A DNA stretch of 64,000 nucleotides from Acidaminococcus sp. (lineage in GTDB: Bacteria > Bacillota > Negativicutes > Acidaminococcales > Acidaminococcaceae). The notes under the pieces were generated by a model. That model searched no databases, was not told the DNA's origin, and was given only the letters and a program-made list of their open reading frames with translations. Of the stretch, positions 1-64,000 are shown piece after piece. The stretch covers positions 2,376,946 to 2,440,945 of the forward strand of contig JAKVOM010000001.1 of assembly GCA_022482815.1 (NCBI GenBank). Direction: 5' to 3'. A program made the position numbers and the translations under genes. How positions within the stretch are numbered: the first letter of the stretch is position 1; each line of letters begins with the position of its first letter.

Positions 1-799
1 TATCTTCATCCGTTCTCCAGATGGAGGACAGGCAGGTTGTTTCAGTCGTCATGACATCCACGGCATTGCGGTAGTCCGTCGTCATGGAAGCAACGCCCGG
101 GCCGACAAATTCCATGACTTTGTTCTTCACATAGCCGTTCTTGTAAACGGCACGACAGATAGCCAGGGCAATGTCATGCGGTCCTACCCAAGGCTGCGGT
201 TTACCGGTCAGATATACGGCTACGACGCCGGGATACGGGTTGTCCCAGGTATCGCCAAGAATCTGCTTATCCAGTTCACCGCCGCCTTCGCCTACAGCCA
301 TCGTACCCAGGGCACCGTAACGGGTATGGGAATCAGAACCCAGGATCATGCGGCCGCAGCCGGCGTACATTTCACGCATATACTGGTGGATGACGGCCAT
401 ATGAGGCGGAACAAAGATACCGCCGTATTTCTTGGCAGCCGTCAGACCAAACATGTGGTCATCTTCGTTGATGGTACCGCCGACAGCGCAGAGAGAGTTG
501 TGGCAGCAGGTCAGTACATACGGCAGCGGAAATTTTTTCATGCCGGATGCACGGGCGGTTTGAATGATACCGACGTAGGTAATATCATGACTTGTCAGAG
601 CATCAAATTTAATTTTCAGCTGGTCCATGGAATCATTTTGATTGTGATTCTTCAGGATGCGGTAAGCAATGGTCCCTTTTTTTGCTTCTTCCTTAGAAAT
701 TTTTCTGCCGGCCTTTGCTTCTGCCTTAGCCACGTCTTCTTCGGGGATGATTTCCTGACCATTCAGCAGATAAGCACCGTGTTCAAATAACTGAATCAT
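1..799 (-). CDS. Aconitase-family hydratase, N-terminal part (runs off the window)
   Basis: Reading the minus strand from the ATG at 799, preceded by AAAGGGAGAC, gives an open frame of 266 codons that continues past base 1. The visible part resembles the aconitase/isopropylmalate-isomerase superfamily, with the substrate-loop motif [13 protein letters not shown] and a likely first Fe-S cysteine in [11 protein letters not shown]. It matches the stand-alone clostridial 'hydratase' branch (YbhJ-like) better than classical AcnA, from the N-terminal run and the phrase FVGPGVASM. It lies 82 bp downstream of the isocitrate/isopropylmalate-type dehydrogenase on the same strand, so the pair probably works on citrate, aconitate or isocitrate-like acids. 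The exact substrate is inferred, not shown. Confidence 0.85.
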
Positions 800-881
800 T
801 TTAGTCTCCCTTTCCTCTCTGTTTAACGACCACCAACCTAAATCCGGATTGGTAAGCCCATACTCTATTTCCGTTTAAAAA

Positions 882-2045
882 TCAGCACTTTTCCAGAGTT
901 TCAAGCAGATAATCCGTGAACTGCTCGTTCGTCGTCTTCGTTTCCTGGGAAATAACAACCTTCTTTTCCGTACGCGTGCAGATATCCAGCGCCTTGCTTA
1001 GTTTTTCACGTTTATCTCCATAACCGATATGAGCCATCATTTCACCCATGGCACGAATCAGGCTGCACGGATCAGCGTATCCTTCAAGGTGATGCTGTAC
1101 GAGGTAATTGCCGACGCCATGAATAGCTTCGAACAGAGCATATTGGTCACCAATATTGGAAGAACTTGCCGTACCCAGACCTCCCTGGTATTCAGCGGCA
1201 ATATCGGTCAGGATATCACCGTAAAGATTCGGCAGCACAAAGACTTCCATGCCTTCGTTGAACTTCGGGTCCATCATCTTGGCAGCCATGGAATCGATCA
1301 ATTCCTCGCGAACCGTGATGCCGGGATACTGTTTTTCCATTTCGTGCGCAGCTTTCAGGAAGTTGCCGTCAACAAGCTTTACGATGTTCGCCTTAGTAGC
1401 CACGGTGATATTATGCTTGCCATTTGCCTTGGCAAATTCAAAAGCTGCACGGAAGAGTCTTTCCGCACCGGGACGGCTCAGTACCTTGAAGTCAACAGCA
1501 AGATCATCGTTTACCTGAATACCTTTATTGCCCCAGATGTACTCGCCTTCGATGTTTTCACGGAAGAACGTCCAGTCAATGTTCTTTTCGGGAATGCGAA
1601 TCGGACGTACGGCGGCATAAAGCTGCAGATTCCGACGCAGCAGGCTGTTAGCACTCAGCATGTTTGGCCATTTGTCACCGGCACGCGGAGTAACAAACGG
1701 GCCCTTAACCAATACATCGCATTTCTTGCAGGCTTCCAGGACGGAATCAGGAAGGCTCTGTCCGCACGCAGCGCGTTCTTCAATGGTCATGCCTGGAATC
1801 AGGACAAATTCAACCTTACCGGATTTGATTTCATCAGCAAGCAAGCTCTTTGCTACCCGCAGAGCTTGTTTCATCAAGGTCGGGCCGGTACCGTCACCGG
1901 GCATGATGCCGATTTTGATGTGGCTCAGCTTCGTAAAATCTTTACGCGGCGGCAATTTTTTGATGGCGTCAATACGCTTTAAATCTTCACGAATCAACTG
2001 TCCGAATTTCTTTTCTGCTTCCTGAATCATTTTTTCCTGATCCAT
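882..2045 (-). CDS. Isocitrate/isopropylmalate dehydrogenase family protein
   Basis: This 387-residue protein is a beta-decarboxylating dehydrogenase that oxidises a 2-hydroxy-3-carboxy acid with NAD(P). The nucleotide/Mg motif GIMPGDGTGP is near residue 47. The substrate-arginine stretch SANSLLRRNLQLYAAVRP is near 130, FFRENIEGEY near 160, and the Mg-binding run NLYGDILTDIAAEYQGG near 273. The serine/asparagine-rich substrate loop favours isocitrate over isopropylmalate. The cofactor loop after FEAIHGVG is atypical, so NAD versus NADP cannot be read off. The start has a strong Shine-Dalgarno TAAGGAGAGG. It is the first gene of a pair with the hydratase. An inverted repeat CCGTA-N7-TACGG at 2102-2118 lies upstream and could be regulatory. 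Confidence 0.87.
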   Translation of the reverse strand: MDQEKMIQEAEKKFGQLIREDLKRIDAIKKLPPRKDFTKLSHIKIGIMPGDGTGPTLMKQALRVAKSLLADEIKSGKVEFVLIPGMTIEERAACGQSLPDSVLEACKKCDVLVKGPFVTPRAGDKWPNMLSANSLLRRNLQLYAAVRPIRIPEKNIDWTFFRENIEGEYIWGNKGIQVNDDLAVDFKVLSRPGAERLFRAAFEFAKANGKHNITVATKANIVKLVDGNFLKAAHEMEKQYPGITVREELIDSMAAKMMDPKFNEGMEVFVLPNLYGDILTDIAAEYQGGLGTASSSNIGDQYALFEAIHGVGNYLVQHHLEGYADPCSLIRAMGEMMAHIGYGDKREKLSKALDICTRTEKKVVISQETKTTNEQFTDYLLETLEKC

Positions 2046-2240
2046 GTGATCCTCTCCTTACTCAAAATTGATTATCCAGTACTCGTTATTTTCAAACTAT
2101 TCCGTATAAATCTTACGGTTTTATTGTATGAGAACGGGGCGGCTTTTACCAATACTTATGCTCCCATACGGATTATTAGAGAATTTCTATAATTTATTGT
2201 GTAAGTCATAGAGTAAGAGAACTAATATTAAAATTGATTA

Positions 2241-2736
2241 GTGGCTAGTGGCTAGTACACCCGTGCGGGTATTTTTCTTGGCGGATTCTTGATAGGTGTG
2301 CTATCGGACCAATTCCTGTTGTCATACTGAACACCCACCGCAAGCGGTTCCCCCTCTTATTTTTTTAGCAAAAAACAAGAGGGCGGCTGCCGTTATTGGG
2401 GGTTAGTTTGAATTTTACAAGTGTGCTATCGGACCTATTCCTGTTGTCATACTGAACACCCACCGTAAGCGGTCCACCCTTCCTTCCTAAAGGACGAAAA
2501 AGAAGCGATTCTCCACCGCTATCGTCAGTGCTTCCTACCGTCAGTGCTGACTGCGGTTTCCCTCTTCTTACCTTCCTCCACCACTTCGTGGTCCGCCCTC
2601 CTTCCTTAAGGACGGAGGTGGCAGAGGAATTCCAAACCTGATGGTTTGGCCAAATTACACGCGGCTTGAAAGGATGTCCCAGAGGAATTCCAAACCTTAC
2701 GGTTTGGCTTAATTAGGAAAACAAGAGGACGGCTGC
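2241..2736. repeat. Composite intergenic repeat region (modules B, C, D)
   Basis: Most of the 796-bp gap 2046-2841 is made of modules that recur elsewhere in the window. At 2241-2290 there are heptamer-like GTGGCTA units followed by a GGCGGATTCTT run. At 2296-2390 there is a module with TATCGGACCAATTCCTGTTG and an inverted CCCTCTT...AAGAGGG, partly repeated at 2420-2475. At 2569-2640 there is a CCACTTCGTGG module and a short hairpin CCAAACC...GGTTTGG, which appears again at 2690-2708. I see no credible gene here. Confidence 0.8.
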
Positions 2737-2768
2737 TTCTATTTTTGATTTCTATGGACGGAATACTT

Positions 2769-2798
2769 TTGCTTTCTTCTTATAAAATGCGCTATAAT
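2769..2798 (+). promoter_or_regulatory. Probable sigma-A promoter of the TSCPD gene
   Basis: TTGCTT at 2769-2774 and a perfect TATAAT at 2793-2798 are separated by 18 bp, about 45 bp before the start codon. Confidence 0.6.
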
Positions 2799-2841
2799 AG
2801 GTGCTGTTAAATTTTGATTTCTGAAGTAAAGGAGATTTACG

Positions 2842-3102
2842 ATGTACTCATATAAAACTGAAGGCACTTGCTCCACGGCAATCCATTTTGACGTCAAGGA
2901 CGGAAAGGTAAAGAATGTAAGTTTTGATAATGGCTGCAATGGCAATCTGCAGGGAATCGGCATTCTCGTCGAAGGCATGCCCGTAGACCTGGTCATCCAG
3001 AAATTAAGAGGCATCTCCTGCAGCGGAGGCCCTACTTCCTGTCCGGATCAGCTGGCAAGAGCCCTGGAGGCTTATAAAAAGAAAGCTGCGGAAAAGCACT
3101 GA
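2842..3102 (+). CDS. Small TSCPD-domain protein (TIGR03905-like)
   Basis: This 86-residue protein has a clear ribosome site (AAAGGAGATTTACG before ATG). It contains the TSCPD signature: GGPTSCPDQLARAL near the C-terminus and NGCNGNLQGI in the middle. Four cysteines (C10, C32, C60, C67) match the stand-alone four-Cys TSCPD family. That domain is otherwise found at the C-terminus of adenosylcobalamin-type ribonucleotide reductases. The cysteines suggest metal or Fe-S binding, which is inferred. No functional partner is adjacent. It is one of only five plus-strand genes and is bounded downstream by a bidirectional terminator. Confidence 0.85.
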   Translation: MYSYKTEGTCSTAIHFDVKDGKVKNVSFDNGCNGNLQGIGILVEGMPVDLVIQKLRGISCSGGPTSCPDQLARALEAYKKKAAEKH

Positions 3103-3160
3103 AAATTGCCTTTGGCAAGAAGCCGAGACTATCTAATTACAAGTTTCAATTATCCGAAAC

Positions 3161-3206
3161 AAAAATGGTCATCATCTCTCCTGAGCGAGAAATGATGACC
3201 ATTTTT
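3161..3206. terminator. Bidirectional rho-independent terminator
   Basis: A long near-perfect stem, AAAAATGGTCATCAT with ATGATGACCATTTTT, sits between the converging TSCPD and GntP genes. It has A/T tracts on both sides. Confidence 0.9.
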
Positions 3207-3229
3207 ATTTTAAGTGAAACCTTACGCCA

Positions 3230-4561
3230 TTACAGAGCAACCTGAGTAATGATGTAGACGACGATGATTGTCACGATACCCATGACACCAGTCATACCGG
3301 TCTGGCACTTATAAGCCTGAGACGTATTCATATCAGAGAACTGAGATACTACCCAGAAGTAAGAGTCGTTAGCATGGGATACCGTCATAGAACCGGCACC
3401 GATAGCCATAATAGTCAGTACACGGCCCAGAGGAGAAGTCAGGCCCAGTGATCCCAACATAGGTGCAATCATGGCGGAAGTCGTAATCATGGCAACCGTG
3501 GAAGCACCCATTGCGCACTTTAAGAGGGCTGCAATCAGGAACGGCAGGAAAACACCAACGCCAAGACCGAGCAGGGAATTACTCAATGCTTCGGCAATCG
3601 GGAGTTTTTGAATGATGGCACCGAAGGAACCGCCGGCACCAGTAATTGCAAGGATGGCTGCGGAGTTAGACACGCCTTCGGTAATCCATTTCAGCGTGGA
3701 CTTCTTTTCGCTCTTCGGAATGAGCGTCATGGCAATAAACACACCGATAATCAGGGCAACGACCGGGTTACCGATGAAGGAGAAGAACGCCTTGAAAGCG
3801 CCTTTACCGAAAGGTGCGGACGGGAAGTCACCGATAGATTTCAACGTAATGAGAATGATAGGAAGCAGGATTGGTGCAAAGCTGTGAAGCGCGCCGGGCA
3901 AATGACCATATTTTTCTACCAGTTCTTCCACCGTATATTCAGGGTTTGCCGGGATATCAATCTTGGAAGAAACTTTCATGGCATAAATGTACGCTGCAAG
4001 CGTTGCCGGAATGGAGATGATAAGACCGACGAGAATGGTAAGGCCCAGGTCAGCGTTCAGGGTACCGGCCATGGCAATCGGGCCGGGGGTCGGCGGTACG
4101 AGGCAGTGCGTTGCGTACAGGCCGCCGGACAGTGCCGTTGCCATCACAGCGAGGGACGTCTTGGACCGGAATGCCAGAGCACGGGAAATCGGGCTCAGGA
4201 TAACAAAGCCGGAATCACAGAACACCGGAATACCCGTTACGTAACCCGTAATGGCCATGGTCAGGACACTGCGCTTTTCACCGACCAGGTTCAGAATCGT
4301 ATTAGCCATTGTCAGGGCAGCCCCTGTTTTTTCAAGAATGGTACCGATAATCGTACCGCAGAGGATGACGATACCGATATTGCCCATGATGCCGCCAAAA
4401 CCGGTTTTGACAGTAGCGATTACTTTTTCCGGCGGAATTCCGCAGGCAAGACCGACCAGTATAGAAATGACGGTCATGACAATGAACGGATGCATGTCAT
4501 ATTTTTGAATAGCTACGATCATCAAAATGACCGCAATAAGAATAACTATGAAATAAAACAT
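3230..4561 (-). CDS. GntP family permease (gluconate/glycerate-type)
   Basis: This is a polytopic inner-membrane transporter of 443 residues from the ATG at 4561, which has GAAAGGGAGGCAATT before it; a longer frame to 4609 lacks a good site. It shows the GntP fold: about a dozen hydrophobic segments, GYVTGIPVFCDSGFVI, a loop with LVPPTPGPIAMA and a C-terminal SHANDSYFWVVSQFS motif. Relatives carry gluconate, D-glycerate, fructuronate or lactate in symport with protons. It follows the CdaR-like regulator gene with a 76-bp gap, so a sugar-acid such as glycerate is a reasonable substrate guess. Confidence 0.9.
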   Translation of the reverse strand: MFYFIVILIAVILMIVAIQKYDMHPFIVMTVISILVGLACGIPPEKVIATVKTGFGGIMGNIGIVILCGTIIGTILEKTGAALTMANTILNLVGEKRSVLTMAITGYVTGIPVFCDSGFVILSPISRALAFRSKTSLAVMATALSGGLYATHCLVPPTPGPIAMAGTLNADLGLTILVGLIISIPATLAAYIYAMKVSSKIDIPANPEYTVEELVEKYGHLPGALHSFAPILLPIILITLKSIGDFPSAPFGKGAFKAFFSFIGNPVVALIIGVFIAMTLIPKSEKKSTLKWITEGVSNSAAILAITGAGGSFGAIIQKLPIAEALSNSLLGLGVGVFLPFLIAALLKCAMGASTVAMITTSAMIAPMLGSLGLTSPLGRVLTIMAIGAGSMTVSHANDSYFWVVSQFSDMNTSQAYKCQTGMTGVMGIVTIIVVYIITQVAL

Positions 4562-4637
4562 AATTGCCTCCCTTTCTAATTTCCTTCCTAAAAGAACGAC
4601 GCATAACAAGGAAAAAGCATAGCTTCAGATTTTCCGG

Positions 4638-5840
4638 TCAGACATCGTCTCCATAGAACGCCAGCAGCATCCTGATAAAAAACTCCCGTTCAAAAGACGG
4701 ATACTTTTCCATGTGAAGACTTTCGTAGAGACGTTTCATCCGATACTGGAGTGTATTCTTATGGATATTGAGAATGGCTGCTGCCTTCTGTACGGAGCCA
4801 TCCTGCTCATAATAACAACGGGCCGTATCAAAAAGAATCTTAAGCTGCCCTTTGTCCATTTTCTGCCTGAGCTGCTTCATTTTGCGGTCTGCAAAAGGCT
4901 TCCCGCCATGAGATTCCAAGCGGTACAAAAAATAATTGAAGTGATTCTGTGGGGTTTCTGCCCAGGCAACCCGGTTTTTACCCCTTTGTAACACCAGTAC
5001 CTCACGATAGGCTTCATTCAGCTCATCCAGGGAATCGCAGAGATGACTGATGCAAAGGCGTACGCCTTCATGCTCTTTGACGAAGGACTGCAACTCTGTA
5101 AAAAGTGTATCCGGAAGTCCATCATCTTCATCTGCAGGGAATGTATCTTCCGCCTCTTTTTTCTGCCACCCTTTTCCTGCACTGTGGAGAATCATAACGC
5201 TGTTGTCACGAATCCCGTAAAGATCTCCACTGGTAACGGAAGACGCCTTTGACACGATGCGTCCGATTTCTTCCGCTGTCTTATGCAGCTGTCTTGCCGC
5301 CTCATCACGTTTGGAAAATGTCACGGCAAAGAGCACCAGCGGAAACTCAAGATGCAGGGAAATCATACTGGAGAGCTGACTGATTTCATCCTTATGTTCT
5401 CCTTTTCCCAATAAATACAAATTGAGCAGCTGATTTCTCAGTTCGTTTTCAAAAGCTTCTTCCCTGTATTTTGTATGCTGCTGCAAAAATTGTGTTACAT
5501 ACACCCGCAGCAGATTGGCTGCATCTGCGGTCTCTCTCTCAGCTCCATACATTCCGATAACACCAATAATTTTGCCGTTTTCGCAGATGGGAAGATTATA
5601 ACCTTCCTTGGCGCCGGGGTACTGGGCTTTATTTTCTTTGGTAATAAGCACCGGCACGCCCGTAAGCGCTGCCATTCTTGCCCCATGGTGATACGTTCCG
5701 ATACGTTCTTTTTCTGTAGATGCAATGATAATACCGTCAAGGTTCATGATGTTGATGGTCCGCCCGCTTACAAGCGGAGAAGTCGCCTCTACGAACTCCT
5801 GGGCGAGTTTGGCAAATTCAGGTAAATCTATGTACCCCAT
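4638..5840 (-). CDS. CdaR-like sugar-diacid-responsive transcriptional regulator
   Basis: The protein (400 residues from the ATG at 5840) has two parts. The N-terminal diacid-recognition domain (about 1-130) contains INIMNLDGIIIAS, RIGTYHHGA and GVIGMYG. The C-terminus has a PucR-type helix-turn-helix, AAAILNIHKNTLQYRMKRL. This is the CdaR/SdaR architecture, whose members activate glucarate, galactarate or glycerate genes. An ATG two codons upstream is only 3 nt from the AAGGAGG, so the second ATG is chosen. It lies between a metallo-hydrolase and the GntP permease and probably controls both. A candidate operator is at 6703-6725. Confidence 0.88.
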   Translation of the reverse strand: MGYIDLPEFAKLAQEFVEATSPLVSGRTINIMNLDGIIIASTEKERIGTYHHGARMAALTGVPVLITKENKAQYPGAKEGYNLPICENGKIIGVIGMYGAERETADAANLLRVYVTQFLQQHTKYREEAFENELRNQLLNLYLLGKGEHKDEISQLSSMISLHLEFPLVLFAVTFSKRDEAARQLHKTAEEIGRIVSKASSVTSGDLYGIRDNSVMILHSAGKGWQKKEAEDTFPADEDDGLPDTLFTELQSFVKEHEGVRLCISHLCDSLDELNEAYREVLVLQRGKNRVAWAETPQNHFNYFLYRLESHGGKPFADRKMKQLRQKMDKGQLKILFDTARCYYEQDGSVQKAAAILNIHKNTLQYRMKRLYESLHMEKYPSFEREFFIRMLLAFYGDDV

Positions 5841-5854
5841 CGGCATCGCCCTCC

Positions 5855-6676
5855 TTACAGAAACAGTCCGTCACCGGTTCCCAGGTGAACTGCCTTGATA
5901 GTTCCATCCTGCTCGATGATTTTCTTGAACAACCCGCCGGAGCAGTGATTGAAACCGATGAACCGCAGGCCAAACCCTTTCACAACTTCGATGGTTTTGC
6001 GAATTCTTTCTTCCGAAGCTTCCATCAGGTGCGTACCTCCCACAACGCCGATGATGGGCAGCTTGAAATGTGCCTCTACGGTGGAAAGGATGTTCAGGAT
6101 TCCCGGATGGCTGCAGCCTACAAGCACGAAGAGTCCATCTTTCATCTTGTGTACGAAGCAGATCTCATCGCTGAAATCATCCCTGACAAGTTTGCCGTTA
6201 TCCCGGATGACGAAGCGTTCGGGGATTGTTTCAAAATCATACTTCCGCTTAAAACCGCCGACGACATATTCTGTCTCACTGAGCTGCAGCACATCTTTGC
6301 AGACGCGGTGCTCAATACCATACTTTTTGAGGAATGATTCATCAAATCCATCCCCCAGATAGGTAGCTCTGATTCCGTCGAGGGCATACTTTTCCTTGAA
6401 ATATCCGTCACCCGTAATCAGCGGCTGCCTGCAGCCGGCTTTGACAAAGTCGGGATAACCGCCGGCGTGGTCATAATGGCCGTGGCTGCCAATCATCACA
6501 TCGACTTTCCGGATAGGAAGATTAAGAAGTCTGGAATTTTTCACCGTATCCCCATTAGGACCAAAGTCAAAGAGATAGGTGTGGACGCCGCAGTCCACAA
6601 AGAAAGAAAGTCCATGTTCATGATAAAGCGCCAGATACTCGGAGCCGCAGTCCTCCATAACTGTCATGAGTCTCAT
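5855..6676 (-). CDS. Metallo-beta-lactamase-fold hydrolase (DHPS-like branch)
   Basis: This 273-residue protein has the metal motif SHGHYDHAGG (near residue 84), a second GCSHPG (near 187) and GGTHL (near 213). These resemble the cytosolic archaeal/bacterial branch annotated as dihydropteroate-type or dihydropterin aminobenzene phosphate synthases. The true reaction is unknown. Its stop lies 14 bp before the chosen start of the CdaR-like gene, so the two are almost certainly co-transcribed. Co-operonic placement with a diacid regulator and a GntP permease suggests it hydrolyses or modifies the transported sugar acid or an ester or lactone of it; that is inference. Confidence 0.85.
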   Translation of the reverse strand: MRLMTVMEDCGSEYLALYHEHGLSFFVDCGVHTYLFDFGPNGDTVKNSRLLNLPIRKVDVMIGSHGHYDHAGGYPDFVKAGCRQPLITGDGYFKEKYALDGIRATYLGDGFDESFLKKYGIEHRVCKDVLQLSETEYVVGGFKRKYDFETIPERFVIRDNGKLVRDDFSDEICFVHKMKDGLFVLVGCSHPGILNILSTVEAHFKLPIIGVVGGTHLMEASEERIRKTIEVVKGFGLRFIGFNHCSGGLFKKIIEQDGTIKAVHLGTGDGLFL

Positions 6677-6702
6677 ATTCTCACCCCCTTTTCCTACAAA
6701 AT

Positions 6703-6742
6703 TTATCTGGATTATTTTCAGATAATTTACAATTTTATTATA
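6703..6742 (-). promoter_or_regulatory. Promoter -10 and candidate operator of the MBL-cdaR-gntP operon
   Basis: A perfect TATAAT lies at 6737-6742 on the minus strand. Directly downstream, over the expected start site, is a perfect inverted repeat TTATCTG-N9-CAGATAA at 6703-6725. The -35 region is weak, which fits an activator-dependent promoter. Confidence 0.55.
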
Positions 6743-6875
6743 GCAAAAATAAGTAAGATTGCATTGTTACAGGTACCAAATATATTATGTTGTTATTGTG
6801 ATTTCAGCTATATTTCGGGACAATCATTTGTGGTTCAAATGAATTGCAGACGCGTGTAATGTTCCCTGCTCCCCT

Positions 6876-6906
6876 AGCATTCTTTCAGACTCCATGTTAG
6901 AATGCT
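6876..6906 (+). promoter_or_regulatory. Inverted repeat before the MATE gene
   Basis: AGCATTCT and AGAATGCT form an 8-bp perfect inverted repeat with a 15-nt loop, about 25 bp before the start codon. It could be an operator or a leader hairpin. Confidence 0.4.
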
Positions 6907-6930
6907 CGTAAGAACACAGCAAGGGGGGAT

Positions 6931-8334
6931 ATGACCTTGACTTCAGGAATGGACATGACAAAAGGTCCTCTTTTGGGGAAGATTCTTCTATTTTCGCTTC
7001 CTCTGATGGCGACAAATATCCTGCAGATGATGTTCAACGCTGCTGATATCATCGTGGTCGGCCAGTTTGCCGGCTATACGAGTCTGGCTGCGGTTGGCAG
7101 TACGGCTCCGACGATTTACTTATTTATCAATCTGCTCATCGGATTTTCGATTGCAGTCAATGTCCTCGTAGCTAACTATGTAGGTGCCGGAAATAAGGAC
7201 CGGGAAATTTTTCTTACCCTTCACACAGCTATGACTATAGGCATCTTCGGCGGTATCCTATTCGGTCTTATAGGTATTCTCGTCACACCGTGGGTACTGG
7301 AGCTGATGCAGACACCGGGTGATGTCATCGGCAAAGCCATACTTTATCTCCGCATCTATTTTGTAAGTACGCCTTTTCTGATGATCTATAACTACGGTAC
7401 GGCCGCACTCCGTGCCATCGGCGATACGAGACGGCCGCTCATATTCCTTGTAATCAGCGGTATTACCAATGTGATTCTGAATTTATTCTTTGTCATTCAG
7501 CTTAATATGGACGTAGCCGGTGTCGGCTGGGCTACCGTCATCAGCCAGGTTGTCAGTGCTTTTCTCACCGTACGCTGCCTCTCCCATGAGAAGGGTCCCT
7601 GGAAGCTGCATCCGCGCTATTTTTGTCTGGACCGGAGGACACTCTATGAACTGTGCCGGATTGGGATTCCTGCCGGACTGCAGGCCTGCATGTTCAGTTT
7701 GTCCAACGTTGTTATCCAGGGCGCCATCAATACTTTCGGCAGTGTCATCGTTGCCGCCAACAGCGCCGCTATGAACGTGGAAAACTTTCTCTACATCGGG
7801 CTCAATGCATTCCATCAGGCCGGCATGACTTTTATCAGCCAAAACCTGGGTGCCGGGAAATGGGAACGGATCAAAAAAATTTTCCTTACCTGCGAGGCCC
7901 TCGTTATCAGTCTGGGCCTGTTAGAGAGTGCTGCCGTAATTTTCTGGGCACCGGATATGATTGAAATCTTTAACAATGATATCCACGTCATCGGTATCGG
8001 TGCCGACCGCCTGTACCGCATCGCAACACTTCAGGTAATTTTCGGCATTGCTGACGTACTGGTTGGCTGCATCCGCGGCTTCGGGATCAGTACGGTGCCT
8101 ATGATTATCAATTTACTCGGTACCTGCGTGTTCCGTCTCGTATGGATTGGCCGTTTGTCCCTGCCGGACGATGGTATCCATCTTGTCTACCTTTCCTATC
8201 CGATTTCGTGGACTATCATTGTGATTGCGCTCGCTGTTTATTGGGTTTACCTCTATAGGAGAACAGAAAAAACGGTGATGAAGAAGAGAGCGTTGATGGA
8301 GGCAAAAACAGCATCTGCTAATAAGCAGGGCTAA
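6931..8334 (+). CDS. MATE family efflux transporter
   Basis: This 467-residue, 12-segment membrane protein has the typical MATE opening MTKGPLLGKILLFSLPLM, the conserved DIIVVGQFAG, and the repeat half beginning near residue 240 (GIPAGLQACMFSLSNVVIQG). MATE proteins export cationic drugs or metabolites using Na+ or H+ gradients. The start is uncertain: GGGGGG is only 2-3 nt before the ATG at 6931, so a TTG at 6937 or the ATG at 6949 may be used. It stands alone on the plus strand, divergent from the MBL operon. Confidence 0.92.
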   Translation: MTLTSGMDMTKGPLLGKILLFSLPLMATNILQMMFNAADIIVVGQFAGYTSLAAVGSTAPTIYLFINLLIGFSIAVNVLVANYVGAGNKDREIFLTLHTAMTIGIFGGILFGLIGILVTPWVLELMQTPGDVIGKAILYLRIYFVSTPFLMIYNYGTAALRAIGDTRRPLIFLVISGITNVILNLFFVIQLNMDVAGVGWATVISQVVSAFLTVRCLSHEKGPWKLHPRYFCLDRRTLYELCRIGIPAGLQACMFSLSNVVIQGAINTFGSVIVAANSAAMNVENFLYIGLNAFHQAGMTFISQNLGAGKWERIKKIFLTCEALVISLGLLESAAVIFWAPDMIEIFNNDIHVIGIGADRLYRIATLQVIFGIADVLVGCIRGFGISTVPMIINLLGTCVFRLVWIGRLSLPDDGIHLVYLSYPISWTIIVIALAVYWVYLYRRTEKTVMKKRALMEAKTASANKQG

Positions 8335-8341
8335 CAGTGGT

Positions 8342-8460
8342 AAGTGAAGGCAGCTAGCAGATTGCAGTTCGCAGTTAGCTGCAGATAGCTTGTGGGCAAT
8401 AAATGCGCTTTTAGCTTTTGACATTTAGATTCGCCTGCGGCAGCAAGTGACGCCCTGGCG
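8342..8460. repeat. Composite intergenic repeat (modules G and A)
   Basis: A GCAGTTAGCTGCAGATAGC-like stretch (about 8347-8390) is followed by TGCGCTTTTAGCTTTTGACA at about 8405-8425. Both recur in other gaps of the window. The rest of the 307-bp gap to 8641 is A/T-rich and ends in a terminator. Confidence 0.7.
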
Positions 8461-8583
8461 ATTAATATGGAACAAAACAAAAACCACTCTTAATATATTA
8501 TCCAGATGTAAAAAGTTTTTATAAGTTAATGACAAATTGCCGGATCAATTTTGTTACCACAAGCGACCGGCGACCAGCGTAAA

Positions 8584-8629
8584 AAAAAGACTGTGAAGAA
8601 ATGAAGATTCATTCTCCACAGTCTTTTTT
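8584..8629. terminator. Bidirectional terminator between MATE and P-ATPase genes
   Basis: The stem AAAAAGACTGTG...CACAGTCTTTTT is flanked by A and T tracts, and an inner ATGAA/TTCAT extends it. A CGACCGGCGACCAGCG tail just before it recurs beside other terminators. Confidence 0.85.
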
Positions 8630-8641
8630 ATATTCTTTATC

Positions 8642-10537
8642 TCACACGTTCGCCACAAACAGGGCGCGCATGGCATTCAGTACGGCCAGGATCAACACAC
8701 CTGTATCCGCAAAAATAGCCAGCCAGATATTGGCAAGTCCCAGGGCACCAAGCACCAGACAGATTACTTTAATGCCGATTGCAAAGACGATATTTTCTTT
8801 TACGATGGTCATGCATTTTTTAGAAATGCGAATTGCTTTATCAATCTTCAAAGGATCATCGTCCATCAAAACAACATCCGCTGCTTCGATTGCCGCATCG
8901 GAACCCATGGCCCCCATAGCAACACCGACATCCGCTACAGAAAGGACAGGAGCATCATTGATACCGTCACCGACAAAGAGGACTTTTTCTTTGCCTCGTC
9001 TGAACTTAATAACTTCTTCTACTTTTGCGACCTTATCTTCCGGCAGCAGTTCACTGAATACTTTGGTGATGCCAAGGCGTTTTGCTGTATCTTCTGCCGT
9101 TTTACGTCCGTCGCCTGTCAACATCACACAGTCAATGCCATTATCCTGCATTTCCTTGACAGCTTCCCTGGAAGTATCCTTGACCACGTCAGAAATCAGG
9201 ATATGCCCGGCGTATTCTCCATCGATAGCCATGTGAACCAGCGTACCCACCTGGTGGCACGGAATGCAGGCGATTCCCAGCTCACTCATGAGCTTATCAT
9301 TGCCGGCAGCCACGGTATGACCATCAACCTTGGCAATCACGCCGCGCCCGCTCTTTTCCTGAACATCTGTCACGCGGCTGCGGTCCAGTTCCCTGCCGTG
9401 CGCCTTCTGCAAGCTCTTACTGATGGGATGGGAAGAAGCACTTTCTGCCAGGGCCGCATATTCCAGCAGTTTTTCATTGCTGATTTTGCTGTGGTGCACA
9501 CCGGTGACTTCAAAGACACCCTTTGTCAGGGTTCCCGTCTTATCCATAATCACATAACGGGCATTCGCCAGCGTTTCCATAAAGTTTGAACCTTTAATCA
9601 AAATACCCTGCCGCCCGGCACCGCCGATTCCGGCAAAGAAAGTCAGCGGCACACAGAGCACCAGCGCACATGGACAGCTGATGACAAGGAAAATCAAAGC
9701 CCGGTAGAACCAATTGGACCATTCCGGTGCCAGGCCCATAATGCCCATCCGTACAAGCGGTGGAATTACGGCAAGGGCCAGTGCACTGAAGCAGACGATA
9801 GGTGTGTAATAACGGGCAAACTTGGAAATGAAATGCTCCGATTCGGATTTGCGGGAGCTGGCATCTTCTACCAGTTCCAGAATCTTTGTGACCGTCGACT
9901 CTCCGAATTCCTTCGTCGTCTTGATTTTGAGGACGCCCGTCATATTAATGCATCCGCTGATAACTTCACTGCCGGCAGCAACGTCCCGGGGAAGGCTTTC
10001 ACCTGTAAGGGCTACTGTATTGAGGGAAGAGTTCCCATCAAGAACAACGCCGTCGATAGGAATCTTTTCACCGGGCTGGACGATAATCGTAGTGCCGACA
10101 GCTACATCATCAGGATTGACTTTAACGATTTTACCGCCGCGCTCGATATTCGCGTAATCTGGACGAATATCCATCAGTTCGCTGATATTGCGGCGGCTTT
10201 TATCTACTGCATAATCTTCAAACAGCTCACCGACCTGGTAGAATAGTACGACGGCGATAGCTTCGGTATATTCTGCATCTTTCATCACGCCAAGTCCAAA
10301 AGCCCCGAGACTGGCAAATGCCATCAGAAACTTTTCGTCAAATACCTGCCCGCGCATGATGTTATGGAGTGCCTCATAGAATACGTCATGAGCGATGATA
10401 ATATAAGCAATGAGATACGGAATCAGATGAAGCAAACGGCTGCCGCCATACACTGAATCCGGTACTACGCTGGCAGCAATGGTAATGACTGCCGTGACCG
10501 CTATGCGAACTGCCATTTTCTTTTGTTCTTCATTCAT
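8642..10537 (-). CDS. Heavy-metal P1B-type ATPase, Zn/Cd/Pb class
   Basis: The enzyme has 631 residues from the ATG at 10537 (GAGAGGCG upstream); a TTG 8 codons earlier is less likely. It exports metal cations by ATP hydrolysis at the inner membrane. Visible motifs are TGES (178-181), the CPC metal site in ISCPCAL (288-290), the phosphorylated DKTGTLT (D332), SSHPIS and GDGINDAP. The last two helices carry a lysine (FAIGIKV) and FADTGVLILAVLNAMR, matching the ZntA/CadA P1B-2 signature. Unlike most relatives it has no N-terminal HMA domain; that domain is encoded by the separate gene just upstream. An ArsR repressor lies nearby. Confidence 0.93.
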   Translation of the reverse strand: MNEEQKKMAVRIAVTAVITIAASVVPDSVYGGSRLLHLIPYLIAYIIIAHDVFYEALHNIMRGQVFDEKFLMAFASLGAFGLGVMKDAEYTEAIAVVLFYQVGELFEDYAVDKSRRNISELMDIRPDYANIERGGKIVKVNPDDVAVGTTIIVQPGEKIPIDGVVLDGNSSLNTVALTGESLPRDVAAGSEVISGCINMTGVLKIKTTKEFGESTVTKILELVEDASSRKSESEHFISKFARYYTPIVCFSALALAVIPPLVRMGIMGLAPEWSNWFYRALIFLVISCPCALVLCVPLTFFAGIGGAGRQGILIKGSNFMETLANARYVIMDKTGTLTKGVFEVTGVHHSKISNEKLLEYAALAESASSHPISKSLQKAHGRELDRSRVTDVQEKSGRGVIAKVDGHTVAAGNDKLMSELGIACIPCHQVGTLVHMAIDGEYAGHILISDVVKDTSREAVKEMQDNGIDCVMLTGDGRKTAEDTAKRLGITKVFSELLPEDKVAKVEEVIKFRRGKEKVLFVGDGINDAPVLSVADVGVAMGAMGSDAAIEAADVVLMDDDPLKIDKAIRISKKCMTIVKENIVFAIGIKVICLVLGALGLANIWLAIFADTGVLILAVLNAMRALFVANV

Positions 10538-10558
10538 AGCCAATCGCCTCTCGTTTAT

Positions 10559-10585
10559 CAATTCAATATTATTTTAATTGAATTG
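10559..10585. promoter_or_regulatory. Perfect inverted repeat between HMA protein and ATPase genes
   Basis: CAATTCAAT and ATTGAATTG flank a 9-nt spacer in the 55-bp gap. It may be a second repressor site or an mRNA hairpin that tunes ATPase translation. Confidence 0.45.
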
Positions 10586-10592
10586 ACTTCAA

Positions 10593-10814
10593 TTAAAAGT
10601 AAATTTTGCAATCTTCATCGACTTTATGGCAATTTTCCAGCACTTTGTTCATTACTTCTTGTGTATCTGCACCGTCGGAAAACTTCACTTTCATGTTGAG
10701 CAGCATGAAGTTAACGACCGCTTCATCAACGCCGGGCGTATGCTTAGCGGCTTGTTCCATCTTATCAGCACAAACAGCACAATCTACATCTATCTTATAA
10801 CGCTTTGTTTTCAT
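10593..10814 (-). CDS. Stand-alone heavy-metal-associated (HMA) domain protein
   Basis: From the ATG at 10814 (AGGAGGAAACGTA upstream) this is a 73-residue ferredoxin-like metal-binding domain with the motif VDCAVCADKME, whose CxxC is close to the DCAxCA type of Zn/Cd ATPases. It is 55 bp upstream of the ATPase gene and probably acts as the ATPase's detached metal-binding domain or a metallochaperone delivering to it. A longer frame reaching 11063 covers the promoter and is not coding. Transcription probably starts from the TTGACA/TATAAC promoter immediately upstream. Confidence 0.88.
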   Translation of the reverse strand: MKTKRYKIDVDCAVCADKMEQAAKHTPGVDEAVVNFMLLNMKVKFSDGADTQEVMNKVLENCHKVDEDCKIYF

Positions 10815-10837
10815 TACGTTTCCTCCTATAAGCTTTT

Positions 10838-10897
10838 CAATTAAAAGATTGTTTAATCGTTTGATTATGTTATACCCTTTTTTACAGGTGATGTCAA
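10838..10897 (-). promoter_or_regulatory. Promoter and candidate metal-repressor operator of HMA/P-ATPase operon
   Basis: On the minus strand a consensus TTGACA (10892-10897) and TATAAC (10869-10874) are 17 bp apart. Eleven bases downstream, at 10838-10858, is a 21-bp element with halves CAATTAAA and TTTAATC (plus-strand reading). The same element occurs at 14033-14053 before feoA. Confidence 0.8.
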
Positions 10898-11046
10898 GAA
10901 AGAAAATAAAAGATGGACACATCGAGAAAAAGTGTACAGGAAGTGACAAAAAAATGCTGTGGTGCTTCGCACAGAAAGAAAGCTGTGGCGCTGTGGCCGC
11001 CCTTGGCGGCGGGCCTGCGTTGCTAAAAAAGAGACCGTGAAAAATA

Positions 11047-11470
11047 AAAGGTGCTTTTGGCATATGGCATTTAGCCCCGTCTGCTATTTAGTGAGTGGTT
11101 AGTGCGTAGTGGTTAGTACGCTAGTGCGAAAAGCAACTTGGCGGATTTCTCAGATAGATTGCAGGAATCAGTTAGTTTTTAACCCCTGCAAAGTGCCCAA
11201 CAGTTTGCTTTCTTCAGTGGCGAACCGCGGCCAGCGACCTGCGTAAAAAGGCGCTGTGAAAAAATAAAAAGCGCTTTTAGCTTTTTGGCATATGGCATAT
11301 AGCCCAGTAAAGTGGATAGTGGCTAGTGGAGAGTGGTTAGCACTGTAGTGCTGGCAGCTACTTTGGCGGATTCTTGAGATAGAATGCAGCGAGCAGCTAG
11401 TAGAAAATAAAGGCGCTTTTGGCTTATGGTATTTAGCCTCGCTACAGCAGTGTGGTGAAGGTTTTAATTC
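11047..11470. repeat. Composite intergenic repeat, several copies of modules A and B
   Basis: The 850-bp gap 10815-11664 holds at least three A modules (GCGCTTTTAGCTTTTTGGCA type, near 11047, 11265 and 11406). It also has two B modules with TAGTGG heptamers ending in TTGGCGGATT (11090-11150 and 11311-11385). A CCAGCGACCTGCG tail is near 11232. No credible gene is visible. Confidence 0.8.
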
Positions 11471-11485
11471 AAATAAATATGATGT

Positions 11486-11526
11486 AAAACCTGAAATTTA
11501 GCAGATAACCTAAATTTCAGGTTTTA
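11486..11526. repeat. Hairpin repeat module E (copy 1)
   Basis: AAAACCTGAAATTTAG and CTAAATTTCAGGTTTT form a long perfect stem. The same stem with the same flanks occurs at 38069-38109 and 56865-56909. It may also act as a bidirectional terminator. Confidence 0.85.
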
Positions 11527-11606
11527 TTTTTTATAAGTTCAAAGAAAAATGCCTTGTCATTTTTCGTCCACAGGCGGAATGCGGGCTGCGGGCGGCGGAA
11601 AGCGTG

Positions 11607-11655
11607 AAAAAGGGCTGTGAAATAATGTGCACGCATTATTTCACAGCCCCTTTTG
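11607..11655. terminator. Terminator downstream of feoB
   Basis: A 16-bp perfect stem, GGGCTGTGAAATAATG with its complement, is followed by TTTTT on the minus strand. It is the same stem family as the terminators at 39.7, 51.7 and 61.7 kb. Confidence 0.9.
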
Positions 11656-11664
11656 TTACGTATT

Positions 11665-13731
11665 TTATCCCCAGAGGGACAATAAGATGTGGTAGCAGAT
11701 AAAGGTGACAATCCAGGCAACAATCAGCTGAAAGGCAGCTTCTTCAAAAGTCCACTTCCAGCTTCCGGATTCTTTCTTAATGGTAGCGAGGGCTGCCGTA
11801 CAGGGAATGTACAGCAGGCAGAATACCATCAGACAGAAAGCATTGATGGAAGTAAAGCCAATGCCTTCGAGCGCTTGTTCAAAGTTGACCATGCCGCCTG
11901 CCGTCGTAGGATTCGAAATACCAAACAGGACAGCACAGCTGGAAACAACAACTTCCTTTGCCGAAATACCGGCGAGAAGTGCCAGGGTAATTTGCCAGAA
12001 GCCCAGTCCAATCGGCCGGAACATCGGAACCATCCAATGTCCAAGATAGGCACCAAAGCTCTGCGTCGGGTCTTCCGTATAGCCGGTGGGCCCAAAGTTG
12101 AGGATGAACCAGATAATGATGGTACCCAGGAAAATAATTGTACCGGCCTTTGCGAGATAACCTTTGATCTTATCAGATACATAAATGGCCACCGTACGCA
12201 GATCAGGCATTTTGTATTCCGGAAGTTCGATGAGCAGAAAATCTTCTTTATCCTTCTTCCGAATAATGTCCATCCAGTGAAGCAGCAGGGAAACCCCGAT
12301 AGCTACAAGCACGCCGATGATGTACATTGAATAGGCTGCAACCATAGCATATTTCTTGAAGAAAATTTCCGAGAAGAGGATATAAATCGTCAGTCGGGCG
12401 TTGCAGCTCATGAAAGGAGTAACCAGCATGACTTTGTAGCGGTCCCTTTTGTTTTCCAGTCCGCGGGAAGCCATAATCGCCGGCACGGTGCAGCCAAAAC
12501 CTACGAGCATAGGAATAAACGCGCGTCCGGAAAGGCCGACTGCACCCATGACGTTTTCCATGACGTAAGCAACACGTGCCATGTACCCGCTGTCTTCCAA
12601 AAAGCCCAGACTGAGGAACAAAATCAGGATGTTGGGCAGGAACGTCACGATTGTTCCGACCCCGCCGAGAGCCCCATCCAATACCAGAGACTGGAGTGGC
12701 TTGCTGACGTCGGCTGCTGTCATAATTTCTTCCAGATAATTCGAAAGCATTTCGATACCGGCTTCGAGGAATCCGCTCAGCCAGTCACCGACGGTAAAGG
12801 TCAGGAAGAAGATAAAGGCCATGACAGCCAGAAATACAGGAATGCCCCAGATATTGTTTGTGAAAATCTTATCCATGCGGTCCGTAAATTCATCGCGCTT
12901 TTCCTTATGCAGGACGACTTCACGAATAATTTCTTCGATAAAGTCATATTTTTCCCGAATAATTTCCACTTCATAGCTCTTATCCAGAACTTCCGGCAGT
13001 TCGACCGGATATTTTTCCATGACTTCTTTATCCTGTTCCAGCAATTTAATGGACGTCCAGCGGACATTGCTGATATCCAGATAATGTTCATGCAAATAAG
13101 CAGAAATCTGATCGATGCGGTCTTCAATATCATCGGAATAGACCATGGCGTATTCCTTATGATTCAACTGATGGCTGGAAGATTCGGGATGGTCATGAAT
13201 CAGAGGGTCTGTAGAAGTAGAATCCTTATGGTGGGCAGCTGCGTGCAGCAGCACTTCGAGGCCCCTCCCCTTCCGCGCTGATACGGGAATGACAGGAATT
13301 CCCAGCATTTCCGGCAGGCGGTGCAGGTCGATTTCAAGGCCGCGTTTTTCTACGATATCCATCATGTTAAGGGCCATGACGACAGGCTTCCCAAGTTCCA
13401 GGAGCTGCAGCGTCAGATAAAGACTGCGTTCCAGGGCTGAAGCATCCACTACGTTGATTACGACGTCTACTTCATCGCTCAGGATAAACTGACGGGATAC
13501 GATTTCTTCCATCGTGTAGGATGTGAGGCTGTATGTGCCCGGCAGGTCCACCAGACGAATATTCATATTATGGTGACGAATTGCACCTTCCACCTTTTCA
13601 ACGGTTACGCCGGGCCAGTTAGCAACCTTGAGGTTAGCTCCCGTATAGGCGTTAAAAAGTGTTGTTTTCCCGCAGTTAGGGTTACCGATAAATCCAATTG
13701 TCAAATTTTGATTTGCTTCTTTTTCAGGCAT
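11665..13731 (-). CDS. feoB: Ferrous iron transport protein B
   Basis: This is a 688-residue inner-membrane Fe(II) importer with an N-terminal G domain. The G motifs are visible: GNPNCGKTTLF (G1, near residue 16), DLPGTYSLTS (G3), NMMD (G4) and SARKGRG (G5). The membrane part has the two Gate-like repeats, including GFGCTVPAIMASR and AKEVVVSS, with a C-terminal helix. A charged helical stretch (about 180-285) separates the domains. Its start overlaps the feoA end by 8 bp, so translation is coupled. Transcription comes from the feoA promoter with its candidate metal-repressor site. Confidence 0.96.
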   Translation of the reverse strand: MPEKEANQNLTIGFIGNPNCGKTTLFNAYTGANLKVANWPGVTVEKVEGAIRHHNMNIRLVDLPGTYSLTSYTMEEIVSRQFILSDEVDVVINVVDASALERSLYLTLQLLELGKPVVMALNMMDIVEKRGLEIDLHRLPEMLGIPVIPVSARKGRGLEVLLHAAAHHKDSTSTDPLIHDHPESSSHQLNHKEYAMVYSDDIEDRIDQISAYLHEHYLDISNVRWTSIKLLEQDKEVMEKYPVELPEVLDKSYEVEIIREKYDFIEEIIREVVLHKEKRDEFTDRMDKIFTNNIWGIPVFLAVMAFIFFLTFTVGDWLSGFLEAGIEMLSNYLEEIMTAADVSKPLQSLVLDGALGGVGTIVTFLPNILILFLSLGFLEDSGYMARVAYVMENVMGAVGLSGRAFIPMLVGFGCTVPAIMASRGLENKRDRYKVMLVTPFMSCNARLTIYILFSEIFFKKYAMVAAYSMYIIGVLVAIGVSLLLHWMDIIRKKDKEDFLLIELPEYKMPDLRTVAIYVSDKIKGYLAKAGTIIFLGTIIIWFILNFGPTGYTEDPTQSFGAYLGHWMVPMFRPIGLGFWQITLALLAGISAKEVVVSSCAVLFGISNPTTAGGMVNFEQALEGIGFTSINAFCLMVFCLLYIPCTAALATIKKESGSWKWTFEEAAFQLIVAWIVTFICYHILLSLWG

Positions 13732-13957
13732 TAGCGGCTCCCTTCTCTACTTCGATGTTGCGGGTCATATTGTAACCGAGGGCAAACCGGGTTCCCCTCA
13801 GAATAATAATCATCACACCTTTTCCCTTACGATTGACCACACTGATTTCCGTCCCCGGCGTCATACCAAGCGCCAACAGGCGTCGTTCCGTCTCAAACGG
13901 AAGATTCAGTTTGACAACTACACCGGACTCACCCTTCTTTAAGTCCTTTAACAGCAT
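13724..13957 (-). CDS. feoA: FeoA-type SH3-like protein of the iron uptake operon
   Basis: From the ATG at 13957 this is a 77-residue small basic protein with the FeoA pattern: an N-terminal L-KKGESGVVV, the RRLLALGMTPGTEISV core and a C-terminal GTRFALGYNMTRNIEV. FeoA proteins bind and stimulate FeoB at the membrane. A frame extending to 14035 would run into the candidate operator, and its added residues look unlike FeoA, so the internal ATG (GGGGGT upstream) is preferred. It overlaps feoB by 8 bp. Confidence 0.9.
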   Translation of the reverse strand: MLLKDLKKGESGVVVKLNLPFETERRLLALGMTPGTEISVVNRKGKGVMIIILRGTRFALGYNMTRNIEVEKGAANA

Positions 13958-14032
13958 ATGCCAAGTACCCCCATACTTATGATAGTCCCGGGAAGACAAA
14001 ACTTCCTTCCCTGCTTTCCCGGAGAAAAGTAA

Positions 14033-14066
14033 CAATTAAACAATTATTTAATCCTATTTTATTATA
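14033..14066 (-). promoter_or_regulatory. feoAB promoter -10 and candidate metal-repressor operator
   Basis: TATAAT (minus strand, 14061-14066) is followed 7 bases later by the 21-bp element at 14033-14053. That element agrees with the one at 10838-10858 at all but three positions (CAATTAAA...TTTAATC halves). It would cover the transcription start. Confidence 0.75.
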
Positions 14067-14131
14067 CGCTAGTTTTTCAAAAAGTACACCCATAGAAAAA
14101 CAGCTAAATACGCCTGTCCTGCATGTCACAG

Positions 14132-14161
14132 AAAAAGACGGCTGCAGCCTGCAGTCGTCTT
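14132..14161 (-). terminator. Terminator of the arsR gene
   Basis: AAGACGACTGCAG pairs with CTGCAGCCGTCTT, followed by TTTCT on the minus strand, overlapping the arsR stop. It separates arsR from feoAB. Confidence 0.8.
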
Positions 14162-14516
14162 ACTTTTCTTTCGGACAGGCAATATCAATCAGCATTTCAA
14201 TCATATGATGCAGCAGCCGTACGGCTTCCGTATCAGCCGCCCTGTAGTACATTTCCTTACCGACACGCCTGCTGACAATCAGGCCCTGTTTCTTAAGAAC
14301 CTTTAAATGGTGGGAAATCGCAGGACTGCTCATATTCATGATAGCTGATAAATTAATGACACATTCCTCGTAATGACATAACAGCCAAAAAAGCTTCAGC
14401 CGTGAAGTATCGGAAACACTGCTGAAGAGTTCTGCCACTGCGGAAAAATCATTCGTCTCCGGCATATCACGCAGGATTGCGTTCAGTTTTTCACCGTGTT
14501 GATGCGGCAATTCCAT
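14160..14516 (-). CDS. ArsR/SmtB family metal-responsive repressor
   Basis: From the ATG at 14516 (GAGGTGAAATCC upstream) this is a 118-residue winged-helix protein. The DNA-recognition region MSSPAISHHLKVLKKQGLI and the wing VSRRVGKEMYYRA are typical of ArsR/SmtB repressors that leave DNA when metal binds. The last helix carries D-x-E...HHMIE, an approximate alpha-5 Zn/Co site as in SmtB/CzrA; a CHYEEC pair earlier could be an alpha-3 type site. It is monocistronic, with TATAAT at 14546-14551. It is the obvious candidate to control the Zn/Cd ATPase operon and possibly feoAB, since those share an operator-like element. Confidence 0.88.
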   Translation of the reverse strand: MELPHQHGEKLNAILRDMPETNDFSAVAELFSSVSDTSRLKLFWLLCHYEECVINLSAIMNMSSPAISHHLKVLKKQGLIVSRRVGKEMYYRAADTEAVRLLHHMIEMLIDIACPKEK

Positions 14517-14604
14517 GGATTTCACCTCACTTGTTTGTAAGTTTAATTATAACATATGTGACCAGGGGATAGAAAGCTGTGGTGCTTCGCGTGAAAGAAA
14601 GGAC

Positions 14605-14655
14605 ACTATCCTTCGCCACTTCGTGGCACCTCCTTCTGACTGCGTGGAGCGACCT
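14605..14655. repeat. Repeat module D copy
   Basis: CTTCGCCACTTCGTGGCACC is followed by TCCTTCTGACTGCGTGGA. Related copies lie near 2570, 47300 and (inverted) 56760. Confidence 0.7.
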
Positions 14656-14666
14656 GCGGATTTAAA

Positions 14667-14702
14667 GAAAGGGACTGACGCAGTTGTGCGGCAGCCCCTT
14701 TC
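14667..14702 (-). terminator. Terminator downstream of the glyoxalase gene
   Basis: GAAAGGGGCTGCCGCA pairs with TGCGTCAGTCCCTTTC, 8 bp after the glyoxalase stop. Confidence 0.8.
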
Positions 14703-14710
14703 TCTACTCA

Positions 14711-15076
14711 TTATTTTTTTGGTGGAAGAATTTCCAGCCAGTACCCGTCAGGGTCGTTGATAAAGTAAATTCCCATGGCAGGATTTTCAAAGCAGATGCA
14801 GCCCATTTCCTGGTGTTTCTTATGAGCCGCCTCAAAGTCATCCGTTTCAAAAGCCAGGTGGAATTCGTTATCCCCCAGATCATACGGATCCTTCCGATCC
14901 TTGAGCCATGTCAGTTCCAGTTCATGGGCTGATGCATGGTCACCCAGATAGACGATGGTAAAATCAGGGGCTTCAATGCGTCTGATTTCATCAAGACCCA
15001 GAGCCTCTTTATAAAACTTCAGGCTTTTCTTAAGATCCAGCACATTGAGATTGTTATGAATCATCTTAAATTTCAT
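14711..15076 (-). CDS. gloA: Glyoxalase I-like VOC family protein
   Basis: A 121-residue vicinal-oxygen-chelate protein with the two beta-alpha-beta-beta-beta halves of lactoylglutathione lyase. The metal-ligand pattern fits GloA: H near residue 7 (MIHNNLNVLDL), E in HELELTW, H in NEFHLAFET and E in DGYWLEILPP. GloA isomerises the methylglyoxal-thiol adduct to the lactoyl thioester. The start has AGAGGTGTTTTAG upstream. It is last in a minus-strand run after the DMT transporter and is followed by a terminator. The thiol cofactor used in this organism is not known from sequence. Confidence 0.88.
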   Translation of the reverse strand: MKFKMIHNNLNVLDLKKSLKFYKEALGLDEIRRIEAPDFTIVYLGDHASAHELELTWLKDRKDPYDLGDNEFHLAFETDDFEAAHKKHQEMGCICFENPAMGIYFINDPDGYWLEILPPKK

Positions 15077-15100
15077 CTAAAACACCTCTTTCATACTAAG

Positions 15101-16030
15101 TTACTTAGCATTCTTGAATTTGGGGTATAGAGAGATACAGGAACCTGTAAGCACCAGAATGATACCGAGTACCATGTTCCAGGTAAGCGGTTCATCCAGG
15201 AACAGGCTGGCAAAGAACGTCGTCAGCACAGGTTTGATGAAAAAGGCCAGCGACGCCGTAATCGGGTTCGTATATTCGATGGACAATGAATAGCAGGCAA
15301 AGCCGACGCCGGTCACCATAAAGGCAATATACAGGAAATTCGGCAGCGTATGCATGTTGAGGCCCTGTAAAATAGGAATATTCGTAAATACAGAAAGACC
15401 CTGATTCAGGAGAAAAGCTTCAACTGCAGGAATCTTTGTAAAGAGAATCAGAATAAAGAACTCGATACTCCCGAAAAGGAAACTGCCGCAGGTTACGGTA
15501 ATCCCGCCCAGACGCTTTCCTTTTTCCTTGCCCATCACTGAATAAAGGCCAAAAGTCATGGCAGAAAGCAGGATAAATATAATACTGACCGTATCGTGAA
15601 CCATGTTTAGGGGATTTACGATTGAAAGGATACCGGCCACACTAAAGACCAGAGAAACTTTGGTGAAGCCGTCAATCGGTTGCTTCCAGAGCAAATGATC
15701 AAACACCGCGACAAAAATCGGGTTGCAGCTGAAAAGCACGCCGCTGACAGAAGCCGTCCCATAGACGATAGCCAGCTGATAAAAAATCATACTGACAACG
15801 ACGAAAACGAGACCCGATTTCACAAATAACTTACAATCATCCCTCGTTATCTCAGCATGCTTCTGCGCAAGGGAACGCCTCGCAAAGGGAATCAGAAACA
15901 ATCCGCCTACAAAAAAGCGAAGTACCGTAATCTGCACGGGATGAAACATACCCGCAGAAAGCTTAAGTGCCGTTTCCATCGTCCCAAACAGGAACGCCGT
16001 CAGTAAAATAAAAAGATATCCCTTATTCAT
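15101..16030 (-). CDS. DMT superfamily (EamA) transporter
   Basis: This 309-residue protein has ten predicted hydrophobic segments arranged as two EamA repeats. The first starts LFILLTAFLFGTMETALKLS; the second begins near residue 150 (IIFILLSAMTFGLYSVMGK). Such proteins export amino acids or other metabolites, but the substrate cannot be told. The start lies 25 bp after the murB stop, so it may be read through from the ylbF-murB transcript. Confidence 0.88.
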   Translation of the reverse strand: MNKGYLFILLTAFLFGTMETALKLSAGMFHPVQITVLRFFVGGLFLIPFARRSLAQKHAEITRDDCKLFVKSGLVFVVVSMIFYQLAIVYGTASVSGVLFSCNPIFVAVFDHLLWKQPIDGFTKVSLVFSVAGILSIVNPLNMVHDTVSIIFILLSAMTFGLYSVMGKEKGKRLGGITVTCGSFLFGSIEFFILILFTKIPAVEAFLLNQGLSVFTNIPILQGLNMHTLPNFLYIAFMVTGVGFACYSLSIEYTNPITASLAFFIKPVLTTFFASLFLDEPLTWNMVLGIILVLTGSCISLYPKFKNAK

Positions 16031-16055
16031 TTGCCCATCTGTCTTCCTTTATTTT

Positions 16056-16967
16056 TCACGCTTCGCCGATAATGCGGACTTCCGGTTCAAGCCGGACCCC
16101 TTTAAAGGCATAGACCTTGTCCTGCACGTCCTTGATCAATTGAAGGACATCTTTTGCGGTCGCGTGACCGCGGTTCACGACAAAGCCCGTATGTTTTTCT
16201 GATACTTGTGCATCGCCGACCCTATAGCCGCGCAGCCCTGCTTCATCAATAAGAGCGGCTGCATAATAGCCGGGCGGCCGTTTGAACATGCTTCCCGCAC
16301 TGGGAAGCTCAAGAGGCTGCTTGGTACGGCGACGGTTCATGAAATCATCCATTTTGGACTGGATGCCTGCTTTGTCGCCCCGTTTCAAACAAAAGACGAC
16401 ACGAAGAATGACGCCCGGATGATCCTGAATGCTGCTGTGCCGATAACTAAAATCAAATTCGTCTTTCTTAACTTCCGCAATCCTGCCGTCAGGAAGTAAT
16501 ACAGAAGCACTTTCGACAACCTTCGACATATCTCCGTCATAAGCACCGGCATTCATCAATACAGCCCCGCCGACACTCCCGGGAATTCCGACTGCAAATT
16601 CCACTCCCGTAAGGCCTTCACGAGCAGCGAAGTTAGAAAGCGCAGCCAGGGAAACACCGCAGTCCGCCGTGATATGTTCACCGTCAGCCTGCATTTGCGT
16701 CAGGGCATTGCCCAGTTTAATAACAACCCCGCGGATACCGCCGTCACGGACGAGCAGATTCGACCCGTTGCCGATGATGGTTACGGGCACCTTCATCTCC
16801 CTGCCGAGCGTCAGCAAATCCTGGATTTCCTTGAAGTTTTCGGGCATGATGAGAAGGTCAGCCGGCCCGCCGATATGAAAGGACGTGTAATTCGCCATGG
16901 GAGTATGTTCCTCATAGCGGCCGTCACAATGTACATATGCATAAGTTAAGAGAGGCGCAAGATTCAT
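16056..16967 (-). CDS. murB: UDP-N-acetylenolpyruvoylglucosamine reductase
   Basis: This 303-residue type II MurB is the flavoprotein that reduces UDP-GlcNAc-enolpyruvate to UDP-MurNAc with NADPH in the cytoplasm, a committed step of peptidoglycan synthesis. The FAD domain starts with NYTSFHIGGPADLLI and VTIIGNGSNLLVRDGG and includes GIPGSVGGAVLMNAGAY. The catalytic proton-donor serine lies in PSAGSMFKRP, and the C-terminal glutamate in PEVRIIGEA. The start codon overlaps the stop of the YlbF gene as TAATG, so the two are translationally coupled. Confidence 0.96.
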   Translation of the reverse strand: MNLAPLLTYAYVHCDGRYEEHTPMANYTSFHIGGPADLLIMPENFKEIQDLLTLGREMKVPVTIIGNGSNLLVRDGGIRGVVIKLGNALTQMQADGEHITADCGVSLAALSNFAAREGLTGVEFAVGIPGSVGGAVLMNAGAYDGDMSKVVESASVLLPDGRIAEVKKDEFDFSYRHSSIQDHPGVILRVVFCLKRGDKAGIQSKMDDFMNRRRTKQPLELPSAGSMFKRPPGYYAAALIDEAGLRGYRVGDAQVSEKHTGFVVNRGHATAKDVLQLIKDVQDKVYAFKGVRLEPEVRIIGEA

Positions 16968-17302
16968 TATTCGATAGCTTCCTTAATCGTATCCTGATAA
17001 GTCTTGGTCAGTTCGGCAATCATCATCTGAAAATGCATGAAGTTCTGGAGATAATCCATAGCGACCGGATTGAGTTTCAGCACATCCATCAGCTTATTGA
17101 CCTTCTCTACTTTTTCAGGTTCCGGTTTCTTGCCCTGGTACTGAGCCATCTGGATGTCTGTCTGCAGATTGATATATTCCTTTACCATAGATTCTGCATC
17201 CTTATCCTTCTGCAGTTTTTCCTTGGCTTCATGTACCATTTTAAATTCATGGGTATCACGGATACCTTCACATAATTTAGTCATTTCATCATATACGTTC
17301 AT
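16967..17302 (-). CDS. YlbF/YmcA family protein
   Basis: From the ATG at 17302 (AAGGAGG upstream) this is a 111-residue, all-helical, charged protein. It has the YlbF-family pattern of two long amphipathic helices around a KKPEPEKVEKVNKL turn. In Bacillus, YlbF with YmcA and YaaT forms a complex that affects RNase Y and competence; whether that applies here is unknown. Its stop overlaps the murB start (TAATG). Confidence 0.82.
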   Translation of the reverse strand: MNVYDEMTKLCEGIRDTHEFKMVHEAKEKLQKDKDAESMVKEYINLQTDIQMAQYQGKKPEPEKVEKVNKLMDVLKLNPVAMDYLQNFMHFQMMIAELTKTYQDTIKEAIE

Positions 17303-17410
17303 CAAAAATTCCTCCTTAGCGTTTATACCCAATTATTTTAACATATTTTATAGAGAAAATGCAGTATCTGTCAGGGCTGCGCGCCGCTGAAAAAGCCTCC
17401 GATTTCAGTT

Positions 17411-18787
17411 TCAGGGCATGACATCATTAAGTACTTTATAGCTGTGAGCCTTATCATAATCAAAATGCCACCACTCATCGCTCGATGCAGTGAAACCTTC
17501 TGCCGTCATAAGACTCCTCAAAAGATCACGGCGCCAGCGATTCAGCTGAGTTCCACCGGGGAAAGCGGCATATTGGGCCGGAGAGATTTCATCAAAATCA
17601 GAAATCATAGAGATATTTTCTCCCGATTCCCGGTCATAGAGGCTTACATCCACGCTGCGGCCGCTGTTATGGGAATACCCTTCTGCCGGTGCCGGCAGCA
17701 TGCCCGCATGTGCCGGGCCCAGTGCTTTGGAAGCTGCATCAAAGTCAGTCCAGGAGCGATAGCCTTCCCAAATGACAAGACCGTACCCATAGGCCTGTAA
17801 CTTTTGCTGAACCCGTCCCAGCGCTGCCGCGGCCGTACGGTCAAGATAAGCTTTCTTACTCATTACAAGCGGTTCTCCGAACAAGTTATTGGCTGTCGTG
17901 TACCGCAGGTCCAGATGCACTCCGGGCACCACCGTCGTAATATCCACAAGGTCTGCCGTTTTTTCATAGGGAAGATTGGGCGGCTCTTCCTTGGCAGCAG
18001 TTTCCCGCAGTTGTTTGAGCGGTGAGGCCGGTTTAATCCGTCTGGGTTTACCGGTTTCACCTCTCGTAAAGATTCGGCTGAGACTGTAATTTCCGATGTT
18101 CAGGCTGATACCCCAGCCGCTGCGGTCCCGATTAAAACGAACTTCCGACGTAGAGTCGGTATTCGGACCCTTTTCCTTGAGCTCATAGGCATCGTAGTGT
18201 ACTTTGGGCATGACATAAATATTGCTCTGTGTCATATCCCGATCCTGCATGAGAAAGGGGCATACCAGCTGCAGCTCGCCCTTTTCTTCGCGCACCGCGC
18301 AAAGGACTCCGCCACTGCGGTAAAAACCAACCAGTGCCTCTTCATCCTGCGGCATCTCATCCGGCTCATTTCCCAGAGCAGTATCCGTCAGAGAAGGCAT
18401 TGACTCCGGAACATAGCCAAAATAAGTGCGGCGATTCAGTTCCAGACTCTGAGGAACATTCCCCTGCCCTTTTTTGAGCGTCACCGAGCTGACAGCCTTT
18501 GTTGTAGGGCCAATTTCTGCAATTTCATAGGATGAACCGCGCTGCGGATTGAGGAAATATACATTCCACAAATCCGGATCTTTTTCTTCAGTGCTCGCAG
18601 GATACAAAAAATAGAGACGATTATGTGCTGCCTTTACAGCCGCCGTTTCACTGCCGTTTTGATAATACCCGACAGCCCCTCTTTCTTCGAGGGTCAGCGG
18701 CTGCTGTGCTTTCGCCGCAAAAACGCTGGTTACAGACAGAGAAAGCAGGGACGTCAGTATCAGCGCATGAAATAAACTACGCTTCAT
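17411..18787 (-). CDS. Exported VanX-like D-Ala-D-Ala dipeptidase with duplicated N-terminal module
   Basis: This 458-residue protein starts with a signal peptide (MKRSLFHALILTSLLSLSV...VFAA). The C-terminal third (about 280-450) is an M15D peptidase: substrate arginine in EGYRSW, zinc ligands H373 and D380 in SHNSGRSVD, and catalytic E438 and zinc ligand H441 in DEWWHFDY. The first 240 residues hold two similar units of about 100 residues, each with VG-Y/F-Y-x-SG/NG, Y-E-I/L-x-E-x-GP and an S-x-V strand; I do not recognise this module. The gene begins 3 bp after the histidine kinase stop, so it belongs to that two-component operon. It probably cleaves D-Ala-D-Ala or a related dipeptide in the periplasm. 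VanX normally acts in the cytoplasm, so export is notable. Confidence 0.85.
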   Translation of the reverse strand: MKRSLFHALILTSLLSLSVTSVFAAKAQQPLTLEERGAVGYYQNGSETAAVKAAHNRLYFLYPASTEEKDPDLWNVYFLNPQRGSSYEIAEIGPTTKAVSSVTLKKGQGNVPQSLELNRRTYFGYVPESMPSLTDTALGNEPDEMPQDEEALVGFYRSGGVLCAVREEKGELQLVCPFLMQDRDMTQSNIYVMPKVHYDAYELKEKGPNTDSTSEVRFNRDRSGWGISLNIGNYSLSRIFTRGETGKPRRIKPASPLKQLRETAAKEEPPNLPYEKTADLVDITTVVPGVHLDLRYTTANNLFGEPLVMSKKAYLDRTAAAALGRVQQKLQAYGYGLVIWEGYRSWTDFDAASKALGPAHAGMLPAPAEGYSHNSGRSVDVSLYDRESGENISMISDFDEISPAQYAAFPGGTQLNRWRRDLLRSLMTAEGFTASSDEWWHFDYDKAHSYKVLNDVMP

Positions 18788-18790
18788 CAA

Positions 18791-20413
18791 TCATTCCTCC
18801 TTCGTATCTATACCATCTTCCGGAGTCGGATGTACATTTTCCACCACTTCCGCCACCCGTCTGTTGCTGCCTTTTTGAGATGCTTCCGGAACAGGCGGGA
18901 AAGTAATGATAAACGTCGTGCCTTCTCCGATCTTACTCTTTACCTGTACTTTGGCTTTATGGATGCGAATAATTTCCTTGGCAATCGCAAGACCCAGACC
19001 GGTTCCCGGGATATTTCTGGAATGAGATTTATCCACCTTATAGAAACGTTCCCAGATATAAGGTATATCCTCTTCCGGAATTCCATAACCGTGGTCCGAG
19101 ACCATCAGAACCGGTTCCTTTTTGTCATTCTTCCGTACCTGGAAAATAATCGTGGAATCATCGGGCGAATATTTCATGGCATTGTCGCCCAGAATCATGA
19201 CCAGCTGGAATAACCGGTCGCCGACGCCAAGTACCTGCACCTGAGAATCAATATATGTCTCCAGACGAATCTGACGCTTCTGGGCCTGCACTTCGATCAT
19301 ATTCACTACATTCTCAGCAATTTCACCGAGCGGCACAGGCTCGAGTTCCTGGTTTTCCTTACGCTGGAGACGGCTGATTTCCAGGAGTTCGTTAATCAGA
19401 CGTTCCAAACGCTGTGTTTCGTTATTAATCAGTGTCTGATACTTATGAATATCTTTCGGATCCGTAACAGTTCCGTCAAGCATTGCCTGGTTATAGCCCT
19501 GTATAATCGTAATCGGCATGCGCAGCTCATGGGACACGTTGGACACAAAGTCGCGGCGCATCTTTTCCATCTTGCGCGTCTTCAGTACGAACTGTTCCAG
19601 ATCACGGCTCAGGGAATTGAGGGAACGCCCCAGATCGGCGACTTCATCATCGCCTTTGACGACGACTTTCAGCGAATAATCGCCGGAAGCAATTGCCTTT
19701 GCCGCGTTTTTCATGGAAACCAGCGGTTTCACAAGACGGCGGGTCAGTCCTCTTACGATAATAAGGCTGGCCAGAAAAGCCACGATTCCGACAATAATCG
19801 TATAGATATAGATGTCTTTCATGACCTTATTCAGGCCGTCAATCGGTGCCGCCAGAAGGAGGGCCCCGCTGATGGAACCATGATTATCCATCATGGGCAG
19901 CCCGACAAGAAGCACCTGTTCCTTATAGTAAGGATGGAAAATGCGGGCGTTCACTTTCTTGCCGCCATAAACGCTCGAAAGGACTTCCTGCACCCGGTCA
20001 TTCAGCGGGCCGCCTTCACGAAGCTGCTTATCAATGGCAGCCACTGATTTGGAAGGTCTCGTCCTTTCTTCCTGCGGATGCTCATGGGCCGAACGGAGAT
20101 CCGCTTCCATATCGCCCCGGCTTTCGGAAGCCGCCAAAAGCCTGTTATTGGCATCAAAGACCCAGATACGGGCGCCGATAAGCTGGTCCACACTGGTCAG
20201 ATACTGTCGCAGGATCAGTGTATCCGTATTCATCGTGTTGAAATAACGGACAATCAGGGCGACTTCGGACCCTTTCTGGTTGAGCTCGGCTTCCTTGGTA
20301 CGGAAAAAGTAATCCGTAATCAGATAGGAAAGTCCGATGGAAATACCTACGATAATAATCATAATCAGGCCCATGTAACTATACATGAGCCTGGTACTTA
20401 GTGATTTTTTCAC
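18791..20413 (-). CDS. Membrane sensor histidine kinase (PhoR/VicK-like)
   Basis: The 540-residue protein has one membrane helix (about 11-33), an extracytoplasmic sensor domain (about 35-200) and a second helix (about 202-222). These are followed by HAMP (about 222-275), the dimerisation domain with phospho-accepting H295 in FVSNVSHELRMP, and an ATPase domain with N box LGDNAMKYSP, DHGYGIPEED and GTGLGLAIAKEI. It senses an unknown envelope signal and phosphorylates the response regulator encoded just upstream. The start is GTG, overlapping the regulator stop as GTGA. The VanX-like peptidase follows immediately, pointing to a wall-related signal. Confidence 0.94.
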   Translation of the reverse strand: MKKSLSTRLMYSYMGLIMIIIVGISIGLSYLITDYFFRTKEAELNQKGSEVALIVRYFNTMNTDTLILRQYLTSVDQLIGARIWVFDANNRLLAASESRGDMEADLRSAHEHPQEERTRPSKSVAAIDKQLREGGPLNDRVQEVLSSVYGGKKVNARIFHPYYKEQVLLVGLPMMDNHGSISGALLLAAPIDGLNKVMKDIYIYTIIVGIVAFLASLIIVRGLTRRLVKPLVSMKNAAKAIASGDYSLKVVVKGDDEVADLGRSLNSLSRDLEQFVLKTRKMEKMRRDFVSNVSHELRMPITIIQGYNQAMLDGTVTDPKDIHKYQTLINNETQRLERLINELLEISRLQRKENQELEPVPLGEIAENVVNMIEVQAQKRQIRLETYIDSQVQVLGVGDRLFQLVMILGDNAMKYSPDDSTIIFQVRKNDKKEPVLMVSDHGYGIPEEDIPYIWERFYKVDKSHSRNIPGTGLGLAIAKEIIRIHKAKVQVKSKIGEGTTFIITFPPVPEASQKGSNRRVAEVVENVHPTPEDGIDTKEE

Positions 20414-21114
20414 TTTTCTTTTTTAACCTCAAACTTGTAACCGACACCCCAAACCGTAACGATATCCCACGTTGAATCCTTCGGGATATCCAGCTTATGT
20501 CTGACGCGCTTAATGTGGGTATCAACCGTCCGCGTATCTCCGTAGTAGGTATAACCCCAAATCTTCTCAAGCAGTTGGTTCCGTGAGAACACGATGCCCG
20601 GGTTTGAAGCAAGGCACCAAAGCAGTTCCATTTCCTTGGCTGTGAAGGTAATTTCACGGCCAAAGGCCACAACACGGTATTCACTGAGATTGATCATCAA
20701 GTTTGGATATTCCAGCACCTGTTTGTTCTGGGACTGCAGGAACTGACTGCTGCGGCGCAGGACAGCCTTGACGCGGGCCACAACCTCACGGGTATTGAAC
20801 GGTTTCGAAATGTAATCATCGGCACCCATTTCAAGCCCCAGGATACGGTCATCATCAAAATCTTTGGCCGTCAGCATGATAATCGGAATATCAGAAATCT
20901 TACGGACCTGCTTGCAGACTTCAAAGCCATCCAATACCGGCATCATAATATCAAGCAGGATAATATCCGGCTTGCCTGCCTGCAGTTGGAACAGTGCTTC
21001 AGCGCCGTCCGCTGCTTCAATAACTTTGAATCCTTCCTTCTTAAAATATAAGCTTAAAATATCACGAATCTGAGCTTCATCATCGGCAATCAGTATTGTT
21101 TGCTGTCTGTCCAT
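20410..21114 (-). CDS. OmpR/PhoB-type response regulator
   Basis: From the ATG at 21114 (GGGAGAGGGT upstream) this is a 234-residue regulator. The receiver domain carries DDE at 11-13, phospho-acceptor D55 in LLDIMMP, T in MLTAKD and K in SKPF. The C-terminal winged helix includes LLEKIWGYTYYGDTRTVDTH and the wing VWGVGYKF. It is the partner of the overlapping kinase gene and likely controls its own operon, including the VanX-like gene, among other targets. Confidence 0.95.
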   Translation of the reverse strand: MDRQQTILIADDEAQIRDILSLYFKKEGFKVIEAADGAEALFQLQAGKPDIILLDIMMPVLDGFEVCKQVRKISDIPIIMLTAKDFDDDRILGLEMGADDYISKPFNTREVVARVKAVLRRSSQFLQSQNKQVLEYPNLMINLSEYRVVAFGREITFTAKEMELLWCLASNPGIVFSRNQLLEKIWGYTYYGDTRTVDTHIKRVRHKLDIPKDSTWDIVTVWGVGYKFEVKKEK

Positions 21115-21359
21115 GTTTATACCCTCTCCCAAGTATAACTCCCATGCAGCATAAAAATCATGGGTACAAATACATCTTCAAAATTTCCTTATCTTATTAT
21201 TATACAACGCAAAAGTCGAAAAGACAAATAAAGAAATTATAAAGGGCAATCGTAGTTTTCTGCGAAAGACTTTGTATAAAATGGCAAAACAATGAGGTAA
21301 AACGAATCCATCCTCATCCGACCTGCCACTTTGCTGATTTTCTCAGCACTCGCAACTTT

Positions 21360-21776
21360 TCAGATTTCCTTTTTCATCCACTGATGCGGTACGCCTTCTT
21401 CATCTTCGATGGGGCCATAGGCCGTAAATCCCAAGGTCTTATAGAAATGCTGGGCGCGAACCTGAGCGTGGAGTTTAATTTCTTTTGCGCCCTCTTTTTT
21501 TGCGGCGGCAATGGCTTCCTGCATCAATCGGGAACCAGCTTTTTTGCCGCGGCAGGATTTCATGACCGCAAGGCGCCCAAAAATAAAGACGCCTGGCTCC
21601 TCGCCCGAAAAAATACGAAATGTACCGACAGGATTTCCGTTTTCGGTAAGAAGTCCGTGAAGTGCCTTCTCATCAATCTCATCAAATTCATTTTTAAAGC
21701 CTTGTTCCTTCATAAATACAGCTGTACGAACAACACGAGCCCCTTCCGGCAGTTCACGATATAATTTGAATTCCAT
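21360..21776 (-). CDS. GNAT family N-acetyltransferase (ElaA/YjcF-like)
   Basis: From the ATG at 21776 this is a 138-residue acyl-CoA-dependent acetyltransferase. It has the acetyl-CoA loop RLAVMKSCRGKKAGSRLMQEA and the C-terminal HFYKTLGFTAYGPIEDEEGVPH, like the small ElaA/YjcF group. The substrate is unknown. A longer frame to 21857 runs through the terminator of the DtxR gene and is not coding. Confidence 0.87.
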   Translation of the reverse strand: MEFKLYRELPEGARVVRTAVFMKEQGFKNEFDEIDEKALHGLLTENGNPVGTFRIFSGEEPGVFIFGRLAVMKSCRGKKAGSRLMQEAIAAAKKEGAKEIKLHAQVRAQHFYKTLGFTAYGPIEDEEGVPHQWMKKEI

Positions 21777-21794
21777 TGCTTGATATCCTTTCCA

Positions 21795-21826
21795 TAAAAA
21801 ATGACCGGAATACTCCGGCCGTTTTT
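21795..21826 (-). terminator. Terminator of the DtxR-family gene
   Basis: GGCCGGAGTATTCCGGTC forms a stem followed by ATTTTTTA on the minus strand, 3 bp after the gene's stop. Confidence 0.85.
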
Positions 21827-21828
21827 TC

Positions 21829-22209
21829 TTAAGATCTTTTCTGCAGCAATCTGGCATATTCCTTTTTTAAGACTGCAAATGTCTCATCACTGATATCGTG
21901 TTCAATTTTACAGGCATCTGCTTCCGCATTTTTCTGCGAAACCCCTAAGTTGACCAGAATATGAGTCAGAACCTGATGCCGTTCGTAAATTCGCTCAGCA
22001 ATATCACGTCCCTGCTCCGTCAAAGAAATGAAACCGGATTCATCCACTTCAATGAGCCCTTCCTGACGAAATTTCTTCATGGCTACACTGATTGTCGGTT
22101 TGGAAAACCCCATCTCATTGGCAATATCGATTGACCGTACCAGACCCAGTCTATTTTTTAACACCAGAATTGTTTCTAAATACATCTGCGCTGATTCATG
22201 CAGCTCCAT
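21829..22209 (-). CDS. DtxR/MntR family metal-dependent repressor
   Basis: This 126-residue protein has an N-terminal winged helix (SIDIANEMGFSKPTISVAMK) and a dimerisation/metal domain with ERHQVLTHIL and DACKIEHDIS. A cysteine sits in the metal motif (ACxxEH), as in iron-type DtxR/IdeR/SirR, where Mn-type MntR has glutamate; this favours Fe(II) sensing but does not prove it. It has no SH3-like third domain. It is monocistronic with its own terminator. Iron regulation of feoAB could therefore come from here as well as from the ArsR protein. Confidence 0.88.
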   Translation of the reverse strand: MELHESAQMYLETILVLKNRLGLVRSIDIANEMGFSKPTISVAMKKFRQEGLIEVDESGFISLTEQGRDIAERIYERHQVLTHILVNLGVSQKNAEADACKIEHDISDETFAVLKKEYARLLQKRS

Positions 22210-22310
22210 TTATATCACCCTTAATCTTAATCTCCCTTACTTATTCTAACTATTATACAATGCTGACCCCATTTTTACAACTTTCAGGACGCAAGTGCTC
22301 TTTAAAGCAG

Positions 22311-22347
22311 AAAAAGAGCGTTCCTTTTTTCCCAAAAGGAACGCTCA
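22311..22347 (-). terminator. Terminator of the NlpC/P60 gene
   Basis: GAGCGTTCCTTTT pairs perfectly with AAAAGGAACGCTC, followed by TTTTTC on the minus strand. Confidence 0.9.
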
Positions 22348-22352
22348 ATTCA

Positions 22353-23060
22353 TCAAAGAACTCTTGCTGCGCCGATGTAACGGGCACCCCAATAACCGTC
22401 AAACACGTTGGAAACGGTTACACCCGTGCTGGAACCAGCCTGCAGCATCTTGCCATCCCCAATGTAGATACCTACATGGGAGGGACCCGGTTCATACGTT
22501 TCAAAGAAAACCAAATCTCCGGGCTGAAGGTTTCGGGCAGAAACCTTCGGATAACTGTAATACTGCGTATCCGCTGTTCTCGGAATGGAAACACCAATCT
22601 GGCGGAACACATACTGTGTATAACCGGAGCAGTCAAACCCCCATGGCGTTGTGCCGCCAAATACATAAGGCACACCGACATACTCAAAAGCACGGCTGAT
22701 CAATTTTCTTGCCGCACCGCTGGAGTACCGACCACCGCGGCCATAACCACCTGCATAGGACGGCATCTTCTTGCCCATCAGCTTGGCATATGTAGCTTCA
22801 GTAACTACACCGTCAGATTTAAGTCCCATGCTTGCCTGATACTTTTTAACAGCATCTTTTGTACGGGCACCATACACACCATCAGGAATGCCGATATCGT
22901 AGCCTTCCATCAAAAGCTTTTCCTGGATGGCCGCTACCTCAGGACCGGATTCACCCTGATGAAGACTAGCTGCACTCGCACTTTGTCCGGGTAATACCGC
23001 AATAGCTAATGCCGCTGCGAAGATTACCCCACGCACCATCTTCCTGATAATAATAAACAC
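22353..23060 (-). CDS. Exported NlpC/P60 peptidoglycan hydrolase with PG-binding domain
   Basis: The mature protein follows a signal peptide (core GVIFAAALAIAVLPGQSASA). A peptidoglycan-binding type-1 domain comes next (GESGPEVAAIQEKLLMEGY...YGARTKDAVKKYQ). The NlpC/P60 catalytic domain follows, with the catalytic Cys in GFDCSGYTQYVFR, the His in PSHVGIYIGDG and a further polar residue near the end. It cleaves D-Glu-mDAP-type bonds in wall peptides. The start is uncertain: GTG at 23060 (AGAGG only 2 nt away) or ATG at 23039. The open frame upstream to 23189 is a riboswitch, not protein. Expression is thus likely tied to c-di-AMP and hence to potassium and turgor state. Confidence 0.9.
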   Translation of the reverse strand: MFIIIRKMVRGVIFAAALAIAVLPGQSASAASLHQGESGPEVAAIQEKLLMEGYDIGIPDGVYGARTKDAVKKYQASMGLKSDGVVTEATYAKLMGKKMPSYAGGYGRGGRYSSGAARKLISRAFEYVGVPYVFGGTTPWGFDCSGYTQYVFRQIGVSIPRTADTQYYSYPKVSARNLQPGDLVFFETYEPGPSHVGIYIGDGKMLQAGSSTGVTVSNVFDGYWGARYIGAARVL

Positions 23061-23067
23061 ATCCTCT

Positions 23068-23172
23068 CGAACGCCTACGAAGTTAGCTGCCGGGTTCGGG
23101 TCGAGATCCCCTATTCCTAACGGAAATTCACCCCACTTTGGGTCCTCCGCTCGTATCACTACGATTAGGCTT
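23068..23172 (-). ncRNA. ydaO/yuaA-type c-di-AMP riboswitch
   Basis: On the minus strand the leader reads through GCCTAATCG, GGAGGACC, TTGGGGTGAAT-like GTGGGGTGAATTTCCG, GGGGATCTC, CCGAACCCGGCAGCTAAC and TTCGTAGGCG, in that order. This is the conserved core of the c-di-AMP riboswitch, which is commonly found before NlpC/P60 and RpfB-like wall hydrolases and K+ transporters in Firmicutes. It sits directly before the NlpC/P60 start. Confidence 0.93.
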
Positions 23173-23232
23173 TTAGAAAAATTTAACACGAGTATATTAT
23201 AACAACCGCCTTTTTATTTGTCCAATTTTGGG

Positions 23233-24162
23233 CTATTTTTTCACAATATGTTCACGGACTATATAAAGCGGTCTCTGCTTCACCTCATCAAAAATGCGTC
23301 CCACGTACTCCCCAACAATGCCAATTCCCATAAGCTCCACGCCGCCGAGGAAGAATTGGGCAGCTGCCAGTGTGGACCAGCCGGGAACCGCATCATCGGC
23401 AATATATTTGACGTAAAAAACATGCAGCAAAAAGAGTAAGCTGCCAATGCCACAGATGAGTCCTGCGTAAAAAGCAAGGCGCAGCGGTACGCGTGAAAAG
23501 CCCGTAATCCCATCCAGGGCGAAACGGATCATTTTCTTCAGGCTGAATTTTGAATGACCGGCAAAACGCGGCGGTGCCACAAAAGGAATTGCCGTGTAAC
23601 GAAATCCAAGATTATTCACCATGCCACGAATAAACCGAGCCCGTTCCCGGTAGGAACAGAGTGCGTCGACGGCTTTTCTGTCCATCAGACGAAAATCTGA
23701 TCCGCCCGGGGTAATCCGTACTTCGGACATAGCGTTGATTAACTTGTAATACAGCTTAGAAGTTATATTCTTGAACGCTGTAGCATCTTCCGTAGCTTCC
23801 CGGACAGTCTGCACAATCTCGTACCCTTCTTCCCATTTTTTAATCAGTTCAGGTACAAGTTCAGGCGGGTGCTGCAAATCTCCATCCATAGAAATTACGG
23901 CATCTCCCGAAGCATGATCAAGACCGCAGGTCAGTGCCAGCTGATGCCCGAAGTTTCGGGAAAAGAGATAGCCCTGTACGCGATGGTCCTTCTCCGATAA
24001 CTCGCGAATAAACTCAGCCGTTCTGTCTTTGGAGCCATCATCAATGAAGAGAAGTTCATAGTCATAAGACAAAGGCGCCATTACTTCCGTAATGCGCCTG
24101 TAGAATTCATGGATATTCTCTTCTTCGTTGAACATTGGTACAACAAAGGAAATTTTTTTCAT
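23233..24162 (-). CDS. Membrane-anchored family 2 glycosyltransferase (polyprenyl-phosphate type)
   Basis: The protein (309 residues from the ATG at 24162) has a GT-A domain with FVVPMFNEEENI, the donor-binding DDGSKDRT and the metal motif SMDGDLQHPPE. Two C-terminal membrane helices follow (about 230-250 and 268-290). This is the GtrB/DPM1-like layout that loads a sugar onto undecaprenyl phosphate at the inner membrane for cell-surface glycan modification. The ATG three codons upstream abuts the AAGAAGAG, so the second ATG is preferred. It lies 15 bp downstream of trxA, likely in one transcript. The sugar is unknown. Confidence 0.88.
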   Translation of the reverse strand: MKKISFVVPMFNEEENIHEFYRRITEVMAPLSYDYELLFIDDGSKDRTAEFIRELSEKDHRVQGYLFSRNFGHQLALTCGLDHASGDAVISMDGDLQHPPELVPELIKKWEEGYEIVQTVREATEDATAFKNITSKLYYKLINAMSEVRITPGGSDFRLMDRKAVDALCSYRERARFIRGMVNNLGFRYTAIPFVAPPRFAGHSKFSLKKMIRFALDGITGFSRVPLRLAFYAGLICGIGSLLFLLHVFYVKYIADDAVPGWSTLAAAQFFLGGVELMGIGIVGEYVGRIFDEVKQRPLYIVREHIVKK

Positions 24163-24177
24163 GCCATTCATCTCTTC

Positions 24178-24495
24178 TTATACTGAAGCAATGGCGTTTT
24201 CATACACAGCCTTCGGCTGCACGCCTGTGTAGCGTTCTACTTCTTTTCCGCCTTTAAAATAAATAACCGTCGGAATAGCCGCAATGCCAAATTGCTGAGC
24301 CACGTCCGGAAGCTGATCCACATCTACCTTAGCTACCTGTACGTCCGGATGTTCCAGGGAAAGTTGTTCGATGACAGGAGCTACCATCTGGCAGGGTCCG
24401 CACCAGGTTGCCCAGAAATCCACAATCACAAGATGATCCGTCGTAGAGATAATTTTATCAAATTCCGATTTACTTCCTACATAAAGTAATTCCAT
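24178..24495 (-). CDS. trxA: Thioredoxin
   Basis: This is a 105-residue cytoplasmic thioredoxin with the active site WATWCGPCQM (C32 and C35) and the cis-proline loop AAIPTVIYFKGG. It reduces disulfides in client enzymes such as ribonucleotide reductase, using thioredoxin reductase. AGAGGAGG precedes the ATG. It begins just after the 3' end of the RNase P RNA gene. Confidence 0.95.
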   Translation of the reverse strand: MELLYVGSKSEFDKIISTTDHLVIVDFWATWCGPCQMVAPVIEQLSLEHPDVQVAKVDVDQLPDVAQQFGIAAIPTVIYFKGGKEVERYTGVQPKAVYENAIASV

Positions 24496-24538
24496 AATGT
24501 ACCTCCTCTGTCAAAAAGACAGTAACGAGAAAAAATGT

Positions 24539-24873
24539 GTGAGTGCTCACTAAGCCGAGTTCTGTTACGATAATCATTTATCTAGTTCCATAGTTACCTA
24601 TGGACTCAAGCGACGCAACCCGGAAGGATCAGCGGGCCGCTTCATCCCTTCCCTATTAGGTCTTGCTCCGGATGGGGTTTACCTAGCCGGCCAATCACTT
24701 GACCGCTGGTGCGCTCTTACCGCACCGTTTCATCCTTACCGGCAAGCCGGCGGTTTATTTTCTGTGGCACTTTCCTTGGGGTCACCCCCACTGGACGTTA
24801 TCCAGCATCCTGCCCTGTGGAGCTCGGACTTTCCTCATCAGCTTTCGCTGCCGCGATTATCTTTCGCACTCAC
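24539..24873 (-). ncRNA. rnpB: RNase P RNA
   Basis: Bacterial RNase P RNA, probably type A, read on the minus strand. The ends pair (GTGAGTGC...GCACTCAC). The universal 5' core GATGAGGAAAGTCCGAGCTC is present, with ACAGGGCAGGATGCTGG and CCAGTGGGGGTGACCC. The central AAACCCCATCCGGAGCAAGA and the 3' core ACAGAACTCGGCTTA also match. Ends are inferred from the pairing. The ribozyme trims tRNA 5' leaders. Confidence 0.95.
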
Positions 24874-24880
24874 GTTACTG

Positions 24881-24909
24881 AATATATCATATGAAGGAAC
24901 CGGTGGCAA
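24881..24909 (-). promoter_or_regulatory. Promoter of rnpB
   Basis: TTGCCA (24904-24909) and TATATT (24881-24886) are 17 bp apart on the minus strand. This places the start at the first base of the RNase P RNA. Confidence 0.75.
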
Positions 24910-24916
24910 GTATCTG

Positions 24917-25390
24917 AAAATTATGGCAGATGGCAGGCAGCAGTTAGCTGCCAGTTTGCCTGACGGCCATAAAGGCGCTTTTAGCATTCAGCATTTGGCA
25001 TTTAGCTCATTCTGCTGCAGTACAAAAAAGTGGCTAGTGAATAGTGGGAACAGTGGTTAGTACACTCCTGCGAGTATTTTTTCTAGCGGATTCTTGAGGA
25101 AGAAAGAAGCGGACAGTAAGTAATAAAATAAGCCTTCGGCAGAAAGGGTCATCACCCACCGCTTTCCGGAAAGCCCGATACCATCGGGCCTTCCTGCGGT
25201 TCCCCCTCTTCAATGTCGCGCAGCGACGTCGAAGAGGGTCACTAGTGTGCTACATTGCGATTTGGTTTAGATTTTACAGGTGCTTTAGCGGACCAATCCC
25301 TGTTATCCAACTGAACACCCACCGCAAGCGGTCCCCCTCTTATTTTCCGGAGGAAAACAAGAGGGCTGAGGGCTGGGGGCTGCTGCATCT
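24917..25390. repeat. Composite intergenic repeat, full module order G-A-B-C
   Basis: G (GCAGTTAGCTGCC near 24930-24960), A (GGCGCTTTTAGCATTCAG near 24970), B (GTGGTTAGTACACTCC to AGCGGATTCTTG, 25029-25095) and C (GCGGACCAATCCCTGTTATC to the CCCTCTT/AAGAGGG pair, 25281-25375) occur in this order. A second C-like block with inserted hairpins is at 25148-25230. No gene is visible in 24.9-25.4 kb. Confidence 0.8.
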
Positions 25391-25403
25391 ATTCTTGTCT
25401 ATT

Positions 25404-26342
25404 TCAAAGTTTACCTGCTTCGCCTTTATACAAATACCGCTGAAGCATTTTATCGTACTCCCAGGGGTCATTACCCTCTTTTTCATGGAACTGGTTCATA
25501 ATGGAATCCAGTTCGTCTGCATAATGCACGATAAAAGCTTCTTTCGTCGCGCAGAAAACCGGAGACCCCTTTTCCTTATCCCCATGATGGGACAAGATGA
25601 TATGCAGCAGATGTTCCCGTTTTTCTACGGAAAGAGAAGGAATCTTCGCACTGACCTGACTCACCATCATGGCCCCCATAGCGATATGTCCCATCAGTCT
25701 GCCTTCAGTCGTATAAGGAAATCCCAGGTCTGCCGAAATTTCCCTGATTTTACCGAGGTCATGCAGCAAGGCCCCCGCAATGACAAGGTCCATATCGACG
25801 CCGCCAATGGCACGTGCCATGGCACATGCCAGTCTTGTCATTGACACGGTATGGTGCAGCAGGCCGCCGACATACGCGTGATGCAGGCGCATCCCTGCAG
25901 GATTCCGGATGAACCGCTCGTAGAGAGCGCCGGAATAAATTGTCTGAAGCAGCGTATGCAGGCCTTCATCCTGGACGCGGGCGATAAATGTCTTGAATTC
26001 CGTTTCTAATTGCTCACGGTCAATGTTGCCCTGCGGCAGCAGATTGGAAATATCATCATGTTCCCCTGCCGGCACTGCTTTTTGTACAATGACCTGCAGC
26101 ATCATCGTATTGGAGTATTTATTGGCTTCGACTTTGCCTCCGATGATATACGGAGAAGGGCCGGTCATAGCCCGAAGCCGGGTAATAGGTCCCATTTCAA
26201 AACAGATAAAAGGAATACAGCCGCTGTTATCTTCCAGCAGCCCTTTTGCATACGGTTTGCCGTTTGAAGAAGTGCCTACCTTTTGGAGCCTGACCAGGCA
26301 AGGCTGCTCCATTTCGTTACCCAGTTGGAATTCTTTAATCAT
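25404..26342 (-). CDS. yhaM: YhaM-type 3'-5' exoribonuclease (OB fold plus HD domain)
   Basis: This 312-residue protein from the ATG at 26342 has an N-terminal OB-fold nucleic-acid-binding domain (about 10-95). An HD domain follows, with HHAYVGGLLHHTVSM, the HD pair in GALLHDLGKIRE, HIAMGA and LSHHGDKEKGSP. This arrangement is that of YhaM, a Mn-dependent exonuclease acting on RNA and single-stranded DNA in Firmicutes. The start 12 bp after the Nif3-like stop has AAGAGG; an upstream GTG is possible. It appears to be the last gene of a trmK-nif3-yhaM set. Confidence 0.9.
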   Translation of the reverse strand: MIKEFQLGNEMEQPCLVRLQKVGTSSNGKPYAKGLLEDNSGCIPFICFEMGPITRLRAMTGPSPYIIGGKVEANKYSNTMMLQVIVQKAVPAGEHDDISNLLPQGNIDREQLETEFKTFIARVQDEGLHTLLQTIYSGALYERFIRNPAGMRLHHAYVGGLLHHTVSMTRLACAMARAIGGVDMDLVIAGALLHDLGKIREISADLGFPYTTEGRLMGHIAMGAMMVSQVSAKIPSLSVEKREHLLHIILSHHGDKEKGSPVFCATKEAFIVHYADELDSIMNQFHEKEGNDPWEYDKMLQRYLYKGEAGKL

Positions 26343-26354
26343 GGGCACCTCTTA

Positions 26355-27149
26355 TTACACAGACTGCATAACTAATTCTTCATGAGCACGAAGAATTTCA
26401 ATATCCCGATCGGTTTCGGTGACCCAGCCTCTCAGTACTTTCTCCAATTGATCGATGACCGGAGATTCAGTCAGCTGATGCGTGCCGTCTACGATATTAA
26501 TGCCAAGGTTCAGGGCTCTCTGTGCCACATGGTACTTCAAATCGCCCGTTACCAGCGTATCGGCACCGGCCGCCATAGCGTCTTCCATCAAATCAGCTCC
26601 ACCGCCGCCAATGACAGCAACTTTGAAAACCGGTTCATCGCCGCCGGCAAAGTTCAGATGCTTGGCACCGAGCGCCTTTTTAACATACTTGGCAAATTCC
26701 TTGAGCGGCATCGGTTCATCGAGCATACCAATCCGGCCAAGGCCTTGTTCCGGGCATTCCTTGCGGGGAATTTCCGTTACATCTTTTAAGTTCAGAAGAC
26801 CGGCCAGCACATCATTGACGCCGCCCTTAGCTGCGTCAAGATTAGTATGAGCCGCATAAACAGCGATGTCATGTTTAATCAGTTCATAGGTCATCTCCAT
26901 CTTTGTGTCCGTGACAACGAGGGAAGATGGAAGCTTGAAATAAAACGGATGATGAGTGATGACCATATCCACACCGGCTTCGATGGCCTGTTCGGCTACA
27001 TCCGGCATGAGGTCGAGGGCGACCATAATCTTATGAACCGGGGCTTCGATATGACCCAGGAGCAGGCCGGGGTTATCCCATTTTTCCGCATAAGCAAGCG
27101 GGGCCAGTTCATTCATGAAGACGCAGATATCACTGACTTTTGTTTCCAT
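26355..27149 (-). CDS. Nif3-like dinuclear metal centre protein (YqfO)
   Basis: From the ATG at 27149 (GGAGGAGATACTCA upstream) this is a 264-residue NIF3/DUF34 protein. Metal-ligand motifs are visible: VITHHPFYF near residue 66, AAHTNLDAAKGGVND near 103 and DGTHQLTESP near the end. Family members have been annotated as GTP cyclohydrolase type 2, but their general role is unsettled. It overlaps trmK by 20 bp, as in Bacillus yqfN-yqfO, so the two are co-translated. It lacks the inserted PII-like domain of the Bacillus protein. Confidence 0.92.
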   Translation of the reverse strand: METKVSDICVFMNELAPLAYAEKWDNPGLLLGHIEAPVHKIMVALDLMPDVAEQAIEAGVDMVITHHPFYFKLPSSLVVTDTKMEMTYELIKHDIAVYAAHTNLDAAKGGVNDVLAGLLNLKDVTEIPRKECPEQGLGRIGMLDEPMPLKEFAKYVKKALGAKHLNFAGGDEPVFKVAVIGGGGADLMEDAMAAGADTLVTGDLKYHVAQRALNLGINIVDGTHQLTESPVIDQLEKVLRGWVTETDRDIEILRAHEELVMQSV

Positions 27150-27834
27150 TGAGTATCTCCTCCAATTGTTTTTTAATTGTTTCACATTCCAGGTAGTGCT
27201 GACTCTTTTTTGCAGCCTGGCTATGCTGCATTGAAGTGAGCACATGATTATATTTATCCAGGAGGTGTTTAGTAAAAGGAACGAGCAGCGGATGATGCTT
27301 TCTTACCACATCATCCCCTACGAAATAGGAAATTCCGGGATAACGGTACGCTGAATCTTTCTGCAGCACCAGAATTTCATAGATTTTGTGGTTTTCCTCT
27401 ACAAGATTTTCCCCTACAATCCCCCAGCCATGTTCTTCACTCCAATGGCGCAGGAGCTCACTATCGCTCATGGGCTGCAGCACCATGGAAGTGCAGGCTG
27501 CGTCTTTCCAGACAGCAGGCGAAGCTTCCAGAATCTGGAGCATTGTACCGGCACCCATGCCGGCAATAACGATGACATTGACTTCGCCCGGCCGGGCAAC
27601 TGTGAGACCGCTTCCCCGGCGCACCTCAATCACATCACTTTTGTGATAAAGCGCCACGGTCTTTCGGGCCGCTTCACACGGTCCTTCGACAATGTCTCCC
27701 GCAATTGCCTTTCGTACCTTTCCCTCACTCGTTACGAGTACGGGAAGATAGGCATGATCCGTGCCCACGTCGATTAACGTACCGCAAGGCGGCACGAGAG
27801 CGGCAATAGCGGCCAGACGAGCTCCAAAATTCAT
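27130..27834 (-). CDS. trmK: tRNA (adenine-22-N1)-methyltransferase
   Basis: A 234-residue SAM-dependent Rossmann methyltransferase of the TrmK/YqfN family, which makes m1A22 in tRNA. SAM-binding motif I is IDVGTDHAYLPV, with GDIVEGPCEAA, VIAGMGAGTM and the characteristic LQPMSDSELLRHW. A coiled C-terminal extension (about 180-234) is present as in Bacillus. AAGGAGGATATC precedes the ATG. It is the first gene of the set with the Nif3-like protein and YhaM. Confidence 0.93.
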   Translation of the reverse strand: MNFGARLAAIAALVPPCGTLIDVGTDHAYLPVLVTSEGKVRKAIAGDIVEGPCEAARKTVALYHKSDVIEVRRGSGLTVARPGEVNVIVIAGMGAGTMLQILEASPAVWKDAACTSMVLQPMSDSELLRHWSEEHGWGIVGENLVEENHKIYEILVLQKDSAYRYPGISYFVGDDVVRKHHPLLVPFTKHLLDKYNHVLTSMQHSQAAKKSQHYLECETIKKQLEEILNGNKSQ

Positions 27835-28061
27835 GATATCCTCCTTGAAAGTATCGGTTGATACGATACATTGCGAATAATCTTTTATATTATAACATAG
27901 GAATACAACACACGGTGTACAAATCCTTGACCTACGGGATAAAAGCTGTAGCGCTGTAACCTGGCTGAAGCGCTAACGCTTGGCTGAGAATAGGAAGGAA
28001 AAGACTCGCATTTCCATACTCAAAACTCACAACTCCTAACTCATGGCCTTATTTTCCAAAT

Positions 28062-28095
28062 AAAAAACTGCCGCAGCACGCTGCGACAGTTTTTT
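28062..28095 (-). terminator. Terminator of the ptsHI/kinase-like operon
   Basis: AAAAAACTGTCGCAG pairs with CTGCGGCAGTTTTTT, 4 bp after the stop of the kinase-like gene. Confidence 0.9.
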
Positions 28096-28098
28096 ACT

Positions 28099-28833
28099 TT
28101 ATTCTGTTTCCAATCCGAGCAAATACTCTCTTGCCTCATCGAGGCTCGTCACGTCGGTCCAGCCAAAAACTCTCAGTTTATGAACAAGGCCAAAAGACGT
28201 CCCCAATCTGTGAATCAGCGCCTTTGCCTGACGATGAATTTCGCGGCCTACAGGACTTGCCACATAGCCTTTCATGGCTTCATCAATGAGCTCCCGGTGT
28301 TTCTTAGAAAACTTCTCCCGGAAACAACTGTGTACAAAGAGAAATAAATCAAGAACCCGCGGATCCGCTTTGACAAACTGCTTTTCATTTTCCCAATCAA
28401 GGAATGTCACTTTATCTGTTTCCTTATCATAGGCAATATCACGCAGTGCCGGACGTCCGTGATGAAGACCGCATTCGTGCAGCCGTGCCAGGCTCTCACC
28501 CACCTTTCGAAAAGCGTGCATTCGGCAGGATTCCCAAGGTGCTTCCTTGGCCACGCCCTGCATAGTCTTACCGACAGACCTCATGACGAAGTAAGCGTCA
28601 TCAAGCAGCACAATTTCCGGTGCCAGGGGATAATACTGATTGACGGTCATAATTTTGTAAACTTCACACCAGAAGGCCGCAGCCACATTCTGCTTGGCGA
28701 ACTTATTCCGCCCATTGGACATCTTCCGCTTTACAAAATACGGTTCATCCTCAAAGAGCAGCGGAAAGACCCGTTTTTCCGGCGATGCTTCAATCGCCTT
28801 GTCGACGGCTCTTTTTAAATCAAGATTGATCAT
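28099..28833 (-). CDS. Predicted small-molecule or protein kinase-like protein
   Basis: A 244-residue protein from the ATG at 28833 (GAGGGCAG upstream). It has the catalytic outline of the atypical kinase superfamily (WaaP/RIO/aminoglycoside phosphotransferase-like). An early lysine lies in PYFVKRKM, the catalytic loop is LHHGRPALRDIAYD (D as base), and the metal motif is VTFLDWEN in place of DFG. I cannot name a substrate. The start is 14 bp after the ptsI stop with a terminator beyond, so it is the third gene of the ptsH-ptsI operon. It could phosphorylate a PTS-imported sugar or sugar-containing surface precursor; that is speculation. Confidence 0.65.
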   Translation of the reverse strand: MINLDLKRAVDKAIEASPEKRVFPLLFEDEPYFVKRKMSNGRNKFAKQNVAAAFWCEVYKIMTVNQYYPLAPEIVLLDDAYFVMRSVGKTMQGVAKEAPWESCRMHAFRKVGESLARLHECGLHHGRPALRDIAYDKETDKVTFLDWENEKQFVKADPRVLDLFLFVHSCFREKFSKKHRELIDEAMKGYVASPVGREIHRQAKALIHRLGTSFGLVHKLRVFGWTDVTSLDEAREYLLGLETE

Positions 28834-28847
28834 AAATCTGCCCTCTT

Positions 28848-30479
28848 TCAAGGCAGAGAGAGGATGAGTTTCCGGGTTTTCAGAATTTTGGCCGGAGACA
28901 TGCTGAGTTCATCCACTCCCATGTCAATAAAGGTTGGAATCAATTTCGGATCGGCCGCGGCTTCCCCGCAGATTCCTACCCAGATACCGGCGTCATGACC
29001 GGCGCGAATTGTCTTATGAATCAGCCTCAGTACAGCCGGATGGCCCGCACTTGCCATTTCTTCAAGAGCCGCATTCTGACGGTCCACGGCAAGCGTATAC
29101 TGTACCAGGTCATTCGTTCCGATACTAAAGAAATCTACTTCTTCCGCCAGTTCATCACTGATGACGGCTGCTGCCGGGGTTTCAATCATAATTCCCGTTT
29201 CCAGCTTTTCATCGAAAGGAACGCCTTCCTTTACCAGCTGCTCCATAGCTACCTTGAGAATCTTTTTGGCAGCCTGAATTTCTTCTATTGATGTGATCAT
29301 CGGGAACATCACAGCAACCTTCCCGTAAGCGGAAGCCCGCAAAATAGCTCTGAGCTGGGTATAGAAAATTTCCGGACGGCGCAGACAAATACGAATGGCC
29401 CGCATGCCGAGAGCCGGATTTTCTTCTTCCGGAAGGTCGAAATAAGATGCTTTTTTGTCTGCACCGATATCCAGTGTACGGATGACGAGTTTTTTACCCT
29501 TGAGTGCCTGGGCAGCCGTACGATAAGCTTCAAAAAGATCATCTTCCGTTGGATAATCATCGCGTCCCAAATACAGGAATTCACTGCGGAAAAGGCCTAC
29601 GCCTTCCGCGTCATTCTGTATCACAAGGGGCATATCAGAAACCTGACCTACATTGGCAAACAGGTCAATCTTACGTCCGCTCTTTGTGACTGTCGGGGCT
29701 CCGATAAGGGCAGCCATCTCGCTTTGCTGAGCCTTAGCTGCCGCAATCTTGTTCTGGATAGCCATAAGAATCTGTGGTTCAGGATCCAGATAGGCTCGGC
29801 CGGCCACACCGTCTATAGCGGCAATATGGCCATTAAATTCCTCCGGAATCGTTTCTCCCGTATTGACCACAGCAGGAATCCCCATGGTCCGGGCCAGGAT
29901 TGCCGTGTGGGAATTGGCGCTGCCGCCGCTTGTGATGAAGCCAAGCAGCATCCGTTTATCGAGCTGCACTGTCTCACTCGGAGTCAGATCGTCGGCACAC
30001 AAAATGACGGGCTGCGTAATCTTGCTGATCCAATCGCCGTCTCTCGCAGAGAGCGCTTCGACGAGCTGACCGGCGATATCCCGCACATCCGTTCCGCGTG
30101 CTTTCATATAGTCATCATCCATGGATTCCAGCATCCCGGCAAATTGCTCACCTGCGGTCTGTACGGCCGCTTCCGCAGTCAGCTGGTGCTCCTTGATGAA
30201 GCCTTCAATCATTTCATTTAAATCGGGGTCCTGCACCATAATGGCGTGCATTTCAAAAATTGCCGCTTCGTCTTCCCCAATTTCTCTTTTTGTTTTCTCC
30301 TGCAGGGCTTCAAGCTGCGCCAACACCTTCTGCTGGGCTTTATGGTAACGCACGAGTTCAGCTTCCGGATTCAGACTCCTGACGAGCGTAACACCCATTT
30401 GCTGCCGGGCTGCAGGTTTGACCAGAACAGGGCCTGCAGCAACTCCTGCAGAAACTCCTTTGCCGCTAAGTACAAACAT
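28848..30479 (-). CDS. ptsI: PTS enzyme I (phosphoenolpyruvate-protein phosphotransferase)
   Basis: A 543-residue cytosolic enzyme that autophosphorylates from PEP and passes phosphate to HPr. The phospho-histidine site is GGSANSHTAILARTMGIPA. The PEP-binding barrel includes GVGLFRSEFLY, RTLDIGADK, PMITSIEEI, GIMIETPAA and FFSIGTNDLVQY, and the catalytic cysteine is in VGICGEAA. GGGGGA precedes the ATG. It lies 12 bp after ptsH and upstream of the kinase-like gene. The length is slightly short of the usual 570, at the C-terminus. Confidence 0.96.
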   Translation of the reverse strand: MFVLSGKGVSAGVAAGPVLVKPAARQQMGVTLVRSLNPEAELVRYHKAQQKVLAQLEALQEKTKREIGEDEAAIFEMHAIMVQDPDLNEMIEGFIKEHQLTAEAAVQTAGEQFAGMLESMDDDYMKARGTDVRDIAGQLVEALSARDGDWISKITQPVILCADDLTPSETVQLDKRMLLGFITSGGSANSHTAILARTMGIPAVVNTGETIPEEFNGHIAAIDGVAGRAYLDPEPQILMAIQNKIAAAKAQQSEMAALIGAPTVTKSGRKIDLFANVGQVSDMPLVIQNDAEGVGLFRSEFLYLGRDDYPTEDDLFEAYRTAAQALKGKKLVIRTLDIGADKKASYFDLPEEENPALGMRAIRICLRRPEIFYTQLRAILRASAYGKVAVMFPMITSIEEIQAAKKILKVAMEQLVKEGVPFDEKLETGIMIETPAAAVISDELAEEVDFFSIGTNDLVQYTLAVDRQNAALEEMASAGHPAVLRLIHKTIRAGHDAGIWVGICGEAAADPKLIPTFIDMGVDELSMSPAKILKTRKLILSLP

Positions 30480-30491
30480 ACAATCCCCCGC

Positions 30492-30749
30492 TTATAAGTT
30501 TTCCTTCAGGAATTTTTCTACAGCTTCTGCTGCAGCTTTTTCATCTTCGCCTTCTACCGTAACATTAATGGTCATGCCGGACTTAATGCCCATGCCCATA
30601 ACCGTAAAAATTCTCTTCAGATCACCTTTTTTACCATTGCCTTCAGCTTTGATGCTGGATTTGAAGCCATTAGCCAATTTTACAAGCATGCCTGCGGGTC
30701 TTGCATGAATACCTGCCGGGTCTTTGATGGTATACGCGAACTGAACCAT
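30492..30749 (-). CDS. ptsH: Phosphocarrier protein HPr (lacks Ser46)
   Basis: An 85-residue HPr with the active histidine H15 in GIHARPAGM. By position, residue 46 is arginine (LKRIFTVMGMG), where Gram-positive HPr has the regulatory serine phosphorylated by HPr kinase, and residue 52 is glycine instead of serine. Phosphotransfer should work, but classical HPrK/CcpA control through Ser46-P should not. Its promoter is clear, and ptsI follows 12 bp later. Confidence 0.95.
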   Translation of the reverse strand: MVQFAYTIKDPAGIHARPAGMLVKLANGFKSSIKAEGNGKKGDLKRIFTVMGMGIKSGMTINVTVEGEDEKAAAEAVEKFLKENL

Positions 30750-30806
30750 AATGAAATCCTCCTTGTTTTATTACAGAAATATAATGCAATTCTGTGCTTT
30801 CTTTAT

Positions 30807-30835
30807 ATTTTATCTATTATTTACAGAGAGTGCAA
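30807..30835 (-). promoter_or_regulatory. Promoter of the ptsHI operon
   Basis: TTGCAC (30830-30835) and TAAAAT (30807-30812) are 17 bp apart on the minus strand. Confidence 0.75.
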
Positions 30836-30859
30836 CCGATAATCGGGGCGAAAGGGAAA

Positions 30860-31176
30860 GAAGTGGTTAGTCGGAAGTGGCTAGTACTGTAGTGCGGGCA
30901 GATTGTCAGGCAAAGCTCGGCAGATAGCAGATGGCAGTTAGCCGTTAGCCGTTAGCTGCAGATTGCAGAAGGCTGATAAAGGCGCTTTTAGATTTGGCTT
31001 TTGGCATTTAGCCTCACCTGAAGCTAAGTGATTAGTGGATGGTGGTTAGATGGTTAGTACAATCGCGAGGGCAGCTGCTTTAGCGTACCAATTCCTGTTA
31101 TCCCACTGAATACCCACCGCAAGCGGTCCCTCCCTCCCTTATTTTTTTGTCAAAAAAAACAAGAGGGCCGCTGCAT
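30860..31176. repeat. Composite intergenic repeat (B, G, A, B, C)
   Basis: B-like GTGGTTAGTCGG units (30860-30890) are followed by G with three GTTAGCC-type heptamers (about 30930-30960). Then come A (GGCGCTTTTAGATTTGGC near 30978), B (31028-31075) and C (31079-31176, ending in the CCCTTATT / AACAAGAGGG pair). No gene is visible between 30750 and 31265 apart from the two promoters; a TATAAT at 31221-31226 serves the plus-strand gene. Confidence 0.8.
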
Positions 31177-31265
31177 CCTTTTTAGTTTTGTGGAATATCT
31201 ACAGTCCTGTCTTTATCGTGTATAATTAAGAAAGAACAATATTTCTGTCATAAAAAGGAGACGCT

Positions 31266-32192
31266 ATGATTTTAAATACAGGCAGCCGGACGGACATTCC
31301 GGCCTTTTTTACGCCATGGCTGCTTAACCGGATCCGGGAGGGATATGTTCTCGTTCGTAATCCTTACCGGCCCGACTGGGTCACTCGTTACCGCATAGAC
31401 CCTGCTGTCGTCGATGCCATTGTCTTCTGCTCCAAAAATCCACGGCCGCTTTTGCCTTATCTGGGCGAGTTTGCATCGTTCCGAACGTACTGGCATATGA
31501 CGATAACCCCTTACGGTAAGGACATTGAGCCCCACGTCCCCGATGTTCCGGAAGCACTGGAAACGTTTAAGGCTCTCTCTCATTTTGTCGGTGCAGATGC
31601 CACAGCCTGGCGTTATGATCCTGTCCTGCTTGCCGGCCCTTATACCTTGGAATTCCATATCTGTGCCTTTACAAAAATGGCACATACGCTGCAGGGATAT
31701 ACCAAAGACTGCGTTGTGAGCTTCATTGATCTCTACGAAAAAACAAAACGCAATTTTCCCGGTATCCGTACTGTATCGCAGGAAGAACAGCACATTCTCG
31801 TCCATGCCTTTGCCAAAGCGGCCCGGGATGCCGGCATGATAATCCACCTCTGCCACGAGTCAGCATCACTGGAAGAGCCAAACGTCGATACAAAAGGCTG
31901 CTTTACCAGGGAAATTCTCGAAAAAGCTCTCTCCATCAGGCTCCGGCCACCTGTCCAGAAAACGGCCCGTCCAGGCTGCCCATGCCTCCTCGGTGCTGAC
32001 ATTGGTGCGTATAATACGTGCCTTCATGGATGCCGTTACTGTTACGCCAATTATGACCAGACTATCGTACACCGCAACTGGAAACTTCATGACCCAGCCT
32101 CTCCTCTCCTCATCGGCCATGTGCAAAAAAGCGACACTATTCACAATGCCGAGCAAAAAACATGGATTAATCCGGAAATAACACTATTTTAA
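31266..32192 (+). CDS. DUF1848 family protein with C-terminal CxxxCxxC cluster
   Basis: The protein has 308 residues and a clear AAAAGGAGACGCT before ATG. It matches the DUF1848 pattern, starting MILNTGSRTDIPAF, with VFCSKNPRPLLPYL, YWHMTITPYG, WRYDPVL and a C-terminal Cys-rich segment CPCLLGADIG followed by CLHGCRYCYANYD. The last resembles a radical-SAM or Fe-S CxxxCxxC site but lies at the C-terminus, whereas classical radical SAM proteins have it near the N-terminus. The reaction is unknown. It is monocistronic between a repeat region and a terminator. Confidence 0.87.
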   Translation: MILNTGSRTDIPAFFTPWLLNRIREGYVLVRNPYRPDWVTRYRIDPAVVDAIVFCSKNPRPLLPYLGEFASFRTYWHMTITPYGKDIEPHVPDVPEALETFKALSHFVGADATAWRYDPVLLAGPYTLEFHICAFTKMAHTLQGYTKDCVVSFIDLYEKTKRNFPGIRTVSQEEQHILVHAFAKAARDAGMIIHLCHESASLEEPNVDTKGCFTREILEKALSIRLRPPVQKTARPGCPCLLGADIGAYNTCLHGCRYCYANYDQTIVHRNWKLHDPASPLLIGHVQKSDTIHNAEQKTWINPEITLF

Positions 32193-32200
32193 TATTGATT

Positions 32201-32239
32201 AAAAAAGACTGTCACGCTGATGCGCGGCAGTCTTTTTTT
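32201..32239 (+). terminator. Terminator of the DUF1848 gene
   Basis: AAAAAGACTGTC...GCGGCAGTCTTTTTTT forms a stem with a T tract, 8 bp after the stop. Confidence 0.88.
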
Positions 32240-32780
32240 ACGTAATTTTTACATAAGTATGTTTCTATCCATAGCTAAGGGAGTTTTTCAAAAAGCTGCT
32301 GACCCAACGATTTTACTATCCATTTTTCTACTCAGGGTTACAAAAGAGCACAGGCATATTGTATACTATTGTCTATTTTTATTATTTTCTGTTAATTTTA
32401 TTATATTTTTATAAAATTTTTATTTATTATGGAATTAATTTGTAAAAATCTATAAATTTACTTTATTTATTATCAAGAATGAGCTAATATAAAAAAGATA
32501 ATGATTATAAAATAATATTTCATTGTTAAAATTATTTCTTTTGTTCCAGTGGAGAGGAACTGAAAATGGAGACAATGACGTAATTTATTTGATTTGCTTA
32601 AAGGAGGATTTAATGATGATTTGATGACTTTCTTCTTTCCTATGGAGGGGAAGTTATAGAAGAAAGCATCTTACTTTTCTATTTTGTTTATATACAGGGA
32701 TTATTTGATGAATCACAGTAACAAAGCAGTATTCATGTACTGCTTTTATATAGGGCATCAAATAAAGGGGGAAAAATAAT
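32240..32780 (+). promoter_or_regulatory. Long A/T-rich upstream region and leader of the autotransporter
   Basis: This 541-bp stretch is much more A/T-rich than its neighbours and free of the composite repeats. It ends in a perfect 9-bp hairpin AAAGCAGTA-N6-TACTGCTTT at 32723-32746, then AAAGGGGG and the start codon. Three very short start-stop pairs occur (32565, 32613 with AAGGAGG before it, and 32641), possibly a leader or chance. No promoter is certain. Confidence 0.45.
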
Positions 32781-35700
32781 ATGAACAGAGTGTACAAGGT
32801 TATCTACAACAAAAAAAGACAACTTACGCAAGTTGTCTCCGAAATCAGCGGTGGTTTTACCCGATCAGAGCGTATAGGACGGCGCAGGGAGCTGCGGTGT
32901 CTGGTTTTGTCATGCCTTGTGATGACATCCGTATGGATTTCACCACTGGGAGTACAGGCAGCGACGCTGGAGGAGCGAGTTGCGGCAAACGCTACAAAGA
33001 TTTCACAAAATGCATCCAATATTGCCGCCAATAAGACAGCCATTAACCAGAATAAGGCCAACATTTCCGCCAATAAGACGGCTATCAACCAGAACAAGAC
33101 CGACATTGCTGCCAACAAGACGGCCATCAACCAGAACAAGACTGACATTGCTGCCAACAAGACGGCCATCAACCAGAATAAGGCCAATATTGCCGCTAAT
33201 AAGACAGCCATCGATCAGAATAAAACAAACATTGCTACTAATAAAACTTCCATCAATACAAATAAAACCAACATCGCTGCTAATAAATCCGCCATAGACC
33301 AAAATAAAACCGACATTGCTGCCAATAAATCTGCCATTGAGCAAAATAAAAATAATATCGAAGCCAACAAAACGGCCATCGATACAAATAAATCCAATAT
33401 CACTACGAATAAAAATAATATAGAGGATTTGGCCAACTCTTTAGGGCTTACCGTGGACAATGACGGAAACATCACGGGAAAATCCAGCCTGACCAAGTAT
33501 TTCAAGGCTAAATCCTCTACTTCGTCGTATACAGAAACGGTTACCAACCCAGACGGGACAACGACGACTAAAACGACGACACTCAAGGACAAAGAAGCAA
33601 GCGCCAATGGTGATAACTCTGTTGCCGTAGGACCGAACGCTTCCAGTAACGGCAAACAGAGCGTAGCCCTGGGCGACGGGGCCGTTACCAAAGGAACAGC
33701 CAATCGCGGTATTGCTATCGGTAAGGGCGCCATTACGGGCGTTACCGCTGACATGCCGGCAGATCAGGGATCGGATGTTTCTACCAGTTCGGGCGGCATC
33801 GACTCTATCTCTATCGGTACGGATGCAAATTCCCGCGGCAATGATGCCATTTCTATCGGCCATAATGCAGTCGTTCAAAATATTCCTGTCGATGGATCCG
33901 GTACAATGGTTTCTAAAGGAAGCATAGCAATCGGCAGCGATGCGAAGGTCTATGGATCCAACAATTCTCTCGCCTTTGGCAGCGGTGCTTCCGTTGCAGC
34001 TGACAACGTAAACGGGAATACGGCAGATGAGGCTATTGCCATCGGATATAATGCAGCCGTTAAACAAAATGCGACCCGGGCGATTGCCATTGGATCCGAA
34101 TCCGTAGCGAATAAAGCAAATGCAATTGCCATTGGTTACAAATCAACATCAGAAAAGAATAGTCTTGCTCTCGGAAATGAGGCAAATGCGGCCGAAAAAG
34201 GTCTTGCTATTGGCAATGGAGCACAAAGTAAGAGTGCCAACGCCCAGGCCTTTGGTAATGGAGCTGTTGCGACCAGTGAAGGTGATATCTCCATTGGTAA
34301 TCAGGCAGGTGTTGGATCAGATTCCAAGCGGGCCAATGTGGATGGCGCTATTATCTCCATCGGCGTCAAAGCCGGTCAGAATGTAATCGGCACGGCTAAC
34401 GTCGCCGTTGGTAATAACGCCGGATCCAATGTCCACAGCAACTACAACGTAGCTGTTGGTTCGGAAGCCGGCCAGGGATTCCAGACGGAAGCATCCACGG
34501 ATAATCCGCAAAATGGTTACAACGTCTCCATTGGCTACAAGGCTAACGATTTTTCCGATAACAGTGCTTCTTCCAGCATTCAATATGCAACAGCCATCGG
34601 TGCCCAGGCCAAAGCTTACAGCAACGGTACAGCTATTGGACGGGCCGCCCTTGCCAATGGTGACTATACCTTAGCGCTCGGTGAAAATGCTCATGCCTAC
34701 GATGGATCCAGTATCGCTTTTGGTGCTAATTCCACGGCCAGACACGGCAATATTGCTATCGGTTCCGGATCCGATGCAACAAGCGAGGTTTCAGGAACCG
34801 GCTATCTGACGAATCAAGCAGTGCCTACGAGTTATATTTCCGTAGGAAAAAGTGACAATTTGCGCCGCATTTCCAATGTAGCGGACGGTTCTGCCGACAG
34901 TGATGCCGCTACCGTGGGACAGTTGAAGTTGGTTGAGTCCAAAATCCAGTCGGGGAGCGGTACGACAGGCGGCGTTACCCAATCTTATGTAGATACTAAG
35001 ATTTCTGCATTGACAAGCAGCATTGAATCCCTTAAACAGAAGTATTTCTCCGTTAGCTCCAATGCGGAAACCAACCAGAACAATAAAGATAATAACGGAG
35101 CATCAGCAGACAATAAAAATGCCATGGCTATCGGGCCGGGCGTTGCAGCGGAAGCTGATGACGCTGTTGCCGTAGGTAACAACACCAAAGCAGTGGGAGC
35201 CGGCAGTATTGCTATTGGTTCGGAAGGACCTGTAGATTCCGGTGACAGCGGCGACAGCAATCACAACACGGCAGCAAACGGAGAACGTTCCGTAGCCATC
35301 GGTTCCGGTTCCGTAGCACAGACCGATCATTCCATCGCCATCGGAACGAGAGCAACCAACTATAACCAAGTCAACCAAGACAATGAGGCCTCCAATCAAG
35401 GCAACAAGTCAATTGCTATCGGCTATTACGCTGAAACATCCGGAGACAGCGCCGTTGCAGCAGGCGATCAGGCCGTGGCTGCCGGTAATGGCTCTGTCGC
35501 CATTGGCAAGAGTGCCGGAACCCTTGCCGGCGCAAAAGATTCCATTGCCGCAGGTACAGAAACGCAAGTTAAAGGTGCAACTTCTACCGTCGTGGGTTCT
35601 CATAATAATATAGTAGGAGACCGCAGCCATGCTTTTGGTACCGGTAATACAATGAAAAACACAGGTTCCGGTAAGGTAGATCCAATTTATGAATCGGGCA

Positions 35701-37868
35701 TGGTTGGCAACGATAACACCATTTCCGCCATCAATAACAATCAGGATGATCATGTTGGTTCCGTCACTGACGCTCATATGGTGGGCAACAAAAATATCGT
35801 CAGTCAGGAAAATGAAGGCTTTACCATCAAGGACGTCCAGATTAGTGGTTCCAGCAACAAGGTTCAGGGAGCAGATAGTACCGCTGCTGAAGCAGGAAGC
35901 CTGACAGGCGTTACCATCGATGGTTTTGGCAACACTGTTAAAGGCCGCAACCTCGACTCCAAGCTCAATAAAACCGAAAACATCAACATTGTGGGTAATA
36001 ACAATACTGTCGATGTTAACAATGCAGGCAATAAGTCGAACTTGAGCAATGTACAAATCCTGGGCAGCAATGTCAACGCCACAGTTGGTAATTCCGCCTA
36101 TATTGGGTCGGGAAGTTCTGCTAAAAAGACATCTGACAATACAACAGCCGGTGTAGGAGCATATTCCGAGGATACCTATAAGAAACGCGACGGTACGACA
36201 CCACAATTTGCCGGTTCAAACGCAAGCGGTGTCGTCACCGTGGGCAGTTCAGGCAAGGAACGCCGCATCCAGAACGTAGGTGCCGGACTTGTCGGAGCCG
36301 GCAGTACTGATGCGATCAACGGGTCCCAGCTCTACTATGCAACCCGCGATCATCACTATTTAGGCGATAACTCGGATCTTGCACAAAATCGGAATGTCGT
36401 CGATGTAGGATCTGACGGCCATATGAATGTCGTCGGTCAGACCACGGATCTTAATGGAAACCGCATTACGACGACCGATGGTCTCGATAAGCAGCTGACA
36501 AATGGCAATATCGGTGTTGTTGCCGATAGTGAGAGCCACTCTATGGTCGTTAAGCTCAACAAGGACGTCGTCCTTGGCAGCGATACGCAGGACGGCTCCT
36601 TAACGCTGAAGAATAACAATGGACAGCAGACTGCAAAACTTACCGCAACTACGGCTTCTTCGAACCTGGATGGCAGCGCTACCATTAACCGTGCGGCCCT
36701 TTCCGGAACAGCAAATACTTCCAGCCGGATGCGCCGGGGAGCAGCAAACTCGAATGAATCTACATACGCAGTAGCCACCATGTCTGACGGTTTATCCTTC
36801 GTCGGAGATGATGGAACAGCCGTAAATCGGGTACTGAATACACAGCTTTCCCTGCAGGGCGGTGCCACCGGTACGCTCACGAATAACAATATCGGGGTCA
36901 ACAGCTTCTCAACAGACGACGGAACGACTGGTTTCAAGGTTCAGCTGGCTTCCGATCTGACGGGGCTTAATTCTGTTACGACCAACAACCTGACTGTCAA
37001 CGGCGGGGATTTGAAGGTAGAAAACGGAACCAACGTAAATATGGGCGGTAACCAAATTCATAACGTGGCTCCAGGCACCGCATCTACAGATGCCGTCAAC
37101 GTCAGCCAGCTGCACGGACTTACCATGGACGTCCAAAACGAATTTGAGCGTGTCGATGGACGCATTGATAACCTCGACAACCGCATCAGTCACGCCGGTG
37201 CCAATGCAGCGGCTCTTGCTGCCCTCCACCCCAATGATTTCGATCCCGATGACAAGTGGGACTTTGCAGGCGGCTACGGTAATTATCGCGGTGCCAATGC
37301 TATGGCCCTGGGTGCCTTCTATCGTCCGACTGAAGACGTGATGTTCAGTGTCGGAGCTTCCATAGGCGGCGGTGAAAACATGGTCAATGCCGGCGTCACC
37401 TTCAAGCTCGGCCAGAAGAACCATGTTTCCAATTCCCGCGTGGCCATGGCCAAGGAAATCCGCGATATGCGTAAAGCTCTGGCGGAACAAAGCGCTGAGA
37501 TTGCCGAACTTAGAGCGGCCCACGGCATGAAGATCGATCCTATGAAGAGCGACCTCTTCCCTGATGTGGCAGAAAACCACTGGGCTTATGAATACGTCTC
37601 CAAGCTTGCCGGTAACGGTGTGCTGAAGGGCTATCCTGACGGACTCTTCCATGGTGACCGCATGATGAGCCGTTATGAATTTGCCGCAATCGTTTACCGT
37701 ATCGTTCAAAGCGGTGCCGGGTCAACCGATCCTGAACTCAGCCGCCTCGTGAAGGACTTCTCACCTGAACTGAGATACATTCGTATCGATACAATTCAAA
37801 AAGATAAAGACGGAAATCCAACCATTGAACGTGTACGTGTCAATAAGCTCAATAAGACCAACGCTTAA
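32781..37868 (+). CDS. Trimeric autotransporter adhesin with C-terminal SLH domain
   Basis: This giant 1695-residue surface protein is of the YadA (type Vc) class. It has an extended signal peptide (ESPR, MNRVYKVIYNKKRQL) and a signal ending near residue 59. A heptad NKxxIxx stalk follows (about 84-225), then YadA head repeats of the type SIAIG/AVAVG (about 270-670 and 800-970). Asparagine-rich beta-roll repeats (about 1000-1120) come next, and neck motifs near 697, 1162 and 1424 (RRIxNVxxG...DAxNxxQL). The YadA membrane anchor spans about 1454-1544 (KWDFAGGYGNYRGANAMALG, VNAGVTFKLG). Unusually the anchor is followed by a coiled coil and one SLH domain (1592-1642, LFPDVAENHWAYEYVSKLAG...YEFAAIVYRI), which would lie in the periplasm and bind peptidoglycan. 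It likely mediates adhesion or aggregation. Confidence 0.95.
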   Translation: MNRVYKVIYNKKRQLTQVVSEISGGFTRSERIGRRRELRCLVLSCLVMTSVWISPLGVQAATLEERVAANATKISQNASNIAANKTAINQNKANISANKTAINQNKTDIAANKTAINQNKTDIAANKTAINQNKANIAANKTAIDQNKTNIATNKTSINTNKTNIAANKSAIDQNKTDIAANKSAIEQNKNNIEANKTAIDTNKSNITTNKNNIEDLANSLGLTVDNDGNITGKSSLTKYFKAKSSTSSYTETVTNPDGTTTTKTTTLKDKEASANGDNSVAVGPNASSNGKQSVALGDGAVTKGTANRGIAIGKGAITGVTADMPADQGSDVSTSSGGIDSISIGTDANSRGNDAISIGHNAVVQNIPVDGSGTMVSKGSIAIGSDAKVYGSNNSLAFGSGASVAADNVNGNTADEAIAIGYNAAVKQNATRAIAIGSESVANKANAIAIGYKSTSEKNSLALGNEANAAEKGLAIGNGAQSKSANAQAFGNGAVATSEGDISIGNQAGVGSDSKRANVDGAIISIGVKAGQNVIGTANVAVGNNAGSNVHSNYNVAVGSEAGQGFQTEASTDNPQNGYNVSIGYKANDFSDNSASSSIQYATAIGAQAKAYSNGTAIGRAALANGDYTLALGENAHAYDGSSIAFGANSTARHGNIAIGSGSDATSEVSGTGYLTNQAVPTSYISVGKSDNLRRISNVADGSADSDAATVGQLKLVESKIQSGSGTTGGVTQSYVDTKISALTSSIESLKQKYFSVSSNAETNQNNKDNNGASADNKNAMAIGPGVAAEADDAVAVGNNTKAVGAGSIAIGSEGPVDSGDSGDSNHNTAANGERSVAIGSGSVAQTDHSIAIGTRATNYNQVNQDNEASNQGNKSIAIGYYAETSGDSAVAAGDQAVAAGNGSVAIGKSAGTLAGAKDSIAAGTETQVKGATSTVVGSHNNIVGDRSHAFGTGNTMKNTGSGKVDPIYESGMVGNDNTISAINNNQDDHVGSVTDAHMVGNKNIVSQENEGFTIKDVQISGSSNKVQGADSTAAEAGSLTGVTIDGFGNTVKGRNLDSKLNKTENINIVGNNNTVDVNNAGNKSNLSNVQILGSNVNATVGNSAYIGSGSSAKKTSDNTTAGVGAYSEDTYKKRDGTTPQFAGSNASGVVTVGSSGKERRIQNVGAGLVGAGSTDAINGSQLYYATRDHHYLGDNSDLAQNRNVVDVGSDGHMNVVGQTTDLNGNRITTTDGLDKQLTNGNIGVVADSESHSMVVKLNKDVVLGSDTQDGSLTLKNNNGQQTAKLTATTASSNLDGSATINRAALSGTANTSSRMRRGAANSNESTYAVATMSDGLSFVGDDGTAVNRVLNTQLSLQGGATGTLTNNNIGVNSFSTDDGTTGFKVQLASDLTGLNSVTTNNLTVNGGDLKVENGTNVNMGGNQIHNVAPGTASTDAVNVSQLHGLTMDVQNEFERVDGRIDNLDNRISHAGANAAALAALHPNDFDPDDKWDFAGGYGNYRGANAMALGAFYRPTEDVMFSVGASIGGGENMVNAGVTFKLGQKNHVSNSRVAMAKEIRDMRKALAEQSAEIAELRAAHGMKIDPMKSDLFPDVAENHWAYEYVSKLAGNGVLKGYPDGLFHGDRMMSRYEFAAIVYRIVQSGAGSTDPELSRLVKDFSPELRYIRIDTIQKDKDGNPTIERVRVNKLNKTNA
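33030..33407 (+). repeat. 42-bp tandem repeats encoding the autotransporter stalk
   Basis: Nine in-frame units of 42 bp encode NKTAINQNKTDIAA-type 14-mers, two heptads each. Units 1-4 are nearly identical and later ones diverge. Such DNA can expand or contract by slippage and change stalk length. Confidence 0.9.
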
Positions 37869-37952
37869 AGCAGCTTGTTTGGGAGAATTCAATATTTGGA
37901 AGAGTGTTATCCCTCTCCCTCTTTCCGTGTGATATTCTCCATTTCCCACTTT

Positions 37953-37995
37953 AAGGAGCCGTGCAAAAATGATTTCATTTTGCACGGCTCCTTTT
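37953..37995 (+). terminator. Terminator of the autotransporter gene
   Basis: A stem GGAGCCGTGCAAAA...TTTTGCACGGCTCC with a small loop is followed by TTTTA. Confidence 0.9.
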
Positions 37996-37999
37996 ACGC

Positions 38000-38195
38000 A
38001 GGTCGCCGGTTGCTGGCCGCTCGTGGAAGAAAAATGACAAAGCATTTTTCTGCGAACTTATAAAAATAAAACCTGAAATTTAGATTGACTGCTAAATTTC
38101 AGGTTTTTATTATTTTATTTGAATCAAAAGCCTTATCACACTGCTGCAGACGAAGCTAAATGCCATAAGCTAAAAGCCAAAGGCGCCTTTTTATT
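38000..38195. repeat. Composite repeat with hairpin module E (copy 2) and inverted module A
   Basis: The tail CAGGTCGCCGGTTGCTGGCC is followed by AAAAATGACAAAGCATTTTTC, the E hairpin (38069-38109) and CACTGCTGCAGACGAAGCTA. The inverted A module AAGCTAAAAGCCAAAGGCGCC comes last. The whole order is the reverse complement of 11.40-11.58 kb. The remainder of the gap 37869-38269 holds only the terminator and A/T-rich sequence. Confidence 0.85.
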
Positions 38196-38269
38196 TCTTC
38201 ACAGCCTCTATTTCAAGGCAAGACACTGCATAAACAGATCTTGAGCGTTATATTTTACGGTTACTCTTA

Positions 38270-38671
38270 TTACAAGTTATATTCCTTTTGCGGATTGCCG
38301 GAAAAGTCAGCAATGACGGCATGAGCGTCCTTCAGATAAAACACTACGAAGATGGGATTAGACGGCTTGCCGTACTGCCCTTTGACGGTAGGATTCCGGA
38401 AGCACATTTCTTTGGCTGCCCTATTGTCCTCAAAAACAGCTTTGCCATTCAGACGAATCCATGCATAAGAAGGGCTGGAAACAGTAACTTCGATGTAGGG
38501 ATTAGCCTGCATATCCTTATAGACTTCCTTGGTATTATTCGTGCAGAACCACAGTTTACCATCCATTTCCCCGGCAAACATGAAAGGACGGCACTTTGCC
38601 TTGCCGTCACGGCCTACAGTAGCCAGATACTGCACAGGATTTTCCAGCAAAAACTTTACGACATCGTTCAT
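38270..38671 (-). CDS. Pyridoxamine 5'-phosphate oxidase-family (FMN split-barrel) protein
   Basis: A 133-residue single-domain flavin-binding split barrel with ATVGRDGKAKCRPFMFAGE, LWFCTNNTKEVYKDMQANP and YAWIRLNGKAVFEDN, like small nitroimidazole/PPOX-type reductases. The substrate is unknown. CGGAGGTATATATATC precedes the ATG. It is divergent from the HxlR regulator, which likely controls it, and its leader can form several hairpins. Confidence 0.87.
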   Translation of the reverse strand: MNDVVKFLLENPVQYLATVGRDGKAKCRPFMFAGEMDGKLWFCTNNTKEVYKDMQANPYIEVTVSSPSYAWIRLNGKAVFEDNRAAKEMCFRNPTVKGQYGKPSNPIFVVFYLKDAHAVIADFSGNPQKEYNL

Positions 38672-38712
38672 GATATATATACCTCCGATAAGTGATTATT
38701 TTACGTGAATTC

Positions 38713-38838
38713 CCATTGATACTCAATGGACGGGATTTTCCTAATCTTTAGAACCGGCGGAATTACGAGGACTCCAGAAGCGCCGGAACATCTTTCTAAG
38801 ATACCCGGATAGTTTAAAAGTGAGTCTTCCCCCACTTT
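38713..38838 (-). promoter_or_regulatory. Structured leader upstream of the split-barrel oxidase gene
   Basis: In transcript order four perfect stems occur: AAAGTG/CACTTT (38817-38838), ATCTT/AAGAT enclosed by CCGG/CCGG (38783-38807), CCGGCG/CGCCGG (38754-38786) and CCATTGA/TCAATGG (38713-38729). The second and third share 38783-38786, so they exclude each other. It matches no riboswitch core I know. Confidence 0.45.
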
Positions 38839-38918
38839 GTTTTTCATTAAGCTTTGGTGCGGCCGCTTTCCTCAGCTCATATCTATGTTATAGGCACTAC
38901 GGGCTCATATGTAAAGTA

Positions 38919-38934
38919 AGCACAATATTGTGCT
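38919..38934. promoter_or_regulatory. 16-bp perfect palindrome, candidate HxlR operator
   Basis: AGCACAATATTGTGCT is its own reverse complement and lies in the divergent region between the oxidase and the HxlR regulator. Confidence 0.5.
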
Positions 38935-39061
38935 GTAGTTACCATAGGGAAACTAATGTGTAATTATGCGGAGATAACATTTTCCTGTTTCTGCAATTTT
39001 TACAAATTTATCGGCCGAAAAAAATGATTTTAAAATCTACGGTCATTCTGAAGGACTTGAA

Positions 39062-39090
39062 TTGCACTCCCTATTATGCAGCGCTATAAT
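39062..39090 (+). promoter_or_regulatory. Promoter of the hxlR-type gene
   Basis: TTGCAC (39062-39067) and a perfect TATAAT (39085-39090) are 17 bp apart, about 80 bp before the start codon. Confidence 0.75.
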
Positions 39091-39170
39091 GTTTGTAAAC
39101 TTTATTCTAGAATCTAAGCCGCAAATTTAATGCTAAGTATCAAATAGAAACTAAAGAAAGAAGGCGTACC

Positions 39171-39518
39171 ATGCTGCCAGTGAAACAATTACCCCCCTGC
39201 CCGGTGGAAACAACACTTATGCTCATCGAAAATAAATGGAAAGTGCTCATTCTGCGCGATTTGATGCCAGGAAAGAAGCGCTTCGGGGAGCTAAAGAAAT
39301 CTATTGGTCACGTGTCTCAAAAAGTACTGACCGCCCAACTCCGGGATATGGAAGCCAAAGGTCTTGTCGACCGACGCATATACGCAGAAATTCCGCCGCG
39401 TGTAGAGTACAGCTTAACCAGTCTGGGCAAGAGTCTGAAGCCGATTCTGGACGCCATGCGGGTGTGGGGCGAGCAGTACCAGGCGCAGTATCAGGGAGAT
39501 AAAGTGCTAAGTAAATAG
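39171..39518 (+). CDS. HxlR family winged-helix transcriptional regulator
   Basis: A 115-residue MarR-like regulator with the HxlR signature: CPVETTLMLIENKWKVLILR at the start, then KRFGELKKSIGHVSQKVLTAQLRDMEAKG and the wing RVEYSLTSLGKSL. A cysteine at residue 10 occupies the redox/aldehyde-sensing position used in HypR and HxlR. AAGAAGGCGTACC precedes the ATG. It is divergent from the flavin split-barrel gene, a common pairing in which HxlR proteins respond to electrophiles and control reductases. Confidence 0.9.
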   Translation: MLPVKQLPPCPVETTLMLIENKWKVLILRDLMPGKKRFGELKKSIGHVSQKVLTAQLRDMEAKGLVDRRIYAEIPPRVEYSLTSLGKSLKPILDAMRVWGEQYQAQYQGDKVLSK

Positions 39519-39650
39519 TTTTTAGCGGCTGGTACACTCGTACGAATATTTGCTTTGGCGGATTCCTAAAAAGGCAGCTATAAAACAGGCCGTCTTTATA
39601 ATTCACTGCAAACCACTTATCTATTTGTGCCGGTAGTTTGCAGACTGTGA

Positions 39651-39697
39651 AAAAAAGGCTGTGAAGCAATAATCAAGCATTGCTTCACAGACCTTTT
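39651..39697. terminator. Terminator between hxlR-type and dehydrogenase genes
   Basis: GGCTGTGAAGCAAT pairs with ATTGCTTCACAG, flanked by A and T runs. It belongs to the GGCTGTGAAACAATG stem family. A degenerate module B lies before it at about 39520-39575. Confidence 0.8.
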
Positions 39698-39730
39698 GAC
39701 TGCAGTCAAAGATTTAATGCCACAAGATTT

Positions 39731-40660
39731 TTAATTTAATAAATTGTCCAGCGCTTCTCCACGTATTAATTTTTCTACCTGGCCGGCAAAAAATTTAACC
39801 CTTTTTTCATGATATTTTACGCCGTCAGGTAATCCTGCTGTATGCGGCGTTAGGAGCACATTGTCCATATCACGTAAAGGACTATCCGGCGGCAGTTGTT
39901 CCTTTTCAAATACGTCCAGGCATGCACCGGCAATCTGCTTTGTCTGTAATGCCTCAACAAGATCCGCTTCGTTTACCACTTTTCCTCTCGACGTATTAAT
40001 CAGTAATGCGTCTGATTTCATTTGAAGGAAAGCGTTTTTATCTATCATCTTTTCAGTTTCAGGAGTCAATGGCACGTGAATTGTCACAATGTCACTCTTA
40101 GCATATAAAGTTTCAAGATTTACCTGCATTATTCCAGATATATTTTTTCTGTGTCTGCTGTAACCCAGTATATTCAAATGAAATGCATGGCAATACTCAG
40201 CAACTTTCCTGCCAATGTTCCCCAGTCCAATAATCCCTATCGTTTTCCCGGATAATTCTGCGCCTTCATATTGCAAAAAGTGCTCATCCTTATGAAGCTT
40301 CATAAAATGGTCAAGATACACAATATTTTTGTACCAGCATAAAATAAAGGCTAACACATGTTCCGCTACCGCTTCCGTATTAATTCCGGAAGCATTGCAG
40401 ACCTTAACACCAAACCTGGAACAATCTTCAAGATTCACATTGTCATAACCAACGCCCGTCTGAACCAACTTTAATTTCTTCGCATGAGAAAGAAATTCTG
40501 CATTGATTTTGATATGTTCCGGTATGATTACATCCGCATCTTCAATCTCCTGAACAGCCTTATCTTCTGTAATCATTACGACTTCCCACGCGGAAGAAAA
40601 ATTGCTCTTAATTTTTCTTACTGTCTGATCAGGAAAATCCCCGATAAATACGACCTTCAT
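39731..40660 (-). CDS. D-isomer-specific 2-hydroxyacid dehydrogenase
   Basis: A 309-residue NAD-dependent oxidoreductase that reduces 2-oxoacids or oxidises D-2-hydroxyacids. The Rossmann motif is GIIGLGNIGR (about 142-151). Catalytic residues are R225 in NTSRGKVV, E252 in LDVFEKEQLPP and H273 in LTPHTAG. The substrate (glycerate, lactate, phosphoglycerate or other) cannot be told. AAGGAGATAAGAA precedes the ATG. The gene is visibly more A/T-rich than its neighbours and stands alone, which may mean recent acquisition. Confidence 0.9.
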   Translation of the reverse strand: MKVVFIGDFPDQTVRKIKSNFSSAWEVVMITEDKAVQEIEDADVIIPEHIKINAEFLSHAKKLKLVQTGVGYDNVNLEDCSRFGVKVCNASGINTEAVAEHVLAFILCWYKNIVYLDHFMKLHKDEHFLQYEGAELSGKTIGIIGLGNIGRKVAEYCHAFHLNILGYSRHRKNISGIMQVNLETLYAKSDIVTIHVPLTPETEKMIDKNAFLQMKSDALLINTSRGKVVNEADLVEALQTKQIAGACLDVFEKEQLPPDSPLRDMDNVLLTPHTAGLPDGVKYHEKRVKFFAGQVEKLIRGEALDNLLN

Positions 40661-40757
40661 TTCTTATCTCCTTTATTTCTTAAGAGAAAATAACTAAGAA
40701 AAACCAATTAAGTTAATCTTATTATCTCTCCAGACTTTAACCATATCAAGCAGACGC

Positions 40758-40803
40758 AAAAAGAGCAGCGAGACAATGCTCGGTCATTGTCTTACTGCTC
40801 TAA
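40758..40803 (-). terminator. Terminator of the ylmD-to-40850 gene run
   Basis: AGAGCAGTAAGACAATG pairs with CATTGTCTCGCTGCTCT, followed by TTTTTGC on the minus strand. Confidence 0.9.
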
Positions 40804-40849
40804 ATTTTTATATCCAGCTATTCAGCACAGCAAATCTGCAGCTTCATTC

Positions 40850-41131
40850 TTACAATGCCACCGGGAAGCCTTTCTCCTTCAGCACGTTTCTGGCCTTTTC
40901 GATGTCTTCTTTGGCCACCATGATGTAGTACCAGTTGCGGTCGATTTTACCTTTGGGACCAAAGTCGCGGATGTCGAGTTTGGCGCCGCAGCCACAAACG
41001 GGAGCTTCCGACGGTACTTCCGAAGAGGAAATGGAAATACCGGCCTCTTTCAGTGCAGTACGGGCCTTTTTCCATTCAACCCGCTTTCCCTTTTCCTTAT
41101 AGACATCGAATTTCTTATCAAAGAATCCCAT
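40850..41131 (-). CDS. Small conserved-looking protein of unknown function
   Basis: This 93-residue protein is basic, with a central CGCGAKLD cysteine pair and a C-terminal YYIMVAKEDIEKARNVLKEKG segment that could form a ferredoxin-like beta-alpha unit, as in small DUF2007-like domains. I do not recognise a named family. Its start overlaps the end of the phosphatase gene by 14 bp, and a terminator follows, so it is the last gene of this run. The overlap and codon use support it being real. Confidence 0.7.
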   Translation of the reverse strand: MGFFDKKFDVYKEKGKRVEWKKARTALKEAGISISSSEVPSEAPVCGCGAKLDIRDFGPKGKIDRNWYYIMVAKEDIEKARNVLKEKGFPVAL

Positions 41132-41807
41132 TTTCTTCTCCTTCAGCCATCGGATAGTGGAAAAGTCCGAACTCAGCCGGTTCCTTGTCCCCTGTCAAAT
41201 AACTCGTTTCGTTAAGCAGAAATACGGAATGCTCTCCCCATTTATTGATTCCGATCATTGTAAGTGATGCAGGCCGGATATCAAAAGAAATCCGTTTCTC
41301 CACTACTTCGTCAATAGAAAGATTGAGCCAGTAAAATAATATATTCTGGATAGTTCCTTTGTGGGAAACAAGAATAAGCGGTCCTTTTTCCTTAAGCAGC
41401 GGAGCAAAACCCGCCACTGTCCGTTCATAGAAGGTACGCCGCGTTTCGCCCCCATCATAATTTACATGGTCGACTTCCCGGCCTGTCAGGGGCGGATGGT
41501 AAAAGGCCTTAGCCTCTTCCACTGAAAGCCCGGCGGCTTTGCCATTATTTTTTTCCCTCAAAAACGAACACGGAATGATTTCTTCAGCACCGACAGCATG
41601 AGCAATCAAACTGCCGCCCAGCGCTGCTCTCTGCAGATCACTGACATACACTTTCGGTTTGGGCTGATTTTGAAAATCCCGGGACAGAACGTTCGCCAGG
41701 CGCTGCATCTGCCACTTACCGCGCGGCGTCAGTTCTGAGTCGGTCCAGCCCCCAGTCAGCGACTGTACATGATGTGCGGCTTCCCCATGCCGGACCAGTA
41801 AAATCAT
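41118..41807 (-). CDS. Histidine phosphatase superfamily protein
   Basis: From the ATG at 41807 (AGGGGGAATCGTG upstream) this is a 229-residue member of the phosphoglycerate mutase-like family. The phospho-histidine motif LLVRHGEAAHH is at the N-terminus, VSDLQRAALGG and PCSFLREKNNG lie in the middle, and the second histidine is in ILVSHKGTIQN. It probably removes phosphate from a small molecule; the substrate is unknown. It is followed by the overlapping 93-residue gene. Confidence 0.88.
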   Translation of the reverse strand: MILLVRHGEAAHHVQSLTGGWTDSELTPRGKWQMQRLANVLSRDFQNQPKPKVYVSDLQRAALGGSLIAHAVGAEEIIPCSFLREKNNGKAAGLSVEEAKAFYHPPLTGREVDHVNYDGGETRRTFYERTVAGFAPLLKEKGPLILVSHKGTIQNILFYWLNLSIDEVVEKRISFDIRPASLTMIGINKWGEHSVFLLNETSYLTGDKEPAEFGLFHYPMAEGEENGIL

Positions 41808-41831
41808 CACGATTCCCCCTGTCACTTTCCG

Positions 41832-42617
41832 TTAAATGTACCGCTTCAGCGTGATTCCTATACGGCCTTTCTTCGTCGTTCCCCGCACTTCAGCCAGTTC
41901 TACGCGTCCGCGGGAACGGAAGGATATAATATCCCCTTCCTTAACCGGCATCGAAGGACTCTTAGCATCCTGCCAGTTGACCCGGACATTAAGTCCCTTG
42001 ATTTCGTCAGCCATACGGCTGCGGGACACCCCATAGCCGGCAGCGGCTACGGCGTCCAGCCGCAGTGCAGATACGGTAGCAGAGATAATTTTTACACGCT
42101 GTTCTTTTTCTTTGAGTTCGTCAAGACCAATTTCTTTAACTTCCACGACAGCTGCTCCGATTTTGGTCAGGTTGCTGAGCACATACTGAACCATAGGCTT
42201 ATCGACGACCATCTGACAGCCGTCGCTATTAAAAACAATATCGCCCAATACATCCCGCGTGCAGCCCATACCCATAAAGGCACCGAGCACATCGCGGTGA
42301 CCCAGGTCATAATAGCGCTTATCCCAGAGCACCTGCAGAGCTGCAATGGCAAAATCCGGCTGTCCGTAAAAGTCATCACAGATAAAAGCGACTCGCATCC
42401 GTTCCGCATTGAGGAATCCGCCATTTCTCTCAAGACGGATCTGCGGGAAGTTGGCAGCTACGATTTCAGCCACATTCTGTTCGTGGGGATCCATGAATCC
42501 GCTTATCTTAAAGCGGCGGCTGCGCCGTGCCGCATCCGCTAAATCCAGCATTTTGCCGGCAAATTCTTCGTCACCGCCGGACTTAAAAAAACGTAAGATT
42601 TTTTCTCTGTCAGCCAT
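41832..42617 (-). CDS. ylmH: YlmH-type S4-domain RNA-binding protein
   Basis: A 261-residue protein with a YlmH N-terminal region (NAERMRVAFICDD, LGHRDVLGAFMGMG) and a C-terminal S4 RNA-binding domain (RLDAVAAAGYGVSRSRMADEIKGLNVRVNW). In Bacillus, YlmH binds ribosomes and contributes to ribosome quality control and division-cluster functions. It follows proC by one base and ends the conserved ylm/sepF block. Confidence 0.93.
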   Translation of the reverse strand: MADREKILRFFKSGGDEEFAGKMLDLADAARRSRRFKISGFMDPHEQNVAEIVAANFPQIRLERNGGFLNAERMRVAFICDDFYGQPDFAIAALQVLWDKRYYDLGHRDVLGAFMGMGCTRDVLGDIVFNSDGCQMVVDKPMVQYVLSNLTKIGAAVVEVKEIGLDELKEKEQRVKIISATVSALRLDAVAAAGYGVSRSRMADEIKGLNVRVNWQDAKSPSMPVKEGDIISFRSRGRVELAEVRGTTKKGRIGITLKRYI

Positions 42618-42618
42618 A

Positions 42619-43440
42619 TTATTTCTTCAGCGCCGCGCTTCTGTCCAAAACAGCCTGCACCGCGTCATAGAACGCTCCTCTCACTGCATGATTCTCCAGG
42701 GCTTTGATTCCGGCAATTGTCGTGCCGCCGGGGCTCGTTACCTGGTCTCTGAGCTGAGCCGGATGGAGACCCGTCTTCAGTGCCATCACTCCGCTGCCTG
42801 CCATGGTCTGGGCGGCGAGCTGGATAGCGAGTTTCCGCGGCAGTCCTGCCATGACGCCGGCATCTGCCAGAGCATCAATGATGACAAACATATACCCGGG
42901 ACCGCAGCCGCTGATAGCCGTAATGGCTTCCATAGCACTTTCATCTACCCAGACAGCTTCACCGCAGGAAGTAAAGATGGCTTCCACAGCCTTTTTATCA
43001 GTCTCAGAAACATCTTCCGTTGCGGTGAGGGCACTCATACCCATACCGACGGAAAGCGGCGTATTTGGCATAACACGCACGATAGGATGACCCGGAATGA
43101 GCGCCTTCAGCATATCAATGGAATAACTGCCCATAATAGAGACGATGCAGGCATCTTTTTCCAAAGCTGCACACAGATCCGGCGTTACTGCCTTCTTAGC
43201 CATCTGCGGTTTCACAGCGAGCACAACAAAATGGGCTCCCTTTACGGCTTCCGCATTGTCATGCGTCACAGCAATGGCATAATTCTCGGTCAGGTATGAT
43301 TTACGGCCTTCTGAAGGTACACCTGCTGTAATTTGATTTTTCGTTACAAGGCCACCTTTTAAAATGCCCTTTAAAATAGCTTCCCCCATAGCTCCGCAGC
43401 CAATGAAGGTAATCTTGGTATCTTTGCTCAGTTCTCCCAT
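42619..43440 (-). CDS. proC: Pyrroline-5-carboxylate reductase
   Basis: A 273-residue enzyme that reduces pyrroline-5-carboxylate to proline with NAD(P)H. The dinucleotide motif is FIGCGAMGEAILKG. VVLAVKPQMA, VRVMPNTPLSVGMGMSAL and the C-terminal signature LRDQVTSPGGTTIAGIKALE also match. The start overlaps sepF by 13 bp. proC within the sepF cluster, in the place often held by ylmG, is seen in some other bacteria. Confidence 0.96.
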   Translation of the reverse strand: MGELSKDTKITFIGCGAMGEAILKGILKGGLVTKNQITAGVPSEGRKSYLTENYAIAVTHDNAEAVKGAHFVVLAVKPQMAKKAVTPDLCAALEKDACIVSIMGSYSIDMLKALIPGHPIVRVMPNTPLSVGMGMSALTATEDVSETDKKAVEAIFTSCGEAVWVDESAMEAITAISGCGPGYMFVIIDALADAGVMAGLPRKLAIQLAAQTMAGSGVMALKTGLHPAQLRDQVTSPGGTTIAGIKALENHAVRGAFYDAVQAVLDRSAALKK

Positions 43441-43937
43441 GGAGCTGCGCCTCCTTCTTTCGTATAGTTCGTATTTTCCACGTCAATATCCACATTTTGC
43501 GGAGCACACACCATAATATTGCGGCCGATTTTTTTCATCGTACCATCAATGGCATAAATCGTGCCGCTCATAAAATCGACAATGCGCTTCCGGACATCTG
43601 TGTCGGTATCTTCGAAGTTGATGACGACCGGCTGGTTCTTTCTGAGGTAATCAGCCATTTTCTGGACTTCGTCAAAATTAATCGGTTCGACAACAACGAC
43701 GCTGACCTGATTATGAGAAAGCGGCATGGAAATCAATTTATCCTCTTCACGTTCCTTTTTTCTGCCAAAAAGGAAGGAATCGCGCCGTGACCCGCGGGCG
43801 TCCCGTTCATCCCAGGTTTTGGCGCCGAACATGGAAACAACGTTATCGCCCTGCTCAGTTTCCATTTCTTCGTCTTCATAGTCTTCCATATCATCGCCGA
43901 TACCGAGTTTTGCTAAGAGTCTTTTGATAAAATTCAT
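43428..43937 (-). CDS. sepF: Cell division protein SepF
   Basis: A 169-residue FtsZ-interacting septum protein. The N-terminal amphipathic membrane-targeting helix is MNFIKRLLAKLGIG, followed by an acidic linker. The SepF core (about 78-160) contains VVVEPINFDEVQKMADYL, QPVVINFEDTD and FMSGTIYAIDGTMKKIGRNI. It tethers and shapes FtsZ filaments at the membrane. AAGGAGCAAATC precedes the ATG. The neighbours ylmD, ylmE and ylmH fit the conserved Gram-positive division cluster. Confidence 0.96.
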   Translation of the reverse strand: MNFIKRLLAKLGIGDDMEDYEDEEMETEQGDNVVSMFGAKTWDERDARGSRRDSFLFGRKKEREEDKLISMPLSHNQVSVVVVEPINFDEVQKMADYLRKNQPVVINFEDTDTDVRKRIVDFMSGTIYAIDGTMKKIGRNIMVCAPQNVDIDVENTNYTKEGGAAPWEN

Positions 43938-43947
43938 GATTTGCTCC

Positions 43948-44652
43948 TTAAAATTTTAACGAATAATCGCGGGCACCGTAAAGCGCTGAACCTACGCGGA
44001 CTTCATTAGCGCCTTCTTCAACAGCAATCCAGTAATCATGGGTCATCCCCATGGAAAGAATATTGCAGTCTTCGCTGCCAAGAGATTTTTTGAGCAGTAC
44101 AAAATCTTGATACCCGGCAGCAAAAACAGGACGCGTTTCTTCTACATTATCCGTAGCCTGAGCAATGACCATGACACCGCGGACACGGATATGGGTGTAA
44201 TTTTTGAGAGTGGGAATCACCGCACGGAATTCTTCCGGAGAAAAGCCGCTTTTCTGCGGTTCCCGGGCTTCATTGATTTGAAGCAGGACATCCATCACCT
44301 TATTTTGAGCCGCAGCCGCCTTATCGATATGTTCCAGAATCTTTGTGCTGTCAACAGACTCAATGATGGCAAAGTGCTCTACGGCATGCTTGACCTTATT
44401 TGTCTGCAAGTGCCCAATCAAGTGCCATATGCCGCCCGGAGGAAGTACTTCCTGCTTATGCATGGCTTCCTGCACGCGGTTTTCCCCAATATGAGTCAGC
44501 CCGGCTTTCAAGGTATCCGTCACGATGGAAGCAGGATGATTTTTAGTGACAGCGAGAATAGTCACCTCCCGGCCTGTAATTTTTTCTTCTTTACGATTGG
44601 CCAGGGCCTTTTGAATCCTGTCCTGAACTTCTTTAATCTTATCTTCCAACAT
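43948..44652 (-). CDS. ylmE: YggS/PLPBP family pyridoxal-phosphate protein
   Basis: A 234-residue fold-type III PLP protein from the ATG at 44652; the ATG four codons earlier abuts the AAGGGAG. The PLP lysine is in ILAVTKNHP. GENRVQEAMHK, WHLIGHLQTNKVK, IESVDS and the phosphate-binding SMGMTHDYWIAVEEGANEVRVGS also match. Family members balance vitamin B6 and amino-acid pools and have no clear catalytic activity. It lies between the YlmD-like gene and sepF. Confidence 0.94.
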   Translation of the reverse strand: MLEDKIKEVQDRIQKALANRKEEKITGREVTILAVTKNHPASIVTDTLKAGLTHIGENRVQEAMHKQEVLPPGGIWHLIGHLQTNKVKHAVEHFAIIESVDSTKILEHIDKAAAAQNKVMDVLLQINEAREPQKSGFSPEEFRAVIPTLKNYTHIRVRGVMVIAQATDNVEETRPVFAAGYQDFVLLKKSLGSEDCNILSMGMTHDYWIAVEEGANEVRVGSALYGARDYSLKF

Positions 44653-44674
44653 GGGAATATCCATCTCCCTTTTA

Positions 44675-45478
44675 CTACTTTTTATAAATAATGGCAGCCA
44701 TACGTCCTGTATGGCCATGTTCAGCCCGATAGGAAAAATAGAGATCATGATGGCAAGCTGTGCAAAACCGGGCAATGAGAATTTGTTTCTCAGGTACGCC
44801 GGCCGCAAGCAATTCCCACCGGTTCATCTCCCAGAGGTCCAGCTGATAATGATCTTTCCAGGTAGGACGAAAGCACGCTTCCATTCCGACTGCCTGCTCC
44901 AGCACGCGGCGGTCCACTTCGTAGCAGCAGGCCCCGATGGAAGGCCCTATAGCTGCCGTCAAATGCTCCGGACGGCTGCCAAACTGTGCCTTCATGAGGG
45001 CAATTCCTTTATCGACAATACGAGCTACACTGCCGCGCCAACCGGCATGAACCAGGCCGACAGCTCCCGAGACTGTATCCGCCAGCATCACGGGGACACA
45101 GTCCGCATAAAAAAGCATCAGCGGAAGCCTTTTGCAGTCAGTAACGAGACCATCTGTATCGGGAATCGTCGATGCAAAATTGCGTGAGCCCCGCCCTGCT
45201 TCTTTTTCTGTGACAGCGACTACGAGACTCCCGTGGACCTGGGCGCAAGTTACTGCCTGATCCAATGAGAAACTCATCGCCGCAGCCACTTTCTCCCGGT
45301 TACGGACAACCTTCTCCGGGTCATCACCGACATGAAGAGCCATGTTAAGTGCTCCCGGACAAATATCACTTTCGCCGCCCATGCGGCAGGTAAAACCATG
45401 AATAAAACCCATCTTTTCCAGTGCGGGAAAGTACCCGATCCGGATTCCGTTTCTTTCCTTGAACGCAAAGTCTGCCAT
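44675..45478 (-). CDS. pgeF: YfiH/PgeF-type multicopper-fold nucleosidase (YlmD)
   Basis: A 267-residue protein of the YfiH/LACC1 family, known for purine nucleoside phosphorylase and editing activity. The metal/catalytic residues lie in QVHGSLV, YADCVPVMLAD, LVHAGWRGSVARIVD and AIGPSIGACCYEV. It heads the ylmD-ylmE-sepF-proC-ylmH run. The start at 45478 has AGGGGGGAGTACCT upstream. Confidence 0.94.
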   Translation of the reverse strand: MADFAFKERNGIRIGYFPALEKMGFIHGFTCRMGGESDICPGALNMALHVGDDPEKVVRNREKVAAAMSFSLDQAVTCAQVHGSLVVAVTEKEAGRGSRNFASTIPDTDGLVTDCKRLPLMLFYADCVPVMLADTVSGAVGLVHAGWRGSVARIVDKGIALMKAQFGSRPEHLTAAIGPSIGACCYEVDRRVLEQAVGMEACFRPTWKDHYQLDLWEMNRWELLAAGVPEKQILIARFCTACHHDLYFSYRAEHGHTGRMAAIIYKK

Positions 45479-45519
45479 AGGTACTCCCCCCTCATCATCT
45501 ATCAGATGTTTTCTGCCAA

Positions 45520-47007
45520 TTATTTTTTATCCTTTAAGGCATCCTCCATCCGCTTAATCATTGTATCCAGTACTTTAAGACGGGCATATTTTTTATTATT
45601 GGCCTCGACGACTGTCCACGGAGCAATCGTCGTATCCGTCTTATAAAGCATTTCGTTAACAGCATCGACATAGGCATCCCATTTGTCGCGGTTGCGCCAG
45701 TCTTCGGCCGTAATCTTCCATGTCTTATTCGGATCGTTTTCACGGGCCTGGAACCGTTTATACTGTTCGTCCTTATCAATCTGCATCCAGAATTTCTGAA
45801 CAATGATGCCCTGCTTGACCCATTGTGCTTCCATATCATTGATTTCTTTGTAGGCCATCTTCCAGTCCACAACAGGCGTAAAACGCTCCACGCGTTCCAC
45901 CAGAACGCGGCCGTACCAGGTGCGGTCAAAAACTGCGAGTTCACCCGGCTTCGGAAGCTTCGTCCAGAACCGCCACAGGTAATGATACTGCTTTTCCAGG
46001 TCCGAAGGAGCGCTGACAGGGTTTACGCGGTAGCCCAGAGGATCAAGCGGTGCTACCAGACGTTTAATGGCACCGCCTTTACCACCGGCATCCCAGCCCT
46101 CAAAACCGACGATAGTAGAAATACCACGCTTATAGAGCTCAAACTGCAGCTCAGCAATGCGTTTATGGTATTTTTTTAACTTTTCATCGTAGTCTTTTTC
46201 GTCAACTTCCTGGTAACAGCAGTAACGACCGAGGATATCCGGAATCGTCGGATCCGGCGCATAAGACAGGATATCTTTCTTTTTCTCTTCAAGATTAAAC
46301 TTCAGGGCCTTTTCCAATTCGGCAATGAGTACATCCATCACGTCACAAATCCCGGCCCGACGGTCCTCCATGGACACAATGTGCCAGGGTGCGATCATCG
46401 TATTCGTCTCTACCAGCATTTTTTCATAGACGTCACGATAGGATTCATAGTCGAGACCTTCGACTCCCCCCGGTGTCAGTTCTTCCCAGCGACTCGCTGT
46501 ATCATCTTCTGCTTTGGCAATATTCTTTTCCTGCTGCTTCTTGGTAATCTGAGTAAAAATCTTGATGATTTTATAACCGCCGCTCACCAGTTCCTGTTCA
46601 AATGCGTTAATTTCAGTAAACGGGACATGGTACCATTCGGAAGCTTCATCAGGATCACCTACATCATGCTCATTCCGCAGGAAATACCAGGCACGATGGT
46701 GAATGGCAATCTGCCCTTTGGCAGGCAGTTCTTTCCAAAACTGCGTAAAGAAGGGCATTTTCTTTTGCTCTTCCGTCGTCTTCGAGGCAGAAAATACACG
46801 GTAACTGCGGGGGTCCAAAGCCGAAATGACCTTACTCACAAGAAGACTGCGGTAAGCGCCGCGGAATCCTTCAAACAAGATGATGACCGGGATTTTAGCT
46901 TCCCGAATGGACCGCTGTAAAAATCCCAGGCGGGCACTTTGTTCATCAAACTTTTTGGCATACTCTTCTTTGTTTAATTTTTTTGAGGTGTCAATCATAT
47001 CCAGCAT
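45520..47007 (-). CDS. pap: Polyphosphate:AMP phosphotransferase (double PPK2 domain)
   Basis: A 495-residue protein made of two fused PPK2 domains. The N-terminal copy has a degenerate P-loop (FEGFRGAYRS). The C-terminal copy keeps the full Walker A (GFEGWDAGGKGGAIKRL) and FDRTWYGRVLVERVE. This arrangement is typical of class II PPK2, which makes ADP from AMP and polyphosphate. It would let the cell recover nucleotide energy from polyphosphate. AAGGGTCGGATAGCG precedes the ATG. It is the only gene between the ylm cluster and a repeat-filled gap. Confidence 0.94.
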   Translation of the reverse strand: MLDMIDTSKKLNKEEYAKKFDEQSARLGFLQRSIREAKIPVIILFEGFRGAYRSLLVSKVISALDPRSYRVFSASKTTEEQKKMPFFTQFWKELPAKGQIAIHHRAWYFLRNEHDVGDPDEASEWYHVPFTEINAFEQELVSGGYKIIKIFTQITKKQQEKNIAKAEDDTASRWEELTPGGVEGLDYESYRDVYEKMLVETNTMIAPWHIVSMEDRRAGICDVMDVLIAELEKALKFNLEEKKKDILSYAPDPTIPDILGRYCCYQEVDEKDYDEKLKKYHKRIAELQFELYKRGISTIVGFEGWDAGGKGGAIKRLVAPLDPLGYRVNPVSAPSDLEKQYHYLWRFWTKLPKPGELAVFDRTWYGRVLVERVERFTPVVDWKMAYKEINDMEAQWVKQGIIVQKFWMQIDKDEQYKRFQARENDPNKTWKITAEDWRNRDKWDAYVDAVNEMLYKTDTTIAPWTVVEANNKKYARLKVLDTMIKRMEDALKDKK

Positions 47008-47119
47008 CGCTATCCGACCCTTCTGCTTAAAATAAAAAGTCGCTTTTCAAATGCATTACTGTGTATCGTATAATTATACCATGCTGAGGCAGAGTGTGTA
47101 CAATAATTGAGACGAAAAG

Positions 47120-47380
47120 ATAAAAAGGCAGCCTTGGGCATTTAGTTGTGGCAGGGGATAGTGGATAGTGAATAGTGGATAGTGGATAGTGGATAGTTAG
47201 GGGTTAGTACTGTAGCGCGGGCAGATTGTTGGGTAAATAACAGAGCAGATAGCAGTCCGCAGTTAGCTGCAGTTAGCAAAACCTACGGCAGTGGGATACG
47301 TCCTTCGGTCACTTCGTTTTCCCTCCTTCCGACTGCGTGGAAGGAGGAGATAGAGGAACATCAAATTTCCGTAGGAAATT
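47120..47380. repeat. Composite intergenic repeat (A, B, G, D)
   Basis: A-like GGCAGCCTTGGGCATTTAG (about 47126) is followed by at least six tandem GATAGTG heptamers at 47157-47203. G (GCAGATAGCAGTCCGCAGTT, about 47240) and D (GGTCACTTCG...TCCGACTGCGTGGAAGGAGG, 47297-47350) follow. The rest of the gap 47008-47440 has nothing else but the yqeY terminator. Confidence 0.8.
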
Positions 47381-47387
47381 TACTTAT

Positions 47388-47435
47388 AAAAATAACCGGA
47401 TAAGACAGCCTTCCGACTATCTTATCCGGTTTTGT
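47388..47435 (-). terminator. Terminator of the yqeY gene
   Basis: AACCGGATAAGA pairs with TCTTATCCGGTT around a GTCGGAAGG-type loop, followed by ATTTTTA on the minus strand. Confidence 0.88.
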
Positions 47436-47440
47436 TCCTC

Positions 47441-47893
47441 TTACTGCTGCAGGAATCCTTTTACGAGCGCGTTGATCTTCTGACCGGATGCACGGCCATG
47501 GGTCTGAGCCATAACTCTTCCCATTACCTTGCCCATATCTTTCATGGACTTTGCACCAACGGCAGCAATCACGTCCTTAACAATGGCTTCCAATTCATCG
47601 TCGCTCAGTGGCTTCGGCAGGTAATTTTTGAGGATTTCAATTTCCTGCTGATTTTTTTCCACGAGGTCAGGACGGTTAGCGTCCTTGATTTCAGCGATGG
47701 TGTCTTCTCTCTGCTTGACTTCCTTCATGAGGACAGCAATGACGGCATCATCATTCAGTGTAGTCTTTTCATCAATCTCTTTGTTACGGATTGCAGCCCA
47801 GGCCATGCGAAGTACAGCCAGCTTAAGTTTACCGGCCTCTCTCTCTTTCATGGCGGTCTTCATATCCGTCTGCAGGAGTTCTCTTAAAGCCAC
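47441..47893 (-). CDS. yqeY: GatB/YqeY domain protein
   Basis: A 150-residue protein starting at the GTG at 47893 (GGGGTG upstream), giving the usual opening ALRELLQTDMKTAMKERE. The helical GatB/YqeY domain shows LKLAVLRMAWAAIRNKEID, VLMKEVKQREDTI, ILKNYLPKPLSDDEL and MGKVMGRVMAQTHGRASG. It resembles the tail of the amidotransferase subunit GatB and may bind tRNA; the role is not settled. It follows rpsU, as in many Firmicutes. Confidence 0.92.
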   Translation of the reverse strand: MALRELLQTDMKTAMKEREAGKLKLAVLRMAWAAIRNKEIDEKTTLNDDAVIAVLMKEVKQREDTIAEIKDANRPDLVEKNQQEIEILKNYLPKPLSDDELEAIVKDVIAAVGAKSMKDMGKVMGRVMAQTHGRASGQKINALVKGFLQQ

Positions 47894-47913
47894 TCGTAAC
47901 ACCCCAAACTTAA

Positions 47914-48090
47914 TTATCTGGATTTACGTTTTCTGGCAGCTTCGGACTTTTTCTTACGTCTTACGCTGGGTTTTTCGTAGTGCTCGCGTTTTCTTACTTC
48001 GCTCAGCACGCCAGCCTTCTGCGTAGCACGCTTGAAACGACGAAGAGCGCTATCGATAGATTCAGTTTTGCCAACTCTGATCTCAGTCAT
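47914..48090 (-). CDS. rpsU: Ribosomal protein S21
   Basis: This 58-residue small-subunit protein reads [20 protein letters not shown] and ends in a very basic arginine/lysine-rich tail ([15 protein letters not shown]). It matches bacterial S21, which sits near the 3' end of 16S rRNA and helps initiation. GGAGGGAGGGATATAG precedes the ATG. It lies 20 bp upstream of yqeY, the usual order in Firmicutes. Confidence 0.96.
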
Positions 48091-48246
48091 CTATATCCCT
48101 CCCTCCACGTCTCTTTAGGGAAGTGTTGTTGAAAATTAACACCTAGCCATTATACCGTAGAAAGCGGGTTTCTGTCAATATTTTAGGCAAAGACAGCATG
48201 CGCCTTTTTGCTGATTTCACATACTGTTCTGAATGAAACTAAAAGC

Positions 48247-48582
48247 TCAGCACGGAGGCCAGCCTAATACTTTGCCGCCTAAAATATGGACATGCAGGTG
48301 CGGTACTGTTTGCCCGCCGTCTTTTCCGAAATTAATTACGACACGGAAGCCGCTTTCCTTGATACCAAGCTTCGTCGTAATTTCATCCAGTTTGGATTGG
48401 ATATAGACAAGAATGTCAGGTGAAGCTGTCAGGATGCTTTCCGTATGTTCTTTCGGAATGACCAGTACATGGACCGGAGCGCCAGGGTTCAGGTCATTGA
48501 TGACGATGATCTTATCATCTTCATAGACTTTCTTGGACGGAATTTCTCCGGACACGATTTTGCAGAATACACAATCACTCAT
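48247..48582 (-). CDS. HIT family (HINT-like) hydrolase
   Basis: A 111-residue protein from the ATG at 48582 (GGAGGTGAAACCC upstream). It has an N-terminal CVFCKIVSGEIPSKKVYED with a zinc-type Cys pair and the histidine triad VPHLHVHILGG at the C-terminus. HINT proteins cleave nucleoside phosphoramidates such as aminoacyl-AMP. It sits between mtaB and rpsU in the extended heat-shock/ribosome-associated run. Confidence 0.95.
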   Translation of the reverse strand: MSDCVFCKIVSGEIPSKKVYEDDKIIVINDLNPGAPVHVLVIPKEHTESILTASPDILVYIQSKLDEITTKLGIKESGFRVVINFGKDGGQTVPHLHVHILGGKVLGWPPC

Positions 48583-48606
48583 GGGTTTCACCTCCGGTTT
48601 CATCTT

Positions 48607-49914
48607 TTATATTATATCACCCTTGAGACCGTCCTCAAATAGGTTTTCTAAATGAACCTGGGTGATTTTACCCTCAATATCTTCCCGCGGCGTATCGCAG
48701 TAAACACGGACATAGCCTGGCGTAAAGCCTTCCCAGTAACCGGCCTCGTTACGGCGTTCCCAAAGGACCGTGGAATCAAGACCGACAATGCTTTCCCGGT
48801 AGGCTTTGTTGCCCTTGGCATCGATAACTTCCAGGCGGTGTACGCGGTTCTGCTTTTCCTTATTGGACAACTGTTCCTTCATGGCCGCAGCCGGAGTCCC
48901 CTGCCTGCGGGAATAGGGGAAGATGTGGATTTTGCTGAAGCCGCATTCCTCACAAAAATGCAGGGACGCTTCAAAATCTTCTTCGGTTTCCCCGGGGAAA
49001 CCGACAATCACATCGGTCGTAATAGCGACATGCGGCACACGCGCGCGGATATTTTTCAGCAAAGAAGCAAATTTGGCCGTGTCATAAGGCCGGTGCATGT
49101 TCTTGAGAGTCTTATCACATCCGGCCTGCAGCGGCAGATGCAGATGCGCACAAAGACGATGGTCTTTCATCATGAGGTCAAGAAGCGCGTCCTCTACTTC
49201 CACCGATTCAAGGGAACCGAGGCGGATTCTTGCTACATCGGGAACGGAGAGAGCGGCCTTTACTGCGTCGGAAAGACGCGGTCCGCCAGGATTTTCTTTG
49301 CCGTAACAGCCAAGATGAATACCTATCAGCACGATTTCCTTATACCCTTCGTCAGTGAGTCTCTGCACTTCGCGGCGAATGCTCTCAAGGGAACGGGAAC
49401 GCAGGTGCCCTCTGGCATAGGGAATGATGCAGTAAGCACAGTACTGATCGCAGCCTTCCTGGATTTTGAGAAATGCGCGGTCGCGGCTTTCATCGACGGC
49501 AGCTTCCATATCTTCAAAGGCGCGCCCTTTCGGCAGTTCCTGCACATCATTGTACGGTGCTGCGCTGTCATCTTTCAAACGTGATTCCACAAGCTCTACA
49601 ATCCGCTTCCGGTCCTGTGTCCCTACCATGAGATCTACACCTTCAAGTGACGCTACTTCATCCGGTGCCGTCTGAGGATAACATCCGGTCACGACGATAA
49701 GGGGCTTGGGGTTCCGTTTAGCTGTCCGGCGAATCATGCGGCGGGATTTCCCCTGCCCCACATTTGTAACCACACAGGTATTGATTAAGCAGATATCGGA
49801 GGGTTCATCAAAGGGCACAATCGTATAGCCGGCTTCCTGGAAAAGTTTTTCCATGGAAGCGGTATCTGATTGATTGACTTTGCACCCGAGCGTATAAAAG
49901 CTGATTCTTTTCAT
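48607..49914 (-). CDS. mtaB: tRNA t6A37 methylthiotransferase
   Basis: A 435-residue radical-SAM enzyme that adds a methylthio group to t6A37 in tRNA. It has the N-terminal UPF0004 domain with TLGCKVNQSD, INTCVVTN and VTGCYPQTA (three cluster cysteines). The radical SAM motif is CDQYCAYCIIPYARG, and a TRAM-like C-terminus follows. The start at 49914 is preceded by GGAGG at a longer spacing. It follows rsmE by 10 bp in the order dnaJ-prmA-rsmE-mtaB. Confidence 0.95.
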   Translation of the reverse strand: MKRISFYTLGCKVNQSDTASMEKLFQEAGYTIVPFDEPSDICLINTCVVTNVGQGKSRRMIRRTAKRNPKPLIVVTGCYPQTAPDEVASLEGVDLMVGTQDRKRIVELVESRLKDDSAAPYNDVQELPKGRAFEDMEAAVDESRDRAFLKIQEGCDQYCAYCIIPYARGHLRSRSLESIRREVQRLTDEGYKEIVLIGIHLGCYGKENPGGPRLSDAVKAALSVPDVARIRLGSLESVEVEDALLDLMMKDHRLCAHLHLPLQAGCDKTLKNMHRPYDTAKFASLLKNIRARVPHVAITTDVIVGFPGETEEDFEASLHFCEECGFSKIHIFPYSRRQGTPAAAMKEQLSNKEKQNRVHRLEVIDAKGNKAYRESIVGLDSTVLWERRNEAGYWEGFTPGYVRVYCDTPREDIEGKITQVHLENLFEDGLKGDII

Positions 49915-49924
49915 ATTTTTGATG

Positions 49925-50659
49925 TTAACCTCCAAGATTTCCTGTTTCGTACATGATTGCTGTGAGCGCAGCAAGTGCCGCGGTCTCGGTCCGCATGATG
50001 CGGGGTCCGAGACTTACTGAAATAAAGCCCAGTTCCAGGGCCAGTGTATATTCATCTTTCGCGATGCCGCCTTCCGGACCAATGACAAAAGCGACGGACT
50101 TTGCCCCTTTATGAGCGACAAGTTCCTCGCGGATGCCTCTCGTATCTTCCACTTCGTACGGCATGAGTTTTAAATCAGCCGAAGAACTGCGCATAATCGT
50201 CTCAAGTTTTTCCGGAGGATACACCACCGGGATAATATCCCTTTTACTTTGCTTAGCGGCGGCTTCAGCAATTTTCTGCCAGCGTTCCGTTTTTTTAGCG
50301 GCGCGCTGCGGATCAAGACGCACGACAGAGTGCGCCATCACAGCAGGGCGAATCTCCGTCACACCCAGTTCAATGGCCTTCTGAATAACCCACTCCAGCT
50401 TATCCTGCTTGGGCAGTCCCTGAATCAGTGTGACTTTGACATCCGGCTCATGATTGAGTTTCAGTTTATGATCCAGAGCGATTGATACCGTTTTATCCTG
50501 AAAACCGGTAATCTTCATGACTGCGGCCACCTGGTCAAGACTCACAATCTGCAGTGCCTCGCCCACTTTCATGCGCAGCACATGAGTAATATGATGGGCA
50601 TCAGGTCCTGTAATCTGCATCGTGTCAGCAAAAGGTTCGGTTAAGAAGAAACGGTACAC
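49925..50659 (-). CDS. rsmE: 16S rRNA (uracil-1498-N3)-methyltransferase
   Basis: A 244-residue SPOUT-class methyltransferase. It has the N-terminal PUA-like ITGPDAHHITHVLRMKVGE and the knotted SAM-binding region FVIGPEGGIAKDEYTLA...VSLGPRIMRTETAALAAL. QGLPKQDKLEWVIQKAIELG is also typical. It modifies U1498 in 16S rRNA. The start is GTG at 50659, one base after the prmA stop with AAGGA upstream, so it is coupled to prmA. Confidence 0.95.
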   Translation of the reverse strand: MYRFFLTEPFADTMQITGPDAHHITHVLRMKVGEALQIVSLDQVAAVMKITGFQDKTVSIALDHKLKLNHEPDVKVTLIQGLPKQDKLEWVIQKAIELGVTEIRPAVMAHSVVRLDPQRAAKKTERWQKIAEAAAKQSKRDIIPVVYPPEKLETIMRSSSADLKLMPYEVEDTRGIREELVAHKGAKSVAFVIGPEGGIAKDEYTLALELGFISVSLGPRIMRTETAALAALTAIMYETGNLGG

Positions 50660-50660
50660 G

Positions 50661-51602
50661 TTACTGTTCCTTTCTCATGGTAATAGCGGTCCAGCCGGCA
50701 CGACGGCGCACGTCGGTCACGACAAGTCCCTTTTCCGCAGCAGCCTTCCTGACATCCTCAAAGCGTTCTTCAATGACACCGGAAGCAAGGAATGTCCCGT
50801 CCGGACGGAGCTTCTGAATGACTTCCGGCAAGACGGCAATGATGATATCCGCAATGATATTAGCGACAATCAAATCGGCCTGCCCTTCCGTACCGTCGAG
50901 CAAATTGCCCTGACGTACATCAATAGCATCTGACAAGTGATTCTGGGTAATATTTTCTTTGGCAACTTCCACGGCCTTTTCATCAATATCGACAGCATGG
51001 ACAGAACGTGCTCCCATGAGAGCTGCTGTCATAGCGAGGATTCCGCTCCCTGTTCCCACGTCAAAGACGTCGGAATCAGGAGTGACAAGTTCCTGCAGCC
51101 GTTCGATGCACATGCTGGTCGTAGCGTGCGTACCGGTTCCAAAAGCCATACCCGGATCCAGGGCAATAATCTTTTCTCCTTCTTTAGGTTCGTACTTTTC
51201 CCAGCTCGGTTTGATGACGATGGATTTACCAATCTTTGTCGTGTGGAAATACTGCTTCCACTGATTCGCCCAATCCTCTTCGCTTACTTCCCGAAACAGT
51301 GTCGGACCGAAGCGGAATTTGCCGATGCGCTGCTCAATGGTCTTAAGTCCTGCCTCAATCGTATCAAGGCGTTTTGTAAGAACGTCGTTTTTGGGGTAAT
51401 AGGCCGTCACAGTGACTACCTCGGTATTGGTTTGCGCCGGAATATCGCATAGTTCCCAGGTAGCACTTTCACGCAGCTGGTTAAGCAGCAGCGGGTCTTC
51501 AATCTCCACCCCGTTGCGGGCACCCGTATCGCGCAGCAGTTCTGCCACAGCTTCTACGGCTTCGTGAGTCACTTTCACGCTGACTTGCAGCCATTTATCC
51601 AT
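50661..51602 (-). CDS. prmA: Ribosomal protein L11 methyltransferase
   Basis: A 313-residue SAM-dependent enzyme that trimethylates ribosomal protein L11. It shows the N-terminal L11-recognition domain (about 1-90), LDPGMAFGTGTHATTSMCIE (SAM loop), VFDVGTGSGILAMTAAL, HAVDIDEKAVEVAKEN and NIIADIIIAVLPE. AAAGGATGAC precedes the ATG. It follows dnaJ after a terminator, as in other Firmicutes, so expression likely depends on read-through or a local promoter. Confidence 0.96.
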   Translation of the reverse strand: MDKWLQVSVKVTHEAVEAVAELLRDTGARNGVEIEDPLLLNQLRESATWELCDIPAQTNTEVVTVTAYYPKNDVLTKRLDTIEAGLKTIEQRIGKFRFGPTLFREVSEEDWANQWKQYFHTTKIGKSIVIKPSWEKYEPKEGEKIIALDPGMAFGTGTHATTSMCIERLQELVTPDSDVFDVGTGSGILAMTAALMGARSVHAVDIDEKAVEVAKENITQNHLSDAIDVRQGNLLDGTEGQADLIVANIIADIIIAVLPEVIQKLRPDGTFLASGVIEERFEDVRKAAAEKGLVVTDVRRRAGWTAITMRKEQ

Positions 51603-51688
51603 AAAAAGTCATCCTTTCAGTCTTTATATAAGCTTACCTATTATAACACAGGAGGTATTAGATGAGAAACCTGCCGCCAGCGACCCGC

Positions 51689-51740
51689 GAAAAAGGGACT
51701 ATGAAACAATGATTTTGCATTGTTTCACAGTCCCTTTTTA
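51689..51740 (-). terminator. Terminator between dnaJ and prmA
   Basis: AAAAGGGACTGTGAAACAATG pairs with CATTGTTTCATAGTCCC, then TTTTT, directly after the dnaJ stop on the minus strand. It is a member of the GGCTGTGAAACAATG stem family, with a CGCCAGCGACCCGCG tail next to it (51671-51690). Confidence 0.9.
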
Positions 51741-52904
51741 TTATTTAAAAAAGTCTTTCACTTTATTAATAAAACTCTTTTCTTCCGGGTTGATATTACT
51801 CCCGCTGGCTTCTGCGAATTTACGCAGTGCATCCTTCTGGGATGCACTCAGCCGCGTCGGTACCACCACTTTGATTTTGACCATCTGGTCGCCCTTTACG
51901 CCGGTTCTAAGGTTCGGGATACCCTTGCCCTTGATCCGCATAACGGTATTAGGCTGCGTGCCTTCACGAATCTTGATGGTCGTCTGACCATACAGCGTAG
52001 GCACCTTGATTTCATCGCCCAGTGTAGCCTGCACAATACTGATTGGTACTTCGCACAGTACGGTTGTGCCTTCCCGTTCGAAGAACTTATGCGGTTTAAC
52101 GTACAAGTACACATACAAATCGCCCGGACGGCCTCCGCGGATACCCGCTTCGCCTTCCCCGCCGACACGCAGACGTGAACCATTATCCACGCCGGCAGGA
52201 ATCTTCACGGTCAGTTCACGTTTCTTCTTTACGCGGCCTGTACCGTGGCACTTATGGCAAGGATTGGTGACAATCTTACCAGTCCCATGGCAGCGGGAAC
52301 ACGTTCTCACATTGACAACCTGACCAAAGAGAGAGTTCTGGGTGACACGAATCTGGCCCGTACCATGGCAGTCAGGGCAGGTTTCCGGATGACTGCCCGG
52401 AGCAGCACCAGTGCCGTGGCATTCGTCGCATTCCTCTTCACGGTTCAGCTTAACCTTCTTCTCCGTACCGAATGCGGCTTCCTCAAAGGTAATTTCCATA
52501 TCCATACGCAGATCGGAACCCTGTTTAGGGCCATTATCCGGTCTGGACGTACGGCCGCCGGCTCCGCCGAAGAACATGTTGAAAATATCATCCATGCCTT
52601 CGCCGCCAAACGGGTTGCCGCTGAAACCGCCCTGGAACCCACCGAAGGGATTCCCGCCGGCACCGGGTCCCCCGTTTTGGAAAGCAGCCTGACCATACTG
52701 GTCATAAGCCGCTCTCTTCTGCGGGTCGCTCAGTACCTGATAAGCTTCATTGGCTTCCTTAAATTTCTCGGCTGCCTCAGGATTATCCTTGTTCAAGTCG
52801 GGATGATACTTCCGTGCCAGCTTGTGATAGGCTTTTTTCAATTCATCGGGTGTAGCGTTTTTATCTACGCCAAGCACCTCATAGTAATCTCTTTTCTCTG
52901 CCAT
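51741..52904 (-). CDS. dnaJ: Chaperone protein DnaJ
   Basis: A 387-residue class I Hsp40. It has the J domain with HPD ([10 protein letters not shown]), a G/F-rich linker ([16 protein letters not shown]), four zinc repeats ([47 protein letters not shown]) and the C-terminal substrate domain. It delivers unfolded clients to DnaK. It lies 22 bp after dnaK in the CIRCE-controlled operon. Confidence 0.97.
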
Positions 52905-52926
52905 CAGTATCTCCCTCTAGGAAAGG

Positions 52927-54783
52927 TTATTTCTTATCGTCATCAACGACTTCAGCGTCTACGACGTTGTCATCGTCTTTCTTGCTCTGCGTATCTGCGC
53001 TGCTGCCGGCACCGGCATTCTGCTGAGCACCTGCATTAGCATTCTGAGCCTGGGTACGCTTGTAGAGTTCGGTAGAAAGTTCATACAGCGGTTTCTGCAG
53101 AGCTTCGGTATCAGCCTTGATCTTGGCCGTATCTTCGCTCTTCATGGTTTCCTTCAGAGCCTTCACTGCATCCTGAACCTTGGCAATCTTGTCGTCCAGG
53201 CCCTTGCCCTGAGTATCCTTGATGGTCTTTTCAGCCTGATAAATCAGCGTATCAGCCTGGTTCTTGGCATCAGCAGCATCCTTACGTTTCTTATCGGCAG
53301 CTTCGTTAGCCTGTGCTTCCTTCACCATCTTATCGACTTCTTCCTTGCTCAGGCTGCCGGAAGAAGTAATGGTAATCTTCTGTTCCTTACCGGTACCCAA
53401 ATCCTTAGCGGATACATTAACGATACCGTTGGCATCAATATCGAAAGCAACTTCGATTTGAGGCACTCCACGCGGAGCAGCCGGAATACCGCTCAGTTCG
53501 AAACGGCCCAACGTCTTGTTGTCAGCGGCCATTTCACGTTCGCCCTGCAGTACATGAATGTCTACAGAAGGCTGGTTATCGGTAGCCGTGGAGAAAATCT
53601 GTTTCTTGGAAGTAGGAATCGTGGTGTTACGGTCAATAATCTTCGTGAAGACACCGCCCATGGTTTCAATACCGAGGGACAGCGGCGTAACATCAAGGAG
53701 CAGTACGTCTTTGACATCACCGGCAAGTACACCAGCCTGAATAGCAGCACCCATAGCTACGCATTCATCCGGGTTTACACCGTGAGCCGGTTCCTTACCA
53801 AGCACTCTCTTGATAGCTTCCTGAACAGCAGGAATACGGGAAGAACCACCAACGAGCAGGATCTTATCGATGTCGTTAACAGTCATCTTAGCATCGGACA
53901 GAGCCTTGTTTACGCAGGTAATCGTGCGGTCAACGAGGTCACTGGTCATTTCATCGAACTTAGCACGGGTCAGGTCCATATCGAGGTGCTGAGGGCCATC
54001 GGCGCCGGCAGAAATGTACGGCAGGTTAATGTTGGTGCTCATCATGCTGGAAAGTTCGATCTTAGCTTTTTCAGCTGCTTCACGAACTCTCTGCATTGCC
54101 ATCTTATCCTGAGTCAGGTCAATGCCATGGCTCTTCTTGAATTCATCGGTCATCCAGTTCATAATGCGCTGATCGAAGTCATCGCCGCCCAGATGCGTAT
54201 CACCGTTGGTGGATTTAACTTCAAACACGCCGTCACCGAGTTCAAGGATAGAAACATCGAACGTGCCGCCGCCAAGGTCGAATACCAGGACGGTCTTATC
54301 ATCGGATTTATCAATACCATAAGCCAGAGCTGCAGCCGTCGGTTCGTTGATGATACGTTTTACATCAAGACCTGCAATACGGCCGGCATCCTTGGTAGCC
54401 TGACGCTGGGAATCGTTGAAGTAAGCAGGAACCGTGATAACAGCTTCCGTTACTTTTTCGCCCAGATAGCGTTCTGCATCGCCTTTCATCTTTTCCAGGA
54501 TCATTGCGGAAATCTGTTCCGGCGTATAATCCTTGCCATCAATCGTTACGGTGTATTTCGTACCCATATGACGTTTAATGGAGCTGATCGTTCTTTCCGG
54601 GTTGGATACAGCCTGGCGTTTTGCCAGCTGGCCGACCAGTCTTTCACCATTCTTCGTGAAAGCAACAACAGACGGGGTCAGACGACCGCCTTCCTGCGTG
54701 GTGATAACGGTAGGTTCGCCGCCTTCCATTACTGCCACTACGGAGTTCGTCGTACCTAAGTCAATACCTATAATCTTGGACAT
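52927..54783 (-). CDS. dnaK: Chaperone protein DnaK
   Basis: A 618-residue Hsp70 from the ATG at 54783 (AGGAGGAATTGATT upstream). Its nucleotide domain shows [27 protein letters not shown] and [12 protein letters not shown]. The linker [16 protein letters not shown] and the substrate domain follow, with a Q/A/G-rich tail ending in acidic residues. It refolds proteins with DnaJ and GrpE. A 433-codon open frame on the opposite strand is a codon-bias shadow. Confidence 0.98.
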
Positions 54784-54848
54784 AATCAATTCCTCCTAAA
54801 TACATCATTTAAATTCTTACACTACAGTCAAACTATAGAAAATTTTCA

Positions 54849-55493
54849 TTAGTTACGGACAACGCGCACCTTGGAATGACGAATAATGTCATCCCCGATC
54901 TTGTAGCCTTTTTCAAGGACAAGGTCAATGCTTTCATCCGGCAGATCCGGATTGTTGCCCTGCATCACCGCTTCATGGAACTGAGGATCGAATTGCTGTC
55001 CCTGTGCGGGGATTTCTTCGATATTCAGTGTCTTCAGCGCTTTTTCAAACTGCTTGTGAATCTTGCCCATGCCTTCGGCAACGGTTTTTCCGTCCGGATT
55101 CTTTTCCATGCTGGCTTCTGCTCTTTCAAAGTTGTCCAGCACTTTCAGGAATTCACGGGCTACATTCGCCGTGACAAAACGGCCGAGCCTTTCACGTTCT
55201 TCATTATTGCGTCTCCGAAAGTTGTCGAAATCGGCCTGAAGTCTCATAAGACGATTCGTCAGTTCTTCGATTTGCTGCTTCTGGGAAGCAATTTCGGCAT
55301 CGCGCGGATCCGCTTCTTCCTTGGTTTCTTCCTTGGTTTCTGCTTCCTGCTGCTTCGTCTCTGTATCCTGCGTGGCTGCTTTTTCCTGAGCTGCGCCGGA
55401 TTCCGGTTCCGCGGCAGGTTCCTTTTTCAGGTCTTCCGCATCTGCCTGGGGAGTAGCCGTTTCAGCTGCATTTTTTACTTCTTCTTCCACCAT
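54849..55493 (-). CDS. grpE: Nucleotide exchange factor GrpE
   Basis: A 214-residue protein. It has a long acidic, low-complexity N-terminus (about 1-75, rich in E, A, T, K), a coiled coil (IEELTNRLMRLQADFDNFRRR) and the GrpE beta-wing core (MGKIHKQFEKALKTLNIEEI, DPQFHEAVM, GYKIGDDIIRHSKVRV). It releases ADP from DnaK. It lies 9 bp after hrcA in the operon. Confidence 0.96.
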   Translation of the reverse strand: MVEEEVKNAAETATPQADAEDLKKEPAAEPESGAAQEKAATQDTETKQQEAETKEETKEEADPRDAEIASQKQQIEELTNRLMRLQADFDNFRRRNNEERERLGRFVTANVAREFLKVLDNFERAEASMEKNPDGKTVAEGMGKIHKQFEKALKTLNIEEIPAQGQQFDPQFHEAVMQGNNPDLPDESIDLVLEKGYKIGDDIIRHSKVRVVRN

Positions 55494-55502
55494 ACGTCCT
55501 CC

Positions 55503-56543
55503 CTACTTTTCGTCTATTTTTTTCATTACAACTTTTAAATAATGATGTAAATACTCCATCACAGATATAACCTTACGGTATTCCATCCGTGTCGGGCCGA
55601 GTACCGCCAGCGTTCCGACAACTTGTCCATTCAGACGATATGTCGCCTGGATCATACTGCAGTCCTTGATGCCGGAAAACTTGTTCTCGCTGCCAATCGT
55701 TACCTTGAGGCCCGAATTCTTGCCTGCCATCAGCATATCCTTCAGGATTTGTTCTTCTTCGAGAACGCCCAGCAGCTCCTTCATCCTTTCCGGTTCCTTG
55801 AACTCAGGCTGATTGAGAATCTGTTTTGTTCCGCCAAGGAACATCTTGTTCTCACTCTGTGAATCCTGAACTTTCTTGATTCCTTTGATGATGGAGGAGT
55901 AAAGCCGGTCATCCCTGGCCACGCTGTTTCTGAGGTCGGTAAGCAGCGAGGAATCAATTTCACTCAGCTTTTTACCGTTCAGTTTGTTCGTGACCCGTTC
56001 AGCCAGTTGTTCCAGTTCCAGCGAGGTCATCCCCGCAGGAATCTGAATCACACCATGATCCACATTACCCTCTTCCGTCACAATACACAGGATTGCCTGA
56101 TGTTCGTTCAGCGGAAGAAACCGCATGTAAGAGAACACGCAGTCGCTGTCCTTATTGGCAAGCACGACGGATACGTTCTTACTCATGCGGGACAGGATTT
56201 TGGCCGTCGATTGAAAAATATCATCAATCGTGTGGACTCGTTCCCGATACAAGCTGTTAATCAGTGCCACATCATTCGGTGACAGCATAAGCGGACCCGC
56301 AAGGGAATCCACATACAGCCGGTAAGCCGCGGCCGAAGGAACACGTCCGGCTGAAGTGTGAGGCTGTTCCAGGTAGCCTAACAGCTCCAGGTCAGACATC
56401 TCGTTACGAATGGTCGCGGGGCTGATTCCCAGATTATACTTTCTGGCAATGGTTCGAGACCCTACAGGCTCGGCCGTTTCAATATAATCGTCAATGATTA
56501 ACTGAAGAATTTTCTTTTGTCGGTCAGTCAGCACTGTAATCAT
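55503..56543 (-). CDS. hrcA: Heat-inducible repressor HrcA
   Basis: A 346-residue repressor that binds CIRCE. Its winged helix is ILQLIIDDYIETAEPVGSRT with ISPATIRNEMSDLELLGYLEQPHTSAGRVPS. The dimer/insert region includes ADKLNGKKLSEID-like segments, and the C-terminus is VVGTLAVLGPTRMEYRKVISVMEYL. GAGGAAAGAG precedes the ATG. It controls its own operon through the perfect CIRCE at 56559-56585. Confidence 0.97.
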   Translation of the reverse strand: MITVLTDRQKKILQLIIDDYIETAEPVGSRTIARKYNLGISPATIRNEMSDLELLGYLEQPHTSAGRVPSAAAYRLYVDSLAGPLMLSPNDVALINSLYRERVHTIDDIFQSTAKILSRMSKNVSVVLANKDSDCVFSYMRFLPLNEHQAILCIVTEEGNVDHGVIQIPAGMTSLELEQLAERVTNKLNGKKLSEIDSSLLTDLRNSVARDDRLYSSIIKGIKKVQDSQSENKMFLGGTKQILNQPEFKEPERMKELLGVLEEEQILKDMLMAGKNSGLKVTIGSENKFSGIKDCSMIQATYRLNGQVVGTLAVLGPTRMEYRKVISVMEYLHHYLKVVMKKIDEK

Positions 56544-56558
56544 CTCTTTCCTCGATTA

Positions 56559-56585
56559 TTAGCACTCGTAACTTGGGAGTGCTAA
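56559..56585. promoter_or_regulatory. CIRCE element
   Basis: A perfect TTAGCACTC-N9-GAGTGCTAA lies 16 bp upstream of hrcA and is the binding site of HrcA. Confidence 0.98.
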
Positions 56586-56597
56586 CATCTAATGGTA

Positions 56598-56626
56598 AAG
56601 ATACACCTCTTTAGTCAAATTGTCAA
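56598..56626 (-). promoter_or_regulatory. Promoter of the hrcA-grpE-dnaK-dnaJ operon
   Basis: TTGACA (56621-56626) and TATCTT (56598-56603) are 17 bp apart on the minus strand. This places the start site at or just before CIRCE. Confidence 0.85.
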
Positions 56627-56699
56627 TACTTTATCATAAAAATTATTAAAGATATATTTTTTTTTGGAAAAACGCTTTCCGCAGCCCTCTGTCCACATT

Positions 56700-56995
56700 C
56701 CGCCCGAGAAAGAAAAATGACTTTTCATTAAACTAAACCGTCAGGTTGGGTATTCCTTTGGGACCTCCTTCTACGCAGTCGGAAGGAGGAGGCCACGAAG
56801 TGGCGGAAGATAGTACCGATCTAATGTTAAACGCCATAAACAAAAGGCTAAAAGCTCCTTTTTAAAATAAAACCTGAAATTCAGGTTATCAGCTAAATTT
56901 CAGGTTTTATATCATAATCTTATTTGAATCAAAAGCTTTAACACTCTTTTGCAGACGAAGCCAAATGCCAAAAGCGCTTTTTATTTTTCACAGTT
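56700..56995. repeat. Composite intergenic repeat with inverted D, A and hairpin module E (copy 3)
   Basis: Inverted D (GGGACCTCCTTC...GGAGGCCACGAAGTGGCGG, 56758-56806) and inverted A (AAAGGCTAAAAGCTCC near 56843) come first. The E hairpin AACCTGAAATTCAGG...AAATTTCAGGTTTT (56865-56909) follows, then a second inverted A (GCCAAATGCCAAAAGCGC near 56960). Nothing else is seen in the gap. Confidence 0.82.
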
Positions 56996-57024
56996 TTTTT
57001 CGCTGGCCGGCGCTTAAGAGATTC

Positions 57025-58176
57025 TCACCTTACGGAATCTTCCGTCGTAATAAAGGCCTCAAAGGCAAGGTTTCCGTACTGCATGCCTAGGGACGTCAGA
57101 TGGAAATAGTGGTTCTCCAGGGTTCCCCAGCCTTTCCGGATCAAATCCTTCAGAACTGTCTCGTAATCCTTTTCAAAGCGTCTCCCAAAACGAGCTTCGT
57201 AAGTATCAAGAGAAAGACCTCTCGCCATCCGGAGATTCATAAAAATCATCTCTTCGCGGATGGTCTCCGGTGAAAGTTGTTCCACGAGCGGCGGCTCTCT
57301 CTTTTCGTAAGCCACAAGAGAAACAGGATTGGTCTCGCGTCTTGATCCGTTGAAGCGTGTGGCGCCTGCCCCGAAAGCCATATAAGGTTCGTAGCGCCAG
57401 TAAATTTGATTATGCCTTGACTCCTCGCCCGGCATGGCAAAATTAGAGATTTCATACCGCTCATAGCCTGCTTCAGGGAGATACTTCATAATATAGTCGT
57501 ACATGGCACCGCTCACGTCCTCTGATGGAAGAATCCACTCCCCTTTTTGAAGACGATGGGAAAGAAGTGTCCCCTCCTCGACAGACAGTCCATAAATAGA
57601 GATATGCGTCGGATGCAGCGCCACGAGTTCAGACAGAGATGCGGCCACACTTTGCAACGTCTGCGTCGGAAAGCCATAGATAAGGTCGCACGTAAGGCGT
57701 TTAAATCCGGCATTCTGACTTTCGAGAATGACCTTTTTAGCTTCTTCTGCTGTATGGGTACGCCCCATGAGCTGAAGTTCGCCGTCTACAAGGGATTCAA
57801 CGCCGAGACTTAAGCGGTCAATGCCAAGGCTGCGAAGTCCTTTCAAATATGACTCATCGACAGAACCGGGATTGGCCTCGAAAGTTACTTCCCGTGGATG
57901 ATTCCAAAAGCCGCGCTGCTTCAAGGCATCAATAACAGCGGCCACTTCCTCAAGAGAAAGGAGACTTGGCGTGCCACCGCCAAAATAAATCGTAGCACCT
58001 TTTTGCACAGGCAGATCGGGCTCGAAGGACTCGATTTCCCGAATAAGGGTCTTCACATATTGCTTCCGTGCCTTCTCCCCCTGCCCCTGATATGCCGTAA
58101 AATCACAATAACTGCACTTGTGCCGGCAGAATGGGATGTGGATGTATGTTCCCTGGTAGACTTGCCATGGATGCAT
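57025..58176 (-). CDS. hemW: HemW-type radical SAM protein
   Basis: A 383-residue HemN-like protein lacking the extra residues of true coproporphyrinogen oxidase. It has the radical SAM motif PFCRHKCSYCDFTAYQG near the N-terminus, FGGGTPSLL, EANPGSVDE, RLSLGVES and IYGLSVEEGT. Members act as heme chaperones. AAGGGGTCACATC precedes the ATG. It lies upstream of the hrcA operon on the same strand; elsewhere in Firmicutes lepA-hemW-hrcA is common, but here other genes lie between lepA and hemW. Confidence 0.94.
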   Translation of the reverse strand: MHPWQVYQGTYIHIPFCRHKCSYCDFTAYQGQGEKARKQYVKTLIREIESFEPDLPVQKGATIYFGGGTPSLLSLEEVAAVIDALKQRGFWNHPREVTFEANPGSVDESYLKGLRSLGIDRLSLGVESLVDGELQLMGRTHTAEEAKKVILESQNAGFKRLTCDLIYGFPTQTLQSVAASLSELVALHPTHISIYGLSVEEGTLLSHRLQKGEWILPSEDVSGAMYDYIMKYLPEAGYERYEISNFAMPGEESRHNQIYWRYEPYMAFGAGATRFNGSRRETNPVSLVAYEKREPPLVEQLSPETIREEMIFMNLRMARGLSLDTYEARFGRRFEKDYETVLKDLIRKGWGTLENHYFHLTSLGMQYGNLAFEAFITTEDSVR

Positions 58177-58254
58177 GATGTGACCCCTTCCTTAATAATC
58201 TTGTCCTATTTTAGCACGACTTAAGGCATCTGGGAAAAAATGGATTCATTTTCG

Positions 58255-58330
58255 CAAACTATGGCAGTTAGAGATAGCAGGTAGCCGTTAGCCGATGGCT
58301 TTTTGCATTTAGCCTTGCCTTCAACGTGTG
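58255..58330. repeat. Degenerate composite repeat (G and A)
   Basis: GGTAGCCGTTAGCCGATGGC and TTTTTGCATTTAGCCTTGCC match modules G and A. The rest of the gap 58177-58478 holds only the terminator. Confidence 0.65.
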
Positions 58331-58389
58331 ATTTGAATGCTCATGCTGTCTAGCCGGCAAAAAAAATATGCGGCATGCATCTAAATAAA

Positions 58390-58436
58390 AAAAGAAACCG
58401 TCCCCTTCAATAATCTCAAAGAGGACGGTCCTTTTG
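58390..58436 (-). terminator. Terminator of the fumarase-type operon
   Basis: GGACCGTCCTCTTTGAG...GAAGGGGACGGTTTC forms a stem followed by TTTTTTT on the minus strand. Confidence 0.85.
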
Positions 58437-58478
58437 TTAGAGGTTTTTGCCTGATTACAGGCGCATTGCAAACATCAG

Positions 58479-59096
58479 TTATTTAATGAACTTTACGTGC
58501 TTGCTGATTTCTTCGTAAGCTTCTTCAGCTCTCTTGCGGTAAATCTTCTTATTTTCTTCAAAGAGGTTGTTGCCTTTCGTGTCGATAGCTACAATCAGCG
58601 GACCAAGGTTTTCAACTTCACTGGTCCACAGGGTTTCCGGCATGCCCAGGTCTTCCCACTTGCGGTCAATGATTTTCTTGAAGTTTACGGCACTGACTAC
58701 AGCGCATCCTGCAGGGAATACGCAGAAAATGCATTTATTCTTCATGCAGCCTTCACGCGTGCCTTCACCCATACCGCCTTTACCGACAATCAGTTTAACA
58801 CCAGTCTGTTCGATGAATTCTTTTTCGAATTTTTCCATTCTCATGGACGTGGTCGGCCCAATGGAAACCATTTCGAACTTATCTTTTTCACCGGGAATCG
58901 GGCGCACAATCGGGCCTGCGTGGAAAATGGCGCCGCCTTTGAGGTCAACCGGCAGTTCGCGTTTTTCTTCGATCAGGCGGCGGTGTGCCACGTCGCGGCA
59001 GGTCGTGATATGACCGGTCAGGTACACAATGTCACCAATCTTCAGGTTTTCAATATCTTCACTTTTAATCGGCGTATGCAGTACAACGTTTGCCAT
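58479..59096 (-). CDS. Class I fumarase/tartrate dehydratase, beta subunit
   Basis: A 205-residue FumA-C-terminal/TtdB-like protein. It includes [21 protein letters not shown], the HAGP loop ([13 protein letters not shown]), [21 protein letters not shown] and FPAGCAVV. The alpha and beta subunits together hold a labile 4Fe-4S cluster and add or remove water from fumarate/malate or tartrate. It starts within the alpha stop (TAATG), so translation is coupled. The flanking SLC13 permease and GntR regulator cannot settle fumarate versus tartrate. Confidence 0.92.
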
Positions 59097-59995
59097 TAGA
59101 ATTCAGCTCCTTTATGCGTAGTCACAGTGTAGTTGAGGTCCTTATCGAAAATGATGTGGCCGCGGCGATGGTTCCAGCAGCCGATATTCACAGCTACGCC
59201 GATAGCGGACGGATGGCGTGCCGTATTTACGATATTGACTCCGAGAACGGAAGCAGAACCGGTCATACCTTGAGGCCCAAGACCCATCTTGTTGATGCCC
59301 TCTTCCAGCAGTCTTTCCATTTCAGCAGCACGGGCATTCTCGTTATGAGAGCCGATAGGACGCATCAGAGCCAGTTTGGAGTTCAGGGCAGCCGTTTCTA
59401 CGGAAGTAGCCACGCCGACGCCCACGAGGAACGGAGGGCAGGCATTCGGTCCATAGTTGACCATTCTTTCCAGAACGAACTTAGTAACGCCTTCATAGCC
59501 TTCACCGGGCATCAGGACCATAGCATGACCCGGAAGGGTGCAGCCGCCGCCAGCCTGGTAGGTATAGATTTCGCAGGCATCAGAGTGCGGAACGATATCC
59601 CAGAAAATGCTCGGGGTGCCTTTGCCGACGTTCTTGCCGGTATTGTATTCATCGAAGGTTTCAACACTGTTGTGACGCAGCGGAGTCTTAATGGTCGTAT
59701 CGATGACAGCTTCACGCAGCAGCCCGGCCAGATCATCAATCAGCGGGAACTTGGTGCCGCATTTGATGAAGAACTGCAGCACGCCCGTATCCTGGCAGGA
59801 CGGTCTGTTCAGTTCTTTTGCCAGTTTCATATTCTTGGCATACGTTTCATAAAGCAGTTTGGCAATGGGAACAGTTTCCTTGGAAGCCAGTTCCTTCAGT
59901 TTAGCTTCCACATCATCCGGCAGTACTTTTGCCGTGTACCCGATAAAGCGGGACATAATATCGGTCATTTTCTTTACTTGTTCTTCATGGGACAT
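59096..59995 (-). CDS. Class I fumarase/tartrate dehydratase, alpha subunit
   Basis: A 299-residue FumA-N-terminal/TtdA-like protein. The three cluster cysteines are C67 (PSCQDTGVL), C152 (GGGCTLPG) and C186 ([15 protein letters not shown]). [15 protein letters not shown] and the N-terminal helical region are as expected. AAGGAGGATTTCATT precedes the ATG. It lies 59 bp after the SLC13 permease and overlaps the beta subunit start. Confidence 0.92.
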
Positions 59996-60054
59996 AATGA
60001 AATCCTCCTTGCAGAAAATCTAGTTGTTGTAAGTACAGACCTGATTGCTAAACA

Positions 60055-61323
60055 TCAGGGATAGAACGGGAAAATCAGCGGCAGTAAAATCATACTAACG
60101 ACATAGCATACAATAATCAGTGGTAATCCTGCTTTGACATAATCATTGAAGTTGTATCCGCCGGGAGCAAAGACCATCATGTTGGCCGGCATACCAATCG
60201 GGGTTGCAAAGGCCAGGGAAGCACCAATGATGGTAGCTACAATCACAGCCTTCGGATCGGCACCCATACCTTCGGAAATGTTGAGACTGATTGGGATGAG
60301 CAGTGCTGCCGTAGCAAAGTTACTCATAAAGTTCGTCATGATGCAGGACAATCCAAGCACCACAGCCAGGAGAAGCATCGGGGAAGCACTGCTGCCCATA
60401 GCTCCGATTACGGTAGAAGCAATCATCTTGCCTGCACCCGTCTTGGCCAGTGCCTTTGCTACAGCAAGGGTACCGCCGTATACGAAGAGCGTCTGCAAGT
60501 CGATGGAAGCATATGCATCTTTTTCACTGATAACACCAGCTGCTACCAAAATAATAGCACCAATGCAGCCGGAAATGTAGAACTTAACGCCAATCTGTTT
60601 TTCAAAAATCATGGCCAGAATGGTCAGTACCATGACAATGAGGGAAGCCTTCTGTTTCCAGGCAGGCACGTCCGAAAAATCCTTTTCCTTGTCGTAAATC
60701 GATTCGCCGCCGTTGCGGGCACCGCTCGGCAGGAAACGATAACCGACGGTAACAAAGAAGATGATGCCGGCAATCAGAAGCGGAAGACCGACCATACCGT
60801 ATTCAAAGAAGCTGACGTCGGAGCCGATACCCTGCAGAGCCGCTTTACCGAGCAGATTACCAGGAGCACCGATAATGGAAAGGTTACCGCCCAGAGCCGC
60901 TGCGAAAATTAGCGGCAGCAGCAAACGGGAACGGGAAAATCCGGATTTTGCGGCGGTACCGATGACAACCGGAATCAGAACGGCTGCCGTACCGGTGTTG
61001 GACAGGAATCCGCTCATCAGACCCGTAACCAGCATGACTGCGGCAATCAGTTCGCGTTCCGTATGTGCAAACTTGGTAACGATGCCGCCGACCTTATTGG
61101 CCATGCCTGTTTCAAAGAAGCAGCCGCCGATGATAAACATGGCAACAAACAAAATCAAGTTGTTGTCTACGAAACCGGCGAAAGCTTCTTTCGGAGTAAG
61201 TACCCCGGTCATGATCAAAAGGATCAAGGCAATCATGGAGGTCACTGCCAGAGGAATCTTTTCCCAGACGAACATGACAATGACGAAAAGTAAGATAGCA
61301 AGTGTAATGGATATCGGTGTCAT
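60055..61323 (-). CDS. SLC13/DASS family dicarboxylate-type permease
   Basis: A 422-residue polytopic permease from the ATG at 61323 (AGGAGGGTTACAA upstream). It has two SLC13-like repeats, including the substrate-loop motifs FLSNTGTAAVLIPV (near 105) and MTNFMSNFATAALLIPISL (near 335), and NLSIIGAPGNLLG. Such carriers take up succinate, fumarate, malate, tartrate or citrate with Na+ or H+. Transport followed by the fumarase-type dehydratase is the likely unit. Its promoter carries a candidate GntR site. Confidence 0.88.
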   Translation of the reverse strand: MTPISITLAILLFVIVMFVWEKIPLAVTSMIALILLIMTGVLTPKEAFAGFVDNNLILFVAMFIIGGCFFETGMANKVGGIVTKFAHTERELIAAVMLVTGLMSGFLSNTGTAAVLIPVVIGTAAKSGFSRSRLLLPLIFAAALGGNLSIIGAPGNLLGKAALQGIGSDVSFFEYGMVGLPLLIAGIIFFVTVGYRFLPSGARNGGESIYDKEKDFSDVPAWKQKASLIVMVLTILAMIFEKQIGVKFYISGCIGAIILVAAGVISEKDAYASIDLQTLFVYGGTLAVAKALAKTGAGKMIASTVIGAMGSSASPMLLLAVVLGLSCIMTNFMSNFATAALLIPISLNISEGMGADPKAVIVATIIGASLAFATPIGMPANMMVFAPGGYNFNDYVKAGLPLIIVCYVVSMILLPLIFPFYP

Positions 61324-61374
61324 TTGTAACCCTCCTGTCAGTTCAAACATCCAATAATGTTGATATTTGATATG

Positions 61375-61422
61375 TTATCCATTTCTTGTCTATACTATAT
61401 CCTTTGATCAAATATCTGTCAA
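61375..61422 (-). promoter_or_regulatory. Promoter and first TTATCCA site of the permease-dehydratase operon
   Basis: A perfect TTGACA (61417-61422) and TATAGT (61394-61399) are 17 bp apart on the minus strand. TTATCCATTT at 61375-61384 would lie just downstream of the start site. Confidence 0.75.
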
Positions 61423-61545
61423 TATCTAAGTTAGAGTTTTCTCGTTTTTGGCTACATCTCGTAAATACAGGTTTTTTTATTCTTTATTTTTTCTGTATTT
61501 TGTAAACTTTTTTGTTAAATTTTTACCTTTTCTGCTTGGAAAATT

Positions 61546-61614
61546 TTATCCATTTTATGTCCTATTTATCCATTATTTTAAAATAAATGGATAAATTTCG
61601 CATTTTTGGATAAA
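61546..61614. promoter_or_regulatory. Cluster of TTATCCA motifs including a 31-bp near-perfect palindrome
   Basis: TTATCCATTTT at 61546-61556, the palindrome TTTATCCATT...AAATGGATAAA at 61565-61595, and TTGGATAAAA at about 61605-61614. They lie 100-200 bp upstream of the promoter and are likely GntR operators. The rest of the gap 61324-61725 is very A/T-rich without genes. Confidence 0.65.
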
Positions 61615-61670
61615 AATAGGTTAGAAGTCATGAGTATCGGGTTATGAGTCACCGTGCCGGCTGCAAAGAG

Positions 61671-61714
61671 AAAAGGCTGCGAAACAGTAAACAGTCACTG
61701 TTTCACAGCCTTAT
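61671..61714 (-). terminator. Terminator of the gntR-type gene
   Basis: GGCTGTGAAACAGT pairs with ACTGTTTCGCAGCC, followed by TTTTCTCTTT on the minus strand. Confidence 0.88.
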
Positions 61715-61725
61715 TCTTCTCTATT

Positions 61726-62649
61726 TTATTTTTTTAATCCCTTATAGTTGGTAAGCAAGTCATTCATGCTCCGCACCATATGCGCTTTCATGAGTTTTCT
61801 TGCCTTTTCAGAATTATGCTCACGAATGGCTTCCATGATTCCCTCATGTTCCCGGCTGGACACCATGGCGTATTCTTGTTCCGACACCAGATACCCCAGG
61901 GACAGGCCATTCCACATGCCGGCAAGGAGCTGCTCCAGTTTGGGATTATCGGCAGCCTCCCAGATTGCCATGTGAAAACTTTCATTGTACCGCTTGTATT
62001 CGGGGAATCTTTTTTCAGCGAGAATCTGTTTCATCTCCGCATAGACCTGTTCGATTCCGGATATATCCGTTCCCGGACGGGCAGCAAGTGCTGCTGCTTC
62101 CGATTCAAGAAGCGCACGCACCGCATAGTGGTCGCGAATATTTTTTTCCGTCATACCAAGTACGACAGCGCCCTTATTGGGGCGCAGGAGAACAAGTCCC
62201 TGGCTTGCCAGCATCTGCAGGGCCTCTCTGACCGGCATGGAAGAAACGCCCATTTGCCGGGCTGTTCCTTCAAGGGTCAGGACGGTACCCTCCTTGATTT
62301 CCTGGCGCAGGATTGCACGCCGCAAATAGGCGGCCACGCGCTCCCGGGCAGGGAGAAGATGAACCCTTGGCAAAGCAGCATTTTCCTTATTTTTTTCCCT
62401 GCCTGCCTGATTTTTATTCAATGACCCGGCCACCACAATATGGCGGTTATTCATTTTTTCCACGACGCCTTCCGTTAAGAGCTTATTCAAAGCCTCGCGG
62501 ACCGGCATCCGGGAGACACCGTAAAACTCTGCCAGCTCTACCTGTTTCAGTTCGGTTCCCGGTGCTAATTCCCCACTCTTGATTCTTGCCTTGATGGCTT
62601 CTGCGATCTGCTCCTGGGCAGGCGGCCTTTTTGCACTTTGTCTATCCAT
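61726..62649 (-). CDS. GntR/FadR-type regulator with two winged-helix domains
   Basis: A 307-residue regulator with two complete GntR-type winged helices. The first is at about 11-77 (VSRMPVREALNKLLTEGVVE) and the second at about 103-166 (VSSMPVREALQMLASQGLVLL). They are separated by a charged linker and followed by an FCD ligand domain (about 170-300, with RALLESEAAALAA and YNESFHMAIWEAADNP). Usual FadR-group members have one. It starts 16 bp after lepA but ends at its own terminator before the permease operon. It very likely controls that operon through TTATCCA sites; the ligand may be a dicarboxylate. Confidence 0.9.
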   Translation of the reverse strand: MDRQSAKRPPAQEQIAEAIKARIKSGELAPGTELKQVELAEFYGVSRMPVREALNKLLTEGVVEKMNNRHIVVAGSLNKNQAGREKNKENAALPRVHLLPARERVAAYLRRAILRQEIKEGTVLTLEGTARQMGVSSMPVREALQMLASQGLVLLRPNKGAVVLGMTEKNIRDHYAVRALLESEAAALAARPGTDISGIEQVYAEMKQILAEKRFPEYKRYNESFHMAIWEAADNPKLEQLLAGMWNGLSLGYLVSEQEYAMVSSREHEGIMEAIREHNSEKARKLMKAHMVRSMNDLLTNYKGLKK

Positions 62650-62665
62650 GAATGACCTTCCCTAT

Positions 62666-64000
62666 TTACTTATCATCCATTTTCAGTACAGCCATGAAAG
62701 CTTCCTGCGGTAATTCTACCGTACCGACCTGCTTCATGCGCTTTTTGCCGGCTTTCTGCTTTTCCAGCAGCTTTCTCTTACGGGTAATATCGCCGCCGTA
62801 GCACTTGGCAAGCACATCTTTGCGCAGGGCGCTGATGTTTTCACGGGCAATGATTTTGCTCCCGATAGCAGCCTGGACAGGAATTTCAAAGAGCTGACGT
62901 GGAATGATCTTGCGCAGTTTCTGCACCAGGGCGCGGCCGCGCGTCTGAGCCCGGTCACGATGGACAATTGTTGAAAGCGCATCTACAGGTTCGCCGTTTA
63001 AGAGGATATCCACCTTGACCATGTCGGAAGGACGATAGCCGCTCAGTTCATAGTCAAGCGAAGCATACCCGCGTGATACGGACTTCAAGCGGTCAAAATA
63101 GTCGAAAATAATCTCGGAGAGCGGCAGGGAATAATGCAGCATGACGCGGTTTTCGTCAAGGTAGGTCATGTTTTCATATTCGCCGCGGCGGTCCTGGGAA
63201 AGCTCCATGACGGCCCCGACATATTCCTTCGGCACGATAATCGTCGCGTTCACAAAGGGTTCTTCCACGTGGTCAATGACCGTCTGCGGCGGGAAGAGAG
63301 ACGGATTATCCACCATTTCGATATCCCCGTTCGTGCGGACGACTTCGTAAATAACGTTCGGTGCCGTTGTGATGAGATCCAGATGGTATTCCCGTTCCAG
63401 GCGCTCCTTGATGACATCCATGTGCAAAAGGCCAAGGAATCCGCAGCGGAAGCCAAAGCCCAGTGCCGTTGATGTTTCCGGTTCAAAGAACAGGGATGCA
63501 TCATTCAGCTGCAGCTTTTCCAAGGCATCCCGCAGGTTATCATAATCATTGGTTTCCAAAGGATATAACCCGCAGTAAACCATAGGCGTGGCTTTGCGGT
63601 AACCGGGAAGGGGTTTGTCAGCAGGCCGTTCATCATCCGTCACCGTATCGCCCACACGGGCATCGCGGACATTTTTAATGGAGGCCGCAAAAAAGCCTAC
63701 CTGCCCTTCTCCCAGTTCATCTACGTTTACGAGAGCCGGTTTGAAAACACCTACTTCCGTAACTTCATAGACTTTGCCCGTCGCCATCAGGCGAATCTTC
63801 ATGCCTTTTTTGAGGACGCCATTGACAATACGGATATAGAGCATAACGCCCTTATAAGAGTCAAACTTAGAGTCAAAAATCAGGGCCTGCAGCGGCGCAG
63901 CATCATCTCCGCTCGGTGCCGGAATCCTGTTCACAACAGCTTCGAGGATATCGTCTACCCCCTCACCCGTCTTGGCGCTGCAAAGAATGCATTCTGAGCC
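62666..64000 (-). CDS. lepA: Elongation factor 4 (LepA), C-terminal part
   Basis: A ribosome-associated GTPase whose N-terminal G domain lies beyond the window. The frame is open to base 64000, and the last residues seen ([20 protein letters not shown]) are the end of that domain (G5). Then follow domain II, the LepA-specific [40 protein letters not shown], and the C-terminal domain with [25 protein letters not shown]. LepA back-translocates stalled ribosomes. An internal ATG at 63934 is not the true start. Confidence 0.96.

Follow-up and report, generated by a model that had tools for sequence, protein, structure and literature searches.

A predicted ArsR-type operator shared by a Zn/Cd-type efflux operon and the feoAB promoter of an Acidaminococcus species

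Within the window, by which we mean the whole 64,000-nucleotide stretch of the Acidaminococcus sp. genome that was analysed, genes for ferrous iron import, for a putative metal efflux system and for an ArsR/SmtB-family repressor lie close together on the minus strand (Table 1). The importer is recognizable as FeoAB by the FeoA domain of one protein and the FeoB G-protein, Gate and C-terminal domains of the other. ATPases of the P1B-2 type (Zn/Cd/Pb) have CPC, Lys and DxG as the signature of their final membrane helices. In the ATPase encoded here, CPC, K and DTG align with those of its best solved relative, the zinc-transporting ATPase 4umv (E 4e-93), and Zn/Cd/Pb transport is predicted for it; it departs from 4umv in having CPCALVLCVP vs CPCALVISTP.

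Table 1. Genes and predicted regulatory features of the feoAB and HMA-ATPase region (window coordinates).
Feature	Position	Strand	Evidence or remark
Zn/Cd-type P1B ATPase, 639 aa	8642..10561	-	TIGR01512 (cadmium family) 483.4 bits, cut-off 313.5
Weak third operator-like element, HMA-ATPase gap	10556..10583	-	16.6 bits; 6 Mb of simulated sequence reaches this once
Stand-alone HMA metal-binding protein, 73 aa, motif DCAVC	10593..10814	-	Pfam HMA 25.6 bits, cut-off 24.8
Predicted ArsR operator of HMA-ATPase operon	10836..10861, core 20-mer 10839-10858	-	32.5 bits; counterparts in 8 other Acidaminococcus and Clostridia
HMA gene promoter	10869..10897	-	Read from sequence; TTGACA 10892-10897, spacer 17, TATAAC 10869-10874
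Terminator-like hairpin 3' of feoB, before HMA-ATPase unit	11612..11649	.	Scan lists + only; TTTTT follows on -
feoB, ferrous iron transporter, 688 aa	11665..13731	-	TIGR00437 586.3 bits, cut-off 315.65
feoA, ferrous transport accessory protein, 77 aa	13724..13957	-	Pfam FeoA E 1.3e-17
Predicted ArsR operator of feoA, 12-2-12 palindrome	14031..14056, core 20-mer 14034-14053	-	33.4 bits (28-site matrix)
feoA -10-like hexamer TATAAT	14061..14066	-	Read from sequence; promoter inferred, -35 weak
Terminator-like hairpin, arsR/feoA gap	14135..14161	.	Listed on +; shorter on -, 14154-14142, tail CCGTCTTTTT
arsR, ArsR/SmtB-family repressor, 121 aa	14160..14525	-	Pfam HTH_5 E 9.4e-11; NCBIfam HTH_metalloreg 79.4 bits, cut-off 55

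Two 21-bp elements, CAATTAAAAGATTGTTTAATC at 10838-10858 and CAATTAAACAATTATTTAATC at 14033-14053, are identical at 18 of 21 positions. The original prediction had given these places and this agreement and had put each element just 3' of a -10 box, and re-reading of the sequence bears it out: on the coding (-) strand a -10-like hexamer precedes each of them, 10 nt ahead of the core 20-mer at the HMA gene and 7 nt ahead of it at feoA. The feoA promoter call is the less certain of the two because its -35 is weak, and a consensus scan gives an alternative, TTGAAA-18-TAGGAT (14080-14051). The HMA promoter is absent from the list produced by that scan, which requires T as the last -10 base. Since terminator-like hairpins come after both arsR and feoB, feoAB looks like a separate unit, and read-through from feoB as the link to the HMA-ATPase operon was rejected on account of the hairpin behind feoB. 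The weak third element has counterparts in other genomes that vary widely in score (30.7 bits in G005, 15.3 in G008, 9.2 in G001 and 5.0 in G003).

Different patterns were used to assess whether the elements exceed chance. A loose half-site pattern with up to three mismatches is not significant within the 64-kb window, with 7 matches vs a mean of 3.58 (sd 2.02) in shuffled sequence and 7 of 100 shuffles reaching 7. Across the 3.06 Mb genome, the HMA and feoA elements are the only places within two mismatches of the palindrome ATTAAACAATTGTTTAAT, and the only places found by a tighter degenerate pattern with one mismatch allowed. Exactly three mismatches to ATTAAACAATTGTTTAAT are found at three additional places (one for the reversed-pattern control), and a looser degenerate pattern with two mismatches allowed adds two places, vs two for its reversed control.

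The elements were also scored with a matrix trained on 28 sites at HMA promoters elsewhere, chosen out of 39 loci and all from other genomes. Left out were the window's own locus (L089), six loci whose site is the same or nearly the same as a retained one (L046, L047, L051, L052, L055 and L058), and four that have no HMA match (L062, L065, L171 and L015); at L060 and L066 the promoter-proximal site was used instead of the script's top-ranked one. The concern that the element might simply recur as plain A/T-rich promoter sequence, raised with the original prediction, can be set aside: the genome scan finds no further place within two mismatches, and the matrix gives 33.4 bits at feoA and 32.5 at the HMA gene, whereas nothing in 6 Mb of simulated sequence exceeds 17.1. 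The three places with three mismatches score 12.1, 1.9 and 14.6 bits. They sit within automatically called reading frames or where such frames begin; the frame around the 12.1-bit place, only 68 aa long, may not be a gene.

The same 12-2-12 palindrome is found just 3' of the -10 box of HMA-ATPase operons in the eight further Acidaminococcus genomes, in Lachnospiraceae and other Clostridia, where an orthologous arsR usually runs divergently, and in a single more remote relative; in Acidaminococcus and Clostridia it lies directly past that box and ahead of the HMA start. HMA and ATPase matches are present in 26 of the 31 loci collected by ArsR; the motif occurs with three or fewer mismatches in 25 of these 26, and in 24 of them arsR and the HMA gene diverge. 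Among 61 relatives, sites with zero mismatches are found in 8/10 genomes with an ArsR orthologue vs 2/51 without, for a pattern that was composed after such sites had been seen. With one mismatch allowed, the corresponding counts are 9/10 and 18/51, and weak matches mean little because of these 18 genomes. Further sites in Lachnospiraceae-type genomes adjoin an ABC exporter operon in 8 of 12 regions and an HMA-ATPase operon in one (L159), while those of L167, L169 and L170 (one or two mismatches) fall within long reading frames or straddle them and resemble background. The HMA-ATPase operon and, in some Lachnospiraceae, the ABC exporter are the likely targets of this ArsR family. That both elements of the window represent one predicted operator, tied by comparative genomics to the neighbouring ArsR family, is well supported.

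The distribution of the two sites differs. At the HMA-ATPase operon the predicted operator is widespread and old; among the sampled genomes its counterpart at feoA is confined to this species. Training the matrix on the 20 sites from outside Acidaminococcus alone still leaves the feoA element at 32.2 bits, and none of the seven other Acidaminococcus genomes with a readable feoA promoter carries it (best 1.9 bits); an eighth, G005, falls outside this count, its contig being without feoA. A search of 30 feoB loci in 21 of 25 ArsR-bearing genomes gave a best score of 15.7 bits, with some loci possibly stopping short of the promoter. The feoA operator is thus apparently new in this lineage, in a species represented by one genome. 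Autoregulation of arsR through the element was rejected for Acidaminococcus, the best upstream score in 11 arsR records from nine genomes being -1.5 bits.

The ArsR protein belongs to the SmtB/ArsR family by its winged-helix fold and family profile, and its predicted target promoters carry the 12-2-12 inverted repeat, a form described for SmtB/ArsR sites (PMC8790569, in the text available). Its AlphaFold2 model, a monomer with a mean pLDDT of 88.9, matches CzrA, HlyU, SmtB and CadC in the PDB at Z 14-15, and ATG 14516 is a likelier start than the listed GTG 14525. The original claim of an operator shared through this protein stands as regards the kinship of the elements and their tie to the ArsR family, but the SmtB-type D/H/H/E site that it assigned to the last helix is wrong. 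After D98, the H/H/E places hold E100, M111 and D114, so that the alpha-5 motif DxHx10Hx2E (or H) of SmtB and CzrA, as given in the accessible part of PMC8790569, is absent; the conserved H106 and E110 stand in other registers. Nor does the protein have the ligands of the alpha-3N class (CadC, AztR), for which the same partial source gives two alpha-3 Cys (Cx1-2C or Cx2CD) and one or two N-terminal Cys: its alpha-3 has C55 (EECVIN) alone, with C50 ahead, and N-terminal H8 and H10 stand where alpha-3N proteins have Cys. Invariant candidate ligands are H8, H10, C50, H51, E54 and C55, and a variant of the alpha-3N site is possible.

Several known systems resemble parts of this arrangement. CadC of Staphylococcus aureus pI258, whose target is the efflux P-ATPase cadA, has a fold like that of the window's ArsR (1u2w, Z 13.9). 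C55 aligns with the first Cys of the CadC CVCD motif, whereas the second alpha-3 Cys corresponds to I57 and the N-terminus offers H8 and H10; the CadC alpha-3N ligands are C7, C11, C58 and C60 according to the portion of PMC1665450 consulted. In Synechocystis, ZiaR is an SmtB-type repressor encoded divergently from the P-ATPase gene ziaA. The partial descriptions consulted class ZiaR as alpha-3N plus alpha-5 and place no ferrous importer under it, whereas here feoA carries the predicted operator and the ArsR has neither textbook ligand set. AzuR of Anabaena PCC 7120, an SmtB/ArsR repressor, has a 12-2-12 site at a gene that is not part of its own operon, as in the feoA case; its target is a metallothionein and it is grouped as an alpha-5 sensor (PMC8790569, as far as excerpted), in contrast to feoA and an ArsR without the alpha-5 motif. 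In Streptococcus suis, the locus of the ArsR-family cadmium repressor CadX is also linked to FeoA: deletion of cadDX raised FeoA, and CadX did not bind the feoA promoter, in the section of PMC11430099 available; the present feoA has a full predicted operator. Apart from that indirect effect, the limited literature searched held no published case of ArsR control of feo, and cases may exist in print.

We consider it probable, at roughly 70%, that a Zn/Cd/Pb efflux repressor has captured feoAB, so that an excess of one metal would derepress both export and ferrous import. The older target of the ArsR would be the efflux operon of HMA protein and P1B-ATPase, from which the repressor would be released on binding metal. 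If the feoAB promoter of this species gained a full-strength copy of the HMA-ATPase operator, feoAB would be held down by the same ArsR as the efflux pump and would rise with it under an excess of the inducer, for which Zn, Cd or Pb are the likeliest metals. The cell could plausibly gain by making good the iron that the toxic metal drives out of its enzymes. Here we infer ArsR binding, repression, the identity of the metal and the physiological benefit.

With a small probability, the feoA element could be a chance or neutral resemblance that regulates nothing. Its absence from other Acidaminococcus species would fit, as would the tendency of A/T-rich promoters to favour such sequence and the one-mismatch matches of genomes without the ArsR; its score far exceeds the simulated maximum, however, and the sole two places within two mismatches both come after the -10 box of a gene for metal transport close to the regulator. 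Reading by another regulator (Fur, DtxR or a second ArsR protein) is very unlikely, even though the genome has four Fur-family proteins and three further ArsR matches. The element shows no resemblance to the E. coli Fur box, with a best agreement of 11/19 upstream of feoA, though the box of this genus may differ; it has the even-centred 12-2-12 form of SmtB/ArsR sites (PMC8790569, same extract) and goes with this ArsR family in both Acidaminococcus and Clostridia. No match over 11.2 bits lies around the three paralogous ArsR genes. That value comes from the neighbourhood of the nearest paralogue (G000, 822.7 kb; 37% identity), whose site is CVCD and which was rejected as the reader for its different recognition helix and this low score.

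Another reading treats the cluster as a single iron-balance device, in which the ATPase would export ferrous iron, like P1B4 pumps such as PfeT, and the ArsR would sense iron. Linked function is suggested because feoB, the HMA gene and the ATPase gene adjoin one another in 9/9 Acidaminococcus genomes. We nevertheless regard this as unlikely: the ATPase best matches the cadmium subfamily model and 4umv, with CPC, Lys and DxG as in the latter; its HMA partner carries DCxxC; a metal inducing its own importer would amount to positive feedback; and the Clostridia loci examined have no FeoA/FeoB match beside the HMA-ATPase operon. The iron-exporting P-type ATPases covered by the available part of a review are of the P1B4 family (PMC7762939).

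ArsR efflux repressors usually go with detoxification genes, and feo with regulators of iron. If capture of feoAB by the efflux repressor is correct, metal stress could switch on export and iron import together in a gut bacterium, and the recent gain of an operator at feoAB would provide a clear-cut natural example of a rewired regulatory circuit. It would also offer a way to test directly whether toxic divalent metals are met by increased iron import. A predicted operator is now defined for this ArsR family, found in gut Clostridia and Negativicutes, and this opens the way to regulon prediction in many gut bacteria.

Both 21-bp elements that the original prediction placed at 10838-10858 and 14033-14053 are present there, with 18 of 21 positions identical, and each is preceded by a -10-like hexamer read from the window sequence. 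Terminator-like hairpins lie 3' of arsR and of feoB (the latter a minus-strand reading from sequence), which suggests that feoAB and the HMA-ATPase genes, encoding a stand-alone metal-binding (HMA) protein and a P-type ATPase, are separate units linked only through the common operator. The assembly consists of one contig, with completeness rated at 99.99% and contamination at 1.44%.

Genes and operator elements in the window
Feature	Position	Strand
arsR	14160-14525	-
feoA operator	14031-14056	-
feoA	13724-13957	-
feoB	11665-13731	-
HMA operator	10836-10861	-
HMA protein, 73 aa	10593-10814	-
P-type ATPase	8642-10561	-

At up to three mismatches the loose half-site pattern is not significant in the window (7 matches, with 7/100 shuffles reaching 7). 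The genome scan proposed with the original prediction found the full palindrome within two mismatches only at the feoA and HMA elements of the 3.06-Mb genome, with three more places at exactly three; a looser degenerate pattern gave two further two-mismatch places, no more than a reversed control. With a symmetric 28-bp operator matrix trained on HMA-promoter sites from other genomes (28 in all), the feoA element reaches 33.4 bits and the HMA element 32.5 bits. The next-best places in the window reach 16.6 and 4.1 bits, the background peak in 6 Mb of Markov sequence is 17.1 bits, and the training sites score 24.3 to 41.2 bits when each is left out in turn. Retraining on the 20 non-Acidaminococcus sites alone gives 32.2 and 30.9 bits, respectively.

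A search of the species-level genome collection with the ArsR protein gave 31 loci; by record title the nearest three are Acidaminococcus and most others are Lachnospiraceae and other Clostridia. HMA and ATPase homologues occur in 26 of the loci, and no match to either was found on the other five fetched pieces. The motif is present at up to three mismatches in 25 of these 26, the sole exception (L045) having a more degenerate site at the equivalent place, and in 24 arsR and the HMA gene are divergently oriented. Across these loci the site takes the form AACGATTAARCA-NN-TGYTTAATCGTT and lies directly 3' of the -10 box, ahead of the HMA start codon. In its 12-2-12 form the HMA-promoter site matches SmtB/ArsR operators, and in its placement that of ziaA, both as described in PMC8790569. 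In a genome of a different family in the same order (G039), a perfect site lies 22 bp ahead of an HMA-like gene with its ATPase.

Among 61 genomes of relatives, zero-mismatch sites occur in 8/10 with an ArsR orthologue (at least 44% identity) versus 2/51 without, in a comparison that was not blind, the pattern having been composed after such sites were seen. The two orthologue-bearing genomes lacking such a site, G004 and G008, have degenerate ones. With one mismatch allowed, the figures are 9/10 and 18/51. The operator is also found, at 0 to 2 mismatches, ahead of an ABC exporter operon (an ABC_tran ATPase and a 925-aa FtsX/MacB-type permease; for example L162:4533-4552) in eight Lachnospiraceae-type genomes (L160-L166, L168), a likely second target of this ArsR family.

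The last helix of ArsR, originally read as D/H/H/E-like, does not hold up, as the alpha-5 motif DxHx10Hx2E is missing from the family alignment; an alpha-3 motif with two cysteines is likewise not found there. Invariant in the 31 aligned sequences are P7-H8-x-H10, L49-C50-H51, E54-C55-V56 and N58, while E53, H106, E110 and C117 are kept in at least 90%. The closest reading of the metal site would be a variant alpha-3N site of N-terminal histidines and C55, perhaps with C50. The SmtB alpha-3N site (C14, H18, C61, D64) also includes a histidine (PMC1665450). A predicted structure has a confident ArsR fold, nearest to CzrA, HlyU, SmtB and CadC; being a monomer model, it is uninformative on metal. 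Four homologues (L041, L050, L055, L059) are extended by roughly 110 residues that, by eye, resemble an AraC-type helix-turn-helix region.

The HMA protein carries DCxxC, which is typical of Zn/Cd HMA domains, though among solved structures copper HMA domains score best against it. For the ATPase, the cadmium subfamily model is matched and the zinc ATPase 4umv is the top solved relative; CPC, K and DxG align between the two, with a departure after the helix turn of CPC, where it has Cys versus Thr (CPCALVLCVP versus CPCALVISTP). The iron-exporting P-type ATPases named in a review are P1B4 (PMC7762939). Zn/Cd/Pb would thus be the likeliest class for the pump.

The two sites differ in distribution. 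All nine Acidaminococcus genomes share the order feoB - site - HMA - ATPase, with feoB only partly on the contig in G005 and the HMA-promoter site degenerate in G004 and G008. No feoA operator was found in the seven other Acidaminococcus with a readable feoA promoter (best 1.9 bits), so the HMA-ATPase operator is old, whereas that of feoA was most likely gained recently. Each species is represented in the collections by one genome, and the feoA operator is known from one species and one assembly, which may be unusual. A feoB search of 25 ArsR-bearing genomes gave matches in 21 and returned 30 loci (7 of 37 matches were without a returned locus); no feoA-type operator was found there, the best score being 15.7 bits, and some of these loci stop close to feoB, so that their promoter may be lacking. 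The window species, G001 and G008 have arsR next to feoA; the gene is distant in G002, G004 and G007 and on a different contig in G003, G005 and G006. In some Acidaminococcus the gap between the HMA and ATPase genes contains a second site; it is strong in G005 (30.7 bits) and weak in the window (16.6). The feoB-HMA gap measures about 850 bp in the window and about 785 bp in G003, against 157-300 bp in the other seven sister species; at 10935-11470 it contains part of an interspersed repeat with at least 46 genome matches including itself (of 328 candidates, 40 were scored), and the five that follow are 95-98% identical over about 205-244 bp.

Elsewhere in the genome, a second feo operon has TTAG-N6-CTAA in its promoter region (G000:C1 about 2930550-2930610; L195 about 2050-2110). 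We take this to resemble a DtxR-type palindrome, and the two feo operons may therefore answer to different regulators. A further locus that combines ArsR, HMA and P-ATPase genes, its sensor being of the CVCD type (G000:C1:819783-822950; L192), gave no strong match to the feoA/HMA operator. Related palindromes (ATTTAGTATTTACTTAAT) adjoin other ArsR paralogues in sister species (G004:C6:375625-375679, G007:C1:781151-781170), so the operators of sister ArsR proteins may be similar yet distinct.

No case of feo being controlled directly by an ArsR protein was found in the literature searched. The nearest precedent found there is in S. suis, where FeoA rises on loss of cadDX, yet the feoA promoter is not bound by CadX (PMC11430099). 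In the window species, apo-ArsR most likely blocks both the feoA and HMA promoters from sites at or just past the transcription start, and an inducing metal would release both. Iron is unlikely to be that inducer, since it would then raise its own importer; a competitor metal is the more sensible candidate, as its export would then go together with resupply of iron.
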